Origin: Desulfovibrio intestinalis
Lineage (GTDB): Bacteria > Desulfobacterota > Desulfovibrionia > Desulfovibrionales > Desulfovibrionaceae
DNA: 64,000 nt
Reading direction: 5' to 3'
Assembly (NCBI RefSeq): GCF_014202345.1
Contig: NZ_JACHGO010000002.1
Span: forward strand, 124,001 to 188,000
In this document: piece after piece, positions 1-64,000 of the stretch
How positions within the stretch are numbered: position 1 is the stretch's first letter
Layout of the letters: each line of letters begins with the position of its first letter
The notes under the pieces: generated by a model
The model's input: only the letters and a program-made list of their open reading frames with translations
What the model was told of the DNA's origin: nothing
The model's database searches: none
Program-made: the position numbers and the translations under genes

Positions 1-2277
1 CAGGTGGTGCTCAGTTTTTCATCGGGCAGAAGCCGCGCCAGATTTTTGAAGCTGGCCGAACAGGACGGCATCGCACCCGCCATGCGCTATGCGCCGGAGC
101 AGCGGGGGATTTTCGCCCTCGTTTCGCAGTTCAGATCCGGTGCGGATCTGGTATGGGACGACGCTCTGGTTCTTGGCGAAGACATCCTTTATCCCAAGGC
201 TGAAAAAACGCCGCGCGTGTCGTCCCGCGTCTTCAAGGGCCTGGACTCCTTTGACGATCTCAAGCCCGGCGACCTTCTTGTGCACCGCGACTACGGCATC
301 GGACGTTTCGCTGGTCTGCACCATATGGACATCAATGCTGCGGCCAACGATTTTCTGCTGGTGGAGTATTCCGGCAAGGACAAGCTCTATGTGCCAGCCG
401 ACCGCCTGGGCCTCATCCAGCGTTTCAAGGGCACAGAAGGTGTAGAGCCTGCTCTTGACCGTCTGGGCGGCGCAGCCTGGATTTCTGGCAAGGAAAAAGC
501 CCGCAAGGCCATTGAAAAAATCGCCGCAGATCTTGTGGAAATGTACGCCTACCGCAAGGTAACCAAGGGCTTTCGCTACGATCCGCCTGGCGAACTGTAT
601 CACGAATTTGAAGCCACCTTTGGCTTTGAGGAAACCCCCGATCAGGCCAAGGCCATTCAGGACGTGCTGGACGATATGGATAAAACCAGCCCGATGGACC
701 GCCTTGTTTGCGGCGACGTGGGCTTCGGTAAAACTGAGGTGGCGTTGCGCGCTGCCTTCCGCGCTGCTTCCGAGGGGCGGCAGGTGGCCATGTTGTGTCC
801 CACGACGGTGTTGGCCGAACAGCACTATCAGACGTTCAGGGCGCGTCTGGCGGGCTTTCCCGTCAACGTGGGCCTGCTCAGCCGTTTTGTGTCGCGTCCA
901 AAGCAGAAGGATGTGCTCAAGGCTGCCGCCGCAGGGCAGATAGACATACTCATAGGCACCCACCGTCTTTTGTCCACAGACGTGAAGCTGCCCAACCTGA
1001 CCCTGCTTATCCTTGATGAAGAACAGCGCTTTGGTGTGCGTCACAAGGAAAAACTCAAGGCCCTCAAGAAAAATGTGGACGTGCTGACGCTTACGGCCAC
1101 ACCCATTCCGCGTACCTTGCAGCTTTCAATGTCCGGCATACGCGAGCTTTCCATTATTGAAACCGCGCCGCAGGACCGCAAGCCCGTGGCCAGCGCCGTG
1201 CTGCGCAGGGATGATAACGTGCTGCGCAAGGTGATGGAGCGCGAGATGGAGCGCGAGGGCCAGATATTCTGGGTATACAACCGGGTGCAGGGGCTTGAGC
1301 GCGTGGCTGAATATGTGCGCGGGCTTGTTCCTGCCGCGCGGGTGGGTATGGCCCACGGCCAGATGTCTGAAACCGAGCTGGAAGATACCATGCACAAATT
1401 CTGGCATGGTGAACTGGATGTGCTGGTCTGCACTTCCATTGTGGAATCCGGTCTGGACTTCCCCCGTGCCAATACTCTGGTGGTGGATCAGGCCCAGATG
1501 TTCGGGCTTGGGCAATTGTACCAGTTGCGCGGCCGAGTTGGCCGCAGCGACAGGCAGGCCTATGCCTTTTTTGTTGTGCCCGATGCCGAGCGCCTGACTG
1601 CCATAGCCGAAGAACGCCTGCGCATTATTATGGATATGGACTACTTGGGCGCGGGATTTCAGGTGGCGATGGAAGATTTGCGTCTGCGCGGGGCTGGCAA
1701 TATACTGGGCGAAGTGCAGTCGGGCCACATGTGCCGTGTGGGTCTGGATCTGTATCTAGAAATGCTTGAAGAAGCCGTGGGCCGCCTCAAGGGCATGCCC
1801 GAAAGTCTGGTGAGCGAAACGGAACTGACGTTGGGCCTGCCAGCGCATATTCCTGCTTCGTACATTGACGACGGGCGCGAACGTCTGCGCTGCTACAAGG
1901 CGCTGACCTCGGCCTCGGGCGGAGCTGCGCGGGAAGAAACGGCCCTGTCCATCCGCGACCGCTTCGGGCCTTTCCCCGAAGAGCTGGCGAACTTTCTGGC
2001 AGTGCTCGACCTCAAGCAGTTTCTTACCGAGCTTCAGGTGCAAAAGGCCGACGTGCACCGCGGCTATGTGCGCCTGACCTGGCCCGACGGGCAGACCGCC
2101 GTGCAGCCCGAGCGCATTGTAGCCCTTGCTGCCTCCATGCCGGGCGCGCGCGTGCAACCCCCTGCGGGGCTGACACTGCCTCTGGAAAAAGACGCTTCTT
2201 TTGCACAGGGACTTGACAGACTGCGTCAGGCACTGGAAGACATACGCATGCCCATTGCGGAACAGGTCTCGTCCTGA
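1..2277 (+). CDS. mfd: Transcription-repair coupling factor Mfd, C-terminal part (5' truncated by window edge)
   Basis: The frame is open to the first base, so the roughly 390 N-terminal residues (UvrB-like region) of this normally ~1150-residue protein lie outside. Visible are 758 residues: the RNA-polymerase-interacting CarD-like domain near residues 85-150 (GDLLVHRDYGIGRF), the superfamily 2 translocase with Walker A GDVGFGKTE near 240, a DEEQ box near 338, TATPIPRTL, and QLRGRVGRSDRQAY near 506, then the C-terminal TRCF domain. The family pushes stalled RNA polymerase off damaged template DNA and recruits UvrA for nucleotide excision repair in the cytoplasm. Stop is TGA at 2275-2277. The next gene follows after about 70 bases on the same strand and may be cotranscribed. 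Confidence 0.97.
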   Translation, partial: QVVLSFSSGRSRARFLKLAEQDGIAPAMRYAPEQRGIFALVSQFRSGADLVWDDALVLGEDILYPKAEKTPRVSSRVFKGLDSFDDLKPGDLLVHRDYGIGRFAGLHHMDINAAANDFLLVEYSGKDKLYVPADRLGLIQRFKGTEGVEPALDRLGGAAWISGKEKARKAIEKIAADLVEMYAYRKVTKGFRYDPPGELYHEFEATFGFEETPDQAKAIQDVLDDMDKTSPMDRLVCGDVGFGKTEVALRAAFRAASEGRQVAMLCPTTVLAEQHYQTFRARLAGFPVNVGLLSRFVSRPKQKDVLKAAAAGQIDILIGTHRLLSTDVKLPNLTLLILDEEQRFGVRHKEKLKALKKNVDVLTLTATPIPRTLQLSMSGIRELSIIETAPQDRKPVASAVLRRDDNVLRKVMEREMEREGQIFWVYNRVQGLERVAEYVRGLVPAARVGMAHGQMSETELEDTMHKFWHGELDVLVCTSIVESGLDFPRANTLVVDQAQMFGLGQLYQLRGRVGRSDRQAYAFFVVPDAERLTAIAEERLRIIMDMDYLGAGFQVAMEDLRLRGAGNILGEVQSGHMCRVGLDLYLEMLEEAVGRLKGMPESLVSETELTLGLPAHIPASYIDDGRERLRCYKALTSASGGAAREETALSIRDRFGPFPEELANFLAVLDLKQFLTELQVQKADVHRGYVRLTWPDGQTAVQPERIVALAASMPGARVQPPAGLTLPLEKDASFAQGLDRLRQALEDIRMPIAEQVSS

Positions 2278-2347
2278 TCTGACAGGGCGGCCATGCGCCG
2301 CCCTTGACCGTTTTTCTCCGGCCAGCCGTTGCCGGAAGAGGAAGTCT

Positions 2348-3613
2348 ATGCCCTTGTTTTTTTCAGCTGAACACGGCGACCACAAAAAGCTGCCGCCAAC
2401 GGTTTCTGCACAGGTGGCCGGAACGCCAGGGCGGTTGTGTGGGCATGCGGCGCGCTCCGTGTCGGGGCTGACGGCTGCGTTTTTACCTCGCATGGCGCGT
2501 CTGGCGCTGCTTGTCTGCTGCTTCATGCTGACCGCCTGTTTCGAGGCGCGCTTGCCTGAGGGCGTGGTGGCCACGGTCAACAGCGAGCCCATTTACCTGC
2601 GTACCGTGCAGGCCCTGCTGGACAGCCGGTCAGCGGCTTTGGGCACCATGCAGCGGCCATCGCTGGAAAATATGAAGCGGCAGTACGGCGATGCCTTGAG
2701 CACACTGATTATTTACGCCCTGGTACGCCAGGATTTGCGCGACCTGCAAATCCCTGTCACAGACGCTGCCCTTGAAGCCGCGGTGGCTGCCATCAGGGCT
2801 GACTACGGCGGTCAGGAAGGGCTGGCGCGTTTTCTGGCTGACGAATCGCTGGACGAAAACGAATGGCGGGTGCTCATGCGCGATCATCTGGCCATTCAAA
2901 GTTTTGAAAAGCGCATTCTTTTGCCCGGTATTCGAATTTCTCTGGACGACGTGCGAGTATATTACAAGGAACACGAAACTGAATTCAACCTACCTGAAAC
3001 GCTGGACGTTTGCCTGATTTCAGCCGTAGAACGCCAGCTTGTAGACAGTTTTTGCGCGTCTTTCGTCTCTGGCCGCCCGGCACGCGAAGAGCAGGCCAGG
3101 GATATTTTATTGCAGTGCCAGGAAATGAATTTGGCCCAGTTGCCGGCCGCTTGGCGGAAAAAAGCTGAAAAGCTCGCGCCGGGGCAGTGTGCTTCTCCTG
3201 TTCAGGAGGACGGACGCTGGTACGGGCTTGCACTGGAAGGGCGTAATCCCGCTCACACGATGGGCGTGGCCGAGGCCTATCCGCTCATTGAGAACATTTT
3301 GCGTCAACAGCGTAAGGAAGCCGCTTTCGAACGCTGGCTGACTGCGGCTCTGGAACGCGCGCAGGTGCGTGTGAATCCTGACCTTATGGCTGATCTGCTC
3401 ACGCCGCCCTCTGCACGGCCCGCAATGCGGGAAGACGGCTCCGGTGCGGGCAATGGCCTTTCCTCACACGGTGGCGTCAACGGCTCCGGCGATGCCGGGC
3501 CCGGTTCGTCAGATGGAGAGGAAGGCGCGGATACCCCGGGGGGCGGTGGGGAAACAGACGGACCATATGAAAAAACGGGGACGCCCGGCAAGCAAGTCCG
3601 GCAGGGCTTGTAG
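2348..3613 (+). CDS. SurA/parvulin-type peptidyl-prolyl isomerase-like lipoprotein
   Basis: Two starts compete. ATG 2348 follows a strong GGAAGAGGAAG ribosome site but puts about 48 residues before the export signal. ATG 2492 has no clear ribosome site but gives a classic lipoprotein signal, MARLALLVCCFMLTAC, with lipobox LTAC; the mature protein would begin at that Cys. The mature part opens with VATVNSEPIYLRTVQ, the SurA-N chaperone pattern seen also in the next gene. The later region, where a parvulin domain would sit, is divergent and its isomerase residues are not obvious. The C-terminal ~65 residues are Gly/Ser/Pro-rich. Probable role: folding of exported proteins at the periplasmic side. 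A paralogue-like SurA gene follows at 3708. Catalytic activity is doubtful. Confidence 0.75.
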   Translation: MPLFFSAEHGDHKKLPPTVSAQVAGTPGRLCGHAARSVSGLTAAFLPRMARLALLVCCFMLTACFEARLPEGVVATVNSEPIYLRTVQALLDSRSAALGTMQRPSLENMKRQYGDALSTLIIYALVRQDLRDLQIPVTDAALEAAVAAIRADYGGQEGLARFLADESLDENEWRVLMRDHLAIQSFEKRILLPGIRISLDDVRVYYKEHETEFNLPETLDVCLISAVERQLVDSFCASFVSGRPAREEQARDILLQCQEMNLAQLPAAWRKKAEKLAPGQCASPVQEDGRWYGLALEGRNPAHTMGVAEAYPLIENILRQQRKEAAFERWLTAALERAQVRVNPDLMADLLTPPSARPAMREDGSGAGNGLSSHGGVNGSGDAGPGSSDGEEGADTPGGGGETDGPYEKTGTPGKQVRQGL

Positions 3614-3707
3614 CCTTGCCGGACGGTCATTGCATGTCGTGCTGTTTTGGGCTAAAAATCTGACGATAAACAGGCGCACCTGGCGCTTTGTATGAGGGAG
3701 AATACCT

Positions 3708-4643
3708 GTGAGGAAAACTCTTGTTTTGCTGCTGGCGATCATGCTTACGACCGTATGCGGTGTGCAGGCCGCCCAGCTCAATAAGGTGGCTGCGGTGGTC
3801 AATGGACAAGTCATCACCATGTTTGACCTGCAAAAAAATGCTTTGCCAGACCTGATGCGTAATGGTCTCAATCCGGACAATCCCGCCAATGCCAAGCAGG
3901 TGGACACGGTTTTTCGTAAGGTTCTGGACCTGATGATTATGGATATTCTCATCGCCCAGGAAGCTAAAAGACTGAAAGTCTCCGTTTCCCCTTCGGATAT
4001 TGACAATGAGATTGCCAAGATCATGCAGGGCCGCAATATGACCAAGCAGCAGTTCGAAGAACAGCTCGTTCGCCAGAAGAGCAGTGTGGCCGAACTGCGC
4101 GGCAATATAGAAAAGACCCTGCTGCGTCAGAAGATCATGAGCATGGAAGTGGGCCGCAAGGTTGTGGTTACCCCCGAAGAAATTCAGGCCTATTACGAAG
4201 CCAACAAGGCTACCATGTATGACCGCAGCGGCCTGCATATGGGTGTTATGGTCTATTCGCCCAAGGTCAACGCTGCCGCCATTGCCGCCCAGATACGCTC
4301 TGGGGCACTGACCTTTGAAGAAGCCGCGCAAAAATACTCCATTGCGCCCAACAAGGAAAAAGGCGGCGATATGGGCCCGGTAGAATGGGACCGCCTGAAT
4401 CCCGAATGGGAAGGCCGTCTTACCAAGATGAAGCCCGGCGACGTTACGGACGTTTTTGACCTTCAGGGGCACAAGGCGCAGGTGCATCTTTTCCGTCCCG
4501 GTGGCGGTGGTGTGAAGATGCTCTCCTTTGAAGAAGCCAAGCCGCAGATTGACGCCATTTTGCGTCAGCCCAAGGCTATGGAGCGCTTTGACGACTATAC
4601 GGGGCAGCTGCGCAAAAAGGCCGTGATTGACATCCGGCTGTAG
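3708..4643 (+). CDS. SurA-like periplasmic chaperone/peptidyl-prolyl isomerase
   Basis: GTG start 3708 is chosen because GAGGGAG lies seven bases upstream. A Sec signal peptide (MRKTLVLLLAIMLTTVCGVQA, cleavage before AQLNK) precedes the SurA N-terminal domain (VAAVVNGQVITMFDLQ, residues ~28-150). A PpiC/parvulin domain follows (~170-265), recognisable by LTFEEAAQKYS and a GGDMGPVEWDRL segment. At 311 residues it has one parvulin domain, not the two of E. coli SurA. It should assist outer-membrane protein folding in the periplasm. It sits directly behind the parvulin-like lipoprotein and ahead of the RodZ-like gene on the same strand, an envelope-assembly grouping. Confidence 0.88.
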   Translation: MRKTLVLLLAIMLTTVCGVQAAQLNKVAAVVNGQVITMFDLQKNALPDLMRNGLNPDNPANAKQVDTVFRKVLDLMIMDILIAQEAKRLKVSVSPSDIDNEIAKIMQGRNMTKQQFEEQLVRQKSSVAELRGNIEKTLLRQKIMSMEVGRKVVVTPEEIQAYYEANKATMYDRSGLHMGVMVYSPKVNAAAIAAQIRSGALTFEEAAQKYSIAPNKEKGGDMGPVEWDRLNPEWEGRLTKMKPGDVTDVFDLQGHKAQVHLFRPGGGGVKMLSFEEAKPQIDAILRQPKAMERFDDYTGQLRKKAVIDIRL

Positions 4644-4779
4644 CGTGATTGTTCTGGCGTGCGCGCGGCTTGTGCCGCGCCGCGTCTTTCCGGTGGCGAA
4701 CTGTTTTTCGGCTTATGGCCGGATATGCTGCTGGTAACAGCCGCCCGCGGGGCGGCAAAGACCTTTACCGAGGCTTTGC

Positions 4780-5769
4780 ATGACCTTAGAGGAATTGGGT
4801 GCGGTCCTTCGCGCTGAGCGTGAAAAGAGGGGTCTGAGCATCGAAGATGCGGCTAATCATTTGAAGATTGGCGCGCGTCTTTTGCGTGCGCTTGAGGCCG
4901 GGGACACATCTTCTCTGCCCCATCTGGCATATACCAAGGGCTTCATTCGTTCCTATTCTTCTTATGTGGGGCTTTCCACTGAAGAAGTCAGCGCTGCGCT
5001 GGCTGCTCTGGAAGCCAGCAATGAAGAAACCACTGTGCAGCAGGCGCCCATGCCGGACATTACCCTGGCCCCGCGCCGCAGCATGAAGCCTTTTCTTTCT
5101 GCTTTTGTGGTGGTTTTGCTGGGCGTAGGCGCGTATGCCGCATGGCAGCATGGCGCATTGGAATTTCTGACCAGCCAGACCCGCCGCATGGCGCAACCCG
5201 CGCCCATGCAAAGCCCGGATACCGCCGATACTTCCTCTCTTGGCGCAGGCTCCCGCAGTGTTGCCGCCAATCGTGAATCCCGTCAGGGAGCCAGCGCGGG
5301 GCAATCTGCAACGGCTGCGGCCGACAACGGTACTCAGGCGGCCCGTTCTGCCACATCCGTGGCACCCGCTGCGCCCGGTGCCTCTGCTGCATCTGGCACA
5401 TCTGGCGCTCCTGCTGCTCCCGGCACGCCCACACCGCCTGCCGCCCCTGTTGCGCCTGCCGCTCCTGCCGCGCCAGTGGCTGCTGCGCCCACTGGGGCCG
5501 CAGCAACGCAGACGCCCGTTACGGGGCCGCACAAGCTCATTATTACCGCTACGGAAGAATGTTGGGTGCACTCCAATGCGGATAATACGGACACCAGACA
5601 GTTTTCTTTGCGCAAGGGTGACACCTTTGCCCTTACGTTTAATAAAAGCCTGGAGTTGAAGCTCGGTAATGCGGGCGGGGTACGCCTCCGTTACGACGGC
5701 GAGGAGCTTCCCCCTGCAGGCGCAAGTGGTCAGGTACGCACGCTGACCTTCCCGCCGGCACTCCCATGA
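4780..5769 (+). CDS. RodZ-like helix-turn-helix membrane protein
   Basis: Residues ~1-75 form a Cro/CI-type helix-turn-helix of the HTH_25 kind (LGAVLRAEREKRGLSIEDAA, then a YTKGFIRSYSSYVGL segment typical of RodZ). A single membrane span lies near 102-120 (FVVVLLGVGAYAAW), followed by an Ala/Pro/Gly-rich linker of about 120 residues and a C-terminal beta-rich DUF4115-type domain (~250-325, ECWVHSNADNTD). In RodZ the cytoplasmic HTH binds MreB and supports rod shape; whether this protein does so is inferred from architecture. Its stop overlaps the start of recO by four bases (ATGA), so the two are translationally coupled. The linker is low complexity and creates long spurious frames on both strands. 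Confidence 0.85.
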   Translation: MTLEELGAVLRAEREKRGLSIEDAANHLKIGARLLRALEAGDTSSLPHLAYTKGFIRSYSSYVGLSTEEVSAALAALEASNEETTVQQAPMPDITLAPRRSMKPFLSAFVVVLLGVGAYAAWQHGALEFLTSQTRRMAQPAPMQSPDTADTSSLGAGSRSVAANRESRQGASAGQSATAAADNGTQAARSATSVAPAAPGASAASGTSGAPAAPGTPTPPAAPVAPAAPAAPVAAAPTGAAATQTPVTGPHKLIITATEECWVHSNADNTDTRQFSLRKGDTFALTFNKSLELKLGNAGGVRLRYDGEELPPAGASGQVRTLTFPPALP

Positions 5770-6518
5770 CCGAATGGGCCGATCACGCGCTTGTGCTGCG
5801 CATGGGGCACTTTCGTGAGTCGGACCTCTGGCTGAGAACCCTTTGTCGCAAGCACGGCCTGCTGACGCTGTTCGCCTTTGGCGGAAGCAGAAGCAGGCGT
5901 CGCTTTTGTGGCTGCCTCGACGTGCTCAACAGCCTGCACTGCCGGGTTAAAGCTTCGCCACGGGGCGGTTTTCTCAACCTTGAAGAGGCCGTGCTGCTGG
6001 GCGGCCCCCAAGCGCTCAGACGCGATTGGCGTCGTATGGGGCTGGCCGCCAACTGCATGCGGTTTGTCGAATCGCTTGGCGTGGGCGACGAAGGGGCGGA
6101 TGAAGCCTTTACGCTGGTGGAAGATATGCGGCGAACGCTTGAAGAAGCCGCCACGCTGCCCGCACTTTTTCCTCTTTTTTTCCGGTTGCGTCTGGCGGGG
6201 GCTCTGGGTTTTGCACCAAGTCTGGATGTCTGCGGCGTGTGCGGTTGTGCCTTGCAAGGCCCCGGGCAGTTTGTTGTGGATGAAGGTCATGTGCGTTGTC
6301 CTTCCTGCCGTGCGGAAGCCGGGCCTGTGCGATATGGCGTGGAATTGAGCACAGACGGACTTGACCTTTTGCGTCATGTACAGCAAGAATTGCCATCCGG
6401 CTGGCATGCGGAGGAACTGCCTTCTGTGGACAGACGGGCCTGCTCGCGTGTTATTGACGGTTTTGTGCAATACCATCTGGGGCTGGCGTGGGAGGGTGGT
6501 TTTTTCCGCCGCGTATAG
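5766..6518 (+). CDS. recO: DNA repair protein RecO
   Basis: 250 residues, full length for the family. N-terminal OB-fold (DHALVLRMGHFRESDLWLRTL) and a C-terminal helical part carrying a zinc-binding four-Cys motif, CGVCGC near residue 155 and CPSC near 178. RecO loads RecA onto SSB-coated single-stranded DNA together with RecR in gap and break repair. The start overlaps the RodZ-like gene by ATGA. No further gene follows for 600 bases; a GCCC/GGGC hairpin followed by seven T at 6644-6675 could terminate the transcript. Confidence 0.93.
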   Translation: MTEWADHALVLRMGHFRESDLWLRTLCRKHGLLTLFAFGGSRSRRRFCGCLDVLNSLHCRVKASPRGGFLNLEEAVLLGGPQALRRDWRRMGLAANCMRFVESLGVGDEGADEAFTLVEDMRRTLEEAATLPALFPLFFRLRLAGALGFAPSLDVCGVCGCALQGPGQFVVDEGHVRCPSCRAEAGPVRYGVELSTDGLDLLRHVQQELPSGWHAEELPSVDRRACSRVIDGFVQYHLGLAWEGGFFRRV

Positions 6519-6672
6519 CAGGAAGGGCATCGCCTGACCTGTTGCTGCGGGTTAAGAGACTGGTTCTATTGCGTCTTCGCGCGGCCAGGCTTTTGGGGCA
6601 CTGCATAACAAGGGAATCATTGACAAACGGCTCTCTTGTCTTCGCCCAACTGCCACAGGTATGCGGGCTTTT

Positions 6673-6810
6673 TTTGAGCATTTTTACGTGCTCAAACGCT
6701 GCGCGGAAGTGCAGCGCGCCGCAATGTGGCGTGGATTCTGCCAAAAATTGCAATTTTTGGCAGAACAACAGGTTTGAAATGTAAAGCGTTTCAAAACCAA
6801 TCTGCTCTGG
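6673..6810. repeat. Dispersed structured intergenic repeat, copy A
   Basis: Clearly homologous to 38249-38400. Shared blocks include a GCAGCGCGCCGCAA core and GTGGATTCTGCC. Its main hairpin is a perfect 30-base palindrome, TTCTGCCAAAAATTG paired with CAATTTTTGGCAGAA (about 6735-6764). Compared with copy B, paired positions change together (CCG/CGG to CCA/TGG; the closing AA/TT of the last hairpin to GG/CC), which argues for a conserved fold. The left end is shorter than in copy B. Confidence 0.8.
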
Positions 6811-6855
6811 AGCAGAGCCACCTGAAACTATTCTGGGATTGCAGGGCAGGTGCAC

Positions 6856-6901
6856 CCGTAACGGGCGCGTCATAAACTTTGAGAGATCATACTCTTAAAG
6901 T
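6856..6901. repeat. Short hairpin element shared with 13574-13620
   Basis: Begins CCGTAACG and continues into TAAACTTT and a hairpin in which ACTTTGAGAG pairs with CTCTTAAAGT. The same ordered blocks recur at 13574-13620. It lies 240 bases upstream of glyQ. Function unknown. Confidence 0.45.
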
Positions 6902-7137
6902 GTACCTGCTGGAGCAGGCAAAGTGTTCAACAGGCGCTCAAGGGCCAGCAAAGCCCGCCTGCGCCTGAACCTGCCCTAAACCTGGCCTGGTTTGACCAGG
7001 GGCAAGTGTTTAAAGACGAATCCTTGCGGGATTTTCAAGTGTGCAATGCTTCAAAAGGTCGAGGTGCGCGCCGTGCGCGTCCTTGGCGGGGCAAAAGCCG
7101 TGAGCCATTTCAATCAGCGTTTCCTAAAGGACAGCAC

Positions 7138-8016
7138 ATGTATTTTCAGGACGTGATACTCACCCTACAGGATTACTGGGCCAAACAGGGCTGCGTCATT
7201 GAGCAGCCCTCCGGCGTGGAGTGCGGGGCAGGTACTTTCAACCCCCATACTTTTTTGCGGGTCATTGGTCCCGAACCCTGGAGCGTGGCCTATGTGGAGC
7301 CCTCGCGGCGTCCCACAGACGGCCGTTACGGCGAAAATCCCAACCGCCTGCAACGCTACTTTCAGTTTCAGGTCATCATGAAGCCCTCGCCGGACAACGT
7401 GCAGGACCTCTATCTGCAAAGCCTCAATGCTTTGGGCATCAATCCCGCGCAGCACGACATCCGCTTTGTGGAAGATGACTGGGAATCACCCACTCTTGGC
7501 GCCTGGGGACTTGGCTGGGAAGTATGGCTCAACGGTATGGAAGTGAGCCAGTTCACCTATTTTCAGCAGGTGGGCGGCATTGATCTTTCGCCTGTCAGCG
7601 TTGAGCTGACCTACGGCCTGGAACGTCTGACCATGTATCTGCAAGGTGTGGAATCCGTTTACGATCTGGCCTGGAATAAAAATGTTACCTACGGGCACAT
7701 CTATCACCAGAACGAAGTGGAGCAGTCGCGCCACAACTTTGAGGCCAGCGACGCGCAGATGCTGCTGCGTCATTTCAGCGATTTTGAAGGGCAGAGCAAG
7801 GCCATGCTGGAACTGGGCCTGCCCTGGCCCGCGTACGATTACTGCCTGAAGTGTTCGCATACCTTTAACCTGCTGGATGCGCGCGGGGCCATATCCATCA
7901 CCGAACGCACCGGCTACATCGGCAGGGTGCGTGCCCTGGCGGCGGGCGTGGCCCGTCTGTATGCGGCTCAGCGCGAAGAACTGGGCTATCCCATGCTCAA
8001 AAAGGATGCGAGGTAA
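7138..8016 (+). CDS. glyQ: Glycyl-tRNA synthetase alpha subunit
   Basis: 292 residues, the normal length for the alpha subunit of the bacterial alpha2-beta2 enzyme. ATG 7138 ([19 protein letters not shown]) is chosen over an in-frame upstream extension because AAAGGA lies 7 bases before it and the family begins here. Class II aminoacylation core motifs are present, including [19 protein letters not shown] and [17 protein letters not shown]. It activates glycine and charges tRNA-Gly in the cytoplasm together with GlyS, encoded four bases downstream. Confidence 0.97.
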
Positions 8017-8020
8017 AGCC

Positions 8021-10105
8021 GTGGCCACCTTTGTGCTTGAAATTGGCAGCGAAGAACTGCCTTCCCGTTTTCTGGCTCCCGAAGAGGCGGAACTTTCTGC
8101 CCGCTTTACCACCGCCCTTGATGAAGCTGGGCTGGAGCACGGCGCTCTGCGTGTGATGAGCACGCCACGCCGCGCTGTGGTCATGATTGAAGATCTCAAC
8201 CCCGTGCAGGTCGAGCGCGAAGAAATCGTTTCCGGCCCGCCCGTGCGTGTGGCTTACGACGCTGAAGGCAAGCCCACCAAGGCCCTCGAAGGCTTTGTGC
8301 GCACCAACGGCTGCACCCTGGACGACGTTTTTCAGCAAGAGACGGAAAAGGGCGTTTATGTGGCTGTGCGCAAGCACACCGGCGGCGCGCATGCAAGCGA
8401 ACTGCTGGCCGCCATATGCCCGGCCATCATCACGGCTCTGCCTTTTGCCAAGCGCATGCGCTGGGGTGATTACTCCCTGGCTTATGCCCGTCCTTTGCGC
8501 TGGATACTGGCTCTGCTGGACAGCGATGTGATTTCCTTTGAGGTCGGCCCCAAGGTTTCGGGACGCGAAACCTGCGGCCACCGCATCCACGGTCCCGGCC
8601 CCTTTGCCGTGACGCATGCCGATGAGTTTTTGAAGACCCTGGCTGGCCCCTGCGCCATCACTCTTGATCCGGCAGAGCGCCGCAAGATCATCATTGAGGG
8701 CGGTAATGCCCAGGCTGTGGCGGCCAATGGCAAGGTTCTCTGGAAAGACAGCCTGCTTGACGAAGTGCAGGGGCTTGCCGAGCATCCTGTGCCGTTGCTG
8801 GCGGATTTTGATCCGGCCTACCTTGAAGTGCCGCGCGAAGTGCTGCTGACCAGTATGGAAAGCCATCAGAAAAGCTTTGGTATTGAAGATGCCAATGGCC
8901 AGCTGTTGCCGCACTTTCTGACAGTTCTCAATATCACCCCCGAGGATATGGGGATTGTCAAACGCGGGTGGGAGAGAGTGCTGCGCGCCCGCTTGGACGA
9001 TGCCCGTTTCTTCTGGAGAGCCGACCTGCGCGAACCTTTTGACCATTGGCTGCAAAAGCTGGATACGGTTATCTTTATCGGCGATCTTGGCAGCATGGGC
9101 GACAAAACACGTCGTCTTGAAGCGCTGTGTGGCTGGCTGGCTGAAACGTGCGCGCCTGAGCTGGCGTCTGACGCAGCGCGGGCCGGGCGTCTTTCCAAGG
9201 CGGATCTGGTCAGTGGGCTTGTTGGCGAATTTGATACGCTTCAGGGCATCATGGGCGGCATCTACGCGGGCCGCAAGGGTGAAAATCCCACTGTGGCCCA
9301 GGCAATGGCCGAGCAGTATCTTCCTGCCGGGCCGGATTCTCCCTTGCCGGGCAGTATGGCCGGAGCGCTGCTGTCCCTTGCCGACAAAGCCGACACCCTC
9401 GCGGGTTGCTTCGGTCTGGGAATGATCCCCACTGGCGCTGCCGACCCCAACGGCCTTCGCCGCTGCGCGCTTGGCATCATACGGATAGTGCTGGATTTCG
9501 GACTGCCGCTGGACATGCGCCAGGTTTTCGCCAAGGCGCAGGAACTGTATGGCGACAGGCAGTGGAAGCTGGCCCCCAATGAGGCTTTGGACAAACTTAT
9601 GGAATTTTTCGCAGCGCGCCTGCGTAACTATTTCATGAGTCAGGGACAGGACACATTGCTGGTTGACGCTGCCCTCGGCGCGGGCTCTGCCCAGGTGAAG
9701 GAATGCGGCGCGCGCTTGAGCGCTCTGGCGGCCTTTAGCCGCGAGGCTGGTTTTGCCGAGGCCGCTCAAACTTTCAAGCGTGTGGCCAATATCTTGCGCA
9801 AGCAGGGGCAGACTGAAGAAATTCCGGCCCAATGGAAGGCGGAACTTTTGCAGGAAGACGCGGAAAAAGCCCTGGCCGCCACGCTGGATCAATTGCTGCC
9901 GAAGCTTGACCAGATGTGGACCGATCAGGACCATGCGGCTGCCCTGGCCTGCCTGAGTGAAGTGCGCCCGGCTGTGGATGCGTTCTTTGACGGCGTAATG
10001 GTTATGTGTGAAGACACGGACCTGCGGCGTAACCGTTTGGCTATGTTGCAGGCTCTGGGTGGGCGCTTTGCCCGGCTGGCTGATTTTGCGGCCTTGCAAA
10101 TGTAG
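8021..10105 (+). CDS. glyS: Glycyl-tRNA synthetase beta subunit
   Basis: 694 residues from GTG 8021 (VATFVLEIGSEELPSRF), with GAGGT seven bases upstream; an in-frame ATG at 8006 overlapping glyQ is the alternative. Family hallmarks include EIGSEELP at the N-terminus, KRMRWGDYSLAYARPLRWIL near 145, and a C-terminal anticodon-binding part. The beta subunit recognises tRNA-Gly and works with GlyQ. The two genes form a tight operon. The stop is TAG at 10103-10105, and rpsT follows after 214 bases. Confidence 0.97.
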   Translation: MATFVLEIGSEELPSRFLAPEEAELSARFTTALDEAGLEHGALRVMSTPRRAVVMIEDLNPVQVEREEIVSGPPVRVAYDAEGKPTKALEGFVRTNGCTLDDVFQQETEKGVYVAVRKHTGGAHASELLAAICPAIITALPFAKRMRWGDYSLAYARPLRWILALLDSDVISFEVGPKVSGRETCGHRIHGPGPFAVTHADEFLKTLAGPCAITLDPAERRKIIIEGGNAQAVAANGKVLWKDSLLDEVQGLAEHPVPLLADFDPAYLEVPREVLLTSMESHQKSFGIEDANGQLLPHFLTVLNITPEDMGIVKRGWERVLRARLDDARFFWRADLREPFDHWLQKLDTVIFIGDLGSMGDKTRRLEALCGWLAETCAPELASDAARAGRLSKADLVSGLVGEFDTLQGIMGGIYAGRKGENPTVAQAMAEQYLPAGPDSPLPGSMAGALLSLADKADTLAGCFGLGMIPTGAADPNGLRRCALGIIRIVLDFGLPLDMRQVFAKAQELYGDRQWKLAPNEALDKLMEFFAARLRNYFMSQGQDTLLVDAALGAGSAQVKECGARLSALAAFSREAGFAEAAQTFKRVANILRKQGQTEEIPAQWKAELLQEDAEKALAATLDQLLPKLDQMWTDQDHAAALACLSEVRPAVDAFFDGVMVMCEDTDLRRNRLAMLQALGGRFARLADFAALQM

Positions 10106-10319
10106 CTTTGTCCGTATATGTTCCATGTCCGGTTGTTCCGCGCTGCCGAAACGCAGAGCGGAACCGCCGGAATGTTTGATAAGAAAAGATATACCGCCGG
10201 AAATCCGGCACGGCGCTTGACAGCCATACGGGGCTATGCTAACAACCCGTCTTCGCGATAGCGCAATATAATTCAGAGTCTCGGCTTGCCAATGCAAGCC
10301 CAACATAGTGGAGGATACC

Positions 10320-10586
10320 GTGGCCAACCATAAGTCAGCCATCAAGCGTCACAGGCAGAGCTTGCAGAAGGCCGGTCGCAACCGCGCCGCCCGTACCCGC
10401 GTGAAGAACGCCATCAAACAGGTGCGCTCCGCCATCACGGCCACCGATAAGGCTCAGGCTGGTGAAGCTCTGGTGGCCGCTACTTCCGTGCTTTCCAAGG
10501 CCGCCAGCAAGGGCGCCATGCATTGGAAGAAGGCCGCGCGCAAGATTTCGCGTCTGGCCCGTGCCGTTAACGGCATCGAAGCCTAG
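10320..10586 (+). CDS. rpsT: 30S ribosomal protein S20
   Basis: 88 residues starting at GTG 10320 ([20 protein letters not shown] after the initiator), preceded by GGAGGA at 10310-10315. An in-frame GTG at 10308 is rejected because it would overlap the ribosome site and the family starts MANHKSA. Basic helical protein that binds 16S rRNA in the small subunit. Monocistronic by context. A small hairpin at 10661-10677 with a CCTTC loop may end the transcript. Confidence 0.97.
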
Positions 10587-10738
10587 TCGCCAAGCCTTTG
10601 AGGCAGATTTTTTCTGCCAACAGTTTATTGTTTCTTGACAACGCGCTGCGTTGCTTGTAATCACTCCCTTCGGGTGAATGCTGTTTTGAAAATTTCAACT
10701 AAGTTCGCAGATTTTCAAAAAATATTTTGAAAAAAAGC

Positions 10739-10765
10739 TTGACGGCGACTGCAGCTTAATATAGA
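10739..10765 (+). promoter_or_regulatory. Probable promoter of tRNA-Arg
   Basis: TTGACG at 10739-10744 and a -10-like TATAGA at 10760-10765, 15 bases below the usual centre of spacing. A very A/T-rich stretch with the palindrome TTTTCAAAA-AATA-TTTTGAAAA lies immediately upstream and could act as an UP element. Confidence 0.5.
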
Positions 10766-10779
10766 TTCCCCTTCGTTGC

Positions 10780-10856
10780 GCGCTCGTAGCTCAGCTGGAT
10801 AGAGCAACAGGCTACGAACCTGTAGGTCAGGAGTTCGAATCTCTTCGGGCGCACCA
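10780..10856 (+). tRNA. tRNA-Arg (anticodon ACG)
   Basis: 77 bases forming a full cloverleaf. Acceptor GCGCTCG pairs with CGGGCGC, and CCA is encoded. The D arm is GCTCAGCTGGATAGAGC. The anticodon arm is ACAGG-CTACGAA-CCTGT, giving ACG (A34 presumably edited to inosine, reading CGN). The T arm contains TTCGAAT. Confidence 0.95.
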
Positions 10857-10867
10857 CTAAAGAATCA

Positions 10868-10895
10868 AGCCCTTACGATGAAAATCGTAAGGGCT
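10868..10895 (+). terminator. Terminator after tRNA-Arg
   Basis: Perfect 12-bp stem AGCCCTTACGAT / ATCGTAAGGGCT with a GAAA tetraloop, followed by TTTTTC. Confidence 0.9.
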
Positions 10896-11486
10896 TTTTC
10901 TGTTATGGCAGATTCTGAATAGGCCTTTCAACATCCGCCGCATTTCCGCCTGTAAGGCTGGTCGGCTTCTTATCTCCATCTCTCCTTTTCTCCGTCGTTT
11001 TCTTATCAGCGTGCATCAGGTCGAAGCAGCCATTATTTATTGAGGTTGGCAAGTGGGAGAAGCAGATAAGAAATAGGCAGGATTGGGTCTAGTTTTGCGC
11101 AGTATGTAAATGATAAGGGGTTACATAAACGTAAGCGCTGTTTTCTTGTCGCACCAGGATTCAAACTAGAACACTGGTAAATGAAAAATTCAGGGTAAAA
11201 ATTCGGAACATGCTACGGCTTCTCTTTCTCTTGAATATTTGAAGACGCCGTTAAATATCCAGTTATTCCCTTGGGTATCCTGAATAATGTAAAATTAACG
11301 TAATATTCTCAGTGGTTTACCATATTAACTTGCAGGATAAGCCACAATACACGAGGCAGATGGCTGAAAAGCAGGGTGATTTTTTAAATGCCAAATCTGT
11401 AAAGCCAAAAGAGCTTCGGGGAACGGCGCAGGGCAGGAGCTATGCCCTTCTGAAAAGATTTTACCTACGGATACACAAAATTATTT
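10896..11486. other. AT-rich intergenic region downstream of tRNA-Arg
   Basis: About 590 bases with no recognised gene. Composition is distinctly more AT-rich than the core genes to the left. An open frame of 65 codons at 11312-11509 overlaps the next gene and resembles nothing known to me. No direct repeat of the tRNA 3' end was found further along, so this is not a demonstrated integration site. Confidence 0.6.
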
Positions 11487-12749
11487 ATGAAACATTCCTC
11501 AAAATCTGAAGCATCTGCTCCGGAGTCCTCCAGGGCAGGTAAAAACTGGATGATTGATGACCCATCAGAGCATTATATTTCCATTCGTCAGGTCTTTTTT
11601 CTGGCAATTGCCTGCTGCTTGCTTATAGCCAATATGTACGGCGTACAGCCGATCATCAGCGACATTGCCAGCAATCTTGCAATTCCTATTAAATCAAGTG
11701 GTATTATACTTACCCTGGCACAAATTGGATACGGCGTTGGCGTGCTGTTTATCGTTCCCCTGGGTGATTCGTTTGAAAATAAACGCCTTATCCTGCTGCT
11801 GCTTTGCTGTCTGGCAATTGCACTGTTCATGGTCCATCTGGCAGCGGGAATGCTGGTGTTCTATGCCGCCATTTTTTGTGTTGGATTGTGCTCTTCAGTG
11901 GTGCAGCTGATTATTCCGTTCAGCATCGGGCTGATACGCCCCAGTCAGCGCGGACGTCTCAGTAGTATTATTGTGGCAGGGGCTGCATTGGGCATGGTGC
12001 TGGGCAGGCCAATATTCAGTTTTTTGACGGGTCTTACGGGGTGGAGGGGAGTGTATTTGATGGCGGCAGGTTCTGTTTGTGCCATCATCATCCTGTTTTA
12101 TTATTCCATTCCGGCAAAAGCGTGTTTTGCGAAAAAATTATCCTATCCTGGTATTTTTGTTTCAATGGGAAAGCTCTTTGTCACAATGCCCAAGGTTCGC
12201 AGCCAGGTTTTCATGCTTTTGTGTAACTTCACCGGTTTTACACTTTTCTGGGCCAGTTTTCCCATTATGCTGGCCTCTGAACTGCAGTTTACACACAATG
12301 ATATTGCCATGCTTTCGCTAGCCAGCCTTGCAGCTCCCCTCGGTGTGGTGGTGGCCGGATCGATGGCAGATAAGGGCTGGCGGTTAGCCATTATTGGCTT
12401 TGGTGCATTTCTTTGCCTGCTGGCGTTTTTAATAACGCCTCTTCTCGGGCTTGCAACAGCAACTATGTTGCTGGCTATCATTTTTATGGACTCCGGCCTT
12501 AATATATCCAACGTGTTTATTCAGCAGGCTGTACTTCTGGAAAACGCCAATGCGCGCAGCCGCCTCAACGCGCTGATTATTTCAGTGGCATTTGCAGGGG
12601 GAGCCCTGGGTTCATATTGGGGACCATATATTTACACCAACTTTGGGTGGACGCCCACGGCGCTAACCGGAAGCACGCTGTCATTGATATCACTGGGCGC
12701 GTACCTGCATATGCGCTCTGTTTATAAAAATGAAAAGTCATCAATATAA
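11487..12749 (+). CDS. Major facilitator superfamily transporter (AraJ/YnfM-like)
   Basis: 420 residues with about twelve hydrophobic segments beginning near residue 30 (VFFLAIACCLLIANMYGVQP). The motif after the second span, PLGDSFENKRLILLL, corresponds to the MFS loop 2-3 signature (G-D-x-x-x-x-K/R-R). Proton-coupled exporters of sugars or drugs have this build; substrate unknown. The start is uncertain: ATG 11487 has no ribosome site, while ATG 11550 (MIDDPSEHYISIRQ) has a weak GGGCAGG upstream. The reductase gene at 12768 follows after 18 bases and is probably cotranscribed. Both genes are more AT-rich than their left neighbours. Confidence 0.85.
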   Translation: MKHSSKSEASAPESSRAGKNWMIDDPSEHYISIRQVFFLAIACCLLIANMYGVQPIISDIASNLAIPIKSSGIILTLAQIGYGVGVLFIVPLGDSFENKRLILLLLCCLAIALFMVHLAAGMLVFYAAIFCVGLCSSVVQLIIPFSIGLIRPSQRGRLSSIIVAGAALGMVLGRPIFSFLTGLTGWRGVYLMAAGSVCAIIILFYYSIPAKACFAKKLSYPGIFVSMGKLFVTMPKVRSQVFMLLCNFTGFTLFWASFPIMLASELQFTHNDIAMLSLASLAAPLGVVVAGSMADKGWRLAIIGFGAFLCLLAFLITPLLGLATATMLLAIIFMDSGLNISNVFIQQAVLLENANARSRLNALIISVAFAGGALGSYWGPYIYTNFGWTPTALTGSTLSLISLGAYLHMRSVYKNEKSSI

Positions 12750-12767
12750 ACTCAAGGAAATATACCT

Positions 12768-13502
12768 GTGAACAGACCATACGTTTTTTGCCACATGATG
12801 ACTTCTCTGGATGGAAAAATTATGGGCTCATATATGGAAACTCGGGAAGGTGAAGTTGCAGGAGACGTATTTTACAACATCGCCTTTGGAAAAGAGCCTT
12901 ACTACAAGCACCAGGGTTGGCTGTCAGGCAGGGTAACCACGGACGATAATTTCACACTGTATGAAAAACCTCTCCTGGACCAAAACGCTCCTTTGGTGGC
13001 AGCTGGCGATTATGTTGCTAGGCCTGACGCCGGCATGTTCTACGTTTCCGTTGATCCCTCTGGCAAGCTGGGCTGGAAGAAAAACGAATTGATCTATATT
13101 GACACCACAGCACACGTAATTGAGGTGCTGACAGGTAAGGCCAGCAATGCCTACAAAGCTTTTCTGCGTGACCTTGGCATCTCTTACATTATCGCAGGTG
13201 AGGGGGCTTTGGATTACGCCCTCGCCCTGAAGAAATTAAAAAATCTGTTTAATATTCAGACACTGATGCTCGGTGGAGGCGGGGTTTTAAACTGGTCTTT
13301 CATACAGGCCGGAATGTGTGATGAGCTTAGCGTCGTTGTTGCACCTGTTGCGGACGGTTCTTCGGCAACGCCTGCACTGTTTGAAGCAAGAGACGGGTTT
13401 TCGATCAGCAATCCTGTTGGTTTTACGCTCAAAAGCGCAAAAGTGAAAAGTGGGGGCAGCGTATGGCTGCGCTATACCGTGAATAATCAAAGAGATGAAT
13501 GA
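12768..13502 (+). CDS. RibD C-terminal / dihydrofolate reductase-fold protein
   Basis: 244 residues from GTG 12768, with AAGGAAA upstream. The N-terminus PYVFCHMMTSLDGKIMGSYM is the start of the RibD C-terminal domain, an NADPH-dependent DHFR-like fold. The second half carries LGISYIIAGEGALDYALALK and LMLGGGGVLNWSFI, matching the conserved nucleotide-binding region GGxxxN. Stand-alone members reduce pyrimidine or pterin-like compounds; the actual substrate is unknown. No other riboflavin gene is nearby, and the MFS exporter upstream suggests a small-molecule detoxification or export pair (inference). Confidence 0.8.
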   Translation: MNRPYVFCHMMTSLDGKIMGSYMETREGEVAGDVFYNIAFGKEPYYKHQGWLSGRVTTDDNFTLYEKPLLDQNAPLVAAGDYVARPDAGMFYVSVDPSGKLGWKKNELIYIDTTAHVIEVLTGKASNAYKAFLRDLGISYIIAGEGALDYALALKKLKNLFNIQTLMLGGGGVLNWSFIQAGMCDELSVVVAPVADGSSATPALFEARDGFSISNPVGFTLKSAKVKSGGSVWLRYTVNNQRDE

Positions 13503-13573
13503 ACCATCTGATATGCCTGAACGTAATTCACATAGATGATGTGAAATTGCCGTAGAGAGGGCTTGGGCAAACG

Positions 13574-13620
13574 CCGTAACGCGCGTGTACTAAACTTTAA
13601 GAATATGTATTCTCGAGGTT
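13574..13620. repeat. Short hairpin element shared with 6856-6901
   Basis: Reads CCGTAACGCGCGTGT, then TAAACTTTAAGAAT and ATTCTCGAGG, in the same order as the element upstream of glyQ. The two flanks of ATGT can pair, with G-U pairs. It lies between the reductase gene (+) and the end of the ABC operon (-). Confidence 0.45.
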
Positions 13621-13708
13621 AATCACCTCTAGCTACAAAATTATCCCTTATCAATATCCGTATTGAAGGCGTATGAACTGCCAATAGTGTTGAGCGTGTG
13701 GGTATCTG

Positions 13709-14509
13709 TCAGGCGGTCATATCGTCCTGCTGCTCCAGAAGCGTCAGAATGCGGGCAACCAAGCCTGCATAGGCTGGGTCGTCTCTTCGCCGGGGGCGGG
13801 GCAACTCCACAGCAAACCTGTCCACAATGCGCCCTGGATTGGTGCCCATAACAATGATTTCGTCCGCAAGGTAGACGGATTCATCCACACTGTGCGTGAC
13901 GAACACGATTGTCTTCCGGCTTTGTTCCCAAACTTCAAGCAGCCTTTTTTGCAGCGTAATGCGCGTAAACGCGTCAATGGCTCCAAAGGGTTCGTCCATA
14001 AGCAGCACGTCAGGCGCGTTGGTCAGGGCACGCGCAATGGCCACCCTTTGCCGCATGCCGCCGGAAAGCTCATGTGGCATGGCCAGCGCGAATTTCTCAA
14101 GCCCCACCATGCCAAGATAGCGGCGTGCCTCCTGCTCGCGCTGATCCTTGCCCATGCCGTTGAATTGCAGTCCAATCCCCGTATTATCAAGCACATTCAG
14201 CCAGGGAAAAAGCGAATATTCCTGAAAAACCATGCCGATTTGCCGGCACGGGCCTTGCCGCTGTTCGCCACGAAAGCGAATTTCTCCCTGTTCACAGGGG
14301 CTCAGGCCAGCCATCATGCGCAGCAGGGTTGATTTCCCGCAGCCAGAAGGCCCAACTATGCAGACAAAGCGCGCGTGCTCCACCGTCATATTAACGTGGT
14401 GCAGGGCTTCAATGGGGCCGCTTTTGGTCACAAAAGTTTTTGATACGTCAGCGACCACGAGTTCTGAATGCAGTAAGGCAGCGTCCATTACTTTGTCAGT
14501 CGTTTCCAT
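13709..14509 (-). CDS. ABC transporter ATP-binding protein, nitrate/sulfonate/taurine type
   Basis: 266 residues from ATG 14509 (METTDKVMDAALLHSE), with AGGAAG upstream; the longer open frame is rejected because it covers the permease gene. Walker A GPSGCGKST, Q-loop VFQEYSLFPWLNVL, signature LSGGMRQRVAIARA and Walker B VLLMDEPFGAID are all intact, in the SsuB/TauB/NrtD pattern. It powers the permease at 14488-15321, whose 3' end it overlaps by 22 bases. It is the last gene of the NifB operon. Substrate unknown. Confidence 0.93.
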   Translation of the reverse strand: METTDKVMDAALLHSELVVADVSKTFVTKSGPIEALHHVNMTVEHARFVCIVGPSGCGKSTLLRMMAGLSPCEQGEIRFRGEQRQGPCRQIGMVFQEYSLFPWLNVLDNTGIGLQFNGMGKDQREQEARRYLGMVGLEKFALAMPHELSGGMRQRVAIARALTNAPDVLLMDEPFGAIDAFTRITLQKRLLEVWEQSRKTIVFVTHSVDESVYLADEIIVMGTNPGRIVDRFAVELPRPRRRDDPAYAGLVARILTLLEQQDDMTA

Positions 14510-15321
14510 ACAAACTTCCTGTCTTCGTAGAGCCTGAATAATCTGTCCAGCAACGCCCCGACAAGCCCGATACTTATCATGCCCGCTATAACGACGTCCG
14601 TTCGGCCCACGGTGTAGGCGTGAGTAATAAGATACCCCACGCCTGAAAGGCTGCCCGGCAACATCTCGGCTGATACAAGACACATCCAGGACACGCCAAG
14701 GCCAATGCGCAGGCCATTGATGATGGATGGCGCGGCGTATGGGAGCAGCACCTTGCGGAAAATATCTATCTGACTGGCCCCCAGAACCCTTGCCGCATCC
14801 GTAAGTGTTTGCGGCACCATGCCCACGCCGTGTATGGCGCTGGTGAGTATGGGATAAAACCCGCCGATGAAAATGATAAAAATCATAGATACTTTGATAT
14901 TATGAAAATATGGATATGCGGCCCCGATAGGCACGGAAAAAACGTCGGCCAGGCTCAGCATGCCAAACCACGCCAGTACCAGGGGAACCCAGGCCAGAGG
15001 AGGGATGGAGCGAAACAGGCCAAGAAACGTATTAAGGGCGGTATTTACGTCGGGCTTGTAGCCCATGATGATTCCAAGCGGAACAGCCAGAAGCACCGCA
15101 ATGATGTATCCCGCAAAAACCCGCGCCAGACTTATAAGCGTGTTGGCAGGCAGGGTACCCATTGAAATGACGTCATCGCTGGGGCTGGACAGCAGGCTCC
15201 AGACCTGCGGAATACCCGGCAGAATAATGTCGTTTTTCACCACATGGGCCATCAGGTGCCATAAGAGTAAAAATAACAGCGGAAATACGAGTGGAAGAAA
15301 AAATGCTTTAATATTTTTCAT
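14488..15321 (-). CDS. ABC transporter permease, SsuC/TauC type
   Basis: 277 residues with six predicted membrane spans. The EAA loop is seen as LTDAARVLGASQIDIFRKVLLPYAAPSIINGLRIGLG, here given in pieces: DAARVLGAS, then KVLLPYAAPSI, then GLRIGLG. It contacts the ATPase encoded by the overlapping gene downstream. The binding protein gene at 15455-16549 precedes it with a 133-base gap. Together the three form a complete importer of the NMT1/TauA class. Confidence 0.92.
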   Translation of the reverse strand: MKNIKAFFLPLVFPLLFLLLWHLMAHVVKNDIILPGIPQVWSLLSSPSDDVISMGTLPANTLISLARVFAGYIIAVLLAVPLGIIMGYKPDVNTALNTFLGLFRSIPPLAWVPLVLAWFGMLSLADVFSVPIGAAYPYFHNIKVSMIFIIFIGGFYPILTSAIHGVGMVPQTLTDAARVLGASQIDIFRKVLLPYAAPSIINGLRIGLGVSWMCLVSAEMLPGSLSGVGYLITHAYTVGRTDVVIAGMISIGLVGALLDRLFRLYEDRKFVWKRLTK

Positions 15322-15454
15322 TGGTTATGACCGCAAGATGAAAGCGTGCATGCAGTATAGCTCTCGGGCCGGGCCGCGTGGCTTCAAGCAGCTTTCACCC
15401 TTTTTAGTCTGCCCCGGCGTGCAGCCGCAAACCGGGGCAGACAATGGATAAGGC

Positions 15455-16549
15455 TTATTTACCGTTCAGAAATTGTGGGTCCACAAGAAGGCTTTCTGCC
15501 TCTTTAAAGGTTTTATCCTTCAAAGCGCCCTTGAAGTATCCGGCCTTGTTCAGGTCGTTCAGGTAGCCGTCTGCACCTTCTTTCCAGCCGTCAGTAAAGC
15601 TTTGTAAAAAGCGGAGGTTGGAATTCTTGCCGATCTCTTCCGGCAGGCCTATCCATTTGGAGCCAAGAATTCCGGCGCGCTGCGGGTCTTCATTGCACCA
15701 GCGGCCAATTCCGGCCATAAGCTTCACAAAATCCCGCACCAGTTCAGGGTGCGTGGCAATGACCTCGTCGCGCGCGGCGATAACGCAGCAGGGGTAGTCT
15801 GTCCACTTGCCTTCAGGCGGAAGGTTGCGGAGCATGCTGATATCGCAGCCAGCGCCTTTGCCTGCGGCTGTCTGGGGAAAGGGCTCCGGCCCGACCACCG
15901 CGTCAACCTGTTTGCTGCTCAGGGCGGGAATGAGGTTGGCCATGCCCTTCAGGTCTACCAGAACCACTTGCGCCTTCTGGTCCAGCGGGTTGCTCGTGTA
16001 GGTGATGCCCTCTGATTTGAGCGCGCTCTCAAGAATTATGATGGGCGCACTGCTGGGCGAGTGGTAGCCGATGCTCACAGGTTTGGACGATTTTTTGATG
16101 TAGGCAACAAATTCCTGCCACGTTTTGGCGGGAACATCGTTGGATACAACCACGCCGCCACTGGCCAGAACCAGAGGGGACACAATCTTGATGGGGATGT
16201 TTTTGTCGATGCCGGCCATAATGGCGGTTATGGAAGCGAGGCCGATATCAAGCTGCTTCTGGGCGAACAAGGTCGCAGTTTCCGAGCCGCTTTTGATAAC
16301 AACAATATCAAGCACCGCCACGGGCTTGCCGTCTTTCATGAGCTGATACTTTTCTTTGGGCACTATGGGCTGCATCCACATGCCTTCAACAGGCAGCTTT
16401 TCGCCCATATCCATAGCGGCCATGAGGGGCGTATGGTTGGTGGTAAAAATGTAGCCGACTTTCAGTCGGGGCAGTTCCGCCGCCTGCGCGGCAACACCAA
16501 GGGCGAGCAAAAGCGCTGTTGCCAGCATTTTACCAAACAGGGTGCGCAT
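15455..16549 (-). CDS. NMT1/TauA-type ABC substrate-binding protein
   Basis: 364 residues with a Sec signal peptide (LATALLLALGVAAQA, cleavage before AELPRL). Mature part begins PRLKVGYIFTTNHTPLMAAM, the pattern of periplasmic proteins binding nitrate, sulfonates, taurine or thiamine precursors. LDIGLASITAIMAGID and DAVVGPEPF are further family-type segments. GGAGGTAC upstream of ATG 16549 supports the start. The ligand cannot be read from the sequence. The gene lies 136 bases downstream of the nifB gene, so the importer may serve the NifB-dependent process. Confidence 0.9.
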   Translation of the reverse strand: MRTLFGKMLATALLLALGVAAQAAELPRLKVGYIFTTNHTPLMAAMDMGEKLPVEGMWMQPIVPKEKYQLMKDGKPVAVLDIVVIKSGSETATLFAQKQLDIGLASITAIMAGIDKNIPIKIVSPLVLASGGVVVSNDVPAKTWQEFVAYIKKSSKPVSIGYHSPSSAPIIILESALKSEGITYTSNPLDQKAQVVLVDLKGMANLIPALSSKQVDAVVGPEPFPQTAAGKGAGCDISMLRNLPPEGKWTDYPCCVIAARDEVIATHPELVRDFVKLMAGIGRWCNEDPQRAGILGSKWIGLPEEIGKNSNLRFLQSFTDGWKEGADGYLNDLNKAGYFKGALKDKTFKEAESLLVDPQFLNGK

Positions 16550-16685
16550 AGTACCTCCATCAGTTTTTTGTGCTTAATGAGAAAATTCTTGTTACATCCT
16601 TGGCAAATATATTTGCACAGTGTTTCAGTCACATCGGTCTGCCGCTGTGATCTGTTGGCAAGCGGGGCAAGTATGGCCTTATTGC

Positions 16686-17600
16686 CTACTGACCGTATTC
16701 ATGAGCCTTGGGCGGTTCCTGCGCTTGCATTTGTGCCTGCGCCCGAGGCTGAGCGCCACAGATGTCGTCAAGCTGGCCATCCTCGCCCAGAAGGCCCAGG
16801 GCGTCAGCACGGCAGCGCGTACAGTGGCGCATCTGGGGAATCACTTCGCCAGCCTCAGCCCGGATGCTGTGCATCAACTGCGCCGAGGGCGAAGAGGTGA
16901 GGGCAAAGCGTGTATTCGCCACAGGCAATAAGGGGATGCTGTTCATGAGGTCTGCTCCCCAGGCGGCGACGGCTTTGGCTATGTCAGACATGTGCGCATC
17001 ATTTACGCCGGGTATGACCACCGCGTTCACCTTGACGGTGACACCCAGTGATTTAAGCAGGCGTATTCCTATTTTCTGCCTTTCGAGCAAGAGGGCTGCC
17101 CCCTGCCGCCCGGACAGGCGCTTACCGCCGTCATCGACCCAGTTATAGATGGCTGCACCCACGTCGGGTCTGACCGCATTGACGGTTACCGTCACATGCC
17201 CGACGCCGAGGCCGGCCAGGGTTTGCGCGTGCAGCGGCAACGCCAGCCCATTGGTGGACAGACAAAGCAGAATGCCGGGCAGCGCCTTGCGCAGCTCTGC
17301 AAGAGTTTTTAGGGTTGGAGCGGCATTGGCCAGAGGATCGCCAGGGCCAGCAATACCAATGACACTCAGGTGCAGCATGCGGGCCACAGCACGCAGGGCC
17401 GCGTCCACAGCCTCATCGGGAGTGAGCAGGCGCGCCGTCACACCGGGGCGGGATTCGTTAACGCAGGAATAGCGGCGGTCGCAAAATCCGCATTGCACGT
17501 TGCAGCTTGCCGCCACGGGCAGATGCGCCCGGCCAAATGCGCGGTGCGCCTCCGGGTTGAAGCAGGGGTGCCGCGCACTGTCTGGCTGGTGTATGCTCAT
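16686..17600 (-). CDS. nifB: Nitrogenase cofactor biosynthesis protein NifB (radical SAM domain only)
   Basis: 304 residues from ATG 17600, overlapping the upstream gene by four bases (ATGA) with GGGG six bases before it. The NifB signature is strong: HPCFNPEAHRAFGRAHLPVA, the radical SAM triad CNVQCGFC, NESRPGV, and the C-terminal MRHCTRCRADALGLLGED with CxxC. HPC and CxxC are the extra cluster ligands of true NifB, so it should be able to make NifB-co, the [8Fe-9S-C] precursor, from SAM and [4Fe-4S] clusters. The NifX-like C-terminal domain of many bacterial NifBs is missing, as in short NifBs. No nifH, D, K, E or N is in the window. Function in a nitrogenase or a nitrogenase-like reductase encoded elsewhere is inferred. 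Confidence 0.88.
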   Translation of the reverse strand: MSIHQPDSARHPCFNPEAHRAFGRAHLPVAASCNVQCGFCDRRYSCVNESRPGVTARLLTPDEAVDAALRAVARMLHLSVIGIAGPGDPLANAAPTLKTLAELRKALPGILLCLSTNGLALPLHAQTLAGLGVGHVTVTVNAVRPDVGAAIYNWVDDGGKRLSGRQGAALLLERQKIGIRLLKSLGVTVKVNAVVIPGVNDAHMSDIAKAVAAWGADLMNSIPLLPVANTRFALTSSPSAQLMHSIRAEAGEVIPQMRHCTRCRADALGLLGEDGQLDDICGAQPRAQAQMQAQEPPKAHEYGQ

Positions 17601-18373
17601 TCCTTGCCCCTTGGCTTCAGGCCAAACCGTATGCAGTCTTTGGGGCACGATCCTACGCAGTCACCGCAGTTGGTGCAGTTTTCTTCGTCCGGCCTGGTAC
17701 GCATGAGGCAAACCTTGCGGCATTTGTCGCAGTCATTGCATTCGGACGTTTTGTAAAAGCGAAAGAGGGTAAAACGCCGCACCAGTTCAAGGGCTGCGCC
17801 AAAGGGACAGGCAAAACGGCACCAGCACATGACGATGCCCAATCCCAGCGCGAGGATGCCCACTGTAAGCACAAAGCGCAGTTGCCACATGGGAAAGGCA
17901 TGCTCCCATGTGAGCCATACCGAGGGCCAGAATTCACCTACGCGCAGGGGCACATTCACCCGTGGCTGGCCCAGGGCGAACCATGCCAGCAGCGCAGCGG
18001 CCAGCATAAGATATTTGGCCCACCTGTAGTTGCGCACGCCCACGGGGTTGGGGCCGAATTTGAAGGGGTTAAGCGCCAGAACGCGGTTGGTCAGGGCTCC
18101 CGGGCAAAGCCAGCCGCAAAAAGCCCTGCCGAAGAAAATAGCCACAGCCAGCCAGACGCCCCAAAATCCCCAGAACAGGCGGGATAATTGACCAGGGCAG
18201 GCCATGACAGGGCAGTTCTGGCAGCTGACAAAAGGAACTACAAAGGGGCAACGAAATACGCCGTACAGGCCCCACTCGCCAATGAAAATAGTGGAAATGA
18301 CGAGCACGGCCCTGTTACACCAATGGAGCGCCCGTAGTCTGCGGCTGGGGCGGGCAACTATTTCATGCAACAT
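17597..18373 (-). CDS. NapH-like membrane polyferredoxin (4Fe-4S)
   Basis: 258 residues with about four to five membrane spans. Between them are CxxCPVMACP and CGWLCPGAL-type motifs of the NapH/NosR/CcoG group. The C-terminal ~50 residues hold two [4Fe-4S] motifs, CNDCDKCRKVC and CTNCGDCVGSCPKDC. Such proteins pass quinol-derived or other electrons across or along the membrane. The start overlaps the preceding binding-protein gene by 11 bases and the stop overlaps nifB, so the three are translationally coupled. Supplying low-potential electrons to NifB or its client enzyme is my inference. Confidence 0.88.
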   Translation of the reverse strand: MLHEIVARPSRRLRALHWCNRAVLVISTIFIGEWGLYGVFRCPFVVPFVSCQNCPVMACPGQLSRLFWGFWGVWLAVAIFFGRAFCGWLCPGALTNRVLALNPFKFGPNPVGVRNYRWAKYLMLAAALLAWFALGQPRVNVPLRVGEFWPSVWLTWEHAFPMWQLRFVLTVGILALGLGIVMCWCRFACPFGAALELVRRFTLFRFYKTSECNDCDKCRKVCLMRTRPDEENCTNCGDCVGSCPKDCIRFGLKPRGKE

Positions 18374-19217
18374 CTTTTACCCCCAGCTTTTCAATCAGCT
18401 CCTGTCCCTTGGGAGAAAGGGATGTGTAAAATCCGGCCTTTTCAAAAAATTCCTGCCCCTGCGGGCTTGTCAGCCAATCGATGTAGGCAACGGCCCTGTC
18501 TTTGTCTGCCGCGTCTGCCATAAGGCCCACAGTAAACGTCAGTGGCCCGGCGGGGAAAAACTTTTCGGGAATTTCCACGGCCTCCAGCTGATTGGCAAAA
18601 CGTTCCATACGGCAGATGCGCCGTTCAACAATCATCGCGTCAGCGCTGCCAGTGGCGACGTCCTTTACAGACCTTTGCACACAGGTTCCCTGTTCCGGCA
18701 CGTTGGCCAAAACCTTTGGGGTCAGATCAGCTGCTTTGAGTATGCCCATAACAGCCTGACCGCCGGGGGCGGAGGCTTCCTTTGCCATAGCCACGCGCAC
18801 GCCGGGCCGGGCAAGGTCTTCAATGCCGCTGATATTGGCGGGGTTGCCCTTGGGTACAGCGATGACATAGCTCGTAAAGCACAGGGGCTTGAAATATATC
18901 ATCTTGCCAGCCTTGCGCAGGTTCTGTGCAAGAGCGAGCACACGTCCGGCAAAAACTTCGGTATGCCCGCTGCCGGTAAGCAAGGACTTGCCAAGGGCAG
19001 CGGCAAAAGCTCCTGTATAAACAATGTCGACGCCAGATTGCCGCGTATACTCCGCGTGCGCCGGGCACATAGCTTCTGCAAGCCCGCCGCATGACCATAC
19101 CTGCAACGTTCCACCGTTTGCGGCCCTTGCAGCCTGCGGACTTATGAGCGCCGCCCCGGCTGCGCCCAGTGCCAGCGATTTGATGAAACCGCGCCGCCCA
19201 TTTCCTTTTGTATCCAT
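18363..19217 (-). CDS. Tat-exported ModA-like substrate-binding protein
   Basis: 284 residues from ATG 19217 (MDTKGNGRRGFIKSLALG); GGGAGG sits five bases upstream. The RRGFIKS twin-arginine motif and Ala-rich hydrophobic stretch to PQAARA mark a Tat signal. The mature part resembles type 2 periplasmic binding proteins of the molybdate/tungstate group (LQVWSCGGLAEAM, TGAFAAALGKSLLTGSGHTEVFAG, VAVPKGNPANISGIEDLARPGV given in parts). No ModB/ModC permease is adjacent. First gene of the NifB operon. Oxyanion or metal-complex binding is plausible, not shown; Tat export may mean folding with a bound cofactor. Confidence 0.8.
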   Translation of the reverse strand: MDTKGNGRRGFIKSLALGAAGAALISPQAARAANGGTLQVWSCGGLAEAMCPAHAEYTRQSGVDIVYTGAFAAALGKSLLTGSGHTEVFAGRVLALAQNLRKAGKMIYFKPLCFTSYVIAVPKGNPANISGIEDLARPGVRVAMAKEASAPGGQAVMGILKAADLTPKVLANVPEQGTCVQRSVKDVATGSADAMIVERRICRMERFANQLEAVEIPEKFFPAGPLTFTVGLMADAADKDRAVAYIDWLTSPQGQEFFEKAGFYTSLSPKGQELIEKLGVKDVA

Positions 19218-19474
19218 ACCAGCCTCCCTCAAAGGATTGAGAAATCATAATCTGCATGCTTGCGTGCAGGCAGCCATACTTGCCTTGCAACAAGACATGT
19301 CTGTTGCATCTGTAGCTTCGCACCAAACTGATTTTGCCATACCGAAAATTTGTATTGGCGCTCTGCCGATACTGTTCTTTTCAACAGAAAGTCTGCCGCG
19401 CTGCGCCACCCCGGTTTGTTTTCGTTGTTGCAAGCAAGTGCGCAACAGAGAGATATGACAGAAAAAATTGTCAA

Positions 19475-19507
19475 AATAAAAAAAAGTTCCGCATGATTAT
19501 GCGAAAC
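19475..19507 (-). terminator. Orphan intrinsic terminator (possible attenuator of the NifB operon)
   Basis: Reading the minus strand: GTTTCGCAT-AATC-ATGCGGAAC, a nine-pair stem with one mismatch, then eight T. It lies 270 bases upstream of the ModA-like start and 450 bases downstream of the previous gene's terminator, so nothing coding is available to be terminated. Confidence 0.65.
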
Positions 19508-19957
19508 TTGCGCTGCGAAATATGGTTGTGGCAACCCTGTCAGGCAGGGCGGAAATGGTAGGATTATGTGCTGGCCCTGCGTGAAGGATAATGCGAGACA
19601 ACCTGCCCCACAGCGCCGCAACGTCAGGTGCCACCACTGGTGAGTTTGCCCTGCTGCATATGGCGCGCAACAGGAAAAGCCCGGTGGGAGCTAGAAAGAT
19701 TCAGTACAATTGGTGTGCTATGCAATTTCATGCCATTAGAACGTACTTTGTTTTTTTGCAGGCAAAGCGCAAAAAATCTGTTTGCAATATTTTTGATTCA
19801 GCAGGTTATTTTTCGATAATGGTAGTGTGAAAACAAAAATGCATCAAGGGTAATGTGCGCAGGAGATCATTGTCATCTTGCAGGAAAATATTTTTCCAAC
19901 GTGCAAAAGTGGATGATTGGCAACGAACCTGTGCCTTTGTAAGATTGTAAAAATAAT

Positions 19958-19992
19958 GTGCTCCCTCGCAATCAGTTTTAGCAAGGGAGCAC
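19958..19992 (-). terminator. Terminator of the formate channel gene
   Basis: GTGCTCCCT / AGGGAGCAC stem. On the minus strand it is followed by a T-rich ATTATTTTTAC. It lies 137 bases past the stop of the gene at 20129-21016. Confidence 0.8.
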
Positions 19993-20128
19993 ATGTTGCC
20001 TTATGGGGGGAGTATCTGAATGTTTGCAGCTTTTTTGTGCGCCCTTCGGCGGCTGCGGCAAATTTTTGTTAAAATCGGCTTACATGCCGTTTTGGCAAAT
20101 AGAAAAAATGCTTTGGGGCTGCCCTGAA

Positions 20129-21016
20129 TCAGCCTGCGTTTGGTTCATCAAGACTTTCGTGGCTGGGGGTTGTTGCGCTGGCTTCCTGAGCACTTTCACG
20201 CGCAAAAACGAGCCAGTGGAACAACCCCACAAGTACGCCGCCGCCAAGTATGTTGCCCAGCGTCACCGGAATAAGATTTTTCAGCACAAAGTTTTCCCAG
20301 GTGAGCAAAGAGAGGGTGTTAACCGGGTCCGCCAGTTTGGCCGCCACTTCGGGGGGCATCATGCCACTGCAAAGTATGCCGATGGGGATCATGAACATGT
20401 TGGCGATACTGTGCTCAAATCCACATGAAATAAACAAGCCCACGGGAAAAAGACAGGCGGCCATCTTGTCAAAAAGCGAGCGCCCAGAGTAGCCCATCCA
20501 AACGCCAAGGCAGACCATCAGATTGCACATGACCCCAAGAAAGAGGGCCTCGGTGAAGGTGTACGTCAGTTTGTATTCAGTGGTTTTGATATAATAAAGG
20601 GCAATGCTGCCGCCGTCTTTCCAGGGGTGCCCGCTAAGAAGAATGAGGGCCACCAGCGCAATAGCGCCAATAAAGTTTCCCGCATAAACAACGCCCCAGT
20701 TGGAGAACATCTGCCGCCAGGTGATCTTGCGGCTGGCGCGCGGAACAAGCGTCATAGTGGTTGAGGTGAAAAGGTCGCCGCCCAACACCACAACAAGCAT
20801 AAGACCAAGACTGAATACAAGCCCGCCAACAATTTTTCCTGCCCCGGTAACGTTTGCCACGGCGCAATATACAAAGCCCAGCCCGATGAACAGGCCCGCC
20901 ATCACTGCCAGCAAAAAAGCCTGACGAGGAGGCCTTGTCGCCTTGATTATCATTGTTTCCACAACCTTGCCGTACATCTGGCGAGGATTCAGCGCTTCAA
21001 AAGACGCTCCAGTCAT
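20129..21016 (-). CDS. Formate/nitrite (FNT) family channel, FocA-like
   Basis: 295 residues, six membrane spans, start ATG 21016 with AAGGAGAA six bases upstream. The second half contains CNLMVCLGVWMGYSGRS, and GFEHSIANMFMIPIG follows, the FocA-type signatures; the His in GFEHSIANM is the conserved pore histidine. These pentameric channels move formate (some members nitrite or hydrosulfide) across the inner membrane. No pyruvate formate-lyase or formate dehydrogenase gene is adjacent, so the substrate is assigned by family resemblance only. Long non-coding DNA flanks the gene on both sides. Confidence 0.9.
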   Translation of the reverse strand: MTGASFEALNPRQMYGKVVETMIIKATRPPRQAFLLAVMAGLFIGLGFVYCAVANVTGAGKIVGGLVFSLGLMLVVVLGGDLFTSTTMTLVPRASRKITWRQMFSNWGVVYAGNFIGAIALVALILLSGHPWKDGGSIALYYIKTTEYKLTYTFTEALFLGVMCNLMVCLGVWMGYSGRSLFDKMAACLFPVGLFISCGFEHSIANMFMIPIGILCSGMMPPEVAAKLADPVNTLSLLTWENFVLKNLIPVTLGNILGGGVLVGLFHWLVFARESAQEASATTPSHESLDEPNAG

Positions 21017-21771
21017 GAACGTTCTCCTTTGGGAGGAATCAGGTTGGCAAGACGTTTAAGGCGATAGAAGAATCAAAATGGATGTCAAAAAGTTCGCCAC
21101 CATAAACCAGTCGCGAATAATTTTCCATAATGGTCTTGCGAACGCATATATAATGATGTGTGTAATTTATAATATTATTTTTATTTTGTTTATCATTGTG
21201 GGTAGTTTTCGTATATAAATTTTTATAATGTTATTATTGTCTTATTATATGTAGTTAATAATTAAGAATTGGCTATGGCGCTTCAAAATTTTTGTTTATA
21301 TACTGTTTAATGGTGTTTTTAATGTCGATATATTTTTATAATAATAAAATAGTAGGCTTATTTCTGCCGTTAGTTTGCTTTTTTGCTCCAGCATGGATCG
21401 TACTGGAAAGATTAAAAAATATGAAAACCAGGTTTTTGTGTTTTTTATGACGAAATGAGAAAATTTTGTTTTATCTGCGGGTTGGGAGGGCAGGCATACT
21501 CAAGTCTTTTGTGGACTGAAAAGGCACTTTGCTGCCGCGAGCCACGGTGTAAAAAGATCAAAACAGGCTTGCTTTGAACCTGTGTGATGTCTGAAAAGCG
21601 CGGCCTGTAAAGGCTTCGTGTCAAACCGCAATATTTTTGTAATTTAGTGAATAGAATAAGTTTTTTTGTAAGGGGAGTGAGGATCGGCCCTTTTGCAAAA
21701 GGGCTGCTCCTTACAAACTAACTGAAGGTGCTACGGATTTGCATGGCTATGGAGGCTTTCAAATGGCTGTA
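21017..21771. other. AT-rich intergenic region
   Basis: About 755 bases. The part 21120-21470 is extremely A/T-rich and probably includes the promoter of the focA-like gene (-). At 21665-21717 lies a nested inverted repeat. No gene, no FNR-type TTGAT-N4-ATCAA box seen. Confidence 0.6.
21665..21717. terminator. Nested hairpin downstream of the BASS transporter gene
   Basis: Outer arms TTTGTAAGG / CCTTACAAA enclose the perfect 18-base palindrome GCCCTTTTGCAAAAGGGC. It lies 55 bases past the stop of the minus-strand gene at 21772 and may end its transcript, though the minus-strand flank has no strong T run. Confidence 0.5.
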
Positions 21772-22713
21772 TTACGTGCGCGCGGGATCTCGGGTGCACA
21801 GGCGGTAGTAGAACAGCAGCACATAGAGAGGGGCCAGATAGGCGGCAGCCATCAGCGCTTCTGTCGCGCTAAAGAATTCCATACACACGATCATGAGCAG
21901 CACATTGTTGATGACGCCAAAAGAGATCAGAAAGGCAAGGCGTGTTTGTCGCGTCATGTGGCGGGTGATGGGCAGCGCCGCCAGCGTCATGAGCACACAC
22001 AGCAGGCAGGCCGCGCCCAGCGCCTGAAGAATGAACGATGGCGATTGCCGCAGTAATCCCCCATAATTGCTGAAAATAGAGATGTTTGAAACTGCTATGG
22101 CGACGGTCAGCAAAGGAAACTGGTGGCGCAGCAAAGAACAGCGCAATCTGTTCCAGTACATGCGGGTGAAGTGGGCGGCGACAAAGGGCAGCAGAATGGT
22201 TACGGCAAGCGAAAGGCCCATATGTCCCAGTTCCAGATGCGGGGGCAAATTCAGAGGAGCGAGCCCAAGTAGCCGTAGTGCACTGTCGGTGAGGGAAAGC
22301 ATGGCGGGCAGGCTCAGGGGAAGCAGAAGGGATGTGGCGATGTTTGCCACAAGAATAAGCGCCGTATTGGCTCCAAGCATAAGAGAAAAAACTGCGGCCA
22401 TTACACCCACCGGGGCCGCGCCCAGCAAAAACGCCCCCAAGGCGAACTGGGGCATGATAAGGCGAAAAACAGCCAGGCAAAGTATTGGCAGCAGCGCGAG
22501 GCGGTAAAACGTCAACAGGCACAGCGGCGCTGCCATAGCGCGGGTTTCTTTTCGCAATTCTTCAGCGCCCACAGCCAGAAAGCTCATGAACAGCATAAAG
22601 ATGAGAATAAGCCGCGGCATGGCTGACAGCGGAGCGGCCAACTGCGGCAAAAAAACGCCTGCCGCCATTGAAGCCAGTGAAGAAAGTACCATTATGAGGT
22701 CGCAAGGATTCAT
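21772..22713 (-). CDS. BASS (bile acid:Na+ symporter)-like transporter
   Basis: 313 residues from ATG 22713 (MNPCDLIMVLSSLASMAAG), with AGGTGG upstream; a GTG seven codons earlier is the alternative. About nine to ten hydrophobic spans. FLLGAAPVGVMAAVFSLMLG resembles the conserved LGAxPGG-type region of the bile acid:sodium symporter/AEC-like superfamily. Substrate unknown; bacterial relatives move organic anions. Stands alone in its transcription unit. Confidence 0.65.
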   Translation of the reverse strand: MNPCDLIMVLSSLASMAAGVFLPQLAAPLSAMPRLILIFMLFMSFLAVGAEELRKETRAMAAPLCLLTFYRLALLPILCLAVFRLIMPQFALGAFLLGAAPVGVMAAVFSLMLGANTALILVANIATSLLLPLSLPAMLSLTDSALRLLGLAPLNLPPHLELGHMGLSLAVTILLPFVAAHFTRMYWNRLRCSLLRHQFPLLTVAIAVSNISIFSNYGGLLRQSPSFILQALGAACLLCVLMTLAALPITRHMTRQTRLAFLISFGVINNVLLMIVCMEFFSATEALMAAAYLAPLYVLLFYYRLCTRDPART

Positions 22714-23166
22714 TGCACCACCTGTTTTTCGCACCTTGCCCGGAAGGCGCTATAAAACTCAAGCAAAATATTGGGTTGCATGATTATGCCAGTGACGTTT
22801 GGTGTTCTGATCTGACATACAGCGACCTGCGTGATGTTGGCAGGCATGCGGCCAAACGTGTTTGCGCGAGGCTCGTGCACAGCTGTTTTCGCAGCGACTA
22901 TGATTTCATATTCTGCTATATTTCAGGCATTTTCTGTAAACGTAATTGCGGCACAGCCCTGCATAAAGGCTTTCACCGTCAATCTCCTGCATGTGGATTG
23001 CGGCAAAACTGGGGGCAATATGGGGCAGGGGCTGGCAGATTCATATGGTCAAAAAGCAGTGAAGTCTTTTGGCTCTCAGGAAATATTTTCGAAAGTGAAA
23101 GGCCTCGGCTTTTGCCGAGGCCTTTCACACAGAATACTTTAAATCCGGTGCAACCACTACTGATGG
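22714..23166. other. Intergenic region between two minus-strand genes
   Basis: 453 bases containing the terminator of the AMIN gene at 23095-23128 and presumably the promoter of the BASS gene. A plus-strand open frame of 103 codons (22831-23142) runs through the terminator and shows no recognisable features. Confidence 0.6.
23095..23128 (-). terminator. Terminator of the AMIN-domain gene
   Basis: Perfect 15-bp stem GTGAAAGGCCTCGGC / GCCGAGGCCTTTCAC with a TTTT loop, 38 bases beyond the stop codon. Confidence 0.85.
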
Positions 23167-24036
23167 CTACTGATCTACCCGAATGTCCAGCGAAAGCTTA
23201 TCTTTGGAAAGAACGTAGCGAACATGCGCAGGCTTGCCCGAAAGGTCAATGACAACCCTGGTCTTGTCGTCCATCTTACCCAAGCGAATGTTGGTGACCA
23301 AAGGATTTTTGGGCACGCCAGGCGCTTTGACCTGCCACTTGCCTTCCAGATCCAGCACCAGCCTTTCGGGGCTGTTGAGGGTCATGTTTTTGTAGTTGAG
23401 GGGGGCTGTGCCCACAAGCCGAATGGTAGCGCCCTTGTCACGGGCAAAAACTACAAAACGTGTGATTTCCTGTTTTTGTGGCGCTGCCTTGGCCGCCTTT
23501 TCCGTATTGCTGGGCTTGTCCTGCGCGGTTTTTTCTGGTGCTTTGGTTTTTTCCGGGGCCGCAGGGGCTGCAGGCACGGCGGGCGCAACAGGAGCAGCAG
23601 GCTTGGCGGGGCTGGTCGCTTCGGGCTTGGAAGCGCTGGTGGCCTTGTCAGCCGCACTGACAGGCTCAGGCTTATGCTTTACCGGTTCGGGCAGCGGAGC
23701 ATGAACAGAAGCCGCGTCAGCGCTGCGCAGGGTATTGCTTTCCAACTGAGGAGCCCGGTCAAGCGGGGCAGGGCTATGTCCAGATTCCACTGGCAGAGGC
23801 GGAAGGTAAGGCTGCTCGGCAGGGCCGCCGGTTTTTGCAGCCTGCCCGGTATCGCCAAGAGGCGGCAATTCCATATCAGGAACTGCCGGGCTGTCTGCAC
23901 CGGCGTCAGCACCCTGGCTCAGAGTTGCCTGTGTAATGGGCGCTTGCTCTGGCTTACGCAGTTTTTCATTAAGCATAATGAGGGCCATGCCCAACACGCA
24001 GACTGCCAGAAGAAGACTTAGTATCACTTTATTCAT
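23167..24036 (-). CDS. AMIN-domain envelope protein
   Basis: 289 residues. An N-terminal hydrophobic segment (VILSLLLAVCVLGMALIML) anchors it in the inner membrane. A long Pro/Ala/Lys-rich linker (~30-185) leads to a C-terminal AMIN domain (~190-289; LVLDLEGKWQV, KNPLVTNIRLGKMDDKTRVV, VIDLSGKPAHV). AMIN domains bind peptidoglycan and localise amidases, secretins and pilus proteins; here the domain is alone. Start ATG 24036 has AGGAG upstream. The TPR protein gene lies 41 bases upstream on the same strand, so the two are probably cotranscribed. Confidence 0.82.
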   Translation of the reverse strand: MNKVILSLLLAVCVLGMALIMLNEKLRKPEQAPITQATLSQGADAGADSPAVPDMELPPLGDTGQAAKTGGPAEQPYLPPLPVESGHSPAPLDRAPQLESNTLRSADAASVHAPLPEPVKHKPEPVSAADKATSASKPEATSPAKPAAPVAPAVPAAPAAPEKTKAPEKTAQDKPSNTEKAAKAAPQKQEITRFVVFARDKGATIRLVGTAPLNYKNMTLNSPERLVLDLEGKWQVKAPGVPKNPLVTNIRLGKMDDKTRVVIDLSGKPAHVRYVLSKDKLSLDIRVDQ

Positions 24037-24077
24037 GCCTAAAGGCTCCTGCCAAAACTAGTTTGTCCTGAATATTT

Positions 24078-25400
24078 TCAGCGGCCACGGGAACTGGATT
24101 GTCCCTGGTTTTGCATCTTTTCTTTGCGGATGTGTACCAGCATTCGAAAATATGTGGGTTCTTCACCGCCCATAGTCATTGCTGCCCGAATGTGAGCGGC
24201 GGCCTCATCAAACTGGCCGAGCAAACAGAGAATACGGGCAAGATTGAAGTGGGCGTGGTCATCGTCCGGCGCAAGTTCCACAACCTTGCGGCTGAACAAA
24301 AGGGCCAGAGCCGGTTGCGAACTCTGGCGCAGCCTGACGCCGAAATCCCTGAACATATGCTTATGCATTGTGCAGATGTCTTCTGTAGACCCGGCCAGCT
24401 GCTCAAGGGCGCTCAAGGCGGCCTGGCGCTCGCGTGGGCGTCTGAGCCGCAGCAAGGTCTGGCGGAATGTTTCGCGCAATCGCGATTCCGTCATTTTGGC
24501 CTTGCGCATGGCCTCCAGGCTCATTGGGCTGCTCGCTGGCGCAGGGCTTGAGCCCGGTAACGGCAACTTCGCGTCCCTGTCTAGTTCAGCCAGGGAAATC
24601 TTATTTCCTGCTCGGCTGGTCCCTTGGCTCAAAGCGCTGGAGACAGCAGGCGCTCCCTTGGACGGGGGCGCAGGCATTTTTTGAAAGGCCGGGCCCTGGT
24701 CTTCGCCTGCAACAACCATCCGGAGTTGCTGGGAAGACGTTTTTGGGGTTGCCTGCAAACGCTGCGCACCGTGCTTTGCCGCAACGGCAGTGGCAGGGTC
24801 GCCGGGCTGGCTGAAAGAAGCTGCGTCTTTGCCCGGCGTGGCGGCGCGCTGCCCGGCATTTGCACCTGTGGTGGCGGATTTGCCCGCATCACGGGCAGAG
24901 GCCATAGCGCCGCGCGGCTGAATCTGCGTGGGTACCTTTGCTGCACTTTGCCCAAGTGCTTGGGCGGCGGCTTGCGGGGCTGCCTGTGTCGCGCCTTGGG
25001 CTGCGGCAGCTACGGCATTGGGCCGGGCAGCACTGGCAGCTGAATTTTGCGAGAGCGACGGGGAAATGCCAGACAATTCCGCACCAGTAGATACCGCCTG
25101 TTGTACAGCATCTGTACTGCTGGCGGCCTTCTCTTTATTTTCGAAGTGCGAAAGATCCGGCGTAGTGACGGGCATTGCCAGTATTTCTGGTTCTGCCCTG
25201 AAGTTTTTGGCAAATGATCTGGCGCTGATTCTTTCTGGTTCGGCTAACGGTTGGAACGCTTTGTTGAGTTCCTGTACTGCAAAAGCTCCGTCGGGAAGTT
25301 CCCATACGAAGTAGTGGTTTTTGCGGCGATTTTCCGTCCAGTCGGTGGAAAAAGAGTACACGCCTGAAAATTTTGAGCGACGCATGGCTGAAATGTACAT
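24078..25400 (-). CDS. TPR-containing protein with unknown N-terminal domain
   Basis: 440 residues from ATG 25400, or 435 from ATG 25385 (MRRSKFSGVYSFSTDW); neither has a clear ribosome site. Residues ~10-75 form a compact, aromatic-rich segment (NHYFVWELPDGAFAVQEL) that I do not recognise. Residues ~90-300 are Ala/Gln/Pro-rich low complexity. The last ~120 residues carry helical repeats with TPR character (ALLFSRKVVELAPDDDHAHF, LARILCLLGQFDEAAAHIRA). No signal peptide, so cytoplasmic by default. Divergent from hypA with only 69 bases between starts. Confidence 0.65.
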   Translation of the reverse strand: MYISAMRRSKFSGVYSFSTDWTENRRKNHYFVWELPDGAFAVQELNKAFQPLAEPERISARSFAKNFRAEPEILAMPVTTPDLSHFENKEKAASSTDAVQQAVSTGAELSGISPSLSQNSAASAARPNAVAAAAQGATQAAPQAAAQALGQSAAKVPTQIQPRGAMASARDAGKSATTGANAGQRAATPGKDAASFSQPGDPATAVAAKHGAQRLQATPKTSSQQLRMVVAGEDQGPAFQKMPAPPSKGAPAVSSALSQGTSRAGNKISLAELDRDAKLPLPGSSPAPASSPMSLEAMRKAKMTESRLRETFRQTLLRLRRPRERQAALSALEQLAGSTEDICTMHKHMFRDFGVRLRQSSQPALALLFSRKVVELAPDDDHAHFNLARILCLLGQFDEAAAHIRAAMTMGGEEPTYFRMLVHIRKEKMQNQGQSSSRGR

Positions 25401-25469
25401 TATTTACGCCGAATGGCAAGAATGCCTTCCTGGCTTTACGTTGCCGGGGGTTTGCGCTAATATGGCGGC

Positions 25470-25823
25470 ATGCATGAAATGTCCATTGCACAAAGTTTGC
25501 TGAAGATGTCGGAAGAGGAAATCTCCCGTCAGGGCTGCACACGTCTTGAGGTTGTAAACGTCAAGTATGGCGCACTTGCCGGAATAGTGCCCGAGTCTCT
25601 TCAGTTCTGCTTTGAAACGATGATTCAGGGCACACCTCACGAGGGCGCGCGCCTTGAACTGGAAGAGCTGCCTTTGCAGTTGCACTGCCCGTTTTGCGGC
25701 GCTGATTTTGGCGGCGAAGGGCAGGACGCTCTTATACAGCCCTGTCCCGGTTGCGGCGAGCAATTCGGACATGTGGTAAAACAGGGGCGTGAACTGTATT
25801 TGAACCGCCTTGAGGCCAGCTAG
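25470..25823 (+). CDS. hypA: Hydrogenase nickel incorporation protein HypA
   Basis: 117 residues. Begins MHEMSIAQSLL with the essential nickel-binding His2, which fixes ATG 25470 as the start even though the ribosome site is weak. Zinc site CPFC near residue 73 and CPGC near 91. HypA delivers nickel to the large subunit of [NiFe] hydrogenases together with HypB, whose gene follows 194 bases downstream. A nickel import system lies at 52866-56827. Confidence 0.96.
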   Translation: MHEMSIAQSLLKMSEEEISRQGCTRLEVVNVKYGALAGIVPESLQFCFETMIQGTPHEGARLELEELPLQLHCPFCGADFGGEGQDALIQPCPGCGEQFGHVVKQGRELYLNRLEAS

Positions 25824-26017
25824 TTCCGGCGAACCTCTGTTTATATCATTCGGCGGCTTGAGCAATGAATTGTTCCCAATAATGAGCAGCCGTACTTAGG
25901 CTTTGTATTCCGATGGCAGGCGCGGCTTTGCTGTCGGGCGTTTTTTTGTCGATATTGTCCCCCCATCAGCCCACTACTTCAGACAAGGCTCCGCAAGGAG
26001 TCTGCAAGGAGACCGGC

Positions 26018-26686
26018 ATGCAAATTCCCGTGGTTCGCAATGTGTTGGAAGCCAACGAAAAAATGGCGGCTCATGTGCGCAAGCGGTTGTCTGAAAATGG
26101 GATTCTGACACTGAATCTCATCAGCTCGCCTGGCGCGGGCAAGACAACCCTGCTCGAACGCACGCTGACCGATCTGGCGGGAGAATTTCGCATGGCCGTG
26201 GTTGAAGGCGATCTGCAAACAGATAACGATGCCCGCCGCGTGGCCGCCACTGGCGCTCAGGCTGTGCAAATCAACACCGATGGCGGCTGCCACCTCGACA
26301 GCAACATGATTCTGACCGCGCTGGACAGCCTTGATCTCACAGGTGTGGATATTCTGTTTATTGAAAATGTGGGCAATCTTGTGTGCCCTGTGGAATTTGA
26401 CTGCGGCGAAGACGCCAAGGTTGCTTTGCTGAGCGTGGCTGAAGGCGACGACAAGCCTGAAAAATATCCTCTGCTTTTCAATCTGGCGCGCTCCCTTGTG
26501 CTCAACAAGGTGGACCTGCTGCCCTATGTGGACTTTGACATGCAGCGCGCCCGCAATTTTGCCACCAAGCTGAACAAGGATCTTGATATTTTTGAAGTTT
26601 CCTGCCGTCAGGGTCAGGGGCTGGAAGAGTGGTACGCTTGGCTGCGCGACAAGCGGGCGGCCAAAAAAGAAGGGCGTCCCATCTAG
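26018..26686 (+). CDS. hypB: Hydrogenase nickel incorporation GTPase HypB
   Basis: 222 residues from ATG 26018 (MQIPVVRNVLEANEKMAAHV) with CAAGGAG seven bases upstream. The longer open frame to 25913 lacks a ribosome site. G1 SSPGAGKTTLLE, metal-site Cys/His region (GGCHLDSNM), ENVGNLVCP and LNKVDLLPY (NKxD) are all present. It lacks the His-rich nickel-storage stretch and the N-terminal CCxxCG-type extension of some HypBs. The SIMIBI GTPase dimer loads nickel onto hydrogenase with HypA. The TAG stop lies inside a CTAGAGCA repeat end. Confidence 0.96.
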   Translation: MQIPVVRNVLEANEKMAAHVRKRLSENGILTLNLISSPGAGKTTLLERTLTDLAGEFRMAVVEGDLQTDNDARRVAATGAQAVQINTDGGCHLDSNMILTALDSLDLTGVDILFIENVGNLVCPVEFDCGEDAKVALLSVAEGDDKPEKYPLLFNLARSLVLNKVDLLPYVDFDMQRARNFATKLNKDLDIFEVSCRQGQGLEEWYAWLRDKRAAKKEGRPI

Positions 26687-26734
26687 AGCAGATTCACGTT
26701 GCAATTTTGCTGAAAAATACGATTTTCGGCAAAG
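26683..26734. repeat. Dispersed repeat, copy C (partial, inverted)
   Basis: CTAGAGCAGATTCACGTTG matches the inverted right end of copy B (CTAGAACAGATTAACTTTG). It is followed by the repeat's hairpin as TTGCTGAAAAAT / ATTTTCGGCAA. The first bases overlap the stop codon of hypB. Confidence 0.6.
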
Positions 26735-26756
26735 TAGTGCTGCCAGTTGAGCTTGT

Positions 26757-26804
26757 TTATAAGAAATCCCGGCATGGACGAATCCATACCGGGATTTCTT
26801 ATAA
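26757..26804. terminator. Long hairpin terminator between convergent genes
   Basis: Sixteen perfect pairs TTATAAGAAATCCCGG / CCGGGATTTCTTATAA, continued by ATGGA/TCCAT around a CGAA loop. Likely ends hypAB transcription and may work in both directions. Confidence 0.75.
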
Positions 26805-26937
26805 AAACTGACCGTTGCTGCAGCTACTCATCGGGCAGAATTTGACCAATGGCCCCACTGCTGCAGGGCGACCAGAATATTCTATGCCAGAACATCTTTA
26901 AAGCAGATTGTTCTTGAGCTGGTTAACGTTGTCATCT

Positions 26938-26961
26938 CGGCGGAACGAACCTGTTCCGCCG
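26938..26961 (-). terminator. Hairpin after the unknown exported protein gene
   Basis: Perfect nine-pair stem CGGCGGAAC / GTTCCGCCG with loop GAACCT. It lies 70 bases beyond the stop of the minus-strand gene; no T run follows, so termination is tentative. Confidence 0.45.
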
Positions 26962-27032
26962 ACCGTGTACTCCTACGGCACCCGGCTGGAATAAAAGGTG
27001 ACGTTCAACGTGGCGGCAACGAGCTGCGCTGT

Positions 27033-28016
27033 CTAGCGGCCGCCTTCACTAGCCTGATAGGCAGCCACATCCACCACCAGATTTTTTGAGCTGTGGCGCA
27101 GGGTCAGCGTAAACAGCTGTACATCGCTTTGCGGCTTGTCGGCATCGGCCAGATTGGGCAGCATGGCCGATGGCGCCAGCATGACAGTGGCTTCGCCCTG
27201 GCCGGAAGCCATAAAATAGTCCAGCACCTGCTGCAATATTTCTTTGTGTCTGGCGCTGTCGCTCTTGGGCATTTCAACAAAGTTCATATCCAGACCGGGA
27301 AATTCGGCCTGCCAGGGAGCATAGCCCTGCGCGTACAGGGTTGTCAGCAGCTTGTGCAGCGTGGCGGCGTCCAGCTTGCGGCGCAGCTCCATATGCTCAA
27401 GGCGGTCAGGGCCAGCCGACCGGAATATGCCGGATTTGCCGTTTTCCGCCTGACCCGGCAACAGCCGGGCTGCCCAAACCATGCCTGCAAAGCCAAGGCT
27501 GGTAAGCACGGCGTCGTTGTCGTCGTGGGGCGGGCTTTGATCCAGCAGGGCGCAAACATCCTTCATGTGCATACCGGGGCGAAACTGGTCCAGCGCGCAG
27601 ACCGGGCCGCTGTTTTCATCAGGCAAAAGGCTGCGCATGCGGGCGCTGAACTGGCGTTTGTCTCCCTTGCCCGTAACAAGGGTCAGGGTGTCGGGCTGCG
27701 GGCCAAAAGTCAGGCTTGCAGCCTGTGCCAGGGGCACGCGGCTGAAGGTCCACAGGGCCAGCCCCGTATCCAGCCGCAACTCAACCGTGCCGCCGGGGTT
27801 CTCAATTTCTTCGCTGCCGCCGGGGGGCATATCAAGACGCATGAACTGCGTAACCTTGCCCTTCTGCAGATGAATGTTGAGCAGATCTTCACCCGTGTTG
27901 TTGGCAATGGACAGGTTTTGCGGAGCGGCGGCCATGCTGGCTGTACTCCACAAAAGGAATATGAAGCAGGCGAGGACCAAAGGCAGGCCAAGCCGCGAAC
28001 TATTACTGATGATCAT
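27033..28016 (-). CDS. Exported protein of unknown function
   Basis: 327 residues from ATG 28016 (MIISNSSRLGLPLVLACFIF), which has GGGAG seven bases upstream; an in-frame start ten codons earlier lacks one. A Sec signal peptide ends near SMAAA-PQNL. The mature part starts with a beta-rich segment (LSIANNTGEDLLNIHL, then GGTVELRLDTGLALW), reminiscent of small Ig-like periplasmic folds. The rest is mixed. I do not recognise a family. It is convergent with hypB and divergent from the SPOR gene. Confidence 0.7.
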   Translation of the reverse strand: MIISNSSRLGLPLVLACFIFLLWSTASMAAAPQNLSIANNTGEDLLNIHLQKGKVTQFMRLDMPPGGSEEIENPGGTVELRLDTGLALWTFSRVPLAQAASLTFGPQPDTLTLVTGKGDKRQFSARMRSLLPDENSGPVCALDQFRPGMHMKDVCALLDQSPPHDDNDAVLTSLGFAGMVWAARLLPGQAENGKSGIFRSAGPDRLEHMELRRKLDAATLHKLLTTLYAQGYAPWQAEFPGLDMNFVEMPKSDSARHKEILQQVLDYFMASGQGEATVMLAPSAMLPNLADADKPQSDVQLFTLTLRHSSKNLVVDVAAYQASEGGR

Positions 28017-28198
28017 GAGCAAACTCCCGAAGTCTTTGTAAGACACAAAACCTATACCAGAGCGCGGGGCGTACCCGCAAGTCAGCCGGGCCGGGCTTTG
28101 TTGGCATACTTTACGCTTGAAGCCGCGCCTGCTATGTTAAGCATGTTTGAACTCCAATAGAAGTATATATATCATTTATCAGGATTAAAGGAAAAGAT

Positions 28199-28969
28199 AT
28201 GCCTCCAGCGTCGCATAATTCGCCGTCAAGCCAGGAAGATTCACCAAAACGCCTGTGCCTGCGGCCCACCTCATTGCTGGCGGCCAGTTTTCTGGTTGTG
28301 GCGGCCATTGCGCTTGCCTATGTGGGCGGCGTCATGAGCGGCAGGGCGTACTGGCGTTCTCACGCTTCGCAATCTGTTGTTGTGGAGGGCGCTCAGGGCA
28401 AGGGCGTCATTGTTGAGCCAATAGATGAAACTGCGCCCAAACAGCGCATTCTTGCACCTGAAGAGTTGCGGTTTGCCAGATTGCTGCGAGGTGAAACGCT
28501 GCCGCCAGGAATGACCGACGGCCCGCAACCCCTTGCACCCGCCGTGGGCGCGCAAGCAGCTGCCCAGCCCGGTGCCAAGGCTCCGGCGGGTCAGCCTGCG
28601 GCACAGCCCGGCGCACAACGCCAGCAGGGCGGCGCACCTGTAAATACTTCCGCAACGCCTGCCGGGCAGGCAGCGCAAGCCACTCAGGAAAACCACCCTG
28701 TAGTGTTGAACAGCCTGCAGCCTGTGGGGAATATGTTTGACTACGTTTTTCAGGTCGGAGCCTTCAAGGATGAAGAAAGTGTTGACGGCTTACGCCAGCG
28801 CCTTGAGGGGCGCGGCCTGAGAACCCGCCTGCAGCGTTCGGGCAAGCTGCTGGTGATCCTGGTTCTTTTGAGGGGCAATGAGGCCAGGGCTGCGGAAGTG
28901 GTGCATGCCTGTGAAAGTTTAAATCTGGGCAAGCCCATTTTACGCAGCAAGACTCCGGTGAAACAGTAA
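28199..28969 (+). CDS. SPOR-domain membrane protein
   Basis: 256 residues from ATG 28199, preceded by AAAGGAAAAG. Short cytoplasmic tail, one membrane span (~28-48, LLAASFLVVAAIALAYVGG), an Ala/Gln/Pro-rich linker (~95-165), then a C-terminal SPOR domain (~175-256; YVFQVGAFKDEESVDGLRQR, GLRTRLQRSGKLLVILV). SPOR domains bind denuded septal peptidoglycan, as in FtsN and DedD. A cell-division or envelope role at the septum is likely. Stands alone. Confidence 0.85.
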   Translation: MPPASHNSPSSQEDSPKRLCLRPTSLLAASFLVVAAIALAYVGGVMSGRAYWRSHASQSVVVEGAQGKGVIVEPIDETAPKQRILAPEELRFARLLRGETLPPGMTDGPQPLAPAVGAQAAAQPGAKAPAGQPAAQPGAQRQQGGAPVNTSATPAGQAAQATQENHPVVLNSLQPVGNMFDYVFQVGAFKDEESVDGLRQRLEGRGLRTRLQRSGKLLVILVLLRGNEARAAEVVHACESLNLGKPILRSKTPVKQ

Positions 28970-29021
28970 ATTGTTGATGATGTTCAGAGGGTTCAGAGAG
29001 ATGTTCAGCTTATTTGAAAAT

Positions 29022-29034
29022 AGTAATGATTACT
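29022..29034. promoter_or_regulatory. Palindrome upstream of catalase (candidate PerR-type operator)
   Basis: AGTAAT-G-ATTACT is a perfect palindrome, extended by AAA/TTT outside one mismatch. It shares the TAATnATTA core of the PerR box. It sits about 100 bases before the catalase start, beside TTGAAA (29014-29019) and TTTACA/CATAGT (29036-29065) promoter-like boxes. Confidence 0.5.
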
Positions 29035-29128
29035 GTTTACAAGCTCATCCTATTTATGCCATAGTCTGAGGGAGGGCAGGCAGTAGCTGCCCCTTGGCCC
29101 CCCCACAGGCAAACCAAGGAGAGACACA

Positions 29129-30586
29129 ATGCCGAACGATCAAAGCAAGCTCACTAACAATGCCGGTGCGCCGGTGGCTGACAACAACAGAGTGCTCACA
29201 GCCGGGCCACGTGGTCCCATGCTTTTGCAGGATGTGTGGTTTCTCGAAAAACTGGCCCATTTCGACAGGGAACTTATTCCAGAAAGGCGCATGCACGCCA
29301 AGGGTTCAGGAGCGTATGGCACCTTTACCGTCACACACGACATCACGCGTTTTACCAAGGCCTCGATGTTTTCTCAGGTAGGTAAAAAAACTGATTTGTT
29401 TATCAGGTTTTCCACGGTGGCTGGCGAGCGTGGCGCTGCTGACGCAGAGCGCGACATCCGCGGCTTTGCCATGAAGTTTTACACCGATCAAGGCAACTTT
29501 GACCTTGTAGGCAACAACACCCCCGTCTTTTTCCTGCGTGACCCCCTGAAATTTCCCGACCTCAACCATGTGGTGAAGCGCAATCCGCACACCAACATGC
29601 ACAGCGCTCACGACAACTGGGATTTCTGGACTCTGCTTCCCGAAGCTTTGCATCAGGTCACCATCGTTATGAGCGACCGTGGCATTCCCGCTTCCTACAG
29701 GCATATGCACGGTTTTGGCAGCCATACCTTCAGCTTTATCAATGCCAAAAATGAACGCTACTGGGTCAAGTTCCATTTCAAAACCCAGCAGGGCATCAAA
29801 AACCTTACTGACGCCGAAGCCCAGGAATTGATCGGGCGCGACCGCGACAGCCATCAGCGCGACCTGTTCGAGCACATTGAAAAAGGCGACTTTCCCAAAT
29901 GGACCCTTTTTGTACAGGTTATGCCCGAGCTTGATGCCGAAAAACTTCCCTACCATCCTTTTGACCTCAGCAAGGTCTGGTACCACAAAGACGTGCCCAT
30001 GCATGAAGTGGGTGTGCTGGAACTGAACCGCAATCCTGAAAACTACTTTGCCGAGGTGGAGCAGGCTGCGTTCAACCCTGCCAACATTGTGCCCGGCATC
30101 GGTTTTTCGCCGGATAAAATGCTTCAGGGACGTCTGTTCTCCTATGGTGATGCCCAGCGCTACCGCTTGGGCGTGAACCATCATCTTATCCCGGTCAACA
30201 AGGCGCGTTGCCCCTTCCACAGCTATCACCGTGACGGCCAGATGCGTGTGGACGGCAACTATGGCGGCTATACCAACTATGAGCCCAACAGTTACGGCGC
30301 GTGGCAGGAACAGCCCGACGCCGCCGAACCGCCGCTGAAGATCAACGGCGATGCTGACCACTGGTCCTACCCCTGCGACGACGCTGACTACTATGAACAG
30401 CCCGGCAAGCTGTTCCGTCTTATGACGCCCGAGCAGCAGGACGCCCTGTTCGGCAATACCGCCCGTCAGCTGGGCGATGCGCCCAAGACCATAAAACTGC
30501 GCCACATCCGTAACTGCGCCAAGGCTGATCCGGCTTATGGCGCGGGCGTGGCTCGCGCTTGCGGCATAGATCCTTCCGAAATATAA
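29129..30586 (+). CDS. katA: Catalase (monofunctional haem, KatA type)
   Basis: 485 residues, typical small-subunit clade length, start ATG 29129 with AAGGAGAG upstream. Distal His in [14 protein letters not shown] (~residue 53), Asn-containing [15 protein letters not shown], and haem-ligand Tyr in [14 protein letters not shown] (~340) are all present, so it should be active in splitting H2O2 to water and oxygen in the cytoplasm. In an anaerobe it serves transient oxygen exposure. A palindrome at 29022-29034 suggests peroxide-responsive control. It is monocistronic, with a strong hairpin 65 bases downstream. Confidence 0.97.
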
Positions 30587-30983
30587 AATAGAAGACGTAA
30601 CGCCTGTCGGTTCCTGCTCTTCACGCGGCAGTGCAAGCTGCCATAAATATCCCGCCCCGGTTTAACAAAGCCGGGGCGGGCGCGTTATGGCCCGGCAAGA
30701 ATGGAGTGGGGCGAACAGAGTAAAAAACTGCCAAGGGTACATGACGTTCATCAGATGGGGGGAGCGGTTGATCTGAACCTGCCATTGGCGTTGCTGTTCT
30801 TCACAAAACAGCTTTTGTGGACAAGGCTCGCGGCACTGAGTATGTTTTGCACCTGCTGCCGCAGCACCCCATGTGGCGGCTGTTTACAACACGGCGGGCC
30901 GGGCAGTGAAATCATGAAGCCCGAGGGCTGCCCGCCAACCACCGGAAGACGAATACTGAACGTCTCAGGGGATCGGAGGGCCC
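30587..30983. other. Intergenic region katA-efflux operon
   Basis: 397 bases holding the catalase hairpin at 30651-30680 and the upstream region of the efflux operon. An open frame at 30701-31000 has no recognisable product. Confidence 0.6.
30651..30680 (+). terminator. Hairpin downstream of catalase
   Basis: Perfect ten-pair GC-rich stem CCCGCCCCGG / CCGGGGCGGG with a ten-base loop, 65 bases after the stop. No T run follows, so it may act as an mRNA 3' stabiliser or weak terminator. Confidence 0.6.
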
Positions 30984-31982
30984 ATGCATATTTCTCGTAA
31001 GGTTGCGGGCATAGCTGCTGTGGCAGGCGTAGTGCTGGCAACCTTTTTTTTATGGCGCTGGCTGGACAACAGGCATGCCGGAAGTCTCACGCTCTATGGC
31101 AATGTGGATATCCGTCAGGTTGACCTGGCCTTTCGTGTGGCAGGACGCATTAATGCTGTTCTTGTGGACGAGGGCGACAGTGTGGCCGAGGGGCAGGCGC
31201 TGGCGCAGCTGGACGCCGATTTGCTGACCCAGCAGCGTGATGAGGCCGCCGCCCGCCTTGAGGGAGAAAAAGCCTCTCTGGCGCGGCTTGAGCGTGGTTA
31301 CCGCGTTGAAGAAGTCGCTCAGGCCAAGGCGGCGGTAAGCGCAGCAACGGCATTGTCTGAAAACGCCGCCATCAATCTGCGCCGTGTTACAGCCATGCGC
31401 ACATCCAACGCCATTTCCCAGAAAGAACTGGACAACGCCCGCGCGCAGTCTCGCGAAACTGCGGCCAGGCTCCGTTCCGCTCAGGATCAGCTGAACATGC
31501 TGCTTTCCGGCTACAGAGAAGAGGAAGTGCAGGCCCAGCGCGCTGCCGTGGCTGCTGCCGAAGCCGCCCTGAACCGGGCAGAAATCCAGTTGCGCGACAG
31601 TGTACTGACGGCCCCGCAAAAAGGCGTTGTGCTCACCCGCGCCCGCGAGGCAGGAGCCATCGTGCAGACAGGGCAGACTGTCTATACGCTCACGCTTACA
31701 GATCCGGTCTGGCTGCGGGCCTATGTTGATGAACCTGATCTTGGGCGCATCAAGCCCGGCATGGCGGTGCGCGTGCTGGTGGATGCGGCTCCTGACAAAA
31801 GCTTTCCCGGTAAGGTGGGGTTCATTTCACCCACAGCGGAGTTTACGCCCAAAACTGTGGAAACCCGTGAGGTGCGCACTGCGCTGGTCTATCGGCTGCG
31901 TGTACAGGCCGAAGACCCGGAAAATCTCATGCGTCAGGGCATGCCCGTTACCATTATTGTTGAAGAGGCAGCCCGGCCATGA
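30984..31982 (+). CDS. HlyD-family periplasmic adaptor of an efflux ABC system (YbhG/YhiI-like)
   Basis: 332 residues, start ATG 30984 with GGAGGG upstream. A single N-terminal membrane anchor (~7-25) is followed by a biotinyl-lipoyl half-motif (GNVDIRQVDLAFRVAGRINAVL), a long coiled coil (~75-195) and the second lipoyl half plus beta barrel (LTAPQKGVVLTRAREAGAIV). Such adaptors bridge the inner-membrane exporter to an outer-membrane channel. ATGA overlap with the ATPase gene shows translational coupling. No TolC-like gene is in the window. Confidence 0.92.
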   Translation: MHISRKVAGIAAVAGVVLATFFLWRWLDNRHAGSLTLYGNVDIRQVDLAFRVAGRINAVLVDEGDSVAEGQALAQLDADLLTQQRDEAAARLEGEKASLARLERGYRVEEVAQAKAAVSAATALSENAAINLRRVTAMRTSNAISQKELDNARAQSRETAARLRSAQDQLNMLLSGYREEEVQAQRAAVAAAEAALNRAEIQLRDSVLTAPQKGVVLTRAREAGAIVQTGQTVYTLTLTDPVWLRAYVDEPDLGRIKPGMAVRVLVDAAPDKSFPGKVGFISPTAEFTPKTVETREVRTALVYRLRVQAEDPENLMRQGMPVTIIVEEAARP

Positions 31983-33769
31983 GCGCAATGACGACGGCTC
32001 ACACCCCGTGTATTGAGGGTGATTCAGCCGTACAGTTGCGTGATCTGGGCATGGTTTTCGGCAAGGGAAATCATGCAGTAACTGCCTTGAACAGCATTTC
32101 CGCCGTGGTGCCCGCCGGATGTATAACAGGTCTTGTGGGGCCGGATGCAGCGGGTAAAACCACGCTTATGCGCATTTTGGCGGGGTTGATGCTTCCAACG
32201 CACGGCGAAGCGGTGGTTTTTGGCAGGCCGCCACAAAAACTTGTGAGCGAGAGCGCCAACAGCATAGGCTACATGCCACAGCGTTTTGGCCTGTATGAAG
32301 ACATCAGCGTTATGGGCAACCTGCTTTTGCACGCCAGCCTGCGCGGTCTGGAAGGGCAGGCACGCCAGAACATATTTGACCGCCTGTTGCAGTTTACTTC
32401 TCTTGCGCCGTTTACTGACAGACTGGCCGGGCGTCTTTCCGGCGGCATGAAGCAAAAGCTCGGTATTGCCTGTGCTCTTTTGGGGTCGCCGCGCCTGCTG
32501 CTTCTGGACGAGCCGGGGGTGGGGGTAGACCCGCAATCACGCCGCGAATTGTGGCGCATGGTGCAGGATCTCAGCCGTGATGGTATGACTGTCATTTGGG
32601 CCACTGCCTATCTGGATGAGGCCGAGCGCTGCGCACAGGTTATTGTGCTGGACGAGGGCAGCGTTCTTTACGCCGGAGATCCGGAGGATTTCACCAAGCG
32701 TGCACAGGGGCGGGTTTTTCTGCTTAAAACTCCTGCCGGAGCCCACAGACAGGAACTGGCCGCCTGGAGCATGTGCCCGGGTATTGAGGATGCGCTTGTG
32801 CAGGGCAGCCGCATCCGTTTGGTGCTGGCGGAAGGCGCTTCCCCGGAACTTCGGCGCGAGGTTCTGGACAAAGGCGGCGAGGCAGTGCCCCCACGGCTGG
32901 AAGACGCTTATATGAGCGCTGTGGGCGGCATTGATCAAAATCCTTCGCCCTACGGAAAATTGCATGTGGGAGATGGAGCAGGTCAGTTACAAGGCGGGCC
33001 TGATTCAAATTACCCGTCCCAGCCAAGTATTGAGGCCAAGGGGCTCACCAAGACCTTTGGCGATTTTACCGCCGCCCGCGACATCACTTTTGACGTGCGG
33101 CCCGGCGAAATTTTCGGCCTGCTTGGCCCCAACGGTGCAGGTAAGTCCACCACGTTTCGCATGCTCTGCGGTCTTTCGCGTCCAACTTCCGGCCAATGCG
33201 CTGTTGACGGCATGGACCTGCTCACGGCGGGCAGCGAGGCCCGCGCCCACCTGGGGTATATGGCGCAAAAATTTTCTCTGTACCCGGATATTCCGGTGCT
33301 GGAAAACATAAAAATATTTGCAGAACTTTACGGACTCAGCCGCAAGCGCCGCGATGCCCTGCTGCCTGTGCTGGCGAACGCCCTGAATTTGCAGAGTTTT
33401 TTGCGCAGCCGCACCGCTGATCTGCCACTGGGGCAGAAGCAGCGCCTGGCCCTGCTGTGCGCCACCCTGCACGAGCCGCCCGTACTTTTTCTGGACGAAC
33501 CCACCTCCGGCGTCGATGCCCGCACCCGCCGCGACTTCTGGAAGCATATTTCGGCAATGACCACTGCCGGGGCCGCTGTTCTGGTCACCACGCATTTTAT
33601 GGAAGAAGCGGAATACTGCGACCGCATTGCCCTTATTTACCGGGGGGCCATGATCCGCATGGGCACGCCCGACGAGCTCAAGGCTTCCTGCAAAACAGTG
33701 GAAGACCCCACGCTGGAAGAAGCCTTTATCGCCAGCATTGAAGAGTACGACAGGCAGCACCCTCAATAG
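31979..33769 (+). CDS. Efflux ABC transporter with two fused ATP-binding domains (YbhF-like)
   Basis: 596 residues holding two nucleotide-binding domains. First (~10-245): Walker A GPDAAGKTTLMRIL, signature LSGGMKQKLGIACAL, Walker B LLLLDEPGVGVD. Second (~345-580): GPNGAGKSTTFRML, LPLGQKQRLALLCA and FLDEPTSGVD. The second signature is LPLGQ in place of LSGGQ and the first Walker A has Asp for Asn, both usual for this fused group. The linker between the domains is about 90 residues. It energises the two ABC-2 permeases downstream. Exported substrate unknown; relatives export drugs and cationic compounds. Confidence 0.93.
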   Translation: MSAMTTAHTPCIEGDSAVQLRDLGMVFGKGNHAVTALNSISAVVPAGCITGLVGPDAAGKTTLMRILAGLMLPTHGEAVVFGRPPQKLVSESANSIGYMPQRFGLYEDISVMGNLLLHASLRGLEGQARQNIFDRLLQFTSLAPFTDRLAGRLSGGMKQKLGIACALLGSPRLLLLDEPGVGVDPQSRRELWRMVQDLSRDGMTVIWATAYLDEAERCAQVIVLDEGSVLYAGDPEDFTKRAQGRVFLLKTPAGAHRQELAAWSMCPGIEDALVQGSRIRLVLAEGASPELRREVLDKGGEAVPPRLEDAYMSAVGGIDQNPSPYGKLHVGDGAGQLQGGPDSNYPSQPSIEAKGLTKTFGDFTAARDITFDVRPGEIFGLLGPNGAGKSTTFRMLCGLSRPTSGQCAVDGMDLLTAGSEARAHLGYMAQKFSLYPDIPVLENIKIFAELYGLSRKRRDALLPVLANALNLQSFLRSRTADLPLGQKQRLALLCATLHEPPVLFLDEPTSGVDARTRRDFWKHISAMTTAGAAVLVTTHFMEEAEYCDRIALIYRGAMIRMGTPDELKASCKTVEDPTLEEAFIASIEEYDRQHPQ

Positions 33770-33834
33770 TTCGTGCATGCACGGACCACAACGCGCGTCA
33801 GCCAACACGGCGCGCCTGCTTTTTGTGAAGATGT

Positions 33835-34962
33835 ATGAAGCAAAACCTCTGGCTCCAGCAGCTGTTTGCCCTTGTCCGTAAGGAATTTCAGCAAATCGTG
33901 CGCGACCCGTCCTCCTATCTGGTGGCCGGGGTTTTGCCGCTGATCTTTCTGCTGCTCTTCGGGTTTGGCATCACGCTGGATGCGGGCGTGCTGCGCCTTG
34001 CTGTGCTCAATGAAAGTGGCGGCAGGCATTCCCTGGACCTTGCAGCCAACTTTGCGCACTCGCCCTGGTTTTCCACGCATGGCGTCGGCAGTATGGACGA
34101 GGCCGCCCGGCTAATGCGCGATTCTGGCGTGCAGGGAATTCTGGTGTTCAGGCAGGATTTCGACGCGGCGCTGGAGCGTGGCGGGGTGGGGGAACTGCAG
34201 GTTCTGGTGGACGGATCTGAACCCAATACGGCTCAGTATATCCAGAGCTACAGTCAGGGGCTTGTGACCCGGTGGCAGACCACGTCCTTGCCCGGCGGTG
34301 TGGCGGCGCAGCAGCCCATTAATCTGCAAACCCGCTTCTGGTACAATCCTGCGGCCAAAAGCGTGCAATTTTTGGTGCCGGGGGCCATTACGGTTATCAT
34401 GACGCTCATCGGCACCTTGCTGACGTCTCTGGTTTTCGCCCGCGAGTGGGAACGCGGCACTATGGAGGCAATGTTTGCAACGCCGGTCAGCCGCATGCAG
34501 CTGTTGCTGGGCAAACTCATACCCTATTTCTGCATGGGCATGTTCAGCATGGCCCTGTGCGCAGGGGCGGCAGTGCTGCTTTTTGCCGTGCCATTTCGCG
34601 GGTCCTGGCTGGTGCTGTTGTTGCTGTCTTCAGTCTTCATGCTCAGTGCGCTTGGACAAGGGTTGCTGATTTCCGTGACGCTGCGCGGGCAGCTTGTGGC
34701 CGCAGAGGCTGGCCTGTTTTCTGGTTTTCTGCCAGCGCTGCTGTTGTCGGGTTTTGTTTTTGACATCAATAGCATGCCTCCCGTTTTACAGGCCCTTACC
34801 CGGCTGTTGCCCGTCAGTTATTTCAATACCTGCCTGCGCACCATTTTTCTGACAGGCGATGTGTGGGAGATTTTTGCTCCCAGTTTGGCTTTTATGGGGC
34901 TGCTGGCTGCCATATTGCTGGGGCTGGTTTACAAAAATCTCGTCAAAAGGCTGGATGTGTGA
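33835..34962 (+). CDS. ABC-2 type efflux permease (YbhS-like)
   Basis: 375 residues. N-terminal span near 22-42, then a ~140-residue extracytoplasmic loop, then five spans in the C-terminal half. FAREWERGTMEAMFATPVSR is the conserved ABC-2 coupling-region motif. Start ATG 33835 lies 65 bases after the ATPase. The stop overlaps the next start by one base (TGATG). Forms a heterodimer with the next permease, by analogy with YbhS/YbhR. Confidence 0.92.
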   Translation: MKQNLWLQQLFALVRKEFQQIVRDPSSYLVAGVLPLIFLLLFGFGITLDAGVLRLAVLNESGGRHSLDLAANFAHSPWFSTHGVGSMDEAARLMRDSGVQGILVFRQDFDAALERGGVGELQVLVDGSEPNTAQYIQSYSQGLVTRWQTTSLPGGVAAQQPINLQTRFWYNPAAKSVQFLVPGAITVIMTLIGTLLTSLVFAREWERGTMEAMFATPVSRMQLLLGKLIPYFCMGMFSMALCAGAAVLLFAVPFRGSWLVLLLLSSVFMLSALGQGLLISVTLRGQLVAAEAGLFSGFLPALLLSGFVFDINSMPPVLQALTRLLPVSYFNTCLRTIFLTGDVWEIFAPSLAFMGLLAAILLGLVYKNLVKRLDV

Positions 34963-36179
34963 TGGCGGGGCGCAGCACGGTATCTTCTGCTTCCCCCCTG
35001 GCCAAGGGGTTTTGGGCGCGGGCGGCTGCCCGCCTTGGCGATTTTTTTCCTCGCCTGAATGTGCGGCGCATGGCCGTCATTGTGCGCAAGGAACTGCTGG
35101 TACTGCTGTGCAACCGCGTTTCGCGCATGCTTATTATTGTGCCGCCCCTCATGCAGATTGTGATCTTCGGCTGGGCAGCCACGATGGAAGTGCGCAATGT
35201 GGACGTGGCCGTGCTCAACTACGACAGCGGGCGCTGGAGCCGCGACATACTACACGCCATTGAAGGGTCGCCTACCTTTCGCGGCGTCGGGCATTTACAG
35301 GGCGAAGGGCAGATACGCCCGGCCATAGATCAGCAAAAAGCGCTTTTTGTACTGGTTTTTGATGAGGAATTTTCGCGCCGCATTGATAGGGGCGAACCAG
35401 CGGAGGCGCAGGTTATTCTGGACGGACGGCGCTCCAATGCCGCGCAGATTGCGGCCTATTATCTTGAGCGCATGGTTGCCCAGGTAGCGGCTGCCACGCC
35501 GCGCGGTGAGGCCATGCAAAGCGCTGCCGCCGAGGTTCCCCGGCTGGATATACGCATGCGCTGCTGGTTTAACCCCAACCTGGAATTTCAATGGTTTTTT
35601 CTGCCCAACCTGATCGGCATGTTGAGTTTTATGCTGGGGCTGGTAGTCACAGGGCTTTCCGTAGCGCGTGAACGTGAGGTGGGCACTTTTGACCAACTGC
35701 TGGTTTCGCCTGCCATACCCACTGAGATTGCCCTGGCCAAGCTGGTTCCCGGCTGCCTTATCGGCATGATACACGGCACCATATTTTTACTTATTTCAGT
35801 GTTTGGCTTTGGCGTGCCATTTACCGGGTCAGTGGTGCTGCTCTATCTGGCCATGCTGGTATTTGCGGCAGCTGCGGGCGGGGTGGGGCTTATGGTGTCC
35901 TCACTGTCGGCCACACAGCAGCAGGCTTTTCTGGGCGCGTTTACAGTGGGGGTGCCCTGTATACTTATTTCAGGCTCAGTGACGCCCGTTATGAATATGC
36001 CCCTGTTTTTGCAGCATGCCAGTCAGCTGAATCCTTTGCGGCATTTTACGGCCATCACGCAAGGGGTTTTTCTTAAAGACATCACCGTGGCTGCGGCGGC
36101 GGTCAGCCTGGGCAAGATAACCTGCATCAGCATTGTGACTGTGGGCGTGGCGGTATGGATGTTCCGGCGCAAGGCATAG
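34962..36179 (+). CDS. ABC-2 type efflux permease (YbhR-like)
   Basis: 405 residues from ATG 34962, coupled to the preceding gene. Compared with the usual ~370 residues it has about 30 extra N-terminal residues before RMAVIVRKELLVLLCNR, where relatives begin, so a downstream start is possible. Layout is the same as its partner: one span, a large outer loop, five spans, with SVAREREVGTFDQLLVSPA as coupling motif. Last gene of the efflux operon; hairpin 36323-36358 follows. Confidence 0.92.
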   Translation: MAGRSTVSSASPLAKGFWARAAARLGDFFPRLNVRRMAVIVRKELLVLLCNRVSRMLIIVPPLMQIVIFGWAATMEVRNVDVAVLNYDSGRWSRDILHAIEGSPTFRGVGHLQGEGQIRPAIDQQKALFVLVFDEEFSRRIDRGEPAEAQVILDGRRSNAAQIAAYYLERMVAQVAAATPRGEAMQSAAAEVPRLDIRMRCWFNPNLEFQWFFLPNLIGMLSFMLGLVVTGLSVAREREVGTFDQLLVSPAIPTEIALAKLVPGCLIGMIHGTIFLLISVFGFGVPFTGSVVLLYLAMLVFAAAAGGVGLMVSSLSATQQQAFLGAFTVGVPCILISGSVTPVMNMPLFLQHASQLNPLRHFTAITQGVFLKDITVAAAAVSLGKITCISIVTVGVAVWMFRRKA

Positions 36180-36322
36180 GCGGTTTCAGGCGGTAACCAG
36201 CCGTTGTGGAGGCTTACGCGCCGCCCGTCTGCCCCTTGTTTTCCGCTGTTTTCTGCCGTTGCGCACTGTTGCGTGTTGTTCGTGCAGAATAACGGTTTGT
36301 CAGAGCTGGAAGTCAAATATAT

Positions 36323-36358
36323 AAACGTCGGCTGGTTTTTGCAGACCAGCCGACGTTT
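36323..36358. terminator. Bidirectional terminator between efflux operon and potassium channel
   Basis: Perfect 13-bp stem AAACGTCGGCTGG / CCAGCCGACGTTT with a ten-base loop, T-rich on the plus side and A-rich before it. Serves the convergent genes ending at 36179 (+) and 36403 (-). Confidence 0.85.
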
Positions 36359-36402
36359 TATGGTTTTGCGGCCCGGTAAGGCCGAGTTTGAGCTGAATAT
36401 TG

Positions 36403-37326
36403 TCAGGATTGGCTGTGGCCGGAGCCGAAGCCTTGCGCCACATGTTGCTGCATCGAGCCTTGGGGCGCCTGGTCTGTGGTATGTGTTCCGGTATGTGCGG
36501 GGGTATCTGTTACGGCATGTGCGGTGCCCTGTCCGGCATGCGCTGCCGTCTGGGTATTGGCCTGAGGGTTTGCCTGAGCGGTTTGTGCACCCTGCGCGCC
36601 TGCCACTGCATGAGAAGCAGGGGGAACTGCCTTGGGCATGCCGCTGTCTTGTCCTGTTGGGGTGGGGTGCGGCACCCGCTGCACTCTGCCCACAATGGTG
36701 GCTATGACCACAATGGAGTAGACGTAGGCAATAAAGCCCACCAGCACCACCGCATTTTTGGCGATCCAGGTGTTGGGCGTGATGTCGCCGTAGCCTATGG
36801 TCAGAATGGTGATGTAGCTGAAATAGAAAAGATTGTTGATGGCATTTTCGCCTTCGCCCAGACCGTTGAAGGAGCCGGGGGTGGCAAATTCAATGGCCAG
36901 GAAGAGGTAAAAACCGCAGTAGGCGATGAGCATGAGGCCGCACACGGCCGCGTAAACTATGCGGGTGGTGACCATATGGGCGCGGGCAATTTGCCGAAAA
37001 ACCTCAAGAGTCACGCTGCCAAAAAAACAGATGTAAAGCAGCAGCACTTCCGCCAGCAGACTGCTGGCAAAAAAGAGGTTCAGCGACCGACAGATCATCA
37101 GCAACACGCCAAAAAGCACGATGAGCCAGATGACGCGCCTTTTGAATTCAAAGAGCACCAGTCCGGCCAGCAACTGAAACGGCAAATAGATGGACTGGGC
37201 CATGCCGCCATATATATTGTCGGGGAAAAAAATGTTGAAAACAAAAACGCAAAGAAGGGAAGCCATCAACATCTCAAACCGGTAAACATAGAGCTTTGCG
37301 CGATAAGAATTCAGTTTTTGCAGCAT
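36403..37326 (-). CDS. Voltage-gated-like potassium channel protein
   Basis: 307 residues from ATG 37326 (MLQKLNSYRAKLYVYRFEML) with GAGGGG upstream. Around six membrane spans; the pore loop with selectivity filter TILTIGYGDITP (~residue 190) lies between the last two. The ~85-residue C-terminal tail is Gln/Ala/Thr/His-rich, low complexity, and has no RCK (NAD-binding) domain, so gating is probably not of the Kch/TrkA-N type. Inner-membrane K+ conductance is inferred from the filter. Confidence 0.87.
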   Translation of the reverse strand: MLQKLNSYRAKLYVYRFEMLMASLLCVFVFNIFFPDNIYGGMAQSIYLPFQLLAGLVLFEFKRRVIWLIVLFGVLLMICRSLNLFFASSLLAEVLLLYICFFGSVTLEVFRQIARAHMVTTRIVYAAVCGLMLIAYCGFYLFLAIEFATPGSFNGLGEGENAINNLFYFSYITILTIGYGDITPNTWIAKNAVVLVGFIAYVYSIVVIATIVGRVQRVPHPTPTGQDSGMPKAVPPASHAVAGAQGAQTAQANPQANTQTAAHAGQGTAHAVTDTPAHTGTHTTDQAPQGSMQQHVAQGFGSGHSQS

Positions 37327-37607
37327 GGTACCCCTCACTAGGAGGCGATACTACAAATATTGTTACCGTCGGGCAAGGGGGGACAAAGTCCTTTTTGTGG
37401 ACACGAAAGCCCGCGATCCGTAAAGTGATTCTGGTAAGATCTGTCAGAGCAGATTATCTTTAAGAATTCATATGTTGAAAGCTTGAAAATGCCCCATCTT
37501 CATTTGTGGAGACACACAAACAGTGCCGCGTCCTCGTGGCGGGTAGCGGCTCACGCCGCTACAGGGCAATTTCAAAATGCTTGCTCAAGAAAATAATGGA
37601 GAATGCC

Positions 37608-38105
37608 ATGCCCTTTTTTTGCCGTTTTAAAACTACATGGGCGCTGTTTTGCCTTCTGGCTCTCTTGGGGCTGTCGTCCTTGGCCAGCAGCGCCCAGGCT
37701 GTGCCTGTGACAACCAAATACTACAGCCTCGAATTGCCTGCCGACTGGGTGGTGGTTAACGGCCCAGGCAAGGTGAAGGATGCTATTCAGGTTCTGCTTG
37801 GCCAAAAGGACCATAAAGCCTCGATTCTTATAATCGTCGGCCCTGCCAAGGCAGGAGAAGCCGAAGCCGCGGTCAAGGCCAATGCGCAGCGTCTGGGTGG
37901 AAGCACCCCGGTACAGCGCCAGGGCCAGTGGGAATTCACTTTTGAGCAGCAGGGCGTCAAAGGCTACGGAATCGTGCGGGAAGACAAGGCTTCAAATGTG
38001 CTGCTCATGATGCTGGTCAGCGGCGATCTGAAAATGGCCAACTTCGTGTACAATATTCGCGGTCCTTACAAGGCGCTTATGCCCTTGAAGCCGCAATTGC
38101 CCTAG
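37608..38105 (+). CDS. Exported DcrB-like protein, paralogue 1
   Basis: 165 residues from ATG 37608 (MPFFCRFKTTWALFCLLALL), with GGAG six bases upstream; ATG 37596 is an alternative. Signal peptide ends near SSAQA-VPVTT. The mature domain starts TKYYSLELPADWVVVNGPGK, and the same pattern occurs in the protein at 58372-58827 (TKYFTVNVPEGWKVIMPP), so the two are paralogues. Such small periplasmic folds resemble DcrB/PsbP-like proteins; role unknown. The TAG stop overlaps a CTAGAGCA repeat end, and two hairpins follow. Confidence 0.75.
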   Translation: MPFFCRFKTTWALFCLLALLGLSSLASSAQAVPVTTKYYSLELPADWVVVNGPGKVKDAIQVLLGQKDHKASILIIVGPAKAGEAEAAVKANAQRLGGSTPVQRQGQWEFTFEQQGVKGYGIVREDKASNVLLMMLVSGDLKMANFVYNIRGPYKALMPLKPQLP

Positions 38106-38117
38106 AGCAAGTTACGG

Positions 38118-38140
38118 ATGAACGGCAGATGGCCGTTCAT
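38118..38140 (+). terminator. First of two hairpins after DcrB-like gene
   Basis: ATGAACGGC / GCCGTTCAT, nine pairs with a five-base loop, just ahead of the strong terminator at 38143. Confidence 0.5.
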
Positions 38141-38142
38141 TG

Positions 38143-38178
38143 AAAACGCCCGAAGACGCAAAGGTCTTCGGGCGTTTT
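38143..38178 (+). terminator. Terminator of DcrB-like gene
   Basis: Perfect 15-bp stem AAAACGCCCGAAGAC / GTCTTCGGGCGTTTT with a six-base loop, followed by a T-rich stretch. Confidence 0.9.
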
Positions 38179-38248
38179 GTATTCTGTTTTCAGAGAAACC
38201 CTTGGAACAGTCAACAGTTGATCTGTTTACAGCAAATAGCAAAAACCG

Positions 38249-38400
38249 CTAGAGCACTTTAACTTTGAAAAAGTCTAAATGCTCTAACGCTGCACAAGCG
38301 TGCAGCGCGCCGCAACGCGGCGTGGATTCTGCCGAAAATCGCATTTTCGGCAGAATGACAACTTTGAAATGTAATGCATTTCAAAGTTAATCTGTTCTAG
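38249..38400. repeat. Dispersed structured intergenic repeat, copy B (most complete)
   Basis: 152 bases bounded by imperfect inverted ends: CTAGAGCACTTTAACTTTGA at the left and the complement of CTAGAACAGATTAACTTTGA at the right. Inside are four consecutive hairpins: CGCTGCAC/GTGCAGCG, CGCCGC/GCGGCG, ATTCTGCCGAAAAT/ATTTTCGGCAGAAT and AACTTTGAAAT/ATTTCAAAGTT. Homologous to 6673-6810, with partial copies at 26683, 43069 and 62039. No open frame inside. It lies between convergent genes. Confidence 0.85.
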
Positions 38401-38411
38401 TTGCAGAGTGC

Positions 38412-39035
38412 CTAACGGATAAAGTTGGTAGCATCCCAGGATTCAGGGGTGGGCGGATTGATTCCGGCGGTCTTGCCAGCGGCAATGCATTTGACAAGCC
38501 ACGCCATATTGTCGCCAAGGGTACGCATGATCTGCATGCCTTCCTTGTCCTGCACCACTTCTTCGGCATTGTTGCCGTGCACGGAGTTCCAGTACTGCGA
38601 AGAAACCACGGGCATGCGGGCAATGGTGAAGTACTTGTTCAGCCTGTCGAAAGACGCGCTGGCCCCACCACGACGGCAGCTTACAACGGCTGCTGCGGGC
38701 TTGAAGGCATAAGGCGCGGATTTCATGAAGAACACACGGTCCAGCAGCGCGCAGAGCGTAGCGTTGGGGCCTGCATAGTACACGGGGGAGCCAACAACCA
38801 CGCCATCAGCGGCGCGCAGCAGGTCAATCACGTCATTGACCGGGTCATCTTTGAAGATACAGTAGCCCGTATCTTTGCATTTTCCACAGGCAATACAGCC
38901 GCGTATGACTTTGGATCCGATCTGGATCATCTGGCTTTCGACGCCGTTCTTTTCCAGTTGCGTTGCAACGGTTGACAGCGCCGTGAAAGTACAGCCCTTG
39001 GGATGCGGGCTGCCGTTGATAAGAAGCACCTTCAT
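38412..39035 (-). CDS. NADPH-dependent FMN reductase-family iron-sulfur flavoprotein
   Basis: 207 residues from ATG 39035, with AAGGAG six bases upstream. Flavodoxin-like fold: FMN phosphate loop INGSPHPKGCTFTAL, then GCIACGKCKDTGYC, the compact Cys motif of iron-sulfur flavoproteins of anaerobes (possible [4Fe-4S]), and DGVVVGSPVYYAGPN. The family passes electrons to small acceptors; substrate not predictable. The WcbI-like gene lies 22 bases upstream on the same strand. Confidence 0.88.
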   Translation of the reverse strand: MKVLLINGSPHPKGCTFTALSTVATQLEKNGVESQMIQIGSKVIRGCIACGKCKDTGYCIFKDDPVNDVIDLLRAADGVVVGSPVYYAGPNATLCALLDRVFFMKSAPYAFKPAAAVVSCRRGGASASFDRLNKYFTIARMPVVSSQYWNSVHGNNAEEVVQDKEGMQIMRTLGDNMAWLVKCIAAGKTAGINPPTPESWDATNFIR

Positions 39036-39057
39036 AAAGAACTCCTTTTTTAGCCGT

Positions 39058-39897
39058 TCAGGCATCATGCTCGGGCGGCAGATTTTTTAAAAAAGTTATC
39101 AGATCCGTTGTATTGTGGCCTCTGCATGCCAGATAACAGCCAGTATATTGCGCATGGGTCAGACTGGTCTGGTACGCCGGGTAGCGCCGTGTGGCGGAGG
39201 CAAAGGGCAGGCGCAAAACTGCTCCGGCTTTGGGGTGTATGGGCAGCCAGAAGTCTTCAAGCGGGTGCACATAGGCACGCCGGGTTTCTTGCGGCAGGCC
39301 GCCCAAACCGAGCAGGCGCAGCAGGCTGTCGGCCACATGAAACAGCAAGGTACGGCCCGGGTGGTTAACGGTGATGAAAAGCTGCTCTTGCTGCCACAGT
39401 TCACGCAATAACGGCGCACAAACAATAGGGCTTTCGACCTGCTTTTCTTCTTCACGCCGCAGGCTTTCTTCTGCCACGGCGGCCACATCGCCCATAATGG
39501 CTGGTGTGGCGCGCAAGTATACATGCAGCGCTTCTTCCGGGGTCAGACCACGCGCAAGCAGGCTTTCAAGCAAGCTGTCGCCAAAGTTGATGTCCGTCTT
39601 GTTGGTCCAGAACGGCCAATATCCTTTAAAAAAAAGATTTGGAATTTCAATAGGCTGACAGCTCTTTGGCAGGCGGGGCAGAATCTGATCGGTGGAAATG
39701 TCGCCCCATTTTGGAGCAAGGCGCTGATAAAGAAAGAGCGCGCATTGGTTCAAATTGCCGTCGTCAATATTTTCCCGCGTGTAATTGACGTAATGGCGGA
39801 CGGCAAAGCGCCGCGCAAAGGCCGGGGTGTTCTCCAGCAAGGGCCGCAATGCTTCGCCCTGGCAATTGGCGTGCAGAAGACAGAGAGCCTGTGGCAT
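39058..39897 (-). CDS. WcbI-like polysaccharide biosynthesis protein
   Basis: 279 residues. The N-terminus LCLLHANCQGEALRPLLE matches the NCQ motif of the WcbI family (putative acetyltransferase, first known from capsule synthesis), which binds CoA-like ligands. No signal peptide, so cytoplasmic. No capsule or glycan genes surround it. The start ATG 39897 has only a weak ribosome site. queD lies 29 bases upstream on the same strand, and the flavoprotein follows, so three unrelated functions seem to share a transcript. Confidence 0.65.
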   Translation of the reverse strand: MPQALCLLHANCQGEALRPLLENTPAFARRFAVRHYVNYTRENIDDGNLNQCALFLYQRLAPKWGDISTDQILPRLPKSCQPIEIPNLFFKGYWPFWTNKTDINFGDSLLESLLARGLTPEEALHVYLRATPAIMGDVAAVAEESLRREEEKQVESPIVCAPLLRELWQQEQLFITVNHPGRTLLFHVADSLLRLLGLGGLPQETRRAYVHPLEDFWLPIHPKAGAVLRLPFASATRRYPAYQTSLTHAQYTGCYLACRGHNTTDLITFLKNLPPEHDA

Positions 39898-39926
39898 GGG
39901 AATTTTCCGTGGCGGGTAAGGCTGGC

Positions 39927-40334
39927 CTAATTTGTTTCCAGATAGGTGGCGCTTTGCGCGCCCTTCTCGGAAACAGTAACGCTGTACAGGCGTACAAGCT
40001 GTGCCTGCGGGTCGTCGTGGGCTGCCAGCAACGCTTCCATGCCCTGCCAGATATGGCGCGCCAGATTTTCCGATGAAGGATTTATGCGGTCAAAGGGCGG
40101 CGTTTCGTTGAGCAGGCGGTGGTCAAGGGCGTCCAGCACTGCTTTGAGGCCTTTTTTCAGTACCTTGAAGTCCAGCAGCATTTCGGTGCCAGCAGCAAGT
40201 TTTTCGCCTTCTACGGTAAGCTCCACGGCAAAATTATGGCCGTGCATGCGCTCGCACTTGCCTTCGTAGTGTCGCAGCGCGTGCCCTGCGGAAAAATCAT
40301 CTCGTACCGTAAGACGCCAGAGTTTTTTTGACAT
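39927..40334 (-). CDS. queD: 6-pyruvoyl-tetrahydropterin synthase / 6-carboxytetrahydropterin synthase QueD family
   Basis: 135 residues from ATG 40334 (MSKKLWRLTVRDDFSAGHAL). Zinc His residues in FSAGHAL and RMHGHNF; catalytic Cys in EGKCERMHGHN. Converts dihydroneopterin triphosphate to 6-carboxytetrahydropterin in queuosine synthesis, by family. The start overlaps the stop of a 55-residue membrane protein gene (TGATG), so translation is coupled. No queC or queE in the window. Confidence 0.9.
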   Translation of the reverse strand: MSKKLWRLTVRDDFSAGHALRHYEGKCERMHGHNFAVELTVEGEKLAAGTEMLLDFKVLKKGLKAVLDALDHRLLNETPPFDRINPSSENLARHIWQGMEALLAAHDDPQAQLVRLYSVTVSEKGAQSATYLETN

Positions 40335-40501
40335 CAGGACAATATCCTGTAGACCACGAAGGCCGATAAAATGACAACAATAATGGCCAGCACAATGCGT
40401 GCGTTCTGGTTCCACTGAAAGTTGGGTGTTTCGACATCCAGATCAGGGTCGCCCGTGGATGGGGGAGTGAAAATGCGCTGTAACCAGGAGAAAAAAGACA
40501 T
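40334..40501 (-). CDS. Small membrane protein, 55 residues, upstream of queD
   Basis: An unbroken frame from ATG 40501 to TGA at 40334-40336. It encodes MSFFSWLQRIFTPPSTGDPD, an acidic middle with VETPNFQWNQNAR, and a C-terminal span (IVLAIIVVILSAFVVYRILS). One membrane helix, N-terminus probably in the cytoplasm. The TGATG junction with queD indicates translational coupling. No clear ribosome site before it. Family unknown to me. Confidence 0.65.
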   Translation of the reverse strand: MSFFSWLQRIFTPPSTGDPDLDVETPNFQWNQNARIVLAIIVVILSAFVVYRILS

Positions 40502-40647
40502 GTAATACCAGCATTTTTAGGGTTTTGCCCACGGGCTTTTCTTTTGCCAGAATAGCAACTGCGTGAGATTTGTCAAAACAAGCTTACGGGGCGTCGGCCC
40601 CTCAGGAGCGTATTGACGCCCGCCCTCGCCCTTGCCACACTGGCCTC

Positions 40648-41706
40648 ATGAAATGGCCTCTTGTTACCATAAATACCGAGTCCGGCACAGTGCGGGCCGT
40701 GGCTCCCTCGCTGTTGGCGGTGAGCCGCGCCACAGATGTTCCGGCTTTTTACATGCCCTGGTTCATAAAAAGGTTACAGGCCGGGTATGCCTGCTGGGTC
40801 AACCCTTTCAGCGGCAAGCCGCAGTATGTGTCGCTGACTCGCGCCCGCGCCGTTGTCTTCTGGAGCAAGAATCCCGGATCTCTTATCCAGTACCAGACAG
40901 AGCTGGAGGCGCGCGGGTTTGCCTACTATGTGCAGTTTACGCTTAACGATTATGAGGCTGAAGGCTGGGAGCCGGGACTACCGCCAATTTCACAGCGGGT
41001 AGAAACGTTCCGCCAGCTGGCGGGTTTGTTGGGGCCGGAACGTGTGGTGTGGCGGTTCGATCCTCTTATGCTGGCCGCCAACTCCGGCAGCCGTATGCTC
41101 ACCTGTGAAGATTTGCTGGATCGGCTGGAGCGGCTGGCTGCATCCCTTGCGGGCTGCACGACAAAACTTGTTTTCAGCTTTGCCGACATTGCTCCTTACC
41201 GCAAGGTGGCGGGTAATTTGCGGCGCAAGGGTGTAATCTGGAGAGATTTTACGCCTGCCGAAATGCGCTATATGGCGGCAGCCATAGCGGCCATTTGCGC
41301 TCGGAATGGCATGCGGGCCTTCACTTGCGGCGAAAAGATAGATCTGTCTGCTCAGGGTGTGGCCCACAACCGTTGCACTGACCCTGAACTCATACTTCGC
41401 CTGACTTCCCGTCACCCCGATATACTGGATCTTTTCGGCCTTGCCGCTGCTGAACAAATGGGGCTGCCGGGCGTGCGCAGCGTTTTGGGCTCTTCATTGG
41501 AAGCAGAGTATTCCCGTGATTCCGGCCAGCGGGCGGTCTGCCTGTGTGTGCCCTGCAAAGACGTAGGCCAGTACAACACCTGCCCGCACGGCTGCATCTA
41601 CTGCTATGCCAACACCTCAGAAGTGGTGGCGCGCAAGAATTTTCATGCACACAACGTGGACGGGGAATCCATAGCGGCCATGCCCGGCAACGTTACCGGA
41701 AAATAA
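40648..41706 (+). CDS. DUF1848 family protein
   Basis: 352 residues from ATG 40648 (MKWPLVTINTESGTVRAVAP); a TTG at 40570 would add 26. The family core is plain: LLAVSRATDVPAFYMPWFIK, FWSKNPGSLIQYQTELEARG, YYVQFTLNDY and ERVVWRFDPLML. Near the C-terminus CVPCKDVGQYNTCPHGCIYC gives a four-to-five-Cys cluster motif, and the fold resembles radical SAM TIM barrels with the cluster moved to the end. Biochemical role unknown. Divergent from the queD group. Confidence 0.85.
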   Translation: MKWPLVTINTESGTVRAVAPSLLAVSRATDVPAFYMPWFIKRLQAGYACWVNPFSGKPQYVSLTRARAVVFWSKNPGSLIQYQTELEARGFAYYVQFTLNDYEAEGWEPGLPPISQRVETFRQLAGLLGPERVVWRFDPLMLAANSGSRMLTCEDLLDRLERLAASLAGCTTKLVFSFADIAPYRKVAGNLRRKGVIWRDFTPAEMRYMAAAIAAICARNGMRAFTCGEKIDLSAQGVAHNRCTDPELILRLTSRHPDILDLFGLAAAEQMGLPGVRSVLGSSLEAEYSRDSGQRAVCLCVPCKDVGQYNTCPHGCIYCYANTSEVVARKNFHAHNVDGESIAAMPGNVTGK

Positions 41707-41752
41707 GGCCAGGGCATCCCCAATGGTTGCGAACTGCAGATGGGGAAGCGTG

Positions 41753-41781
41753 TTGACTGATATATGACATAGTCATATATT
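41753..41781 (+). promoter_or_regulatory. marR promoter with embedded operator
   Basis: TTGACT (41753-41758) and TATATT (41776-41781) are separated by 17 bases. The spacer is filled by the perfect inverted repeat ATATATGAC-ATA-GTCATATAT (41760-41780), flanked by outer arms TGACTG / CAGTCA. A dimeric regulator bound here would block RNA polymerase; autoregulation by the MarR protein encoded 47 bases downstream is inferred. Confidence 0.8.
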
Positions 41782-41827
41782 TCGTCAGTCATACAATTGC
41801 TCTGGCATGCCAAAATACGGAGAAGCA

Positions 41828-42256
41828 ATGCACGGCGAATACCTCGAAGAATCCTATATTCCCTTTCAATGCTTGGTAATCAGCGCGCTCAACAGGTTTA
41901 GTGTTGGCGGCGTATCCACGGCGCAGTATCAGGTGCTGGACGCTCTGGCATCCTGTGAAAGCAAAACCACCAAAGAACTGGCAGCTCTTCGGGGCATATC
42001 GCAGTCAGGGGCCTCAAAGCTGACCAAGCGCTTGCTTGATAAAAAATACATTGAACAGAAAAGAAGCGAGCATGACAGGCGTTCGTACCACATATCTATC
42101 ACAGATGAGGGAAGGGGCTTTCTTGAGCGGGCCGAAAAATTCAGAAGTGAAATTCTTGTGCGCATAGAAGACGCTTTGTCGCCAGAGGAAATCAAAATGT
42201 TTTCCGATCTTTGCCGCAAGATTACTGGTTCGGAAAATTCGTGCTGCAAAGAGTGA
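41828..42256 (+). CDS. MarR-family transcriptional regulator
   Basis: 142 residues from ATG 41828 (MHGEYLEESYIPFQCLVISA), with GGAGAAG five bases upstream, preferred over ATG 41807 which has none. Winged helix: AQYQVLDALASCESKTTKEL, recognition helix ISQSGASKLTKRLLDKKYIE, and wing RSEHDRRSYHISITDEGRGF with the family DRR motif. Acts as a DNA-binding dimer. The C-terminus NSCCKE has two adjacent Cys residues that could sense oxidants (speculative). SDR gene follows after 20 bases. Confidence 0.9.
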   Translation: MHGEYLEESYIPFQCLVISALNRFSVGGVSTAQYQVLDALASCESKTTKELAALRGISQSGASKLTKRLLDKKYIEQKRSEHDRRSYHISITDEGRGFLERAEKFRSEILVRIEDALSPEEIKMFSDLCRKITGSENSCCKE

Positions 42257-42276
42257 AATAAAAGAGGAACACGCTG

Positions 42277-43026
42277 ATGAAATTTACTGGCAGTATAGTT
42301 ATCGTTACCGGGGCCTCCACTGGCGTTGGTGAAGCAATCGCGCAGGCTTTGTTCGAGCATGGCCTTACGGTCGTCATTACGGCACGCGGGCTTTCTGGCG
42401 CTGCAGACACCGCCCGGCGTATTGATCCTTCAGGTGCGCGGGCTGTGGCGATGGAAGTTGATGTCAGAGACCACCTTTCAGTGAAAAATCTTGTGGATTC
42501 CGTAATGAAGCGCTTCGGCGCGCTCCATTACATGGTCAACAATGCGGGTATTACCGGGCCGCACGGCGTATCCATCTGCGATTACAGCGTCGACGACTGG
42601 CAGGATGTCATGCAGACGGACGTGAGCGGCGTCTTTTATGGTATGAAGTACGCCATACCCGCCATACTGGCGTCTGGAGGCGGCGCAGTGCTCAACCTGT
42701 CTGCCGTGAACGGAGCCGTAGGCATACCCGGCATTGCGCCGTATACCGCAGCAAAGCACGCGGTGCTCGGCCTGACCCGGTCAGCTGCCTTGGAGTATGC
42801 GACGGCCGGGGTGCGCATTAACGCCATCGCGCCGGGATATGTAGACACACCACGCATGAAGGAACTGCCGGATGATGTGCGTCAGCAAATGGCGGCAACG
42901 CACCCCATGGGACGCATGGCCGAACCGTCTGAAGTTGGCAGGACGGCAGCCTTTCTTTTGTCCGATGAAGCCTCTTTTATCACTGGCGGATTTTATCCTG
43001 TGGATGGCGGGTATACTGCAAGATAG
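42277..43026 (+). CDS. Short-chain dehydrogenase/reductase (SDR)
   Basis: 249 residues, start ATG 42277 with AGAGGA upstream. Classical SDR: cofactor motif VTGASTGVGEAIA, NNAGITGP, catalytic Ser in LNLSAVNGAVG, and YTAAKHAVL (YxxxK), ending FITGGFYPVDGGYTAR. The acidic/basic residue after the second strand (TARGLSG) suggests NADP preference, weakly. Substrate unknown. In one transcription unit with the MarR gene and probably controlled by it. Confidence 0.92.
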   Translation: MKFTGSIVIVTGASTGVGEAIAQALFEHGLTVVITARGLSGAADTARRIDPSGARAVAMEVDVRDHLSVKNLVDSVMKRFGALHYMVNNAGITGPHGVSICDYSVDDWQDVMQTDVSGVFYGMKYAIPAILASGGGAVLNLSAVNGAVGIPGIAPYTAAKHAVLGLTRSAALEYATAGVRINAIAPGYVDTPRMKELPDDVRQQMAATHPMGRMAEPSEVGRTAAFLLSDEASFITGGFYPVDGGYTAR

Positions 43027-43068
43027 CGCTGTGTTGGCAGGGAGTTGCCATGCTGTATCAGGTAAATT

Positions 43069-43091
43069 CTTTCAAAGTTACTCTGCTCTAG
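43069..43091. repeat. Dispersed repeat, fragment E (right end only)
   Basis: TTTCAAAGTTACTCTGCTCTAG matches the right end of copy B (TTTCAAAGTTAATCTGTTCTAG) in 20 of 22 positions and the same orientation. Confidence 0.6.
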
Positions 43092-43263
43092 GGGCTATTT
43101 TTAAATAATTCTTTTGTCCAACTGGCTACGTCAAAAGACCATTTTTTACTCCCGTCATGTACCGCAAAAGTGCACTCCTCTCGTAAAAAAGCCTTTTTCC
43201 TTGCCCTTGGCGCAAAATTATTAATCTAGAAACAGCCCCTGTACGGCGGGGCATGAAAAAACA

Positions 43264-43296
43264 GGCGTGGCGTTCTCCAGCAGAGAACGCCACGCC
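43264..43296 (-). terminator. Terminator of the liv operon
   Basis: Perfect 14-bp stem GGCGTGGCGTTCTC / GAGAACGCCACGCC, loop CAGCA, followed on the minus strand by TGTTTTTTC. It lies 42 bases past the livF stop. Confidence 0.93.
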
Positions 43297-43337
43297 AAAT
43301 ATATTTGCGCCCAAAAGGGCAGACTTAGTCAGCCGAG

Positions 43338-44042
43338 TTACATGCCCAGATAGGCGGTGCGCACTTCTTCACTTTTCAGCAAGTTGGCGGCGCTGTCGCT
43401 CATGACAATGCGGCCATTTTCCATCACATAACCACGGGTGGCAATGCGCAAAGCCTGGTTGGCGTTCTGTTCCACCAGAAAGACCGTGGTGCCGTTGGCG
43501 TTGACCTTCTGGATAATGGAAAAAATCTGCTGAATTATAATGGGCGCAAGACCCAGCGAGGGCTCGTCAAGAAGCAGCAGCTTGGGGCGTCCCATAAGGG
43601 CGCGGCTGATGGCCAGCATTTGCTGCTCACCGCCAGAAAGCGTGCCGCCAGCCTGCTTGCGGCGCTCTGCAAGAATGGGAAACAGGGTGAACACATAGTC
43701 CAGATCGTCCTTGACCCCGTCCTTGTCCTGCCGCAAAAAAGCTCCGAGATCCAGATTTTCGCGCACGCTCAAATCAGGAAAGATCAAGCGGCCTTCCGGC
43801 ACCTGAGAAATGCCGAGAGCCACGATTTCGTGCGGGGGCAGCGTATGTATGGGCTTGCCGTACCAGAATATTTCACCCTGACGTGGACGGTTTATGCCGC
43901 ACACGGTCATGAGAGTGGTGGACTTGCCCGCACCGTTGGCCCCGATAAGGGTTACGATGTCACCTTCATCCACCTTGAGAGAAATATCCCGCAGGGCCTG
44001 AATATTGCCGTAAAAGGTATCAACGTTACGCAGCTCAAGCAT
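43338..44042 (-). CDS. livF: Branched-chain amino acid ABC transporter ATP-binding protein LivF
   Basis: 234 residues from ATG 44042 (MLELRNVDTFYGNIQALRDI), GGGAG six bases upstream; the longer frame overlaps livG and is rejected. Walker A GANGAGKST, signature LSGGEQQMLAISRAL, Walker B LLLLDEPSLGLA. Ends KSEEVRTAYLGM as LivF proteins do. One of the two ATPases of the Liv importer. The start overlaps livG by eight bases. Confidence 0.95.
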   Translation of the reverse strand: MLELRNVDTFYGNIQALRDISLKVDEGDIVTLIGANGAGKSTTLMTVCGINRPRQGEIFWYGKPIHTLPPHEIVALGISQVPEGRLIFPDLSVRENLDLGAFLRQDKDGVKDDLDYVFTLFPILAERRKQAGGTLSGGEQQMLAISRALMGRPKLLLLDEPSLGLAPIIIQQIFSIIQKVNANGTTVFLVEQNANQALRIATRGYVMENGRIVMSDSAANLLKSEEVRTAYLGM

Positions 44043-44820
44043 CGCTTTCTCCCAGGTATGCCTTGATGACGCGCGGGTTGGCGCGTATTTCTTCGGGTTT
44101 GCCGGTGGCGATGCACGAACCGTACTCCATAACGTAAATACGGTCTGAAAGAGACATAACCATGCCCATATCGTGTTCAATCAGCAGAATCGAAAGCTGC
44201 TGATTGTCACGGATAGAGCAGACCAGATCCTTGAGCTCGTTGGTTTCCTGCGGGTTCATGCCTGCGGCGGGTTCGTCCAGCAGCAGCATGCGCGGCTCCG
44301 TGGCCAGAGCGCGGGCAATTTCCAGCCGGCGCTGCGCGCCGTACGGAAGGTTGCGCGCGGCTTCATTCCAGAAGTCTTGCAAGCGTACAAGTTCCAGCAG
44401 GGCGTAACTTGCGTCGATGCTCTCCTGTTCCTCACGGCGGCTGCGGCCGTCGCGCATGATGGCGCCCATAATGCCCGTGCGTGTGCGGCAGTGGCGGCCA
44501 ATCATGACGTTTTCAAGCACCGTCATATCGCTGAAAAGGCGAATATTCTGAAAGGTACGGGCCATGCCCATAGCCGTGATGACGTGCGGCTTTTTGCCGT
44601 TGAGCAACTGGGGTTCGCCCTGGCTGTTGTGAAGAAACATCTTGCCCTCGGTAGGGGTGTAGATGCCAGTCACACAGTTGAAAAACGTGGTTTTACCAGC
44701 GCCGTTGGGGCCGATAAGAGCTACAATTTCGCCGCTGTTGACTGTGAGCGACAATTCGTTGAGCGCCCGCAGACCACCGAAATCCTGCGACAGATCCTGC
44801 ACTTCAAGTACGGGTTTCAT
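44035..44820 (-). CDS. livG: Branched-chain amino acid ABC transporter ATP-binding protein LivG
   Basis: 261 residues. Walker A GPNGAGKTTFFNCVTG, the LivG-specific MARTFQNIRLFSDMTVLENV, signature LPYGAQRRLEIARAL and Walker B MLLLDEPAAGMNPQE. Pairs with LivF under LivH/LivM. Overlaps livM by four bases (ATGA). Confidence 0.96.
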   Translation of the reverse strand: MKPVLEVQDLSQDFGGLRALNELSLTVNSGEIVALIGPNGAGKTTFFNCVTGIYTPTEGKMFLHNSQGEPQLLNGKKPHVITAMGMARTFQNIRLFSDMTVLENVMIGRHCRTRTGIMGAIMRDGRSRREEQESIDASYALLELVRLQDFWNEAARNLPYGAQRRLEIARALATEPRMLLLDEPAAGMNPQETNELKDLVCSIRDNQQLSILLIEHDMGMVMSLSDRIYVMEYGSCIATGKPEEIRANPRVIKAYLGESDA

Positions 44821-46040
44821 TGGCGGCCTCCTTCAGTGCCGTGGAGGGCGCTGATGCGGTACCGGCGGCGTTCACCGCTGATAAGACCCTGAGGCCGGAA
44901 AATCATCATGATGACCATGATGGCTCCGAAAATAAGCATGCGATACTCTGAAAAGGCCCGTAAATATTCCGGTGCGAGAATAAGAATGAGAGCAGCTATG
45001 GCCACGCCCGTAATGGAGCCCATGCCACCAAGCACCACCATAGATAAAATCATGGCTGATTCCATAAAGGTGAAGCTTGACGGATTGATGTAGGTGGTCT
45101 TGGCCGCAAAAATAACTCCGGCAAAACCAGCCCAGCAGGAGCCGAGGGCAAAGGCCGAAAGTTTGACGCGCATGATGTCGATGCCCATAGCTTCACAGGC
45201 TATTTCATCTTCGCGCAGGGCTTGCAGCGCCAGGCCCACTCGTGAGTTTTTGAGCCTGCTGATAACCACGATAGTAACCACCACCGCCACCAGTACAAGG
45301 TAGTACACATAGGTAGTGCTGGTGCTGATGTCCATCTGCATGCCAAAAAAGCCGGGGCGGGGAATATTACTCACGCCGCGCGGCCCGCCTGTGAGGCTGG
45401 TCCAGTTTTGCAGGGCCAGACGCACTATTTCACCAAAACCAAGTGTGACAATGGCAAGATAGTCGCCGCGCAGGCGCAGCACCGGGAAGCCCAGAGCCAG
45501 GCCAAAAATAACGGCTACAAAGCCGCCAATGGGCAGGCATACCCAGAAGCCAAAGCCGAAAAACTGGTGCAGAAGGCCATAAGCGTAAGCACCCACGGCA
45601 TAAAAAGCCACATAGCCAAGCACGAGCTGCCCGGCAAGGCCAACCACGATGTTCAGACCCAGAGCCAGCATCACATAGAGCAAGGCCGAGATCATGATGT
45701 TGGTCTGGTAAAATGAACTCACCAGAGGCATGGCAATCATGATTGCCGCAAGAACCGCCAGGCTGGTCATCATGAGCTTGGGCTTTTGCGACAGGGCGGC
45801 CATGGCGGGGCCAAGTCCAAAACCATCAGGAAGTTTGATGATGGCAAGACCTCTTGCCTTGCGTGAGAAGCACCAGTCCCAAAGCATGGCAAGCCCGAAA
45901 ATGGCTATGCCCAAAAGTACGATACGGTCCAGACGCCAAGAGACTGTGCGTTCAATGGTGTTCAGCTTGATGCCAAGAACGGGCAGCGTGAGCAGCATGA
46001 ACCAGAGTGCCGCAATAGCGGCCTTGATAACTCTTTGCAT
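44817..46040 (-). CDS. livM: Branched-chain amino acid ABC transporter permease LivM
   Basis: 407 residues, longer than the common ~300-330 because of an N-terminal extension with two extra hydrophobic segments, as in E. coli LivM. Core: MLALGLNIVVGLAGQLVLGY, FPVLRLRGDYLAIVTLGFGE and the EAA-like ALREDEIACEAMGIDI. Two bases downstream of livH. Inner-membrane permease subunit. Confidence 0.95.
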   Translation of the reverse strand: MQRVIKAAIAALWFMLLTLPVLGIKLNTIERTVSWRLDRIVLLGIAIFGLAMLWDWCFSRKARGLAIIKLPDGFGLGPAMAALSQKPKLMMTSLAVLAAIMIAMPLVSSFYQTNIMISALLYVMLALGLNIVVGLAGQLVLGYVAFYAVGAYAYGLLHQFFGFGFWVCLPIGGFVAVIFGLALGFPVLRLRGDYLAIVTLGFGEIVRLALQNWTSLTGGPRGVSNIPRPGFFGMQMDISTSTTYVYYLVLVAVVVTIVVISRLKNSRVGLALQALREDEIACEAMGIDIMRVKLSAFALGSCWAGFAGVIFAAKTTYINPSSFTFMESAMILSMVVLGGMGSITGVAIAALILILAPEYLRAFSEYRMLIFGAIMVIMMIFRPQGLISGERRRYRISALHGTEGGRQ

Positions 46041-46042
46041 GG

Positions 46043-46951
46043 CTACACCTTCTGCACTTTGGCTTTGCCCAGAATGCCGTCGGGCCGGAAGATAAGGATG
46101 AGGATCAGTATGGCAAAGGCCAGCATGTCCTCATAGTTGCCCGAAAAGTATCCAGTCGTGAAGCTTTCGGCCAGTCCCAGCACAAGGCCGCCAAGCATGG
46201 CTCCGGGGATGGAGCCGATGCCGCCAAGCACTGCCGCCGTAAAGGCTTTGAGACCCGCCAGAAAGCCTATGCCAAAGTTGACCTGCCCCATATGGGAGGC
46301 AATGAGCACGCCGCCCAAAGCCGCCAGGGATGAGCCAATGATAAATGTCAGCGAAATAATGCGGTCGGCGTTGATGCCCAGCAGCAGAGCCATTTTGCGG
46401 TTCTGCGCCGTAGCGCGCATGGCTTTGCCCATTCTGGTGTAGCGGATGAAGAGCGAAAGGGCCAACATGGCCAGGGTGCTGACCATCAGAATGAGAAAAT
46501 CGCTGGGACCCATAACGTTGCCGATATGGTCAAGAAATTCCATTTCCGGAAGCAGGTTCGGAAAGGGCACAAAGTCCGCCGTCTGAGCCAGCAGCACATA
46601 GTTCTGCAAGAAAATGGACATGCCGATGGCGGAAATAAGGGGCGAAAGGCGGGGGGCGCCGCGCAAGGGCTTGTAAGCCACCTTTTCGAGCGTGTAGCCG
46701 TATGCCGCACACCAGACGATGGCCGCCAGGGCTGCAACTATCAGAATGCCCCCGGCGGGGAAGCCGTACACGCCCAGCACTCCGGCTACCAACAGGGCCG
46801 TGAAGGCACCGAGCATGTAAATTTCGCCATGCGCAAAGTTGATGAGCTCAATAATGCCATAAACCAGGGTATACCCCAGGGCAATGAGCGCGTAGATACT
46901 GCCTCTGGTGAGCCCACCAAAGAAAAGTTCTATAAAAAATTGGATATCCAT
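46043..46951 (-). CDS. livH: Branched-chain amino acid ABC transporter permease LivH
   Basis: 302 residues with about eight spans. Begins MDIQFFIELFFGGLTRGSIY and carries ALGYTLVYGIIELINFAHGE, the LivH signature, plus RATAQNRKMALLLGINADRI as coupling loop. Forms the channel with LivM. The gap to livK (119 bases) contains a strong hairpin that probably lowers expression of the membrane genes relative to livK. Confidence 0.96.
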   Translation of the reverse strand: MDIQFFIELFFGGLTRGSIYALIALGYTLVYGIIELINFAHGEIYMLGAFTALLVAGVLGVYGFPAGGILIVAALAAIVWCAAYGYTLEKVAYKPLRGAPRLSPLISAIGMSIFLQNYVLLAQTADFVPFPNLLPEMEFLDHIGNVMGPSDFLILMVSTLAMLALSLFIRYTRMGKAMRATAQNRKMALLLGINADRIISLTFIIGSSLAALGGVLIASHMGQVNFGIGFLAGLKAFTAAVLGGIGSIPGAMLGGLVLGLAESFTTGYFSGNYEDMLAFAILILILIFRPDGILGKAKVQKV

Positions 46952-47035
46952 GCCGTCCCGCGTGCCAGAAATCAGTTGTTCACTGGCATAAGTTCCGTTG
47001 TGCCGTCGGCCGGGGCCGAAAATGCGTGCGAAAAC

Positions 47036-47061
47036 GGGGGCGCGGCCTTGGCCGCGCCCCC
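47036..47061 (-). terminator. Intra-operon hairpin between livK and livH
   Basis: GGGGGCGCGGCC / GGCCGCGCCCCC, twelve pairs around TT, nine bases past the livK stop. Followed on the minus strand by GTTTTC. A leaky terminator or mRNA stabiliser, usual after abundant binding-protein genes. Confidence 0.75.
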
Positions 47062-47070
47062 CTTGATCAT

Positions 47071-48201
47071 CTATTCAAGGACGATGCTGTGGTCGAGTTC
47101 CACAAACTTGCCGTCTTTGACCTGGTAAATGGAAAGGCCCATGCCAGCGGCATCACCCTTGGCGTTGAAGCTGAGCTTGCCCAGCGGGGTGTCCACCTGG
47201 TTTTCGCGCAGAACGTCCTTGATCTTGGCGGTATCGGTGCTGCCGGCCTTTTCCATTGCGGCCAGCAGGCACTGGGCCGCTGCATAGGCGTTGTAGTAGC
47301 CGAAGCCAGGTTCGCTGCCGAAAGCCTTGATGTGGGCTTCACGCGCCTTTTTGTATTCGGGCAGGGTGCTGGTGTCCTTGGGGTAGGAGGCGTATGTGCC
47401 TTCGCTGTCCTTGCCAGTCATCTTGAGGAAGGTTTCGTCCTTCACGCCGTCGGGGCCGATGAGCGGGGTCTTCAGGTTGTCGCGGCGCATCTGCTGCAAC
47501 AGCTTGGAGGCCACGGGCTGGTAACCGCCGAAAACAATGATGTCGGGCTTGGCGCGGCGCAGTTTGCGCACCACAGCGGAAAAGTCCACGGCATCAGGAG
47601 TAACGGCTTCAAAAAGCACGGTTTCCGTGCCGCCTTTTTCCATTATTTCGCGGTTCTTATCGGCAAAACCCTTGCCGTAGTCACCGTTATCGTGCAGGTA
47701 GGCGACTTTTTTGACCTTGAGGTTGTTGAGCATGAAGTCGCTGGTCAACGAGGCCTGGGCATTGTCGTTGGCCACTGTGCGGAAGAAGAGCGGGTTCTTG
47801 CCGTCTTCCGTCAGACCAGGCGTGGTCGCAGTGGGGGATACTGCAATAAGGGCGGCTTCCTGAAACATTGGCAGCGAAGCCTTGGTGGGGCCAGAGCAGA
47901 TGGGGCCAACAACGGCGTCAACTTTATCGGAAATAAGTTTGGTTGCAGCGTTGGTTGCCATTTCAGGCTTGCACTGGTCGTCCTGAGCCACCACTTCAAT
48001 GGTGCGGCCAAGCAGCCCGCCCTTGGCATTGGCTTCGTCCACAACGATCTTCACAGCGTTCAAGCTGGGCACGCCGTAAGAGGCCAGATCGCCGGACTGG
48101 GCACCCTGAACGCCGATCTTGATGGGATCAGCAGCCTGAGCAGGCGCGGCCAAAGTCACGCAAACAGCCATTGCGGCAAGCCATGTCATACCTTTTTTCA
48201 T
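47071..48201 (-). CDS. livK: Branched-chain amino acid ABC transporter substrate-binding protein LivK/BraC
   Basis: 376 residues, ATG 48201 with GGAGGGG upstream. Signal peptide ending PAQAAD. Type 1 periplasmic fold: PIKIGVQGAQSGDLASYGVP, VDEANAKGGLLGRTIEVV, VDAVVGPICSGPTKASLP. Binds Leu/Ile/Val or related amino acids and feeds LivHMGF. First gene of the operon; a ~250-base promoter region precedes it. Confidence 0.95.
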   Translation of the reverse strand: MKKGMTWLAAMAVCVTLAAPAQAADPIKIGVQGAQSGDLASYGVPSLNAVKIVVDEANAKGGLLGRTIEVVAQDDQCKPEMATNAATKLISDKVDAVVGPICSGPTKASLPMFQEAALIAVSPTATTPGLTEDGKNPLFFRTVANDNAQASLTSDFMLNNLKVKKVAYLHDNGDYGKGFADKNREIMEKGGTETVLFEAVTPDAVDFSAVVRKLRRAKPDIIVFGGYQPVASKLLQQMRRDNLKTPLIGPDGVKDETFLKMTGKDSEGTYASYPKDTSTLPEYKKAREAHIKAFGSEPGFGYYNAYAAAQCLLAAMEKAGSTDTAKIKDVLRENQVDTPLGKLSFNAKGDAAGMGLSIYQVKDGKFVELDHSIVLE

Positions 48202-48355
48202 CTGCCCCTCCTACGAGAAATTGTGCGCGCAGACTTTGCACGTCAGATTAGATGAAGGCTTTTTTATTGCCTTATTGCAGACCTTCTGTCAATGCGAGGT
48301 TCCGGCGTTTGTCAAGTCTCAACTGGGTGATGGGCATGGTTGCGGCCCATGTAAA

Positions 48356-48394
48356 ACAGAAGTTCGAATGCGTTTTTTTCACATTCGAACTTCT
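48356..48394 (-). terminator. Terminator of der
   Basis: Perfect 14-bp stem CAGAAGTTCGAATG / CATTCGAACTTCTG, followed on the minus strand by TTTTAC; 58 bases past the der stop. Confidence 0.85.
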
Positions 48395-48452
48395 GCAAAC
48401 ATATGCGGCGTGACAGCAACACCTGGTCAGGAACTGGCTGTCAAAAACGGCG

Positions 48453-49817
48453 CTATTTAGTTTTTTTCTTGTGGCTTGAACGCAGGTGTAACCGCATGGG
48501 GGCGTGGCTGATTTCAAATATTTTTCGCAGAGCCCGTTCAAGGTAGCGAACATAGCTTTCAGGCACGCGCTCGGAATCGCTCACGAAAAAGACAAAGGTC
48601 GGCGGTTGGGATTCAGCCTGGGTAAGGTAGAAGAACTTGGCCCGTGACCTTTTGACCACAGGGGGCTGGTGGCGGGTAAGCACTTCTTCCATCGCGCGGT
48701 TGAGCTTGCCCGTGGAGATACGGACGCTGCATTCTTCATGAATTTTTTGTGCCAGAGGCAAAATCTTGTGCAGATCCTTGCCCGACAGGGCAGAAACCAG
48801 CAGAACAGGCACATGCTGGCAGAAAGACAGCAGTTCGTTGATATTTTTTCTCAGCTGATCCAATGCGTTGCGCGGGGCAAGGTCGCATTTGTTGATAAGG
48901 ATCATAAAGGGGGTCTTACGCGTGTTGAGCATGTCCATCAGGCGCTTGTCCTGTTGGCTAACGCCTTCGGCGGCATCCAGAGTCAGAAGGGTAACGTCTG
49001 CCTTGGTGGTCGACTTGATGGCCGAGTTGACCGAATACTTTTCAACGTTATCCGTAATTTTTGTGCGCCGACGAACACCCGCCGTATCGACAAAGGTATA
49101 GTCTTTGCCATTCTTGGTGAAGCGTACGTCCACGCTGTCACGGGTGGTGCCAGCCACGTCGGAAACAATCATGCGGTCTTCGCCCGACAGCGCGTTGATA
49201 AGAGAAGACTTGCCCGCGTTGGGGCGTCCCAGCATGGCCAGGCGCAGCGTTGGCGGGGCCGGAGGCTCTTCGGAGCTTTCTTCGGGCAGCAGGGCGGTGA
49301 GGTCTTCAACAAGGGCATTCATGTTGTGGCCATGCTCGGCAGAGACGGCCAGCAGGGGAAAGCCCAGGGCGTGAAACTCCGCCATGCGCTCGTCTTCGTG
49401 CTCCGCGCCGTCTACCTTGTTGACGACGCAAAGCGTGGGCAAGCCCTTACGCCTGACATGCGCGGCCAGATGTTCGTCCAGCGGCAGCAGGCCATCGCGG
49501 CCATCCACAACAAAGGCCACGGCGGTCGCGTCTTTCAGCGCTGCCTCGGTTTGGTTCAGAATATCCTGCTCAAAACCGCGAATGCCCTCCGGGCCTTCAA
49601 CCACCATGGCGTGAGCGTCAAGCGTGATGCCGCCTGTGTCCACAATGCCGAAGACGGGCATGTCCTTGCGCCGTACCACACCGTCCATACGGTCGCGGGT
49701 GATGCCGGGCCTGTCGTGGGTGATAGCGCGATTGCTGCGGATGAGACGATTGAACAAAGTGGACTTGCCCACATTGGGGCGGCCCACAAGAATGATGCGT
49801 GGCAGATTTTCAGCCAT
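48453..49817 (-). CDS. der: Ribosome assembly GTPase Der (EngA)
   Basis: 454 residues from ATG 49817 (MAENLPRIILVGRPNVGKST); the frame runs further upstream without a supported start. Two tandem G domains: GRPNVGKST with DTGG and NKVD (~1-165), GRPNAGKSS with DTAGVRRR and NKCD (~185-350), and a C-terminal KH-like domain. Needed for 50S subunit maturation in the cytoplasm. Terminator 48356-48394 follows. The pseudouridine synthase gene lies 80 bases upstream. Confidence 0.97.
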   Translation of the reverse strand: MAENLPRIILVGRPNVGKSTLFNRLIRSNRAITHDRPGITRDRMDGVVRRKDMPVFGIVDTGGITLDAHAMVVEGPEGIRGFEQDILNQTEAALKDATAVAFVVDGRDGLLPLDEHLAAHVRRKGLPTLCVVNKVDGAEHEDERMAEFHALGFPLLAVSAEHGHNMNALVEDLTALLPEESSEEPPAPPTLRLAMLGRPNAGKSSLINALSGEDRMIVSDVAGTTRDSVDVRFTKNGKDYTFVDTAGVRRRTKITDNVEKYSVNSAIKSTTKADVTLLTLDAAEGVSQQDKRLMDMLNTRKTPFMILINKCDLAPRNALDQLRKNINELLSFCQHVPVLLVSALSGKDLHKILPLAQKIHEECSVRISTGKLNRAMEEVLTRHQPPVVKRSRAKFFYLTQAESQPPTFVFFVSDSERVPESYVRYLERALRKIFEISHAPMRLHLRSSHKKKTK

Positions 49818-49897
49818 GACGATAACCTTGTGGCGGCCTGAAGATGAGGCCGCGTGCAGTGCGCGGGGCGCATTTGTGTGGCCCGCCAGTGCGGACT

Positions 49898-50971
49898 CTA
49901 ATGTAAAAGAGAAATTGTAGCACCATCGTCGCCCAATGGGAAGACCCCGCACTGGGGGGCCGACGGTGAGGCCAGTGTGGCGCCACAGTCAATGGGTTCA
50001 GGCAGGGAGCGCAGGGCACGTTGGCCTGTCCAGGCAGGCAAGCTGGTAAACGCCTGGCTTTCGGGCAGAACCATCCGCAGCGCGTGCAGATACAGCGCAG
50101 TTCCTGGTCGGCCAGTGCCGTATTTGGCGTCGCCAAGCACTGGGTACCCCAGATTTGAAAGCTGGGCGCGTATCTGATGCGTGCGGCCTGTAAGAAGACG
50201 AATCTGCACGAGGCTTGCTCCGTCTTCAACCTGTATGGGCCGTACCAGACAAAGCGCTTCTTTGCCTTCGGGGGCGTCTGCGCTTACAGCGCACATTTTT
50301 TCGAAGCCGCGCACGCTGTCCTTACGCAAAAAATGCCGCACAAGGCAGGTTTCTTCATGGGGCCAGCGGCCTGTAATCCAGGCCACGTACTCCTTGACCA
50401 TGTGCTGCCCGCGCAGGGCACGCTGGGCTTCATCCAGGGCTGCGTAAGAGGCGGCCACAAGCAGAATGCCAGAAGTTTCCCTGTCCAGCCTGTGTACAGG
50501 GGTGGGCATAAAGCTTGCTTCTGAAAAATGCTGTGCCAGCCGTGTTGTCAGGCTGTCTTCGTGCCCGGTACCGGGATGGGTAGGCAGCCCTGCGGGCTTG
50601 TCAAAGGCCCACAGGTAGCCGCTGGTGCCCACAAGAGGAGGCAGAGGCGGCGCGCTTGCAGGGTCTTTATCACTGCGTGCTTCGCGTACGGGTTCAGGCA
50701 GCGCCGAGTCGCACTGCGCGGACATCCTTATGGCAAAGGGGGGCAGGCGAACAGTATCGCCAGCCTGTACGCGAGAAAAAGGTTTGCATCGGCCACCGTT
50801 TATCCTCACCTGACCAGTGCGCACCCAGCGGTGCAACATGGCTTGAGGGAGATTAAGACGGCGCTGCAAAAACTGTAGTAACTTTTGGCCGCTCTCGGTC
50901 TCCTGCACAACGGGGCATTCAGTTGCGGGAGAGTCCACGGCCAGAGTAGGGGGAGGGTTATCGTCCGACAT
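49898..50971 (-). CDS. RluA-family pseudouridine synthase
   Basis: 357 residues from ATG 50971 (MSDDNPPPTLAVDSPATE); in-frame starts at 51022 and 51049 are possible, none with a ribosome site. S4-like RNA-binding region (~45-100; LLQFLQRRLNLPQAMLHRWV) then the catalytic domain with the essential Asp in VHRLDRETSGILLVA, and RLLTGRTHQIRAQLSNLGYP. Isomerises specific uridines in rRNA or tRNA; the target cannot be assigned (RluC/RluD-type). Directly behind the GGDEF gene, whose end may overlap longer starts. Confidence 0.9.
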   Translation of the reverse strand: MSDDNPPPTLAVDSPATECPVVQETESGQKLLQFLQRRLNLPQAMLHRWVRTGQVRINGGRCKPFSRVQAGDTVRLPPFAIRMSAQCDSALPEPVREARSDKDPASAPPLPPLVGTSGYLWAFDKPAGLPTHPGTGHEDSLTTRLAQHFSEASFMPTPVHRLDRETSGILLVAASYAALDEAQRALRGQHMVKEYVAWITGRWPHEETCLVRHFLRKDSVRGFEKMCAVSADAPEGKEALCLVRPIQVEDGASLVQIRLLTGRTHQIRAQLSNLGYPVLGDAKYGTGRPGTALYLHALRMVLPESQAFTSLPAWTGQRALRSLPEPIDCGATLASPSAPQCGVFPLGDDGATISLLH

Positions 50972-51026
50972 GGACACACTTTGTCGCAAAGCACAGCCCG
51001 CGTCAAGGGGCATGCTTTGCATGGGG

Positions 51027-52391
51027 TTACATATAGCGGGCGTCTTCAAGCTGTACGGTTTTATCTGTGTGCATTTCTATCCAGTTTTTGATGTGAGCGC
51101 GCCAGGACGCGCGTCCTAGGTGTTTCACCCGCAGCATGTCCCGGTCAGCGGTAACCAGAAGATCAGCCAACGACGTTTCCATATCTTCGGCGCAGGCGCT
51201 GCCGATGGACATGCGTATCGGAATATTATCCGGGTCGGTATTATACTCCTCAAAGGCTTTATTAATACGTTCAATGGCAACCGTAAGTTGCTCTGGCAGG
51301 CATTCCGGCAATATGGCGACGAATTCGTCACCGCCCATGCGGGCGATACAGTCAACGGCGCAAAGGCTGTGGCGCAAAATAAGCGCTGCCTGGCAGAGCA
51401 TTTTGCTGCCTTCGGGATGCCCCAGATGGTCGTTAACCAGCTTGAGACCGTCCATATCGCAGAAGATGATGCTGACTGGGCGCACTTTTTGCTGCTCCAG
51501 CCTCTCTACTGTCATTCCGTAGTAGGCGCGACTGCGCAGGCCGGTAAGGGCATCATTACGCACCAGGTCTTCAAGCCTTGCGCGGTCGCCCTGACTGGCG
51601 CTCACATCTGTATGCAGTCCCACAAGGCGGGTGGCCTTCCCACTGGCGTCCCGATGGGTGACATAGCCCCGGCTTAGAATCCAGGCCCATGCGCCGTCGC
51701 CACGAAGCATCCGGTAGGTACATTCGAAGTTGTCGCCATATGCGGCGGTTTGGATGATTTTCATCTGCTCGGAAATGATATTTTCAAAATCATCAGGGTG
51801 AACTTTGCTGATCCAGGATTCTGCCACATGAGGAAACGCGTCATTATCATATCCCAACATTGAAAAGTAACGCGGGCTGAAATAGATGGCATTGGTGCTG
51901 GTGTCCCAATCCCATAGTCCGTCACTTGCAGCGTTGAGGGCCAGTAGCAGGCGGCTGGCATCAGTAAAAGAATCTGCAGTTTGAGTCTGCGGGGGGGCGT
52001 CCATAACAGGTACAACGACGGGGCCGAATGTTTGTTTGTCAATGACGGTCAGGCTACCCACCAAAATAGAACCACGGCCAAAAATATCGCGCTGTAAAAC
52101 CAGCATTTGCGCACGCACCATAAGATTGTCTAACGGGTAAATAAGCTCCAGGTGCGGGCCTTGTGAGCCATTGAGAACTTTTTCTACTGATTCGAGATAT
52201 GAGGACAATCCCTCCAGGGGGCAGTGGGTCAAAAATTCTTTCATGCTGTGGGGGATATTGTCTTGAAGCCGCAGCTGGGTGACAGCTCCAGAGCTCAAAA
52301 AAAGTCTGTCTGACGGGATATGCCATTCCCACACAGGATCGCGGGTTTCAATTTGTATGAATTGGGCGAAAAGACTCGACTGTTTGGGCAT
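51027..52391 (-). CDS. PAS-GGDEF diguanylate cyclase
   Basis: 454 residues, start ATG 52391 with AAAGG upstream. No membrane span, so cytoplasmic. An N-terminal PAS-like segment (~15-120), a clear PAS/PAC domain (~145-275; LNAASDGLWDWDTSTNAIYF, then TYRMLRGDGAWAWIL) and a GGDEF domain (~285-430; NDALTGLRSRAYYG, IIFCDMDGLKLVNDHLGHPE, RMGGDEFVAILPE). The catalytic motif is intact, so c-di-GMP synthesis is expected. The product-inhibition site RxxD five residues before is replaced by CAVD, so feedback inhibition may be absent. Confidence 0.92.
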   Translation of the reverse strand: MPKQSSLFAQFIQIETRDPVWEWHIPSDRLFLSSGAVTQLRLQDNIPHSMKEFLTHCPLEGLSSYLESVEKVLNGSQGPHLELIYPLDNLMVRAQMLVLQRDIFGRGSILVGSLTVIDKQTFGPVVVPVMDAPPQTQTADSFTDASRLLLALNAASDGLWDWDTSTNAIYFSPRYFSMLGYDNDAFPHVAESWISKVHPDDFENIISEQMKIIQTAAYGDNFECTYRMLRGDGAWAWILSRGYVTHRDASGKATRLVGLHTDVSASQGDRARLEDLVRNDALTGLRSRAYYGMTVERLEQQKVRPVSIIFCDMDGLKLVNDHLGHPEGSKMLCQAALILRHSLCAVDCIARMGGDEFVAILPECLPEQLTVAIERINKAFEEYNTDPDNIPIRMSIGSACAEDMETSLADLLVTADRDMLRVKHLGRASWRAHIKNWIEMHTDKTVQLEDARYM

Positions 52392-52538
52392 AAAAGGCCT
52401 TTTTTTGATTTTTGGTCAAAAAAATTAATATGTTGAAAAGATATGGCAAATGGCAGGCGAAGAATACTTTTTGGAATATGTGCAAATTACATTATTGGGT
52501 AAATACGGTTAAAAAATACCCTGTATAAAGGTAAAAAT

Positions 52539-52562
52539 CTAGTACTAGTTACCAACATTGGT
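52539..52562. promoter_or_regulatory. Adjacent palindromes upstream of GGDEF gene
   Basis: CTAGTACTAG is a perfect ten-base palindrome, followed after TT by ACCAACATTGGT. Both lie in AT-rich DNA about 150-170 bases before the GGDEF start. Operator role is a guess. Confidence 0.3.
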
Positions 52563-52786
52563 GTTGAGGTGATTTTTTTTAACTTATTAGATTAGTTAGG
52601 GTGTCCCAGGTATGGAATGATTATGCCATTGCCGCATCTGCCGCTCAGATTGAGATGGAAATTAGTATTCTATTACGGCATCGTGTTAATAGAATATTTT
52701 AGCAACGCTGATATGCGTATTAGAGTTAATTTATTGATAAACTGAGAGCGGTCGGTGTTGGGGTATAGTCCTGCCAGCAGTTATAG

Positions 52787-52817
52787 AAAAAACACCTCGT
52801 TGGGAGAGGTGTTTTTT
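52787..52817. terminator. Terminator of the nickel transport operon
   Basis: Perfect 12-bp stem AAAAAACACCTC / GAGGTGTTTTTT with a seven-base loop. On the minus strand it ends in a T run, 48 bases past the last transporter gene. Symmetric, so could act both ways. Confidence 0.9.
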
Positions 52818-52865
52818 TATGGAGTTCTCTTAACCGTATGTCAGTGCAGAAATCTTGATGTCAGG

Positions 52866-53597
52866 TCAATGGGCGTGGGGTTCGTCGCCCAGAGGATGTG
52901 CATGTGCGTGGACATGGTTGAAACTGGGCGCGCAACCGTCAAGGCGGCCCTGCGACAAGGTCAGGTACGTTGAGGATACCTGGGCAAGAAAATCCCAATC
53001 GTGCGATATGGTTATGCGGGCTGTTGGAAGCTTTTGCAAAATATCAATGATGCGCTGCCGGGCTTCGTTGTCTAGTCCGTTGGTGGGCTCATCGAGCAGC
53101 AGGGCTTCGGGCCGCATGGCCAGTACTGCCGCCAGAGAAACCAGTTTTTTTTCGCCGCCGGAAAGCCTGTGGGTAAGCCTGTTTTCAAAGCCATCCAGAC
53201 CCAGTTCCTGCAATGTCTCCAGGGCGCGTTGCCGTGCTTCTTCAGGGGAAAGACCCAAATTGAGAGGGCCAAAGGCCACATCTTCCAGTACAGAAGGGAA
53301 GAACAACTGGTCCCCGGCATGTTGCAGCACAAAACCCACAGCGCAACGCAGGCTGTGAAAATCCTTATCGGTGTACATTTTCTGGCCATGAAAGCGCACG
53401 CAGCCCTGCTGGGGTTTTATCAGGCCCGTAATACAACGAAAAAGCGTTGTTTTTCCGCTGCCATTGGGGCCGTAGAAGCCAATGTGCTGACCGGGCATAA
53501 GGCTCAGGTCAACGCCCTGGAGCACGGGGCGAATGTTGCCGTCCCGCTCGTAGTGAAAATGGATGTTCTCAAGGCGGAAGATGTGCTTCGGTTCCAT
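52866..53597 (-). CDS. nikO: Nickel/cobalt ECF transporter ATPase (NikO/CbiO)
   Basis: 243 residues from ATG 53597 (MEPKHIFRLENIHFHYERDG); ATG 53609, overlapping the preceding gene, is equally possible. Walker A GPNGSGKTTLFRC, Q-loop VGFVLQHAGDQLFFPSVLED with the CbiO-type DxQxF region, signature LSGGEKKLVSLAAVL, Walker B ALLLDEPTNGLD. His-rich C-terminus (HVHAHAHPLGDEPHAH) could bind nickel. Energises the EcfT-like protein encoded upstream. Confidence 0.93.
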   Translation of the reverse strand: MEPKHIFRLENIHFHYERDGNIRPVLQGVDLSLMPGQHIGFYGPNGSGKTTLFRCITGLIKPQQGCVRFHGQKMYTDKDFHSLRCAVGFVLQHAGDQLFFPSVLEDVAFGPLNLGLSPEEARQRALETLQELGLDGFENRLTHRLSGGEKKLVSLAAVLAMRPEALLLDEPTNGLDNEARQRIIDILQKLPTARITISHDWDFLAQVSSTYLTLSQGRLDGCAPSFNHVHAHAHPLGDEPHAH

Positions 53598-53598
53598 A

Positions 53599-54363
53599 CT
53601 ACAGGCCATAAATTTTATCCCGGTGTTCCATAGCAATAAGCCCCGCAAGGCAAAGAAGCATCAGTAGAACAAAAAGGGCATCCGCAGGCCGTGCCTTGAA
53701 TACCGCTACCGTGCGGAACTGCCCTGAAAATCCGCGCAGCAGCATTGCCTCGCGCACTCTCTGCGAGCGTTCGTAACTGCGCACCAGCAAAAGCCCCAGG
53801 AGGGACGCCACCGTACGGTAGGTGTGCACGTTTGTGCGCGGGCGAAAGCCGCGCAGACGTGCGGCCACGCTCAAACTCTCCCATTGCTGGGCAATGTCGT
53901 ACACATGCCTGGCTGTAAACAGAAAAAGGAAAACCAGTTTGCGGGGGCAATGCAGGCATTCCAGGGCATGCCCTGCCGTTGGCGTGTTCATTGTGGCAAT
54001 CAGGGCCAGAAAAACGCAGACAATGGCGTTGGATTTGATGGTAACCAGCAAGGCCAGATGTAGGCCTTCGGCGCTCAGACTCACAATGCCCCAGCGGGCC
54101 ACTTCCTGACCCGGCATGGTCAGCGGGGTAACACACCACAGAAAGAGCGCAAAGATGTTTACTATGGCCAGGCGGTGCAGCAGAGGGCGCAGGGGCGGGC
54201 GCGCCAGGGCCAGCAGGCACAGGCCCAGACCCAGGCCAGCGAGGCTCGCGGCCACGTTCTGCAACAGCGAAAGGCAGAGGGCGGTCAGCCCCGCAACTGC
54301 CATGCGCGCGCGCGGGTCAATGTTCTGTATGACCGAAGGGCGAACAAAGGGTTGGTCAAGCAT
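53599..54363 (-). CDS. nikQ: Nickel/cobalt ECF transporter transmembrane protein (NikQ/CbiQ)
   Basis: 254 residues, five to six spans. Two Ala-Arg-Gly coupling motifs of EcfT proteins are visible, AARLRGF (~170) and AMLLRGF (~215), which contact the ATPase. N-terminus VIQNIDPRARMAVAGLTALC is the conserved CbiQ start. Eight bases separate it from the preceding gene. Confidence 0.92.
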   Translation of the reverse strand: MLDQPFVRPSVIQNIDPRARMAVAGLTALCLSLLQNVAASLAGLGLGLCLLALARPPLRPLLHRLAIVNIFALFLWCVTPLTMPGQEVARWGIVSLSAEGLHLALLVTIKSNAIVCVFLALIATMNTPTAGHALECLHCPRKLVFLFLFTARHVYDIAQQWESLSVAARLRGFRPRTNVHTYRTVASLLGLLLVRSYERSQRVREAMLLRGFSGQFRTVAVFKARPADALFVLLMLLCLAGLIAMEHRDKIYGL

Positions 54364-54371
54364 GCCGACTG

Positions 54372-55229
54372 TTAACGCCGCCGTGAGCGGAAGTAAAGGG
54401 CAAGCCCGGCCAATCCAACAAACCAGCCCATACCGCCTACAATTTCGCGCACGCCCGGGCCTTCTGTGCGCATTTCTGCCAGCTGGCGCCGCAGGGGGGA
54501 CAGGCGGGCGTCGAGCAGAGCGTTGAATTTTTCTGTCTGCGCGTTAAGGGCGGCATCAACAATGCTGCGTACTTCTTCCGCGCTGGCAGGGCCGGAGCCA
54601 GAAATTTGGGGGTCGGTTGCTGGCGCGCCCGAGTTTTTCAGCAGCAATGCTGGCTGACTGCTCTTTGCGTTTTCCGTTTTTGGGGAATGTACGTCTCCGG
54701 CATTCTGTGGCAGGGCTGGCGTTGGCCCGCCTGTTGCCTCGCCTGTTACTCCGGCAGCCGCGCTGGCTGTTGTGGTGGCAGGAGCCTGCGCCAACTCGGC
54801 TGCATCCATCTGCCATTCGTTTTGATGTCCTTCGCCCGCATTGATGCGTATACGCAGGCCGTGCTCTTTTCCTGCGGGCGGAATGTCAAAACGAAAAAGG
54901 CCTTCGGCATTGGTGCGGCCCTGAAGCAGTACTTTTTCGGTTGCAGCGTCATATACTGTGATGTCGCCGTTTTTGACGCTGTTGCCGCCGCTGAAACCAC
55001 ATTTGACAATAACCTGCGGCCCTTCGGTCCAGGCAAAGATATTGACCCTGTGGGCCATTGCCGGAACCTGAAAAAGAAGCAGCAAGGCCGTAGTGAGCAC
55101 AAGGATCACAAGTGACGTGGAAAGTGGAGCCAAAGCGCCAAGGCACGGCCGCGCCCCGAAACCGCAGGGCATGTCAGTGTGACAGCTTGTGCTGGCAGCG
55201 TGAGCGGAGGCGTGACGACAGTAGAACAT
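54372..55229 (-). CDS. nikL: NikL-like nickel transport accessory membrane protein
   Basis: 285 residues from ATG 55229 (MFYCRHASAHAASTSCHTDM), with AGGAG five bases upstream. A signal segment (ILVLTTALLLLFQVPAMA) would leave a mature N-terminus HRVNIF, an N-terminal His suited to metal binding. A beta-rich domain (~75-155) is followed by an Ala/Pro/Ser linker, a coiled segment and a C-terminal membrane anchor ending FRSRRR. This is the NikL layout that replaces CbiN in some nickel systems. N-terminal 30 residues before the signal are unusual. Confidence 0.78.
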   Translation of the reverse strand: MFYCRHASAHAASTSCHTDMPCGFGARPCLGALAPLSTSLVILVLTTALLLLFQVPAMAHRVNIFAWTEGPQVIVKCGFSGGNSVKNGDITVYDAATEKVLLQGRTNAEGLFRFDIPPAGKEHGLRIRINAGEGHQNEWQMDAAELAQAPATTTASAAAGVTGEATGGPTPALPQNAGDVHSPKTENAKSSQPALLLKNSGAPATDPQISGSGPASAEEVRSIVDAALNAQTEKFNALLDARLSPLRRQLAEMRTEGPGVREIVGGMGWFVGLAGLALYFRSRRR

Positions 55230-55252
55230 AAACGCTCCTGTTCTGGTGGCGC

Positions 55253-55885
55253 TCAGGCCGAATGTTGCGGGCATTGCGGGCAGGAAGGGTGCAACATTTC
55301 CGGGCGAACCCTGGCAATGAAACCCACAGTGAACATGGTTATAAGCCCTTCAACCAGCATCACGGGCAGGTGCGCGAGAAAAATGAGCCGCGCGGCTGTA
55401 AGAAAACCTTCGTCACTAAACGCCAAAGCCAGCGCCGTGAGCAAACCCGCGCCTAATACCCCTATGGCTCCTCCGCAAAAGGCCGCAGCTCTCAGTCCTT
55501 TCATACCGGGCCAAAGCCGGACAAGAAGGCGGAAAACATACCAGGCCACAAGGCCGGAAAAGCCCATGGTAAAGGTGTTAACCCCCAGAACTACGATTCC
55601 TCCGTACTGGAAAAGTAAAGCCTGCAGGGCCAGCGCCGATAAAATGGCAGGAAAGACAGCCCATCCAAGCAGAACGCCCAGAAGACCGTTGAGAATAAGG
55701 TGCGCGCTTGAGGGGCCTATGGGCACATGAATAAGGGATCCCACAAAAAAGGTTGCCGCAAGAATGGCCACGGTCATGAGTTGGTCGTAGTCCAGCTTGC
55801 GCAGGCCGATGGCCGTGCCAATGGCTGTCAGTGCGTACCCGGCGGCCAGAATGGGAGGGGACAGAACGCCTTCAGCGATATGCAT
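55253..55885 (-). CDS. nikM: Nickel/cobalt ECF transporter S component (NikM/CbiM)
   Basis: 210 residues starting MHIAEGVLSPPIL, where His2 is the conserved metal ligand of the family. About six to seven spans; HVPIGPSSAHLILNGLLGVL is the second conserved block, also with metal-binding His residues. It recognises Ni2+ or Co2+. Nickel is favoured because of the NikK/NikL partners and the hypAB genes in the window, and because no cobalamin genes are adjacent. Confidence 0.92.
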   Translation of the reverse strand: MHIAEGVLSPPILAAGYALTAIGTAIGLRKLDYDQLMTVAILAATFFVGSLIHVPIGPSSAHLILNGLLGVLLGWAVFPAILSALALQALLFQYGGIVVLGVNTFTMGFSGLVAWYVFRLLVRLWPGMKGLRAAAFCGGAIGVLGAGLLTALALAFSDEGFLTAARLIFLAHLPVMLVEGLITMFTVGFIARVRPEMLHPSCPQCPQHSA

Positions 55886-55945
55886 AGGTTATCCTTATAC
55901 CGGGCGGACACATGCGGAACATGCCGTCTGAACTTTTTGCAATCT

Positions 55946-55976
55946 GGCCCCATGCCGTGAACTGCGGCATGGGGCC
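55946..55976 (-). terminator. Hairpin between nikK and nikM
   Basis: Perfect 12-bp stem GGCCCCATGCCG / CGGCATGGGGCC with a seven-base loop in the 171-base gap. No T run after it on the minus strand; it may protect the nikK message or reduce read-through. Confidence 0.55.
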
Positions 55977-56056
55977 TTGGGGCAGACTTTGCTCACATTT
56001 TCTATCATATCCTGTGGATACCAGAGCTGCAAGCGCCTGACGGAACTGAAAGCAGT

Positions 56057-56827
56057 TTATTTTACGCGGGGCGCGGCAAAGTTGACCCAAATTACGGCGC
56101 CCAGTTCAACGGATTTGGCCTCACCCTGATGATCCATCTTTTCCTCGGCTGTATTCAGGGCAGCGAAGCCCCACCAGCCAGCCCACGGCACACCATAAGT
56201 AAACACGCCGTTCTGGTCGGCCTTGACGACCTGTGTGACATAAAATTCGTTGGGCGCGGTGTGTCCCTTGCCTTTGTTGTAGCTTTCTATTTCTACCTCT
56301 GCACCGGGCACGGGCTTGCCGTCCAGCAAGACCTGACCTTGAAAAACGTTGCCCGAATAATTGGCAAAGGGACGGGTGAGCGGAACGATTTCTGTCTTGA
56401 GGCCCAAGGGCTGGCCCCAGCCTTCTTCTTCGCCAAAGGCCGCAACCACTGTCTTGGTGTAGTGGATGATGTAGCAGTCTTCGGCAGGTTCAAAATAAGG
56501 CTGCGGTTCCACGGCAAACTGATACACACCGGGTTTCTTGATGGTGTAGGATGCTGTCCAGGCTTTGTTGCCCAGAATGGTTGCGGGCTTGAGAAGGCTT
56601 TTGAGATCTTCGGCTGCGCCGTCATGAGTCACGGTAAAAGCCTTGGGTTCCACCATGGGCATGCCTTGCAGTTCCATTGGATGCGCAAAGGCAATATCAA
56701 GCTTCAAGGGGGATTCTTTTTTATCCGTGATGGTGGGAGTGGAAGGAATGACCATGCCAAAATGGGCCTGGGCCTGGGTTCCCCAAAGCAGTGCAAGGGC
56801 CATACACACGCAGCAGAATTTCCACAT
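56057..56827 (-). CDS. nikK: DUF4198 periplasmic nickel-uptake protein (NikK-like)
   Basis: 256 residues from ATG 56827 ([20 protein letters not shown]), AAGGA upstream. Signal cleavage after AQA leaves [14 protein letters not shown], again an N-terminal His. The mature protein is the DUF4198/NikK type: [57 protein letters not shown]. Thought to deliver nickel to the NikMLQO complex in the periplasm. First gene of the cluster. A GTAACAC half-site of the NikR type lies upstream at 56898-56904. Confidence 0.85.
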
Positions 56828-57325
56828 AATTGCATCCTTCCGTTGAATTTTTCGGCCTTGGATAAAGTTTGGCGGCATCGTGACGCTTCATCTTTAGTAA
56901 CACAAAAAAATAAAAAGTAGCAAGAAGATTGTATGTACGGGCTCGGCAGCGGGGTGCCTTCCCTGTGCTCCTGACATTTGCCCTTTTGGTGTGGCACACA
57001 CGTGGCTGATTGCTCTTTTTATGCAAGGTGGATATGGATATTTGTGATATTTTTATTGTCATGCCTCTTCTTGTTTATGGAAAATGGTAATATTGCAGGC
57101 ATAAAGCGAAGACTGTATGCACTGCCGAAATGGAGTCCCTTGTTTTTGTAATGAATGTCTGTTTCGTATCTCATGTCTTTCGGCCACATATCCAAGCAGA
57201 ATTGCGAGGTGCGCGTCAGTATTCAGCAATAGCGCATACGGCAAAGTAACGGTGCCATTACCTTGCAGGCTGTAGCTGGTCCGGCAGAGCACCACACGGG
57301 TGGTCACAAAAATAAGGGAGCAAAC
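56828..57325. other. Intergenic region nikK / glycosyltransferase
   Basis: About 500 bases between divergent genes. On the minus strand GTGTTAC (56904-56898) is followed ten bases on by the degenerate GCGTCAC, a possible NikR-like site with unusual spacing. No gene recognised. Confidence 0.5.
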
Positions 57326-58294
57326 GTGTCTTCTCCTCTGGTGAATATAACTATTCCCGTATTTCACAGGCCTCTGTTTACACAAAAGACCATTCTTGCT
57401 CTGCGTAAAACCAGCTCTGCTATTCCGTATACGGTGACTGTTGTAGACAATGGCAGCTCACCGGAACTGCGAGAACGCCTGCGGCAGTTCAAATCTGACG
57501 GAATTATCGACAATCTCTTTCTTCTGCCAGAAAATATGGGCATATCATGCGCTTGTAATATAGGCTGGGATGCCGTGGACGCCCCCTATTACCTGAAGCT
57601 GGACAATGATGTATGCGTAAAGGGGCCAGATTGGCTGGAAAGGCTCTTCTCCTTGTGGCAACACGGTAAACCGCTTTCTACTCTTGGCCCCAGCCACACT
57701 GTTGAACAGATGCACATGAACCCCGGGGGAATAGAGACGCCTGACGGACGGCTGGGTATTTGCTTCAGTAACCTGCAAGGTCAGTGCATGCTGGTTCCCA
57801 AGACCGTGTCGGATGTTCTTGGCGTCTGGAATGAAGATTACGGGCTTTATGGCGCGGAAGACGGCGACTACGGTGTGCGTATGAACTGCGCTGACTTGCC
57901 TCAGTACTACTACCATTCCGCATCCTATTTTACTGATCTTGGCTTTAACAGCGCCACGGGTTATGAGAAAATCGGCCTGGATAAACGGCAGGAGTATACC
58001 GAACTTTTTGCGCCCCAAAAAGGTGGCATGGGACTTTTCAACGTAAACAGTTTTTTGTTTCAAATGTGCATTCGATTCTGGAAAGTGCCCAGGCGTTACC
58101 GGGTGTTGGATGTAAATGAAGATCATGAAGTCACGGTTGAGGAAGATCCGTCCTATACGCCAGTACGAAAGGCCCTCGCACGTAGTAAGCAGTTGCTGGA
58201 TAGAAGAAGAGCAAGATATGGAAAAGACGGTACATATGATGAAAAATTCGTCGTGTACCTTAAAAAAATATGGCAAGACTGCGGCCACGGGTAA
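57326..58294 (+). CDS. Family 2 glycosyltransferase
   Basis: 322 residues from GTG 57326, with AAGGGAG five bases upstream; the frame extends to 57263 without a better start. GT-A fold: VNITIPVFHRPLFTQKTILA, VVDNGSSPELRERLRQFKSD, LPENMGISCACNIGW and the metal-binding YYLKLDNDVCV (DxD-like DND). Later NEDYGLYGAEDGDYGVRMN resembles the acceptor-side region. Transfers a sugar to an unknown acceptor, maybe in surface glycan synthesis. It stands alone. Confidence 0.87.
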   Translation: MSSPLVNITIPVFHRPLFTQKTILALRKTSSAIPYTVTVVDNGSSPELRERLRQFKSDGIIDNLFLLPENMGISCACNIGWDAVDAPYYLKLDNDVCVKGPDWLERLFSLWQHGKPLSTLGPSHTVEQMHMNPGGIETPDGRLGICFSNLQGQCMLVPKTVSDVLGVWNEDYGLYGAEDGDYGVRMNCADLPQYYYHSASYFTDLGFNSATGYEKIGLDKRQEYTELFAPQKGGMGLFNVNSFLFQMCIRFWKVPRRYRVLDVNEDHEVTVEEDPSYTPVRKALARSKQLLDRRRARYGKDGTYDEKFVVYLKKIWQDCGHG

Positions 58295-58316
58295 TATTGC
58301 TGCATTTTCAGAACAC

Positions 58317-58350
58317 AAAAGCGGCCATTCCTTGAGGGATGGCCGCTTTT
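58317..58350. terminator. Bidirectional terminator
   Basis: AAAAGCGGCCAT / ATGGCCGCTTTT stem of twelve pairs, T run on both strands, between convergent genes ending at 58294 (+) and 58372 (-). Confidence 0.92.
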
Positions 58351-58371
58351 TATCAAAAAGGTTGATTTTTC

Positions 58372-58827
58372 TTATTTGGGCAGCAAGGCAGGAAAATCTG
58401 CGCTTTTAACATGCTTTTTCACAAAAGCAGAAGCCGATTTGCGATCCCCAGCCATGACGGTGATCATGAACACGTCACCCTGTGAGGCCACATAGGCCTG
58501 ACTGGTGATGTCCTGCTGCGCAAAGGTGAATGTGTATTGACCGTTTTTTTCTACCGGGGGTTTGGCCGCCTTGAACTGTTTGGCGAACATATCCGCGATG
58601 GTTTTGGTGTCAGCACCGCTGTTGGGGCCGATTACAAAAGTAACGGAGGCATCCCCGGCGGAATTGGCGAAGATGGCGCTGGTGGTGCCCTGATTTTCAG
58701 TGGGAGGCATGATGACCTTCCAGCCTTCGGGCACATTGACAGTGAAATATTTGGTGTTCAGCTCTTCCGCAAGAGCTGGCATGGCCAGAAGCATAACAAA
58801 CACGAAGGCCACAAGCTTTTTCAACAT
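58372..58827 (-). CDS. Exported DcrB-like protein, paralogue 2
   Basis: 151 residues, ATG 58827 with GAGGAGAA upstream. Signal peptide MLKKLVAFVFVMLLAMPALA. Mature EELNTKYFTVNVPEGWKVI resembles paralogue 1 at 37608-38105, as do the segments QYTFTFAQQDITSQAYV versus WEFTFEQQGVKGYGI. Periplasmic, function unknown. Its own promoter and terminator. Confidence 0.78.
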   Translation of the reverse strand: MLKKLVAFVFVMLLAMPALAEELNTKYFTVNVPEGWKVIMPPTENQGTTSAIFANSAGDASVTFVIGPNSGADTKTIADMFAKQFKAAKPPVEKNGQYTFTFAQQDITSQAYVASQGDVFMITVMAGDRKSASAFVKKHVKSADFPALLPK

Positions 58828-59099
58828 GAAAGTTCTCCTCAGAGGGGTGCGCAGTATACGCTATGGTGCGCCGCATTTATAGGCAAAACATTTTGCTCTG
58901 TGCGGGCATGACGCCAACTTTGTCAACTTTATGCAATGACCATAAAAAAGACAATGGATTTCGGCGCGGCCCGGGCAACATGCACGTATTTTAGGCAAAG
59001 CCGATAGCCAATCGTAAGCGTGCATCCGCTCAAGACAACGCGAAAAAAGCCCCCATGCGCTTGTCATGAGGGCCCTTGTGAGGAGGCTTTGTTCTATTG

Positions 59100-60389
59100 C
59101 TACAGGGAGGCCAATGCCTGATCCAGGTCAGCCAGTATGTCGTCGATATGCTCAATGCCGATAGACAGGCGTACAGTGTTGGGCCAAATACCCGTAAGCG
59201 CCAGCTCTTCTTCCGTCATTTGCGAATGGGTTGTGGACGCAGGGTGGATCACAAGTGATTTGGCGTCAGCCACATTGGCCAGCAGGGAGAAGACGCGCAG
59301 TTTGTCAATGAAGGCTCTGGCCTCAGCCGCGCCGCCCTTGATTTCAACGGTGAAGATGCTGCCGCCCCCGTTGGGGAAGTAACGCTTGTACAGCGCGTGG
59401 CTGGGGCTGTTGGGCAGGCTTGGGTGGTTGACTGCCTCGACCCTGGGGTGGGCGTGCAGGTGTTGCACAACAGCCAGGGCATTTTGCACATGGCGTTCCA
59501 CGCGCAGGGACAGGGTTTCAAGCCCCTGAAGGATCAGAAAAGCGTGCAGGGGGGCTATTGCCGCGCCAAGATCGCGCAGCAATATGGCCCGTGCCCGCAC
59601 AATATAGGCCGCCGCCCCGACGGCCTTGGTGAAGCTCAATCCGTGATAACTCGGATCCGGCTCACTCATGTAGGAAAATCTTTCAGACGCGGCCCAGTCA
59701 AAGCGGCCACTGTCAACAATAACGCCGCCCAAAGCCGCACCGTGCCCGCCCATAAATTTTGTGGCAGAATGCACCACGATGTCTGCGCCGTATTCAATGG
59801 GGCGCATAAGCCAGGGTGTGGCAAAGGTATTGTCTACCACCAGGGGAATACCGTGTTTGTGGGCAAGGGCTGCAAGGGCTTCCATATCCACAATATTGCT
59901 GTGGGGGTTGCCCATGCTCTCCACAAATATGGCGCGGGTTTCCGGCTTTATGGCTTCTTCAAAGCAGTCCATATGGGCGGGGTCTACAAAGGTTGTATCA
60001 ACCCCCCAGCTTTTGAGCGTGTGGGCAAGCAGGTTATAGGTGCCGCCGTACAGGGTTTTGGCGGCAACAATATGGTCTCCGGCACGGGCCAGGTTTTGCA
60101 GGGCATAGCTTACGGCGGCTGCGCCGCTGGCCGTGGCAAGAGCCGCCACGCCGCCTTCAAGCGCTGCCACACGCTGTTCCAGGGCATCCTGCGTGGGATT
60201 GGTCAGACGGCTGTATATATTGCCGGGGTCGGTCAGGTTGAACCGGGCCTCTGCGTGAGCGCAGTCGTCAAAGACATAGGATGTCGTCTGGTAAATGGGC
60301 ACTGCCCTTGCCCCGCTGGCTGAATCAGGTTTTTCCTGCCCGGCGTGCACTTGCAGGGTTTCAAACCGCAGCCCTTTTTCGTGATTCAT
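59100..60389 (-). CDS. metY: O-acetylhomoserine sulfhydrylase (MetY/Cys-Met PLP family)
   Basis: 429 residues, the longer length typical of MetY over MetB/MetC. PLP-enzyme landmarks: TTSYVFDDCAHAEARFNL, YSRLTNPTQDALEQRVAALE, the PLP lysine in VVHSATKFMGGHGAALGG (~residue 210) and VNHPSLPNSPSH. Makes homocysteine from O-acetylhomoserine and sulfide, fitting a sulfide-producing organism; O-acetylserine use is possible. A palindrome at 60472-60486 lies about 85 bases upstream. Confidence 0.95.
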   Translation of the reverse strand: MNHEKGLRFETLQVHAGQEKPDSASGARAVPIYQTTSYVFDDCAHAEARFNLTDPGNIYSRLTNPTQDALEQRVAALEGGVAALATASGAAAVSYALQNLARAGDHIVAAKTLYGGTYNLLAHTLKSWGVDTTFVDPAHMDCFEEAIKPETRAIFVESMGNPHSNIVDMEALAALAHKHGIPLVVDNTFATPWLMRPIEYGADIVVHSATKFMGGHGAALGGVIVDSGRFDWAASERFSYMSEPDPSYHGLSFTKAVGAAAYIVRARAILLRDLGAAIAPLHAFLILQGLETLSLRVERHVQNALAVVQHLHAHPRVEAVNHPSLPNSPSHALYKRYFPNGGGSIFTVEIKGGAAEARAFIDKLRVFSLLANVADAKSLVIHPASTTHSQMTEEELALTGIWPNTVRLSIGIEHIDDILADLDQALASL

Positions 60390-60698
60390 TGTGGTTTCCC
60401 CCTCGCGTCAAACCGCGCTATTCTTAGTTTTGAAACGGCTTGCTGTGCCGTAGTTTGTTTTCTTATTGATTTGGTATGTAATACCATGTCGCAGGCAATT
60501 GCCTTTGTCAATACCCGTTACGGGCACTACAGTCATAGATGCACTTTGTCAAAATCGTAATTTTGGCAGGTTCGTGTAGGAGTCCTACCCAGTGCAGAGC
60601 AGGGGGGTACAGTTGCAGGGCAGGCGTCCAAGGGCTAATATTCTTGCCCTGCCGCCTTTTTGAGGCGGAGAATTCGTAAGAGGATGCAAGGAGGCCGC
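60390..60698. other. Divergent promoter region metY / cinA
   Basis: 309 bases. Contains TGGTAT-GTA-ATACCA (60472-60486) and AGGCAATTGCCT (60493-60504), both perfect palindromes. On the minus strand TTGACA (60514-60509) lies just before the second one. No SAM riboswitch signature recognised. Confidence 0.6.
60472..60504 (-). promoter_or_regulatory. Candidate metY operator region
   Basis: Two perfect palindromes, TGGTATGTAATACCA and AGGCAATTGCCT, immediately downstream of a minus-strand TTGACA. Position relative to metY suits a repressor of sulfur-amino-acid genes; the regulator is unknown. Confidence 0.5.
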
Positions 60699-61970
60699 AT
60701 GAGGGCGGAAATCATTTCAGTGGGTACGGAACTTCTGCTGGGGCACACCATCAATACTGACGCCACGCATGTGGCCAGAGCGCTTTCGTCTTTGGGTATG
60801 GACCTTTTACAGGTGCACACGGTGGGTGACAATGGCGGGCGGCTTGAATCCGCATTGCGCGAAGCTCTTGGACGCGCGCAAATAATCATCACAACCGGCG
60901 GGCTTGGACCCACGGATGATGACATGACCAAGGAAACCGTGGCCCGTGTTACAGAATGCCCCCTTGAAGAAGATGCGGACAGCCTGCGCCGTTTGCGGGA
61001 ATATTTTGGCGAGCGGCCCATATCTGCCAATCAGCTCAAGCAGGCCTGCTTGCCGCGCGGCTCCGTAGCCTTTCCCAATGACGCTGGCACTGCCCCCGGT
61101 TGCGCCGTGCCCGTGGGGACCGGGCAATGGGTTATTCTGTTGCCGGGGCCGCCTTCCGAGCTTTTGCCCATGCTCGAAAACAGCGTAATGCCATTTTTGC
61201 AGAAGATGGCGGATTCGGTCATAGCGTCTTTTATGGTGCGTACCTTTGGCATAGGCGAGGGCGCTGCGGCGTTGCGTATTGCCGATCTGACTGAGGGCGG
61301 TAACCCCACAGCTGCTCCTTACGCCAGTGATGCAGAAATGTTCGTGCGTGTGACGGCCAAGGCGCAAAGCGCCGCAGCTGCGGAAGCTCTGGCGATGCCC
61401 GTGGTGGACGAGGTGCGCGCACGTCTGGGCGACGTGGTCTATGGTATCAATGTGACGGGCCTGGAGGCCGTGGTGGTGGATAAGCTGCGGGAGAGCGGGC
61501 AGAGCCTGGCCACGGCGGAATCGTGCACCGGAGGTCTGCTGGCCAAGCGTATTACAGACCAGCCCGGTTCCTCAGAAGTATTTGGCTACGGGCTGATTAC
61601 CTACGCCAATGAAGCCAAGACCAAACTTTTGGGTGTACCTGAAGAAATGCTGGCGCAACACGGAGCTGTAAGCCCTGAAGTGGCCCGTTGCATGGCCGTG
61701 GGAGTACGTGAACGCTATGAGGCGGACTATGGCCTTGGCATTACCGGCGTGGCCGGACCCGGCGGCGGAACGGAAAGCAAGCCCGTGGGCCTTGTGTATG
61801 TGGCCTTGAGCTATGGGCAAGATGTGTGGTTGCGTGAGCTCCGCCCACAGGGACGCTATCTTGGCCGGGAGTGGACGCGGCGGCTGGCCTCAAGCCATGC
61901 GCTGGACATGCTGCGCAGGCATCTTGCCGGGTTGCCCGTGGAAGCACAGTGGGCGGTTGAAGCCCGGTAG
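60699..61970 (+). CDS. cinA: CinA-like protein with nicotinamide-nucleotide amidase domain
   Basis: 423 residues from ATG 60699 (MRAEIISVGTELLLGHTINT), AAGGAGG five bases upstream. N-terminal MoCF-type domain (~1-170; ITTGGLGPTDDDMTKE), a middle linker domain, and a C-terminal CinA amidase (~265-410) with SCTGGLLAKRIT and GITGVAGPGGGTESKPVG. The two domains hydrolyse ADP-ribose-like compounds and deamidate nicotinamide mononucleotide in pyridine nucleotide recycling. Monocistronic, terminator at 62081. Confidence 0.95.
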   Translation: MRAEIISVGTELLLGHTINTDATHVARALSSLGMDLLQVHTVGDNGGRLESALREALGRAQIIITTGGLGPTDDDMTKETVARVTECPLEEDADSLRRLREYFGERPISANQLKQACLPRGSVAFPNDAGTAPGCAVPVGTGQWVILLPGPPSELLPMLENSVMPFLQKMADSVIASFMVRTFGIGEGAAALRIADLTEGGNPTAAPYASDAEMFVRVTAKAQSAAAAEALAMPVVDEVRARLGDVVYGINVTGLEAVVVDKLRESGQSLATAESCTGGLLAKRITDQPGSSEVFGYGLITYANEAKTKLLGVPEEMLAQHGAVSPEVARCMAVGVRERYEADYGLGITGVAGPGGGTESKPVGLVYVALSYGQDVWLRELRPQGRYLGREWTRRLASSHALDMLRRHLAGLPVEAQWAVEAR

Positions 61971-62038
61971 CGTGCTGCGGGGTATACTGGGGGCATTTTT
62001 TTTCTTGGCGTTGCGGTGTATTACATTCTTGCGCAGTG

Positions 62039-62072
62039 CTAGAGCATTTAAATTTTTTCAAAGCTAATATGC
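62039..62072. repeat. Dispersed repeat, fragment F (internally deleted)
   Basis: CTAGAGCATTTAAA (left end) is joined directly to TTTTTTCAAAGCTAATATG (right-end-like). It looks like an element with its hairpin core deleted. 69 bases after cinA. Confidence 0.5.
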
Positions 62073-62080
62073 CTTAAATC

Positions 62081-62116
62081 CAGAGGCCGGAGCGGCTGTC
62101 GCCGCTCCGGCCTCTG
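62081..62116. terminator. Terminator between cinA and PII-like gene
   Basis: Perfect 16-bp stem CAGAGGCCGGAGCGGC / GCCGCTCCGGCCTCTG, loop TGTC, followed by ATATTTTTC on the plus side. Confidence 0.93.
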
Positions 62117-62139
62117 ATATTTTTCTGTTTCAGCAGCGA

Positions 62140-62814
62140 TCAGGCATTGAGTGAAATATAACGCTCAATGCTGGTGGTAAAGACAATGCCGCCGCCCGGT
62201 TCGCTGAAAACAGGCTGGCTGCTCAATGCCTCTAAAATGCCGTCGGTTGCGGCGTTTTCGCTTATAATGACAAGAAATTCCTTTTCAGGCGTCAGGCTGA
62301 TGCCGAAGAACTTCACGTCTTCCTCGGTACCGGTGCCCCTGGCTCCCAAAATGGTGCCGCCGCGCGCTCCGGCCTGCCGGGCTACAGCCATGAGCTCTTC
62401 GGCCTGCCCGTAATTGATGATGCTGCATATCATGGTATAGCCGGATTTCATGTCTTTTCCCTCAATAGTATGTAGTAAAGGCTCGTGGCTGGCGGTCTGA
62501 TTAGCGCGCAGCAGGGTCTTCGGCACGTCCAGTACGATGGCTGCGCCTGCACGGCACCGGGGATTTTTCAACGTCCCTTCCACAATGGCTGTGATAACGT
62601 TTTCAGTCTCATCCTGCGTGAGAATGAGGATAATATCCTGATCAACACAATCCGGGCATGAGCCGCAGCTGCACCCGTCTTCGGCCAGGCAGCGGCCATG
62701 AAGTCTTGTGCCGCCGCGAGCTCCGCCTTCCTTGGAGGCATCAACAACGGCCATGCCGCAGCCGCAATCGGCAAAAACCACAAGCAGCTTGGCGGGCAAA
62801 AACTGTATATTCAT
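62140..62814 (-). CDS. Tandem PII-like signalling protein
   Basis: 224 residues from ATG 62814 (MNIQFLPAKLLVVFADCGCG). Two PII/GlnB-like halves seem present: residues ~10-105 (LLVVFADCGCGMAVVDASKE, IILILTQDETENVITAIVEG) and ~120-220 (SGYTMICSIINYGQAEELMA, ARGGTILGARGTG, FLVIISENAATDGILEAL). The GARGGTI and RGGTRLHG segments match the PII T-loop/B-loop glycines. The first half carries a Cys-rich insert (CLAEDGCSCGSCPDC) that could hold a metal or redox site. It lies 38 bases downstream of nhaB in the same operon, so control of the antiporter by a nucleotide or redox signal is inferred. Confidence 0.75.
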   Translation of the reverse strand: MNIQFLPAKLLVVFADCGCGMAVVDASKEGGARGGTRLHGRCLAEDGCSCGSCPDCVDQDIILILTQDETENVITAIVEGTLKNPRCRAGAAIVLDVPKTLLRANQTASHEPLLHTIEGKDMKSGYTMICSIINYGQAEELMAVARQAGARGGTILGARGTGTEEDVKFFGISLTPEKEFLVIISENAATDGILEALSSQPVFSEPGGGIVFTTSIERYISLNA

Positions 62815-62852
62815 TGGTAGGTTCTCCACATATTTGGCGCGAAATCAGGCGG

Positions 62853-64000
62853 CTACAAGAAAAAATAGATGCAAATGGCTCCGGTGGCGGTCATCACAAT
62901 GGTATAGGGGAAGGCCAGTTTGACCATCCGCATGTACGAAAGCTTGATGAGCGGCGCCAGCGAAGAAGTGAGCAGAAAGAGAAATGCAGCCTGCCCGTTG
63001 GGAGTTGCCACAGCAGGAATATTGGTGCCCATATTCACCACCACAGCGATTTTTTCGTACCATTCGCTGGAGAACAGGCCAGCCGCATGGGCCTTATCCA
63101 TCTCGGTAATAAAGACTGAAGCGATGAATACGTTGTCGCTCACAAAGGACAATGTGCCGTTAACCAGATAAAGCGCCAGCAACTGGGGCTTGCCCTGGAA
63201 CTGGAAAACCCATTCCACAAGCGGTGTTACCAGATGCTGGTCATGCACCACCGAAAGAATGCCGAAGAAAATAATGATAAGGCAGACAAAGGGCATGGCG
63301 TTGTTGAACGCCTCGGAAAAATCATGTTCCTTGGTTTTGCCCGTCATGGCTGAAAGCAGAATGATAAGCGTAAGCCCAAGCAGGCCGATTTCCGCCACAT
63401 GCAGGGCAAGAGCCAAAATCAGCAACACACCCACAACGCACTGGGTGATGTAGAGAAAGCGCGTCTGGTCTGAAAGCTGGCGCGCCTTTTTTTCAGCGTC
63501 TTTAACGATGAGTTCTCGAATGGCCTCCGGCAATTGGTATCCGAAACCGGGAAAGCGGAAAATTTCAAGCAGAGGGCAGAGGGTAAAGCCCACAAGCGCT
63601 ACCGGCATTGCAATAACGGCGTTGTGCAGGAAAAATTCTGCAAAGGACCAGCCCATCATGGTGCCGATCATGAGGTTTTGCGGTTCGCCCACAATGGTCA
63701 TAGTGCCGCCAAGGGCGGTTCCCAGCGCCCCGTGCATGATGATGTTGCGCAAAAAACCGCAAAATTCTTCAACTTCCGGGGCTTCTTTGCCGTTGGTTGA
63801 CGTAAAGGCCCCGGCAACCTTGCGGAAAATTGCGTAAAAGTTAAAGCAGACTGCTATGATGATGGCCATGAGGGTCAGGGCGTCCAGAAATGCGGAAAGT
63901 GTGGCGCTGACAATGCAGAATGCCAATGACAGCCAGTGCTTTTTTCGAATTGCGATAAAAAGCCGGGTAAAAACAACAAAAACCACATCTTTCAGATAAT
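62853..64000 (-). CDS. nhaB: Na+/H+ antiporter NhaB, C-terminal part (5' truncated by window edge)
   Basis: The frame is open to base 64000 (YLKDVVFVVFTRLFIAIRKK), so about 130 N-terminal residues of the ~510-residue protein lie outside. NhaB features: SATLSAFLDALTLMAIIIAV, GGTMTIVGEPQNLMIG, NGTLSFVSDNVFIASVFITE, and MGTNIPAVATPNGQAAFLFL, close to the E. coli protein. Exchanges cytoplasmic Na+ for protons at the inner membrane. The PII-like gene follows 38 bases downstream and is probably cotranslated from the same message. Confidence 0.93.
   Translation of the reverse strand, partial: YLKDVVFVVFTRLFIAIRKKHWLSLAFCIVSATLSAFLDALTLMAIIIAVCFNFYAIFRKVAGAFTSTNGKEAPEVEEFCGFLRNIIMHGALGTALGGTMTIVGEPQNLMIGTMMGWSFAEFFLHNAVIAMPVALVGFTLCPLLEIFRFPGFGYQLPEAIRELIVKDAEKKARQLSDQTRFLYITQCVVGVLLILALALHVAEIGLLGLTLIILLSAMTGKTKEHDFSEAFNNAMPFVCLIIIFFGILSVVHDQHLVTPLVEWVFQFQGKPQLLALYLVNGTLSFVSDNVFIASVFITEMDKAHAAGLFSSEWYEKIAVVVNMGTNIPAVATPNGQAAFLFLLTSSLAPLIKLSYMRMVKLAFPYTIVMTATGAICIYFFL

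Follow-up and report, generated by a model that had tools for sequence, protein, structure and literature searches.

The window, the whole 64-kb stretch of DNA analyzed here, encodes side by side a ModA-fold protein that bears a Tat export signal and three invariant cysteines (SBP), a NapH-like membrane protein, and a NifB. We rate as about an even call the proposal, drawn from sequence, that these three form one dedicated, nitrogenase-independent system in which NifB would make a cluster for the exported SBP. The computed support comprises a conserved gene set, gene fusions, dependence of SBP on NifB, hosts lacking NifD/K, and invariant cysteines, and we infer that SBP holds a cluster. No description of an SBP-NapH-NifB module was found in titles and abstract openings of the open-access literature.

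The window operon and its proteins

Genes of the window operon, with positions in the window
Feature	Position	Strand	Basis
SBP, ModA fold, Tat export signal, three invariant cysteines	18363..19217	(-)	Tat RR, C43/C113/C179, model
NapH-like membrane protein, C-terminal 2x[4Fe-4S] ferredoxin motifs	17597..18373	(-)	
NifB, radical-SAM domain only, six NifB motifs	16686..17600, start ATG	(-)	
NMT1_2-type periplasmic binding protein, ABC importer	15455..16549	(-)	Pfam PF13379, 112.5 bits
ABC importer permease	14488..15321	(-)	PF00528 (BPD_transp_1), 73.5 bits
ABC importer ATPase	13709..~14509	(-)	PF00005 (ABC_tran), 118.2 bits

All six minus-strand genes proposed by an earlier, sequence-only reading were found, and the overlaps of 4-11 bases that it gave for the first three are 11 b (SBP and NapH-like genes) and 4 b (NapH-like gene and NifB). 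Its complete NMT1-type importer was likewise confirmed: NMT1_2, BPD_transp_1, and ABC_tran all exceed their Pfam cutoffs, the permease and ATPase have NMT1/TauT-type proteins as best matches, and their own binding protein is present. The ATPase start near 14509 is putative, the longest frame beginning at 14683. The gene set is more than chance, given that a congener (G190) carries all six genes in identical order and that the SBP-NapH-NifB core recurs across phyla, which answers the call to check conservation of gene order. A relative of the NMT1_2-type binding protein adjoins the module in G190 and at locus L111.

The description of SBP as ModA-like holds for its fold but not for family membership. 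The solved fold nearest its predicted structure (pLDDT 89.9) is the ModA-like 4kd5 (Z 25.8), whereas SBP scores 50.4 bits against the NCBIfam modA model TIGR01256 (cutoff 62.5), and the L111 SBP, at 45.3 bits, is also below the cutoff. All 74 SBPs compared have cysteines 43, 113, and 179 and the twin arginine of the Tat signal. Placed by alignment to ModA, by the secondary structure of the model, and by the ligand positions of ModA, the three cysteines are predicted to lie at the ligand cleft; where ModA has the ligand residue Ser12, SBP aligns a glycine. SBP thus differs from ModA in family score, cleft cysteines, and Tat signal, and also in its partners, as ModBC are missing from the window operon and no ABC partner is constant across module loci. 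Replacement of the cysteines by selenocysteine was rejected for the two loci without an intact SBP ORF: at L079, where N's in the assembly break the frame, all three cysteines are still encoded, and L090 is frameshifted.

By every sequence test made, the window protein is a NifB. It scores 348.5 bits against the NCBIfam nifB model TIGR01290 (cutoff 343.65), contains all six motifs described for NifB (HPC, Cx3Cx2C, ExRP, AGPG, TxTxN, and Cx2CRxDAxG; PMC5715403), and matches MtNifB 6y1x at 249.6 bits with the K1/K2 cluster ligands (PMC9692996) kept in the alignment as read by eye; phylogeny did not place it outside NifB. Among 48 module NifBs searched with slightly relaxed patterns, HPC, Cx3Cx2C, and AGPG occur in 48, TxTxN in 47, Cx2CRxDAxG in 46 (L103, one of the two exceptions, is cut by a contig end), and ExRP in 37. 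ExRP is missing from a divergent clade (11/48 lack it overall), in which the loop cysteine is shifted (L127 alignment). Several module NifBs score below the TIGR01290 cutoff, among them those of L111 (310.2 bits) and L127 (262.1 bits); that model includes a NifX part, which the below-cutoff proteins lack.

Distribution of the module and phylogeny of its NifB

The scan for SBP required one of two exact peptide patterns, so its total of 69 loci, drawn from six or more phyla by record title, is a lower bound. NapH adjoins SBP in 63 loci, and the remaining six run into a contig edge. Of the 69, 42 have NifB adjoining or fused to SBP, 14 have room for it but lack it, and 13 are truncated by a contig end; because the 14 loci with room have no adjoining NifB, NifB is evidently sometimes shared with nif. 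In-frame NifB-SBP fusions were detected at L087, L127, and L131. They parallel the known NifB-NifX fusion but lie outside the three NifB architectures of PMC5715403. Across 199 Desulfovibrionaceae genomes, SBP was present only in NifB-positive genomes (38/38) and in none of the 85 NifB-negative ones (Fisher P = 2.8e-11, genomes counted without regard to kinship). Being small and found in cultured anaerobes, for example Sporomusa ovata, the module is directly testable.

The first NifB tree, whose 31 nif rows were all from Desulfovibrionaceae, divided the module NifBs into one clade of 37 (98/86) and a deep clade of 10. Once the nif sample was widened and two archaeal rows were added, the large clade split into three subclades of uncertain relation to Desulfobacterota nif NifB; with the archaeal rows removed, it formed one side of a branch (79/81). 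The wider trees leave out 24 rows of the first tree, namely near-duplicates plus the long branch L131, as well as 16 newly fetched rows, of which 15 were already represented and one was a split gene; another two fetched stretches contained no usable ORF. The trees do not show a single origin of all module NifBs. In the tree with the wider nif sample, the window NifB and the genome's nif NifB fall in different clades.

Nitrogenase and uptake genes in module genomes

A genome-wide nifH/nifD search of the kind the earlier reading had called for located a Mo-nitrogenase set (nifHDKE with a NifN-NifB-NifX fusion) on contig C3 and an Fe-only set (anfHDGK) on contig C1; nifDKEN and anfDK are the only NifD/K-type genes of this genome, and the window NifB is part of neither set. 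The 64-kb window (C2:124001-188000) contains none of the NifH-like or NifD/K-like matches, in agreement with that reading, which had also observed correctly that the partners of this NifB, SBP and the NapH-like protein, are not those of nif operons. The nif operon without a nifB of its own, which that reading named as a refuting finding, is not what this genome has, as the nif set contains the NifB fusion.

The search for NifD/K homologs found none in 18 of the 68 module genomes; most of these 18 are MAGs, though one is a single-contig chromosome, and Phycisphaerae, Chitinivibrionales, and Bacteroidales are represented among hosts of this kind. In 14 of the 18, NifB lies beside or fused to SBP, while in the other four a contig edge truncates the SBP locus. 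All 12 hosts with records not titled MAG have strong NifD/K, and at a 20% gene-miss rate, 15 NifD/K absences in 50 would be unsurprising (P = 0.06). Distant NifD/K-like genes only were found in 9/68. In three Megasphaera regions, such genes lie away from the module beside what we read as hydrogenase-maturation genes (Hyp, HydF-like), and they were set aside as a client. Anf is commoner in SBP genomes (10/38 versus 9/161 of the others among the 199 Desulfovibrionaceae); when only the 114 NifB-positive genomes are compared, the association has P = 0.02. Despite this, an Anf-specific NifB was rejected as the main explanation; congeners G040, G154, and G176 have Anf and one NifB each. Eight Desulfovibrionaceae, all from a single genus, have SBP ~7-8 kb from nif NifB. 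Sigma-54 sites were found in 0 of 70 SBP upstream regions (0.18 expected) and NifA boxes in three, not above chance (6.0 expected); the control sigma-54 search detected a site upstream of anfH and none upstream of nifH.

The module neighborhood contains the gene for the selenium transporter YedE above chance, within 3.4 kb in 10/69 loci from ~7 lineages (at most one expected). Of 59 module genomes, 28 have YedE and 55 have SelD over cutoff. A strict need for selenium was rejected because G245, the single chromosome carrying L127, has neither over cutoff. Porins, YedE, and NMT1-type and other ABC genes near the module vary by lineage. SBP at L073 is directly preceded by two ABC permease genes (Pfam) and an ATPase-like frame; the L056 upstream "porin" has no Pfam match, and the name is our own. 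The imported small molecule of the earlier reading survives in modified form, uptake genes being found repeatedly beside the module but varying by lineage. Scores for SaoA (242.6 bits, cutoff 360), SaoP (155.9, cutoff 295), and SaoX (24.7, cutoff 300) were below the NCBIfam cutoffs for the organomercurial importer SaoABP.

Candidate functions and relation to known systems

SBP could be an ordinary, cluster-free periplasmic protein that captures an oxyanion or thio-anion, such as selenite, molybdate, thiomolybdate, or thiosulfate, for import; the flow would then be inward, with NifB and the NapH-like protein using or processing what enters. We consider this unlikely: the ModA fold and the porin, YedE, and ABC genes close by, including those at L073, are consistent with it, but the low modA score, the glycine at Ser12, the invariant cysteines, and the inconstant ABC partner argue against it, and it leaves the need of SBP for NifB unexplained. 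Rather more doubtful is a NifB serving as a spare or condition-specific cofactor source for Mo- or Fe-only nitrogenase, with SBP and NapH as accessories for metal and electrons; repression of the NifN-NifB-NifX fusion would be an example of such a condition. The co-occurrence of nif and anf in the genome, the Anf enrichment, the proximity of SBP to nif NifB in one genus, and the strong NifD/K of all 12 hosts not titled MAG point that way, against which stand the 18 hosts without NifD/K, the Anf congeners with a single NifB, the separate NifB clades, and the lack of sigma-54 sites upstream of SBP. The detached nitrogenase cofactor module envisaged by the earlier reading is weakened by the NifB in nif itself, by the same congeners, and by the missing sigma-54 sites, and retains the Anf enrichment in its favor.

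The clade without ExRP and with a shifted loop cysteine would suit a module NifB that no longer makes NifB-co and acts as a radical-SAM maturase modifying SBP or another cluster, but the window NifB keeps the six motifs and the K1/K2 ligands, and most module NifBs keep ExRP (37/48) and Cx2CRxDAxG (46/48), so that we regard this as improbable. The other proposal of the earlier reading, in which NifB feeds a nitrogenase-like (non-nif) reductase whose substrate is imported, was not supported and seems to us highly improbable. MarB and MarHDK provide an example of this arrangement elsewhere (PMC12552129), and the nine genomes with distant NifD/K-like genes only could accommodate one; however, the window genome has NifD/K-type genes in nif and anf only, 18/68 hosts have none, the distant Megasphaera genes adjoin putative hydrogenase-maturation genes rather than the module, and L127 on the G245 chromosome suggests a module without any NifD/K homolog.

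In the dedicated SBP-NapH-NifB system that we favor, cytoplasmic NifB would build a complex iron-sulfur cluster, most likely the usual NifB product [Fe8S9C] judging by the conserved ligands, which would pass to SBP and be held by the three cleft cysteines. Folded, loaded SBP would exit by the Tat pathway, for which it has the signal; the NapH-like protein, by analogy with its family, would carry electrons across the membrane to SBP, which may bind and then reduce or trap a small compound. Lineage-specific YedE, NMT1-type importers, or outer-membrane porins would import the substrate or take up the product. Module recurrence, in-frame fusions, SBP-NifB dependence, the 18 hosts without NifD/K, invariant cysteines, and kept K1/K2 ligands count for this explanation, as do reports that L-clusters on NifB can reduce substrates without ATP (PMC13245594) and that cysteines hold L-clusters in the MCR activation complex (PMC12176620). 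Counting against it are the mostly MAG nature of hosts without NifD/K and the strong NifD/K of the 12 others, the enrichment of SBP in Anf genomes, and the 14 loci without adjoining NifB. The NifB-SBP fusions place the Tat signal inside the polypeptide, which speaks against export unless SBP has a start of its own as well.

In a more specific and quite doubtful version, a carbide-centered cluster exported on SBP and fed by NapH would capture and reduce selenium or a related chalcogen compound for YedE or NMT1-type uptake. If true, cells would have a high-affinity system dedicated to acquiring selenium, and a nitrogenase-type cluster would for the first time be seen at work beyond the cytoplasm and in a protein of neither the Nif nor the MCR families. 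NifB has been called "unique to diazotrophic organisms" (PMC5601070); the described exceptions that we found are Mar enzymes (PMC12552129) and archaeal MCR activation (PMC12176620). A NifD/K-free bacterial NifB module, tied to an exported protein of another fold and at some loci fused with it, would give this chemistry a client of a very different kind. The module in genomes without a found nitrogenase suggests a separate use of the cluster chemistry, and nifB alone is unsafe ground for calling a genome diazotrophic.

The window NifB is like those of nitrogenase operons in its six motifs and RS/K1/K2 ligands, whereas module NifBs differ in having SBP and NapH partners and in occurring without NifD/K. 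Its NapH-like neighbor resembles NapH/MauN membrane ferredoxins in topology and Cys motifs but scores 48.7 bits against NCBIfam TIGR02163 (cutoff 213), and no Nap or Mau genes are in the operon. Selenium-utilization genes (YedE, SelD, YedF, DUF3343) recur beside the module but are not universal among its genomes, and the words NifB and NapH are absent from the main texts of two selenium papers (PMC5322559, PMC13188914). MarB, a NifB homolog serving the methylthio-alkane reductase MarHDK, likewise acts outside nitrogenase service (PMC12552129), but its client is a cytoplasmic NifD/K-family enzyme, and no MarDK was found in this genome, whose NifD/K-type genes are confined to nif and anf. In the methanogen MCR activation complex (McrC/Mmp7), NifB is needed and L-clusters are Cys-ligated (PMC12176620), so that a NifB product is used outside nitrogenase, as proposed for the module; that complex, however, is archaeal and cytoplasmic and consists of other proteins, with no SBP, Tat, or NapH.

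A further NifB in a genome with two nitrogenase sets

The sequence-only reading had proposed six minus-strand genes forming an orphan NifB operon with a polyferredoxin and an NMT1-type importer, in the service of a nitrogenase-like reductase or a normal nitrogenase; all six are present where it placed them, and the conservation of gene order that it asked about is seen in a congener with the identical six-gene order and 75–89% identity. The operon lies between genes for a RibD_C-domain reductase and a FocA-type formate transporter (12768–13502 and 20129–21016). The whole-genome nifH/nifD search suggested by that reading, in a genome of 3.44 Mb that is 99.97% complete, identified six NifD/K-type genes and, for NifH, two full-length genes plus five matches that were partial or weak. 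It revealed an Fe-only nitrogenase (Anf) and a nif set that includes a NifB of its own, and the window NifB, 44% identical to the nif NifB, is therefore an additional copy.

Genes of the operon (window coordinates) and nitrogenase sets of the same genome
Feature	Location	Strand	Content or arrangement
SBP (Tat-exported ModA-fold protein)	18363–19217	minus	first of six-gene operon
NapH-like (membrane protein with ferredoxin motifs)	17597–18373	minus	11-b overlap with SBP gene
NifB	16686–17600	minus	4-b overlap with NapH-like gene
NMT1_2-type binding protein, permease, ATPase	after NifB	minus	three further operon genes, in this order
nif set	contig C3		nifH, two GlnB-like genes, nifD, nifK, nifE, NifN-NifB-NifX fusion (959 aa)
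anf set	contig C1		anfH, two GlnB-like genes, anfD, anfG, anfK, AnfA-like regulator

The window NifB has all six motifs; among 48 NifBs of the module (SBP, NapH-like protein, and NifB), slightly relaxed patterns match HPC in 48, Cx3Cx2C in 48, ExRP in 37, AGPG in 48, TxTxN in 47, and Cx2CRxDAxG in 46. Module NifBs form a deep divergent clade (100/100 in two trees) and a larger set that contains the window NifB and, judging from the trees, may have one origin or more than one. The nif NifB of the window's genome clusters with those of Megasphaera and away from the window NifB, and module and nif NifBs of Sporomusa are separated as well. The NifN-NifB-NifX fusion on C3 (L008:3589–6468), a three-domain architecture that PMC5715403 gives as restricted to Firmicutes, here lies outside that phylum, in a genome whose relatives mark it as Desulfovibrionaceae-like; long frames resembling it also occur in congeners.

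A three-gene core with variable neighbors

An alignment of seven SBPs, searched against one genome per species (84,980 species), identified 69 loci. Record titles and tree labels place the hosts in Desulfobacterota, Bacillota (Negativicutes), Planctomycetota, Bacteroidota, Acidobacteriota, and Fibrobacterota, and some module-bearing metagenome-assembled genomes (MAGs) are labeled Myxococcota or Pseudomonadota. With N's in assemblies allowed for, NapH adjoins SBP in 63 of the 69 loci, the remaining six stopping ≤198 b from a contig edge. NifB is next to or fused with SBP in 42 loci, including a single open frame in L087, L127, and L131; 13 loci are cut by contig ends, and 14 lack an adjacent NifB despite room. 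For nine of these 14 the genome was searched and NifB was found elsewhere in every one, three more show a nif NifB within the locus, and the last two (L119 and L124) lay outside the NifB search. We found no description of an SBP-NapH-NifB module in the open-access literature.

NMT1-type importers adjoin the module in the window, the congener, L111, and L116; alginate-export-family porins, assigned by Pfam in L093 and L127 and by sequence likeness in L108, L121, and L125, lie directly upstream; and L109 has a MauE protein and a rhodanese ahead of SBP, while L104, L115, and L085 have look-alikes. In 10/69 loci from about seven lineages, a gene for the selenium transporter YedE is found no more than 3.4 kb from the module (chance expectation, ≤1), and in all 10 genomes YedE on the module's contig exceeds the family cut-off. 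Because these neighbors vary by locus, the core is three genes, with uptake genes exchanged from lineage to lineage. SelD and a Sec-lyase-like desulfurase were confirmed in L098, and TusA/DUF3343-like and SelB-like genes were named by sequence reading in L117 and L118. YedE and SelD exceed cut-off in 28 and 55 of 59 module genomes, respectively. Selenium is the best single substrate lead, though not a universal one. In the window's genome YedE lies 17 kb from the module, outside the window; just beyond the window, a cassette at C2:117468–120575 (L135:4468–7575) comprises YedE, a DUF3343-like gene, and a third gene found again beside YedE in L082 and L117.

SBP appears to require NifB but not nitrogenase

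SBP is encoded in 38 of 199 Desulfovibrionaceae genomes and NifB (E < 1e-40, counted by hand) in 114, including all 38 (Fisher P = 2.8e-11, uncorrected for kinship). The NifD/K family PF00148 was sought in all 68 genomes carrying the 69 loci (50, then 18 more; L079 and L090 share genome G207). Matches were strong in 39 (1.4e-59 or better), only distant in nine (best E 9.8e-36 to 6.9e-13), and marginal in two (G229 and G248); in 18, none was found. In 14 of those 18, NifB adjoins SBP or is fused with it; in the other four, a contig edge cuts the SBP locus. Among the first 15 genomes without a PF00148 match (from the 50), 13 have one NifB gene each, weak radical-SAM or NifX-like matches aside; a clear NifB was not found in G216 and G244, where the SBP loci are cut.

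Genome incompleteness is the main caveat on missing PF00148. SelD, used as a yardstick, exceeded cut-off in 46 of the 50 genomes searched first, 13 of them among the 15 without a PF00148 match; 15 absences in 50 are unlikely at the SelD miss rate (P = 5e-6) but not at a 20% miss rate (P = 0.06). The fusion locus L127 belongs to a single contig of 3.8 Mb. Counting against independence from nitrogenase, all 12 hosts whose record title is not MAG have strong NifD/K matches. Given the SBP–Anf association and the diazotrophic isolates, a nitrogenase role for the module is possible.

NifD/K-like islands occur in Sporomusa sp. KB1 (L113; C1:2888309–2972575) and a Geobacteraceae MAG (L117; C50:19169–60102), with 24 and 16 PF00148 matches per genome, mostly in one stretch; an extra NifB-like gene (L147) is close to the latter. 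In three Megasphaera genomes (L136–L138; G230, G223, and G222), two NifH/NifD/NifK-like sets are interspersed with genes read from their sequence as HypF, HypD, HypE, and a HydF-like GTPase, an apparent blend of nitrogenase-like and hydrogenase-maturation genes in one cluster.

The binding protein and its putative cargo

The twin arginine and C43, C113, and C179 are invariant in all 74 SBPs compared: that of the window, those of eight family loci, and those of the 65 scan loci with an ORF > 200 bits. An NCBIfam search with SBP gave no match over cut-off. In an AlphaFold2 model from 64 sequences (pLDDT 89.9), C43 and C179 are predicted to begin helices 44–61 and 180–188 and C113 to end strand 106–114; in structural comparison, 4kd5 matches best (Z 25.8, rmsd 2.3, 225 residues). 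Aligned to a solved ModA-like protein, C43 and C179 adjoin positions that bind molybdate in ModA. The reading we favor, on computational rather than biochemical grounds, is that the NifB product would be loaded onto SBP, which would then be exported by Tat, a pathway serving proteins already folded with cofactor. SBP could also be a plain oxyanion receptor.

Two papers describe L-clusters at work: on NifB, the L-cluster reduces N2 without ATP, using reductant or low-potential ferredoxin (PMC13245594), and L-clusters act in MCR activation, one having two, perhaps three, Cys ligands (PMC12176620). Against loading and export, NifB-SBP fusions place the Tat signal internally. In favor of loading, the same fusions resemble the NifB-NifX architecture, described in PMC5715403, which couples NifB with a NifX-like domain.
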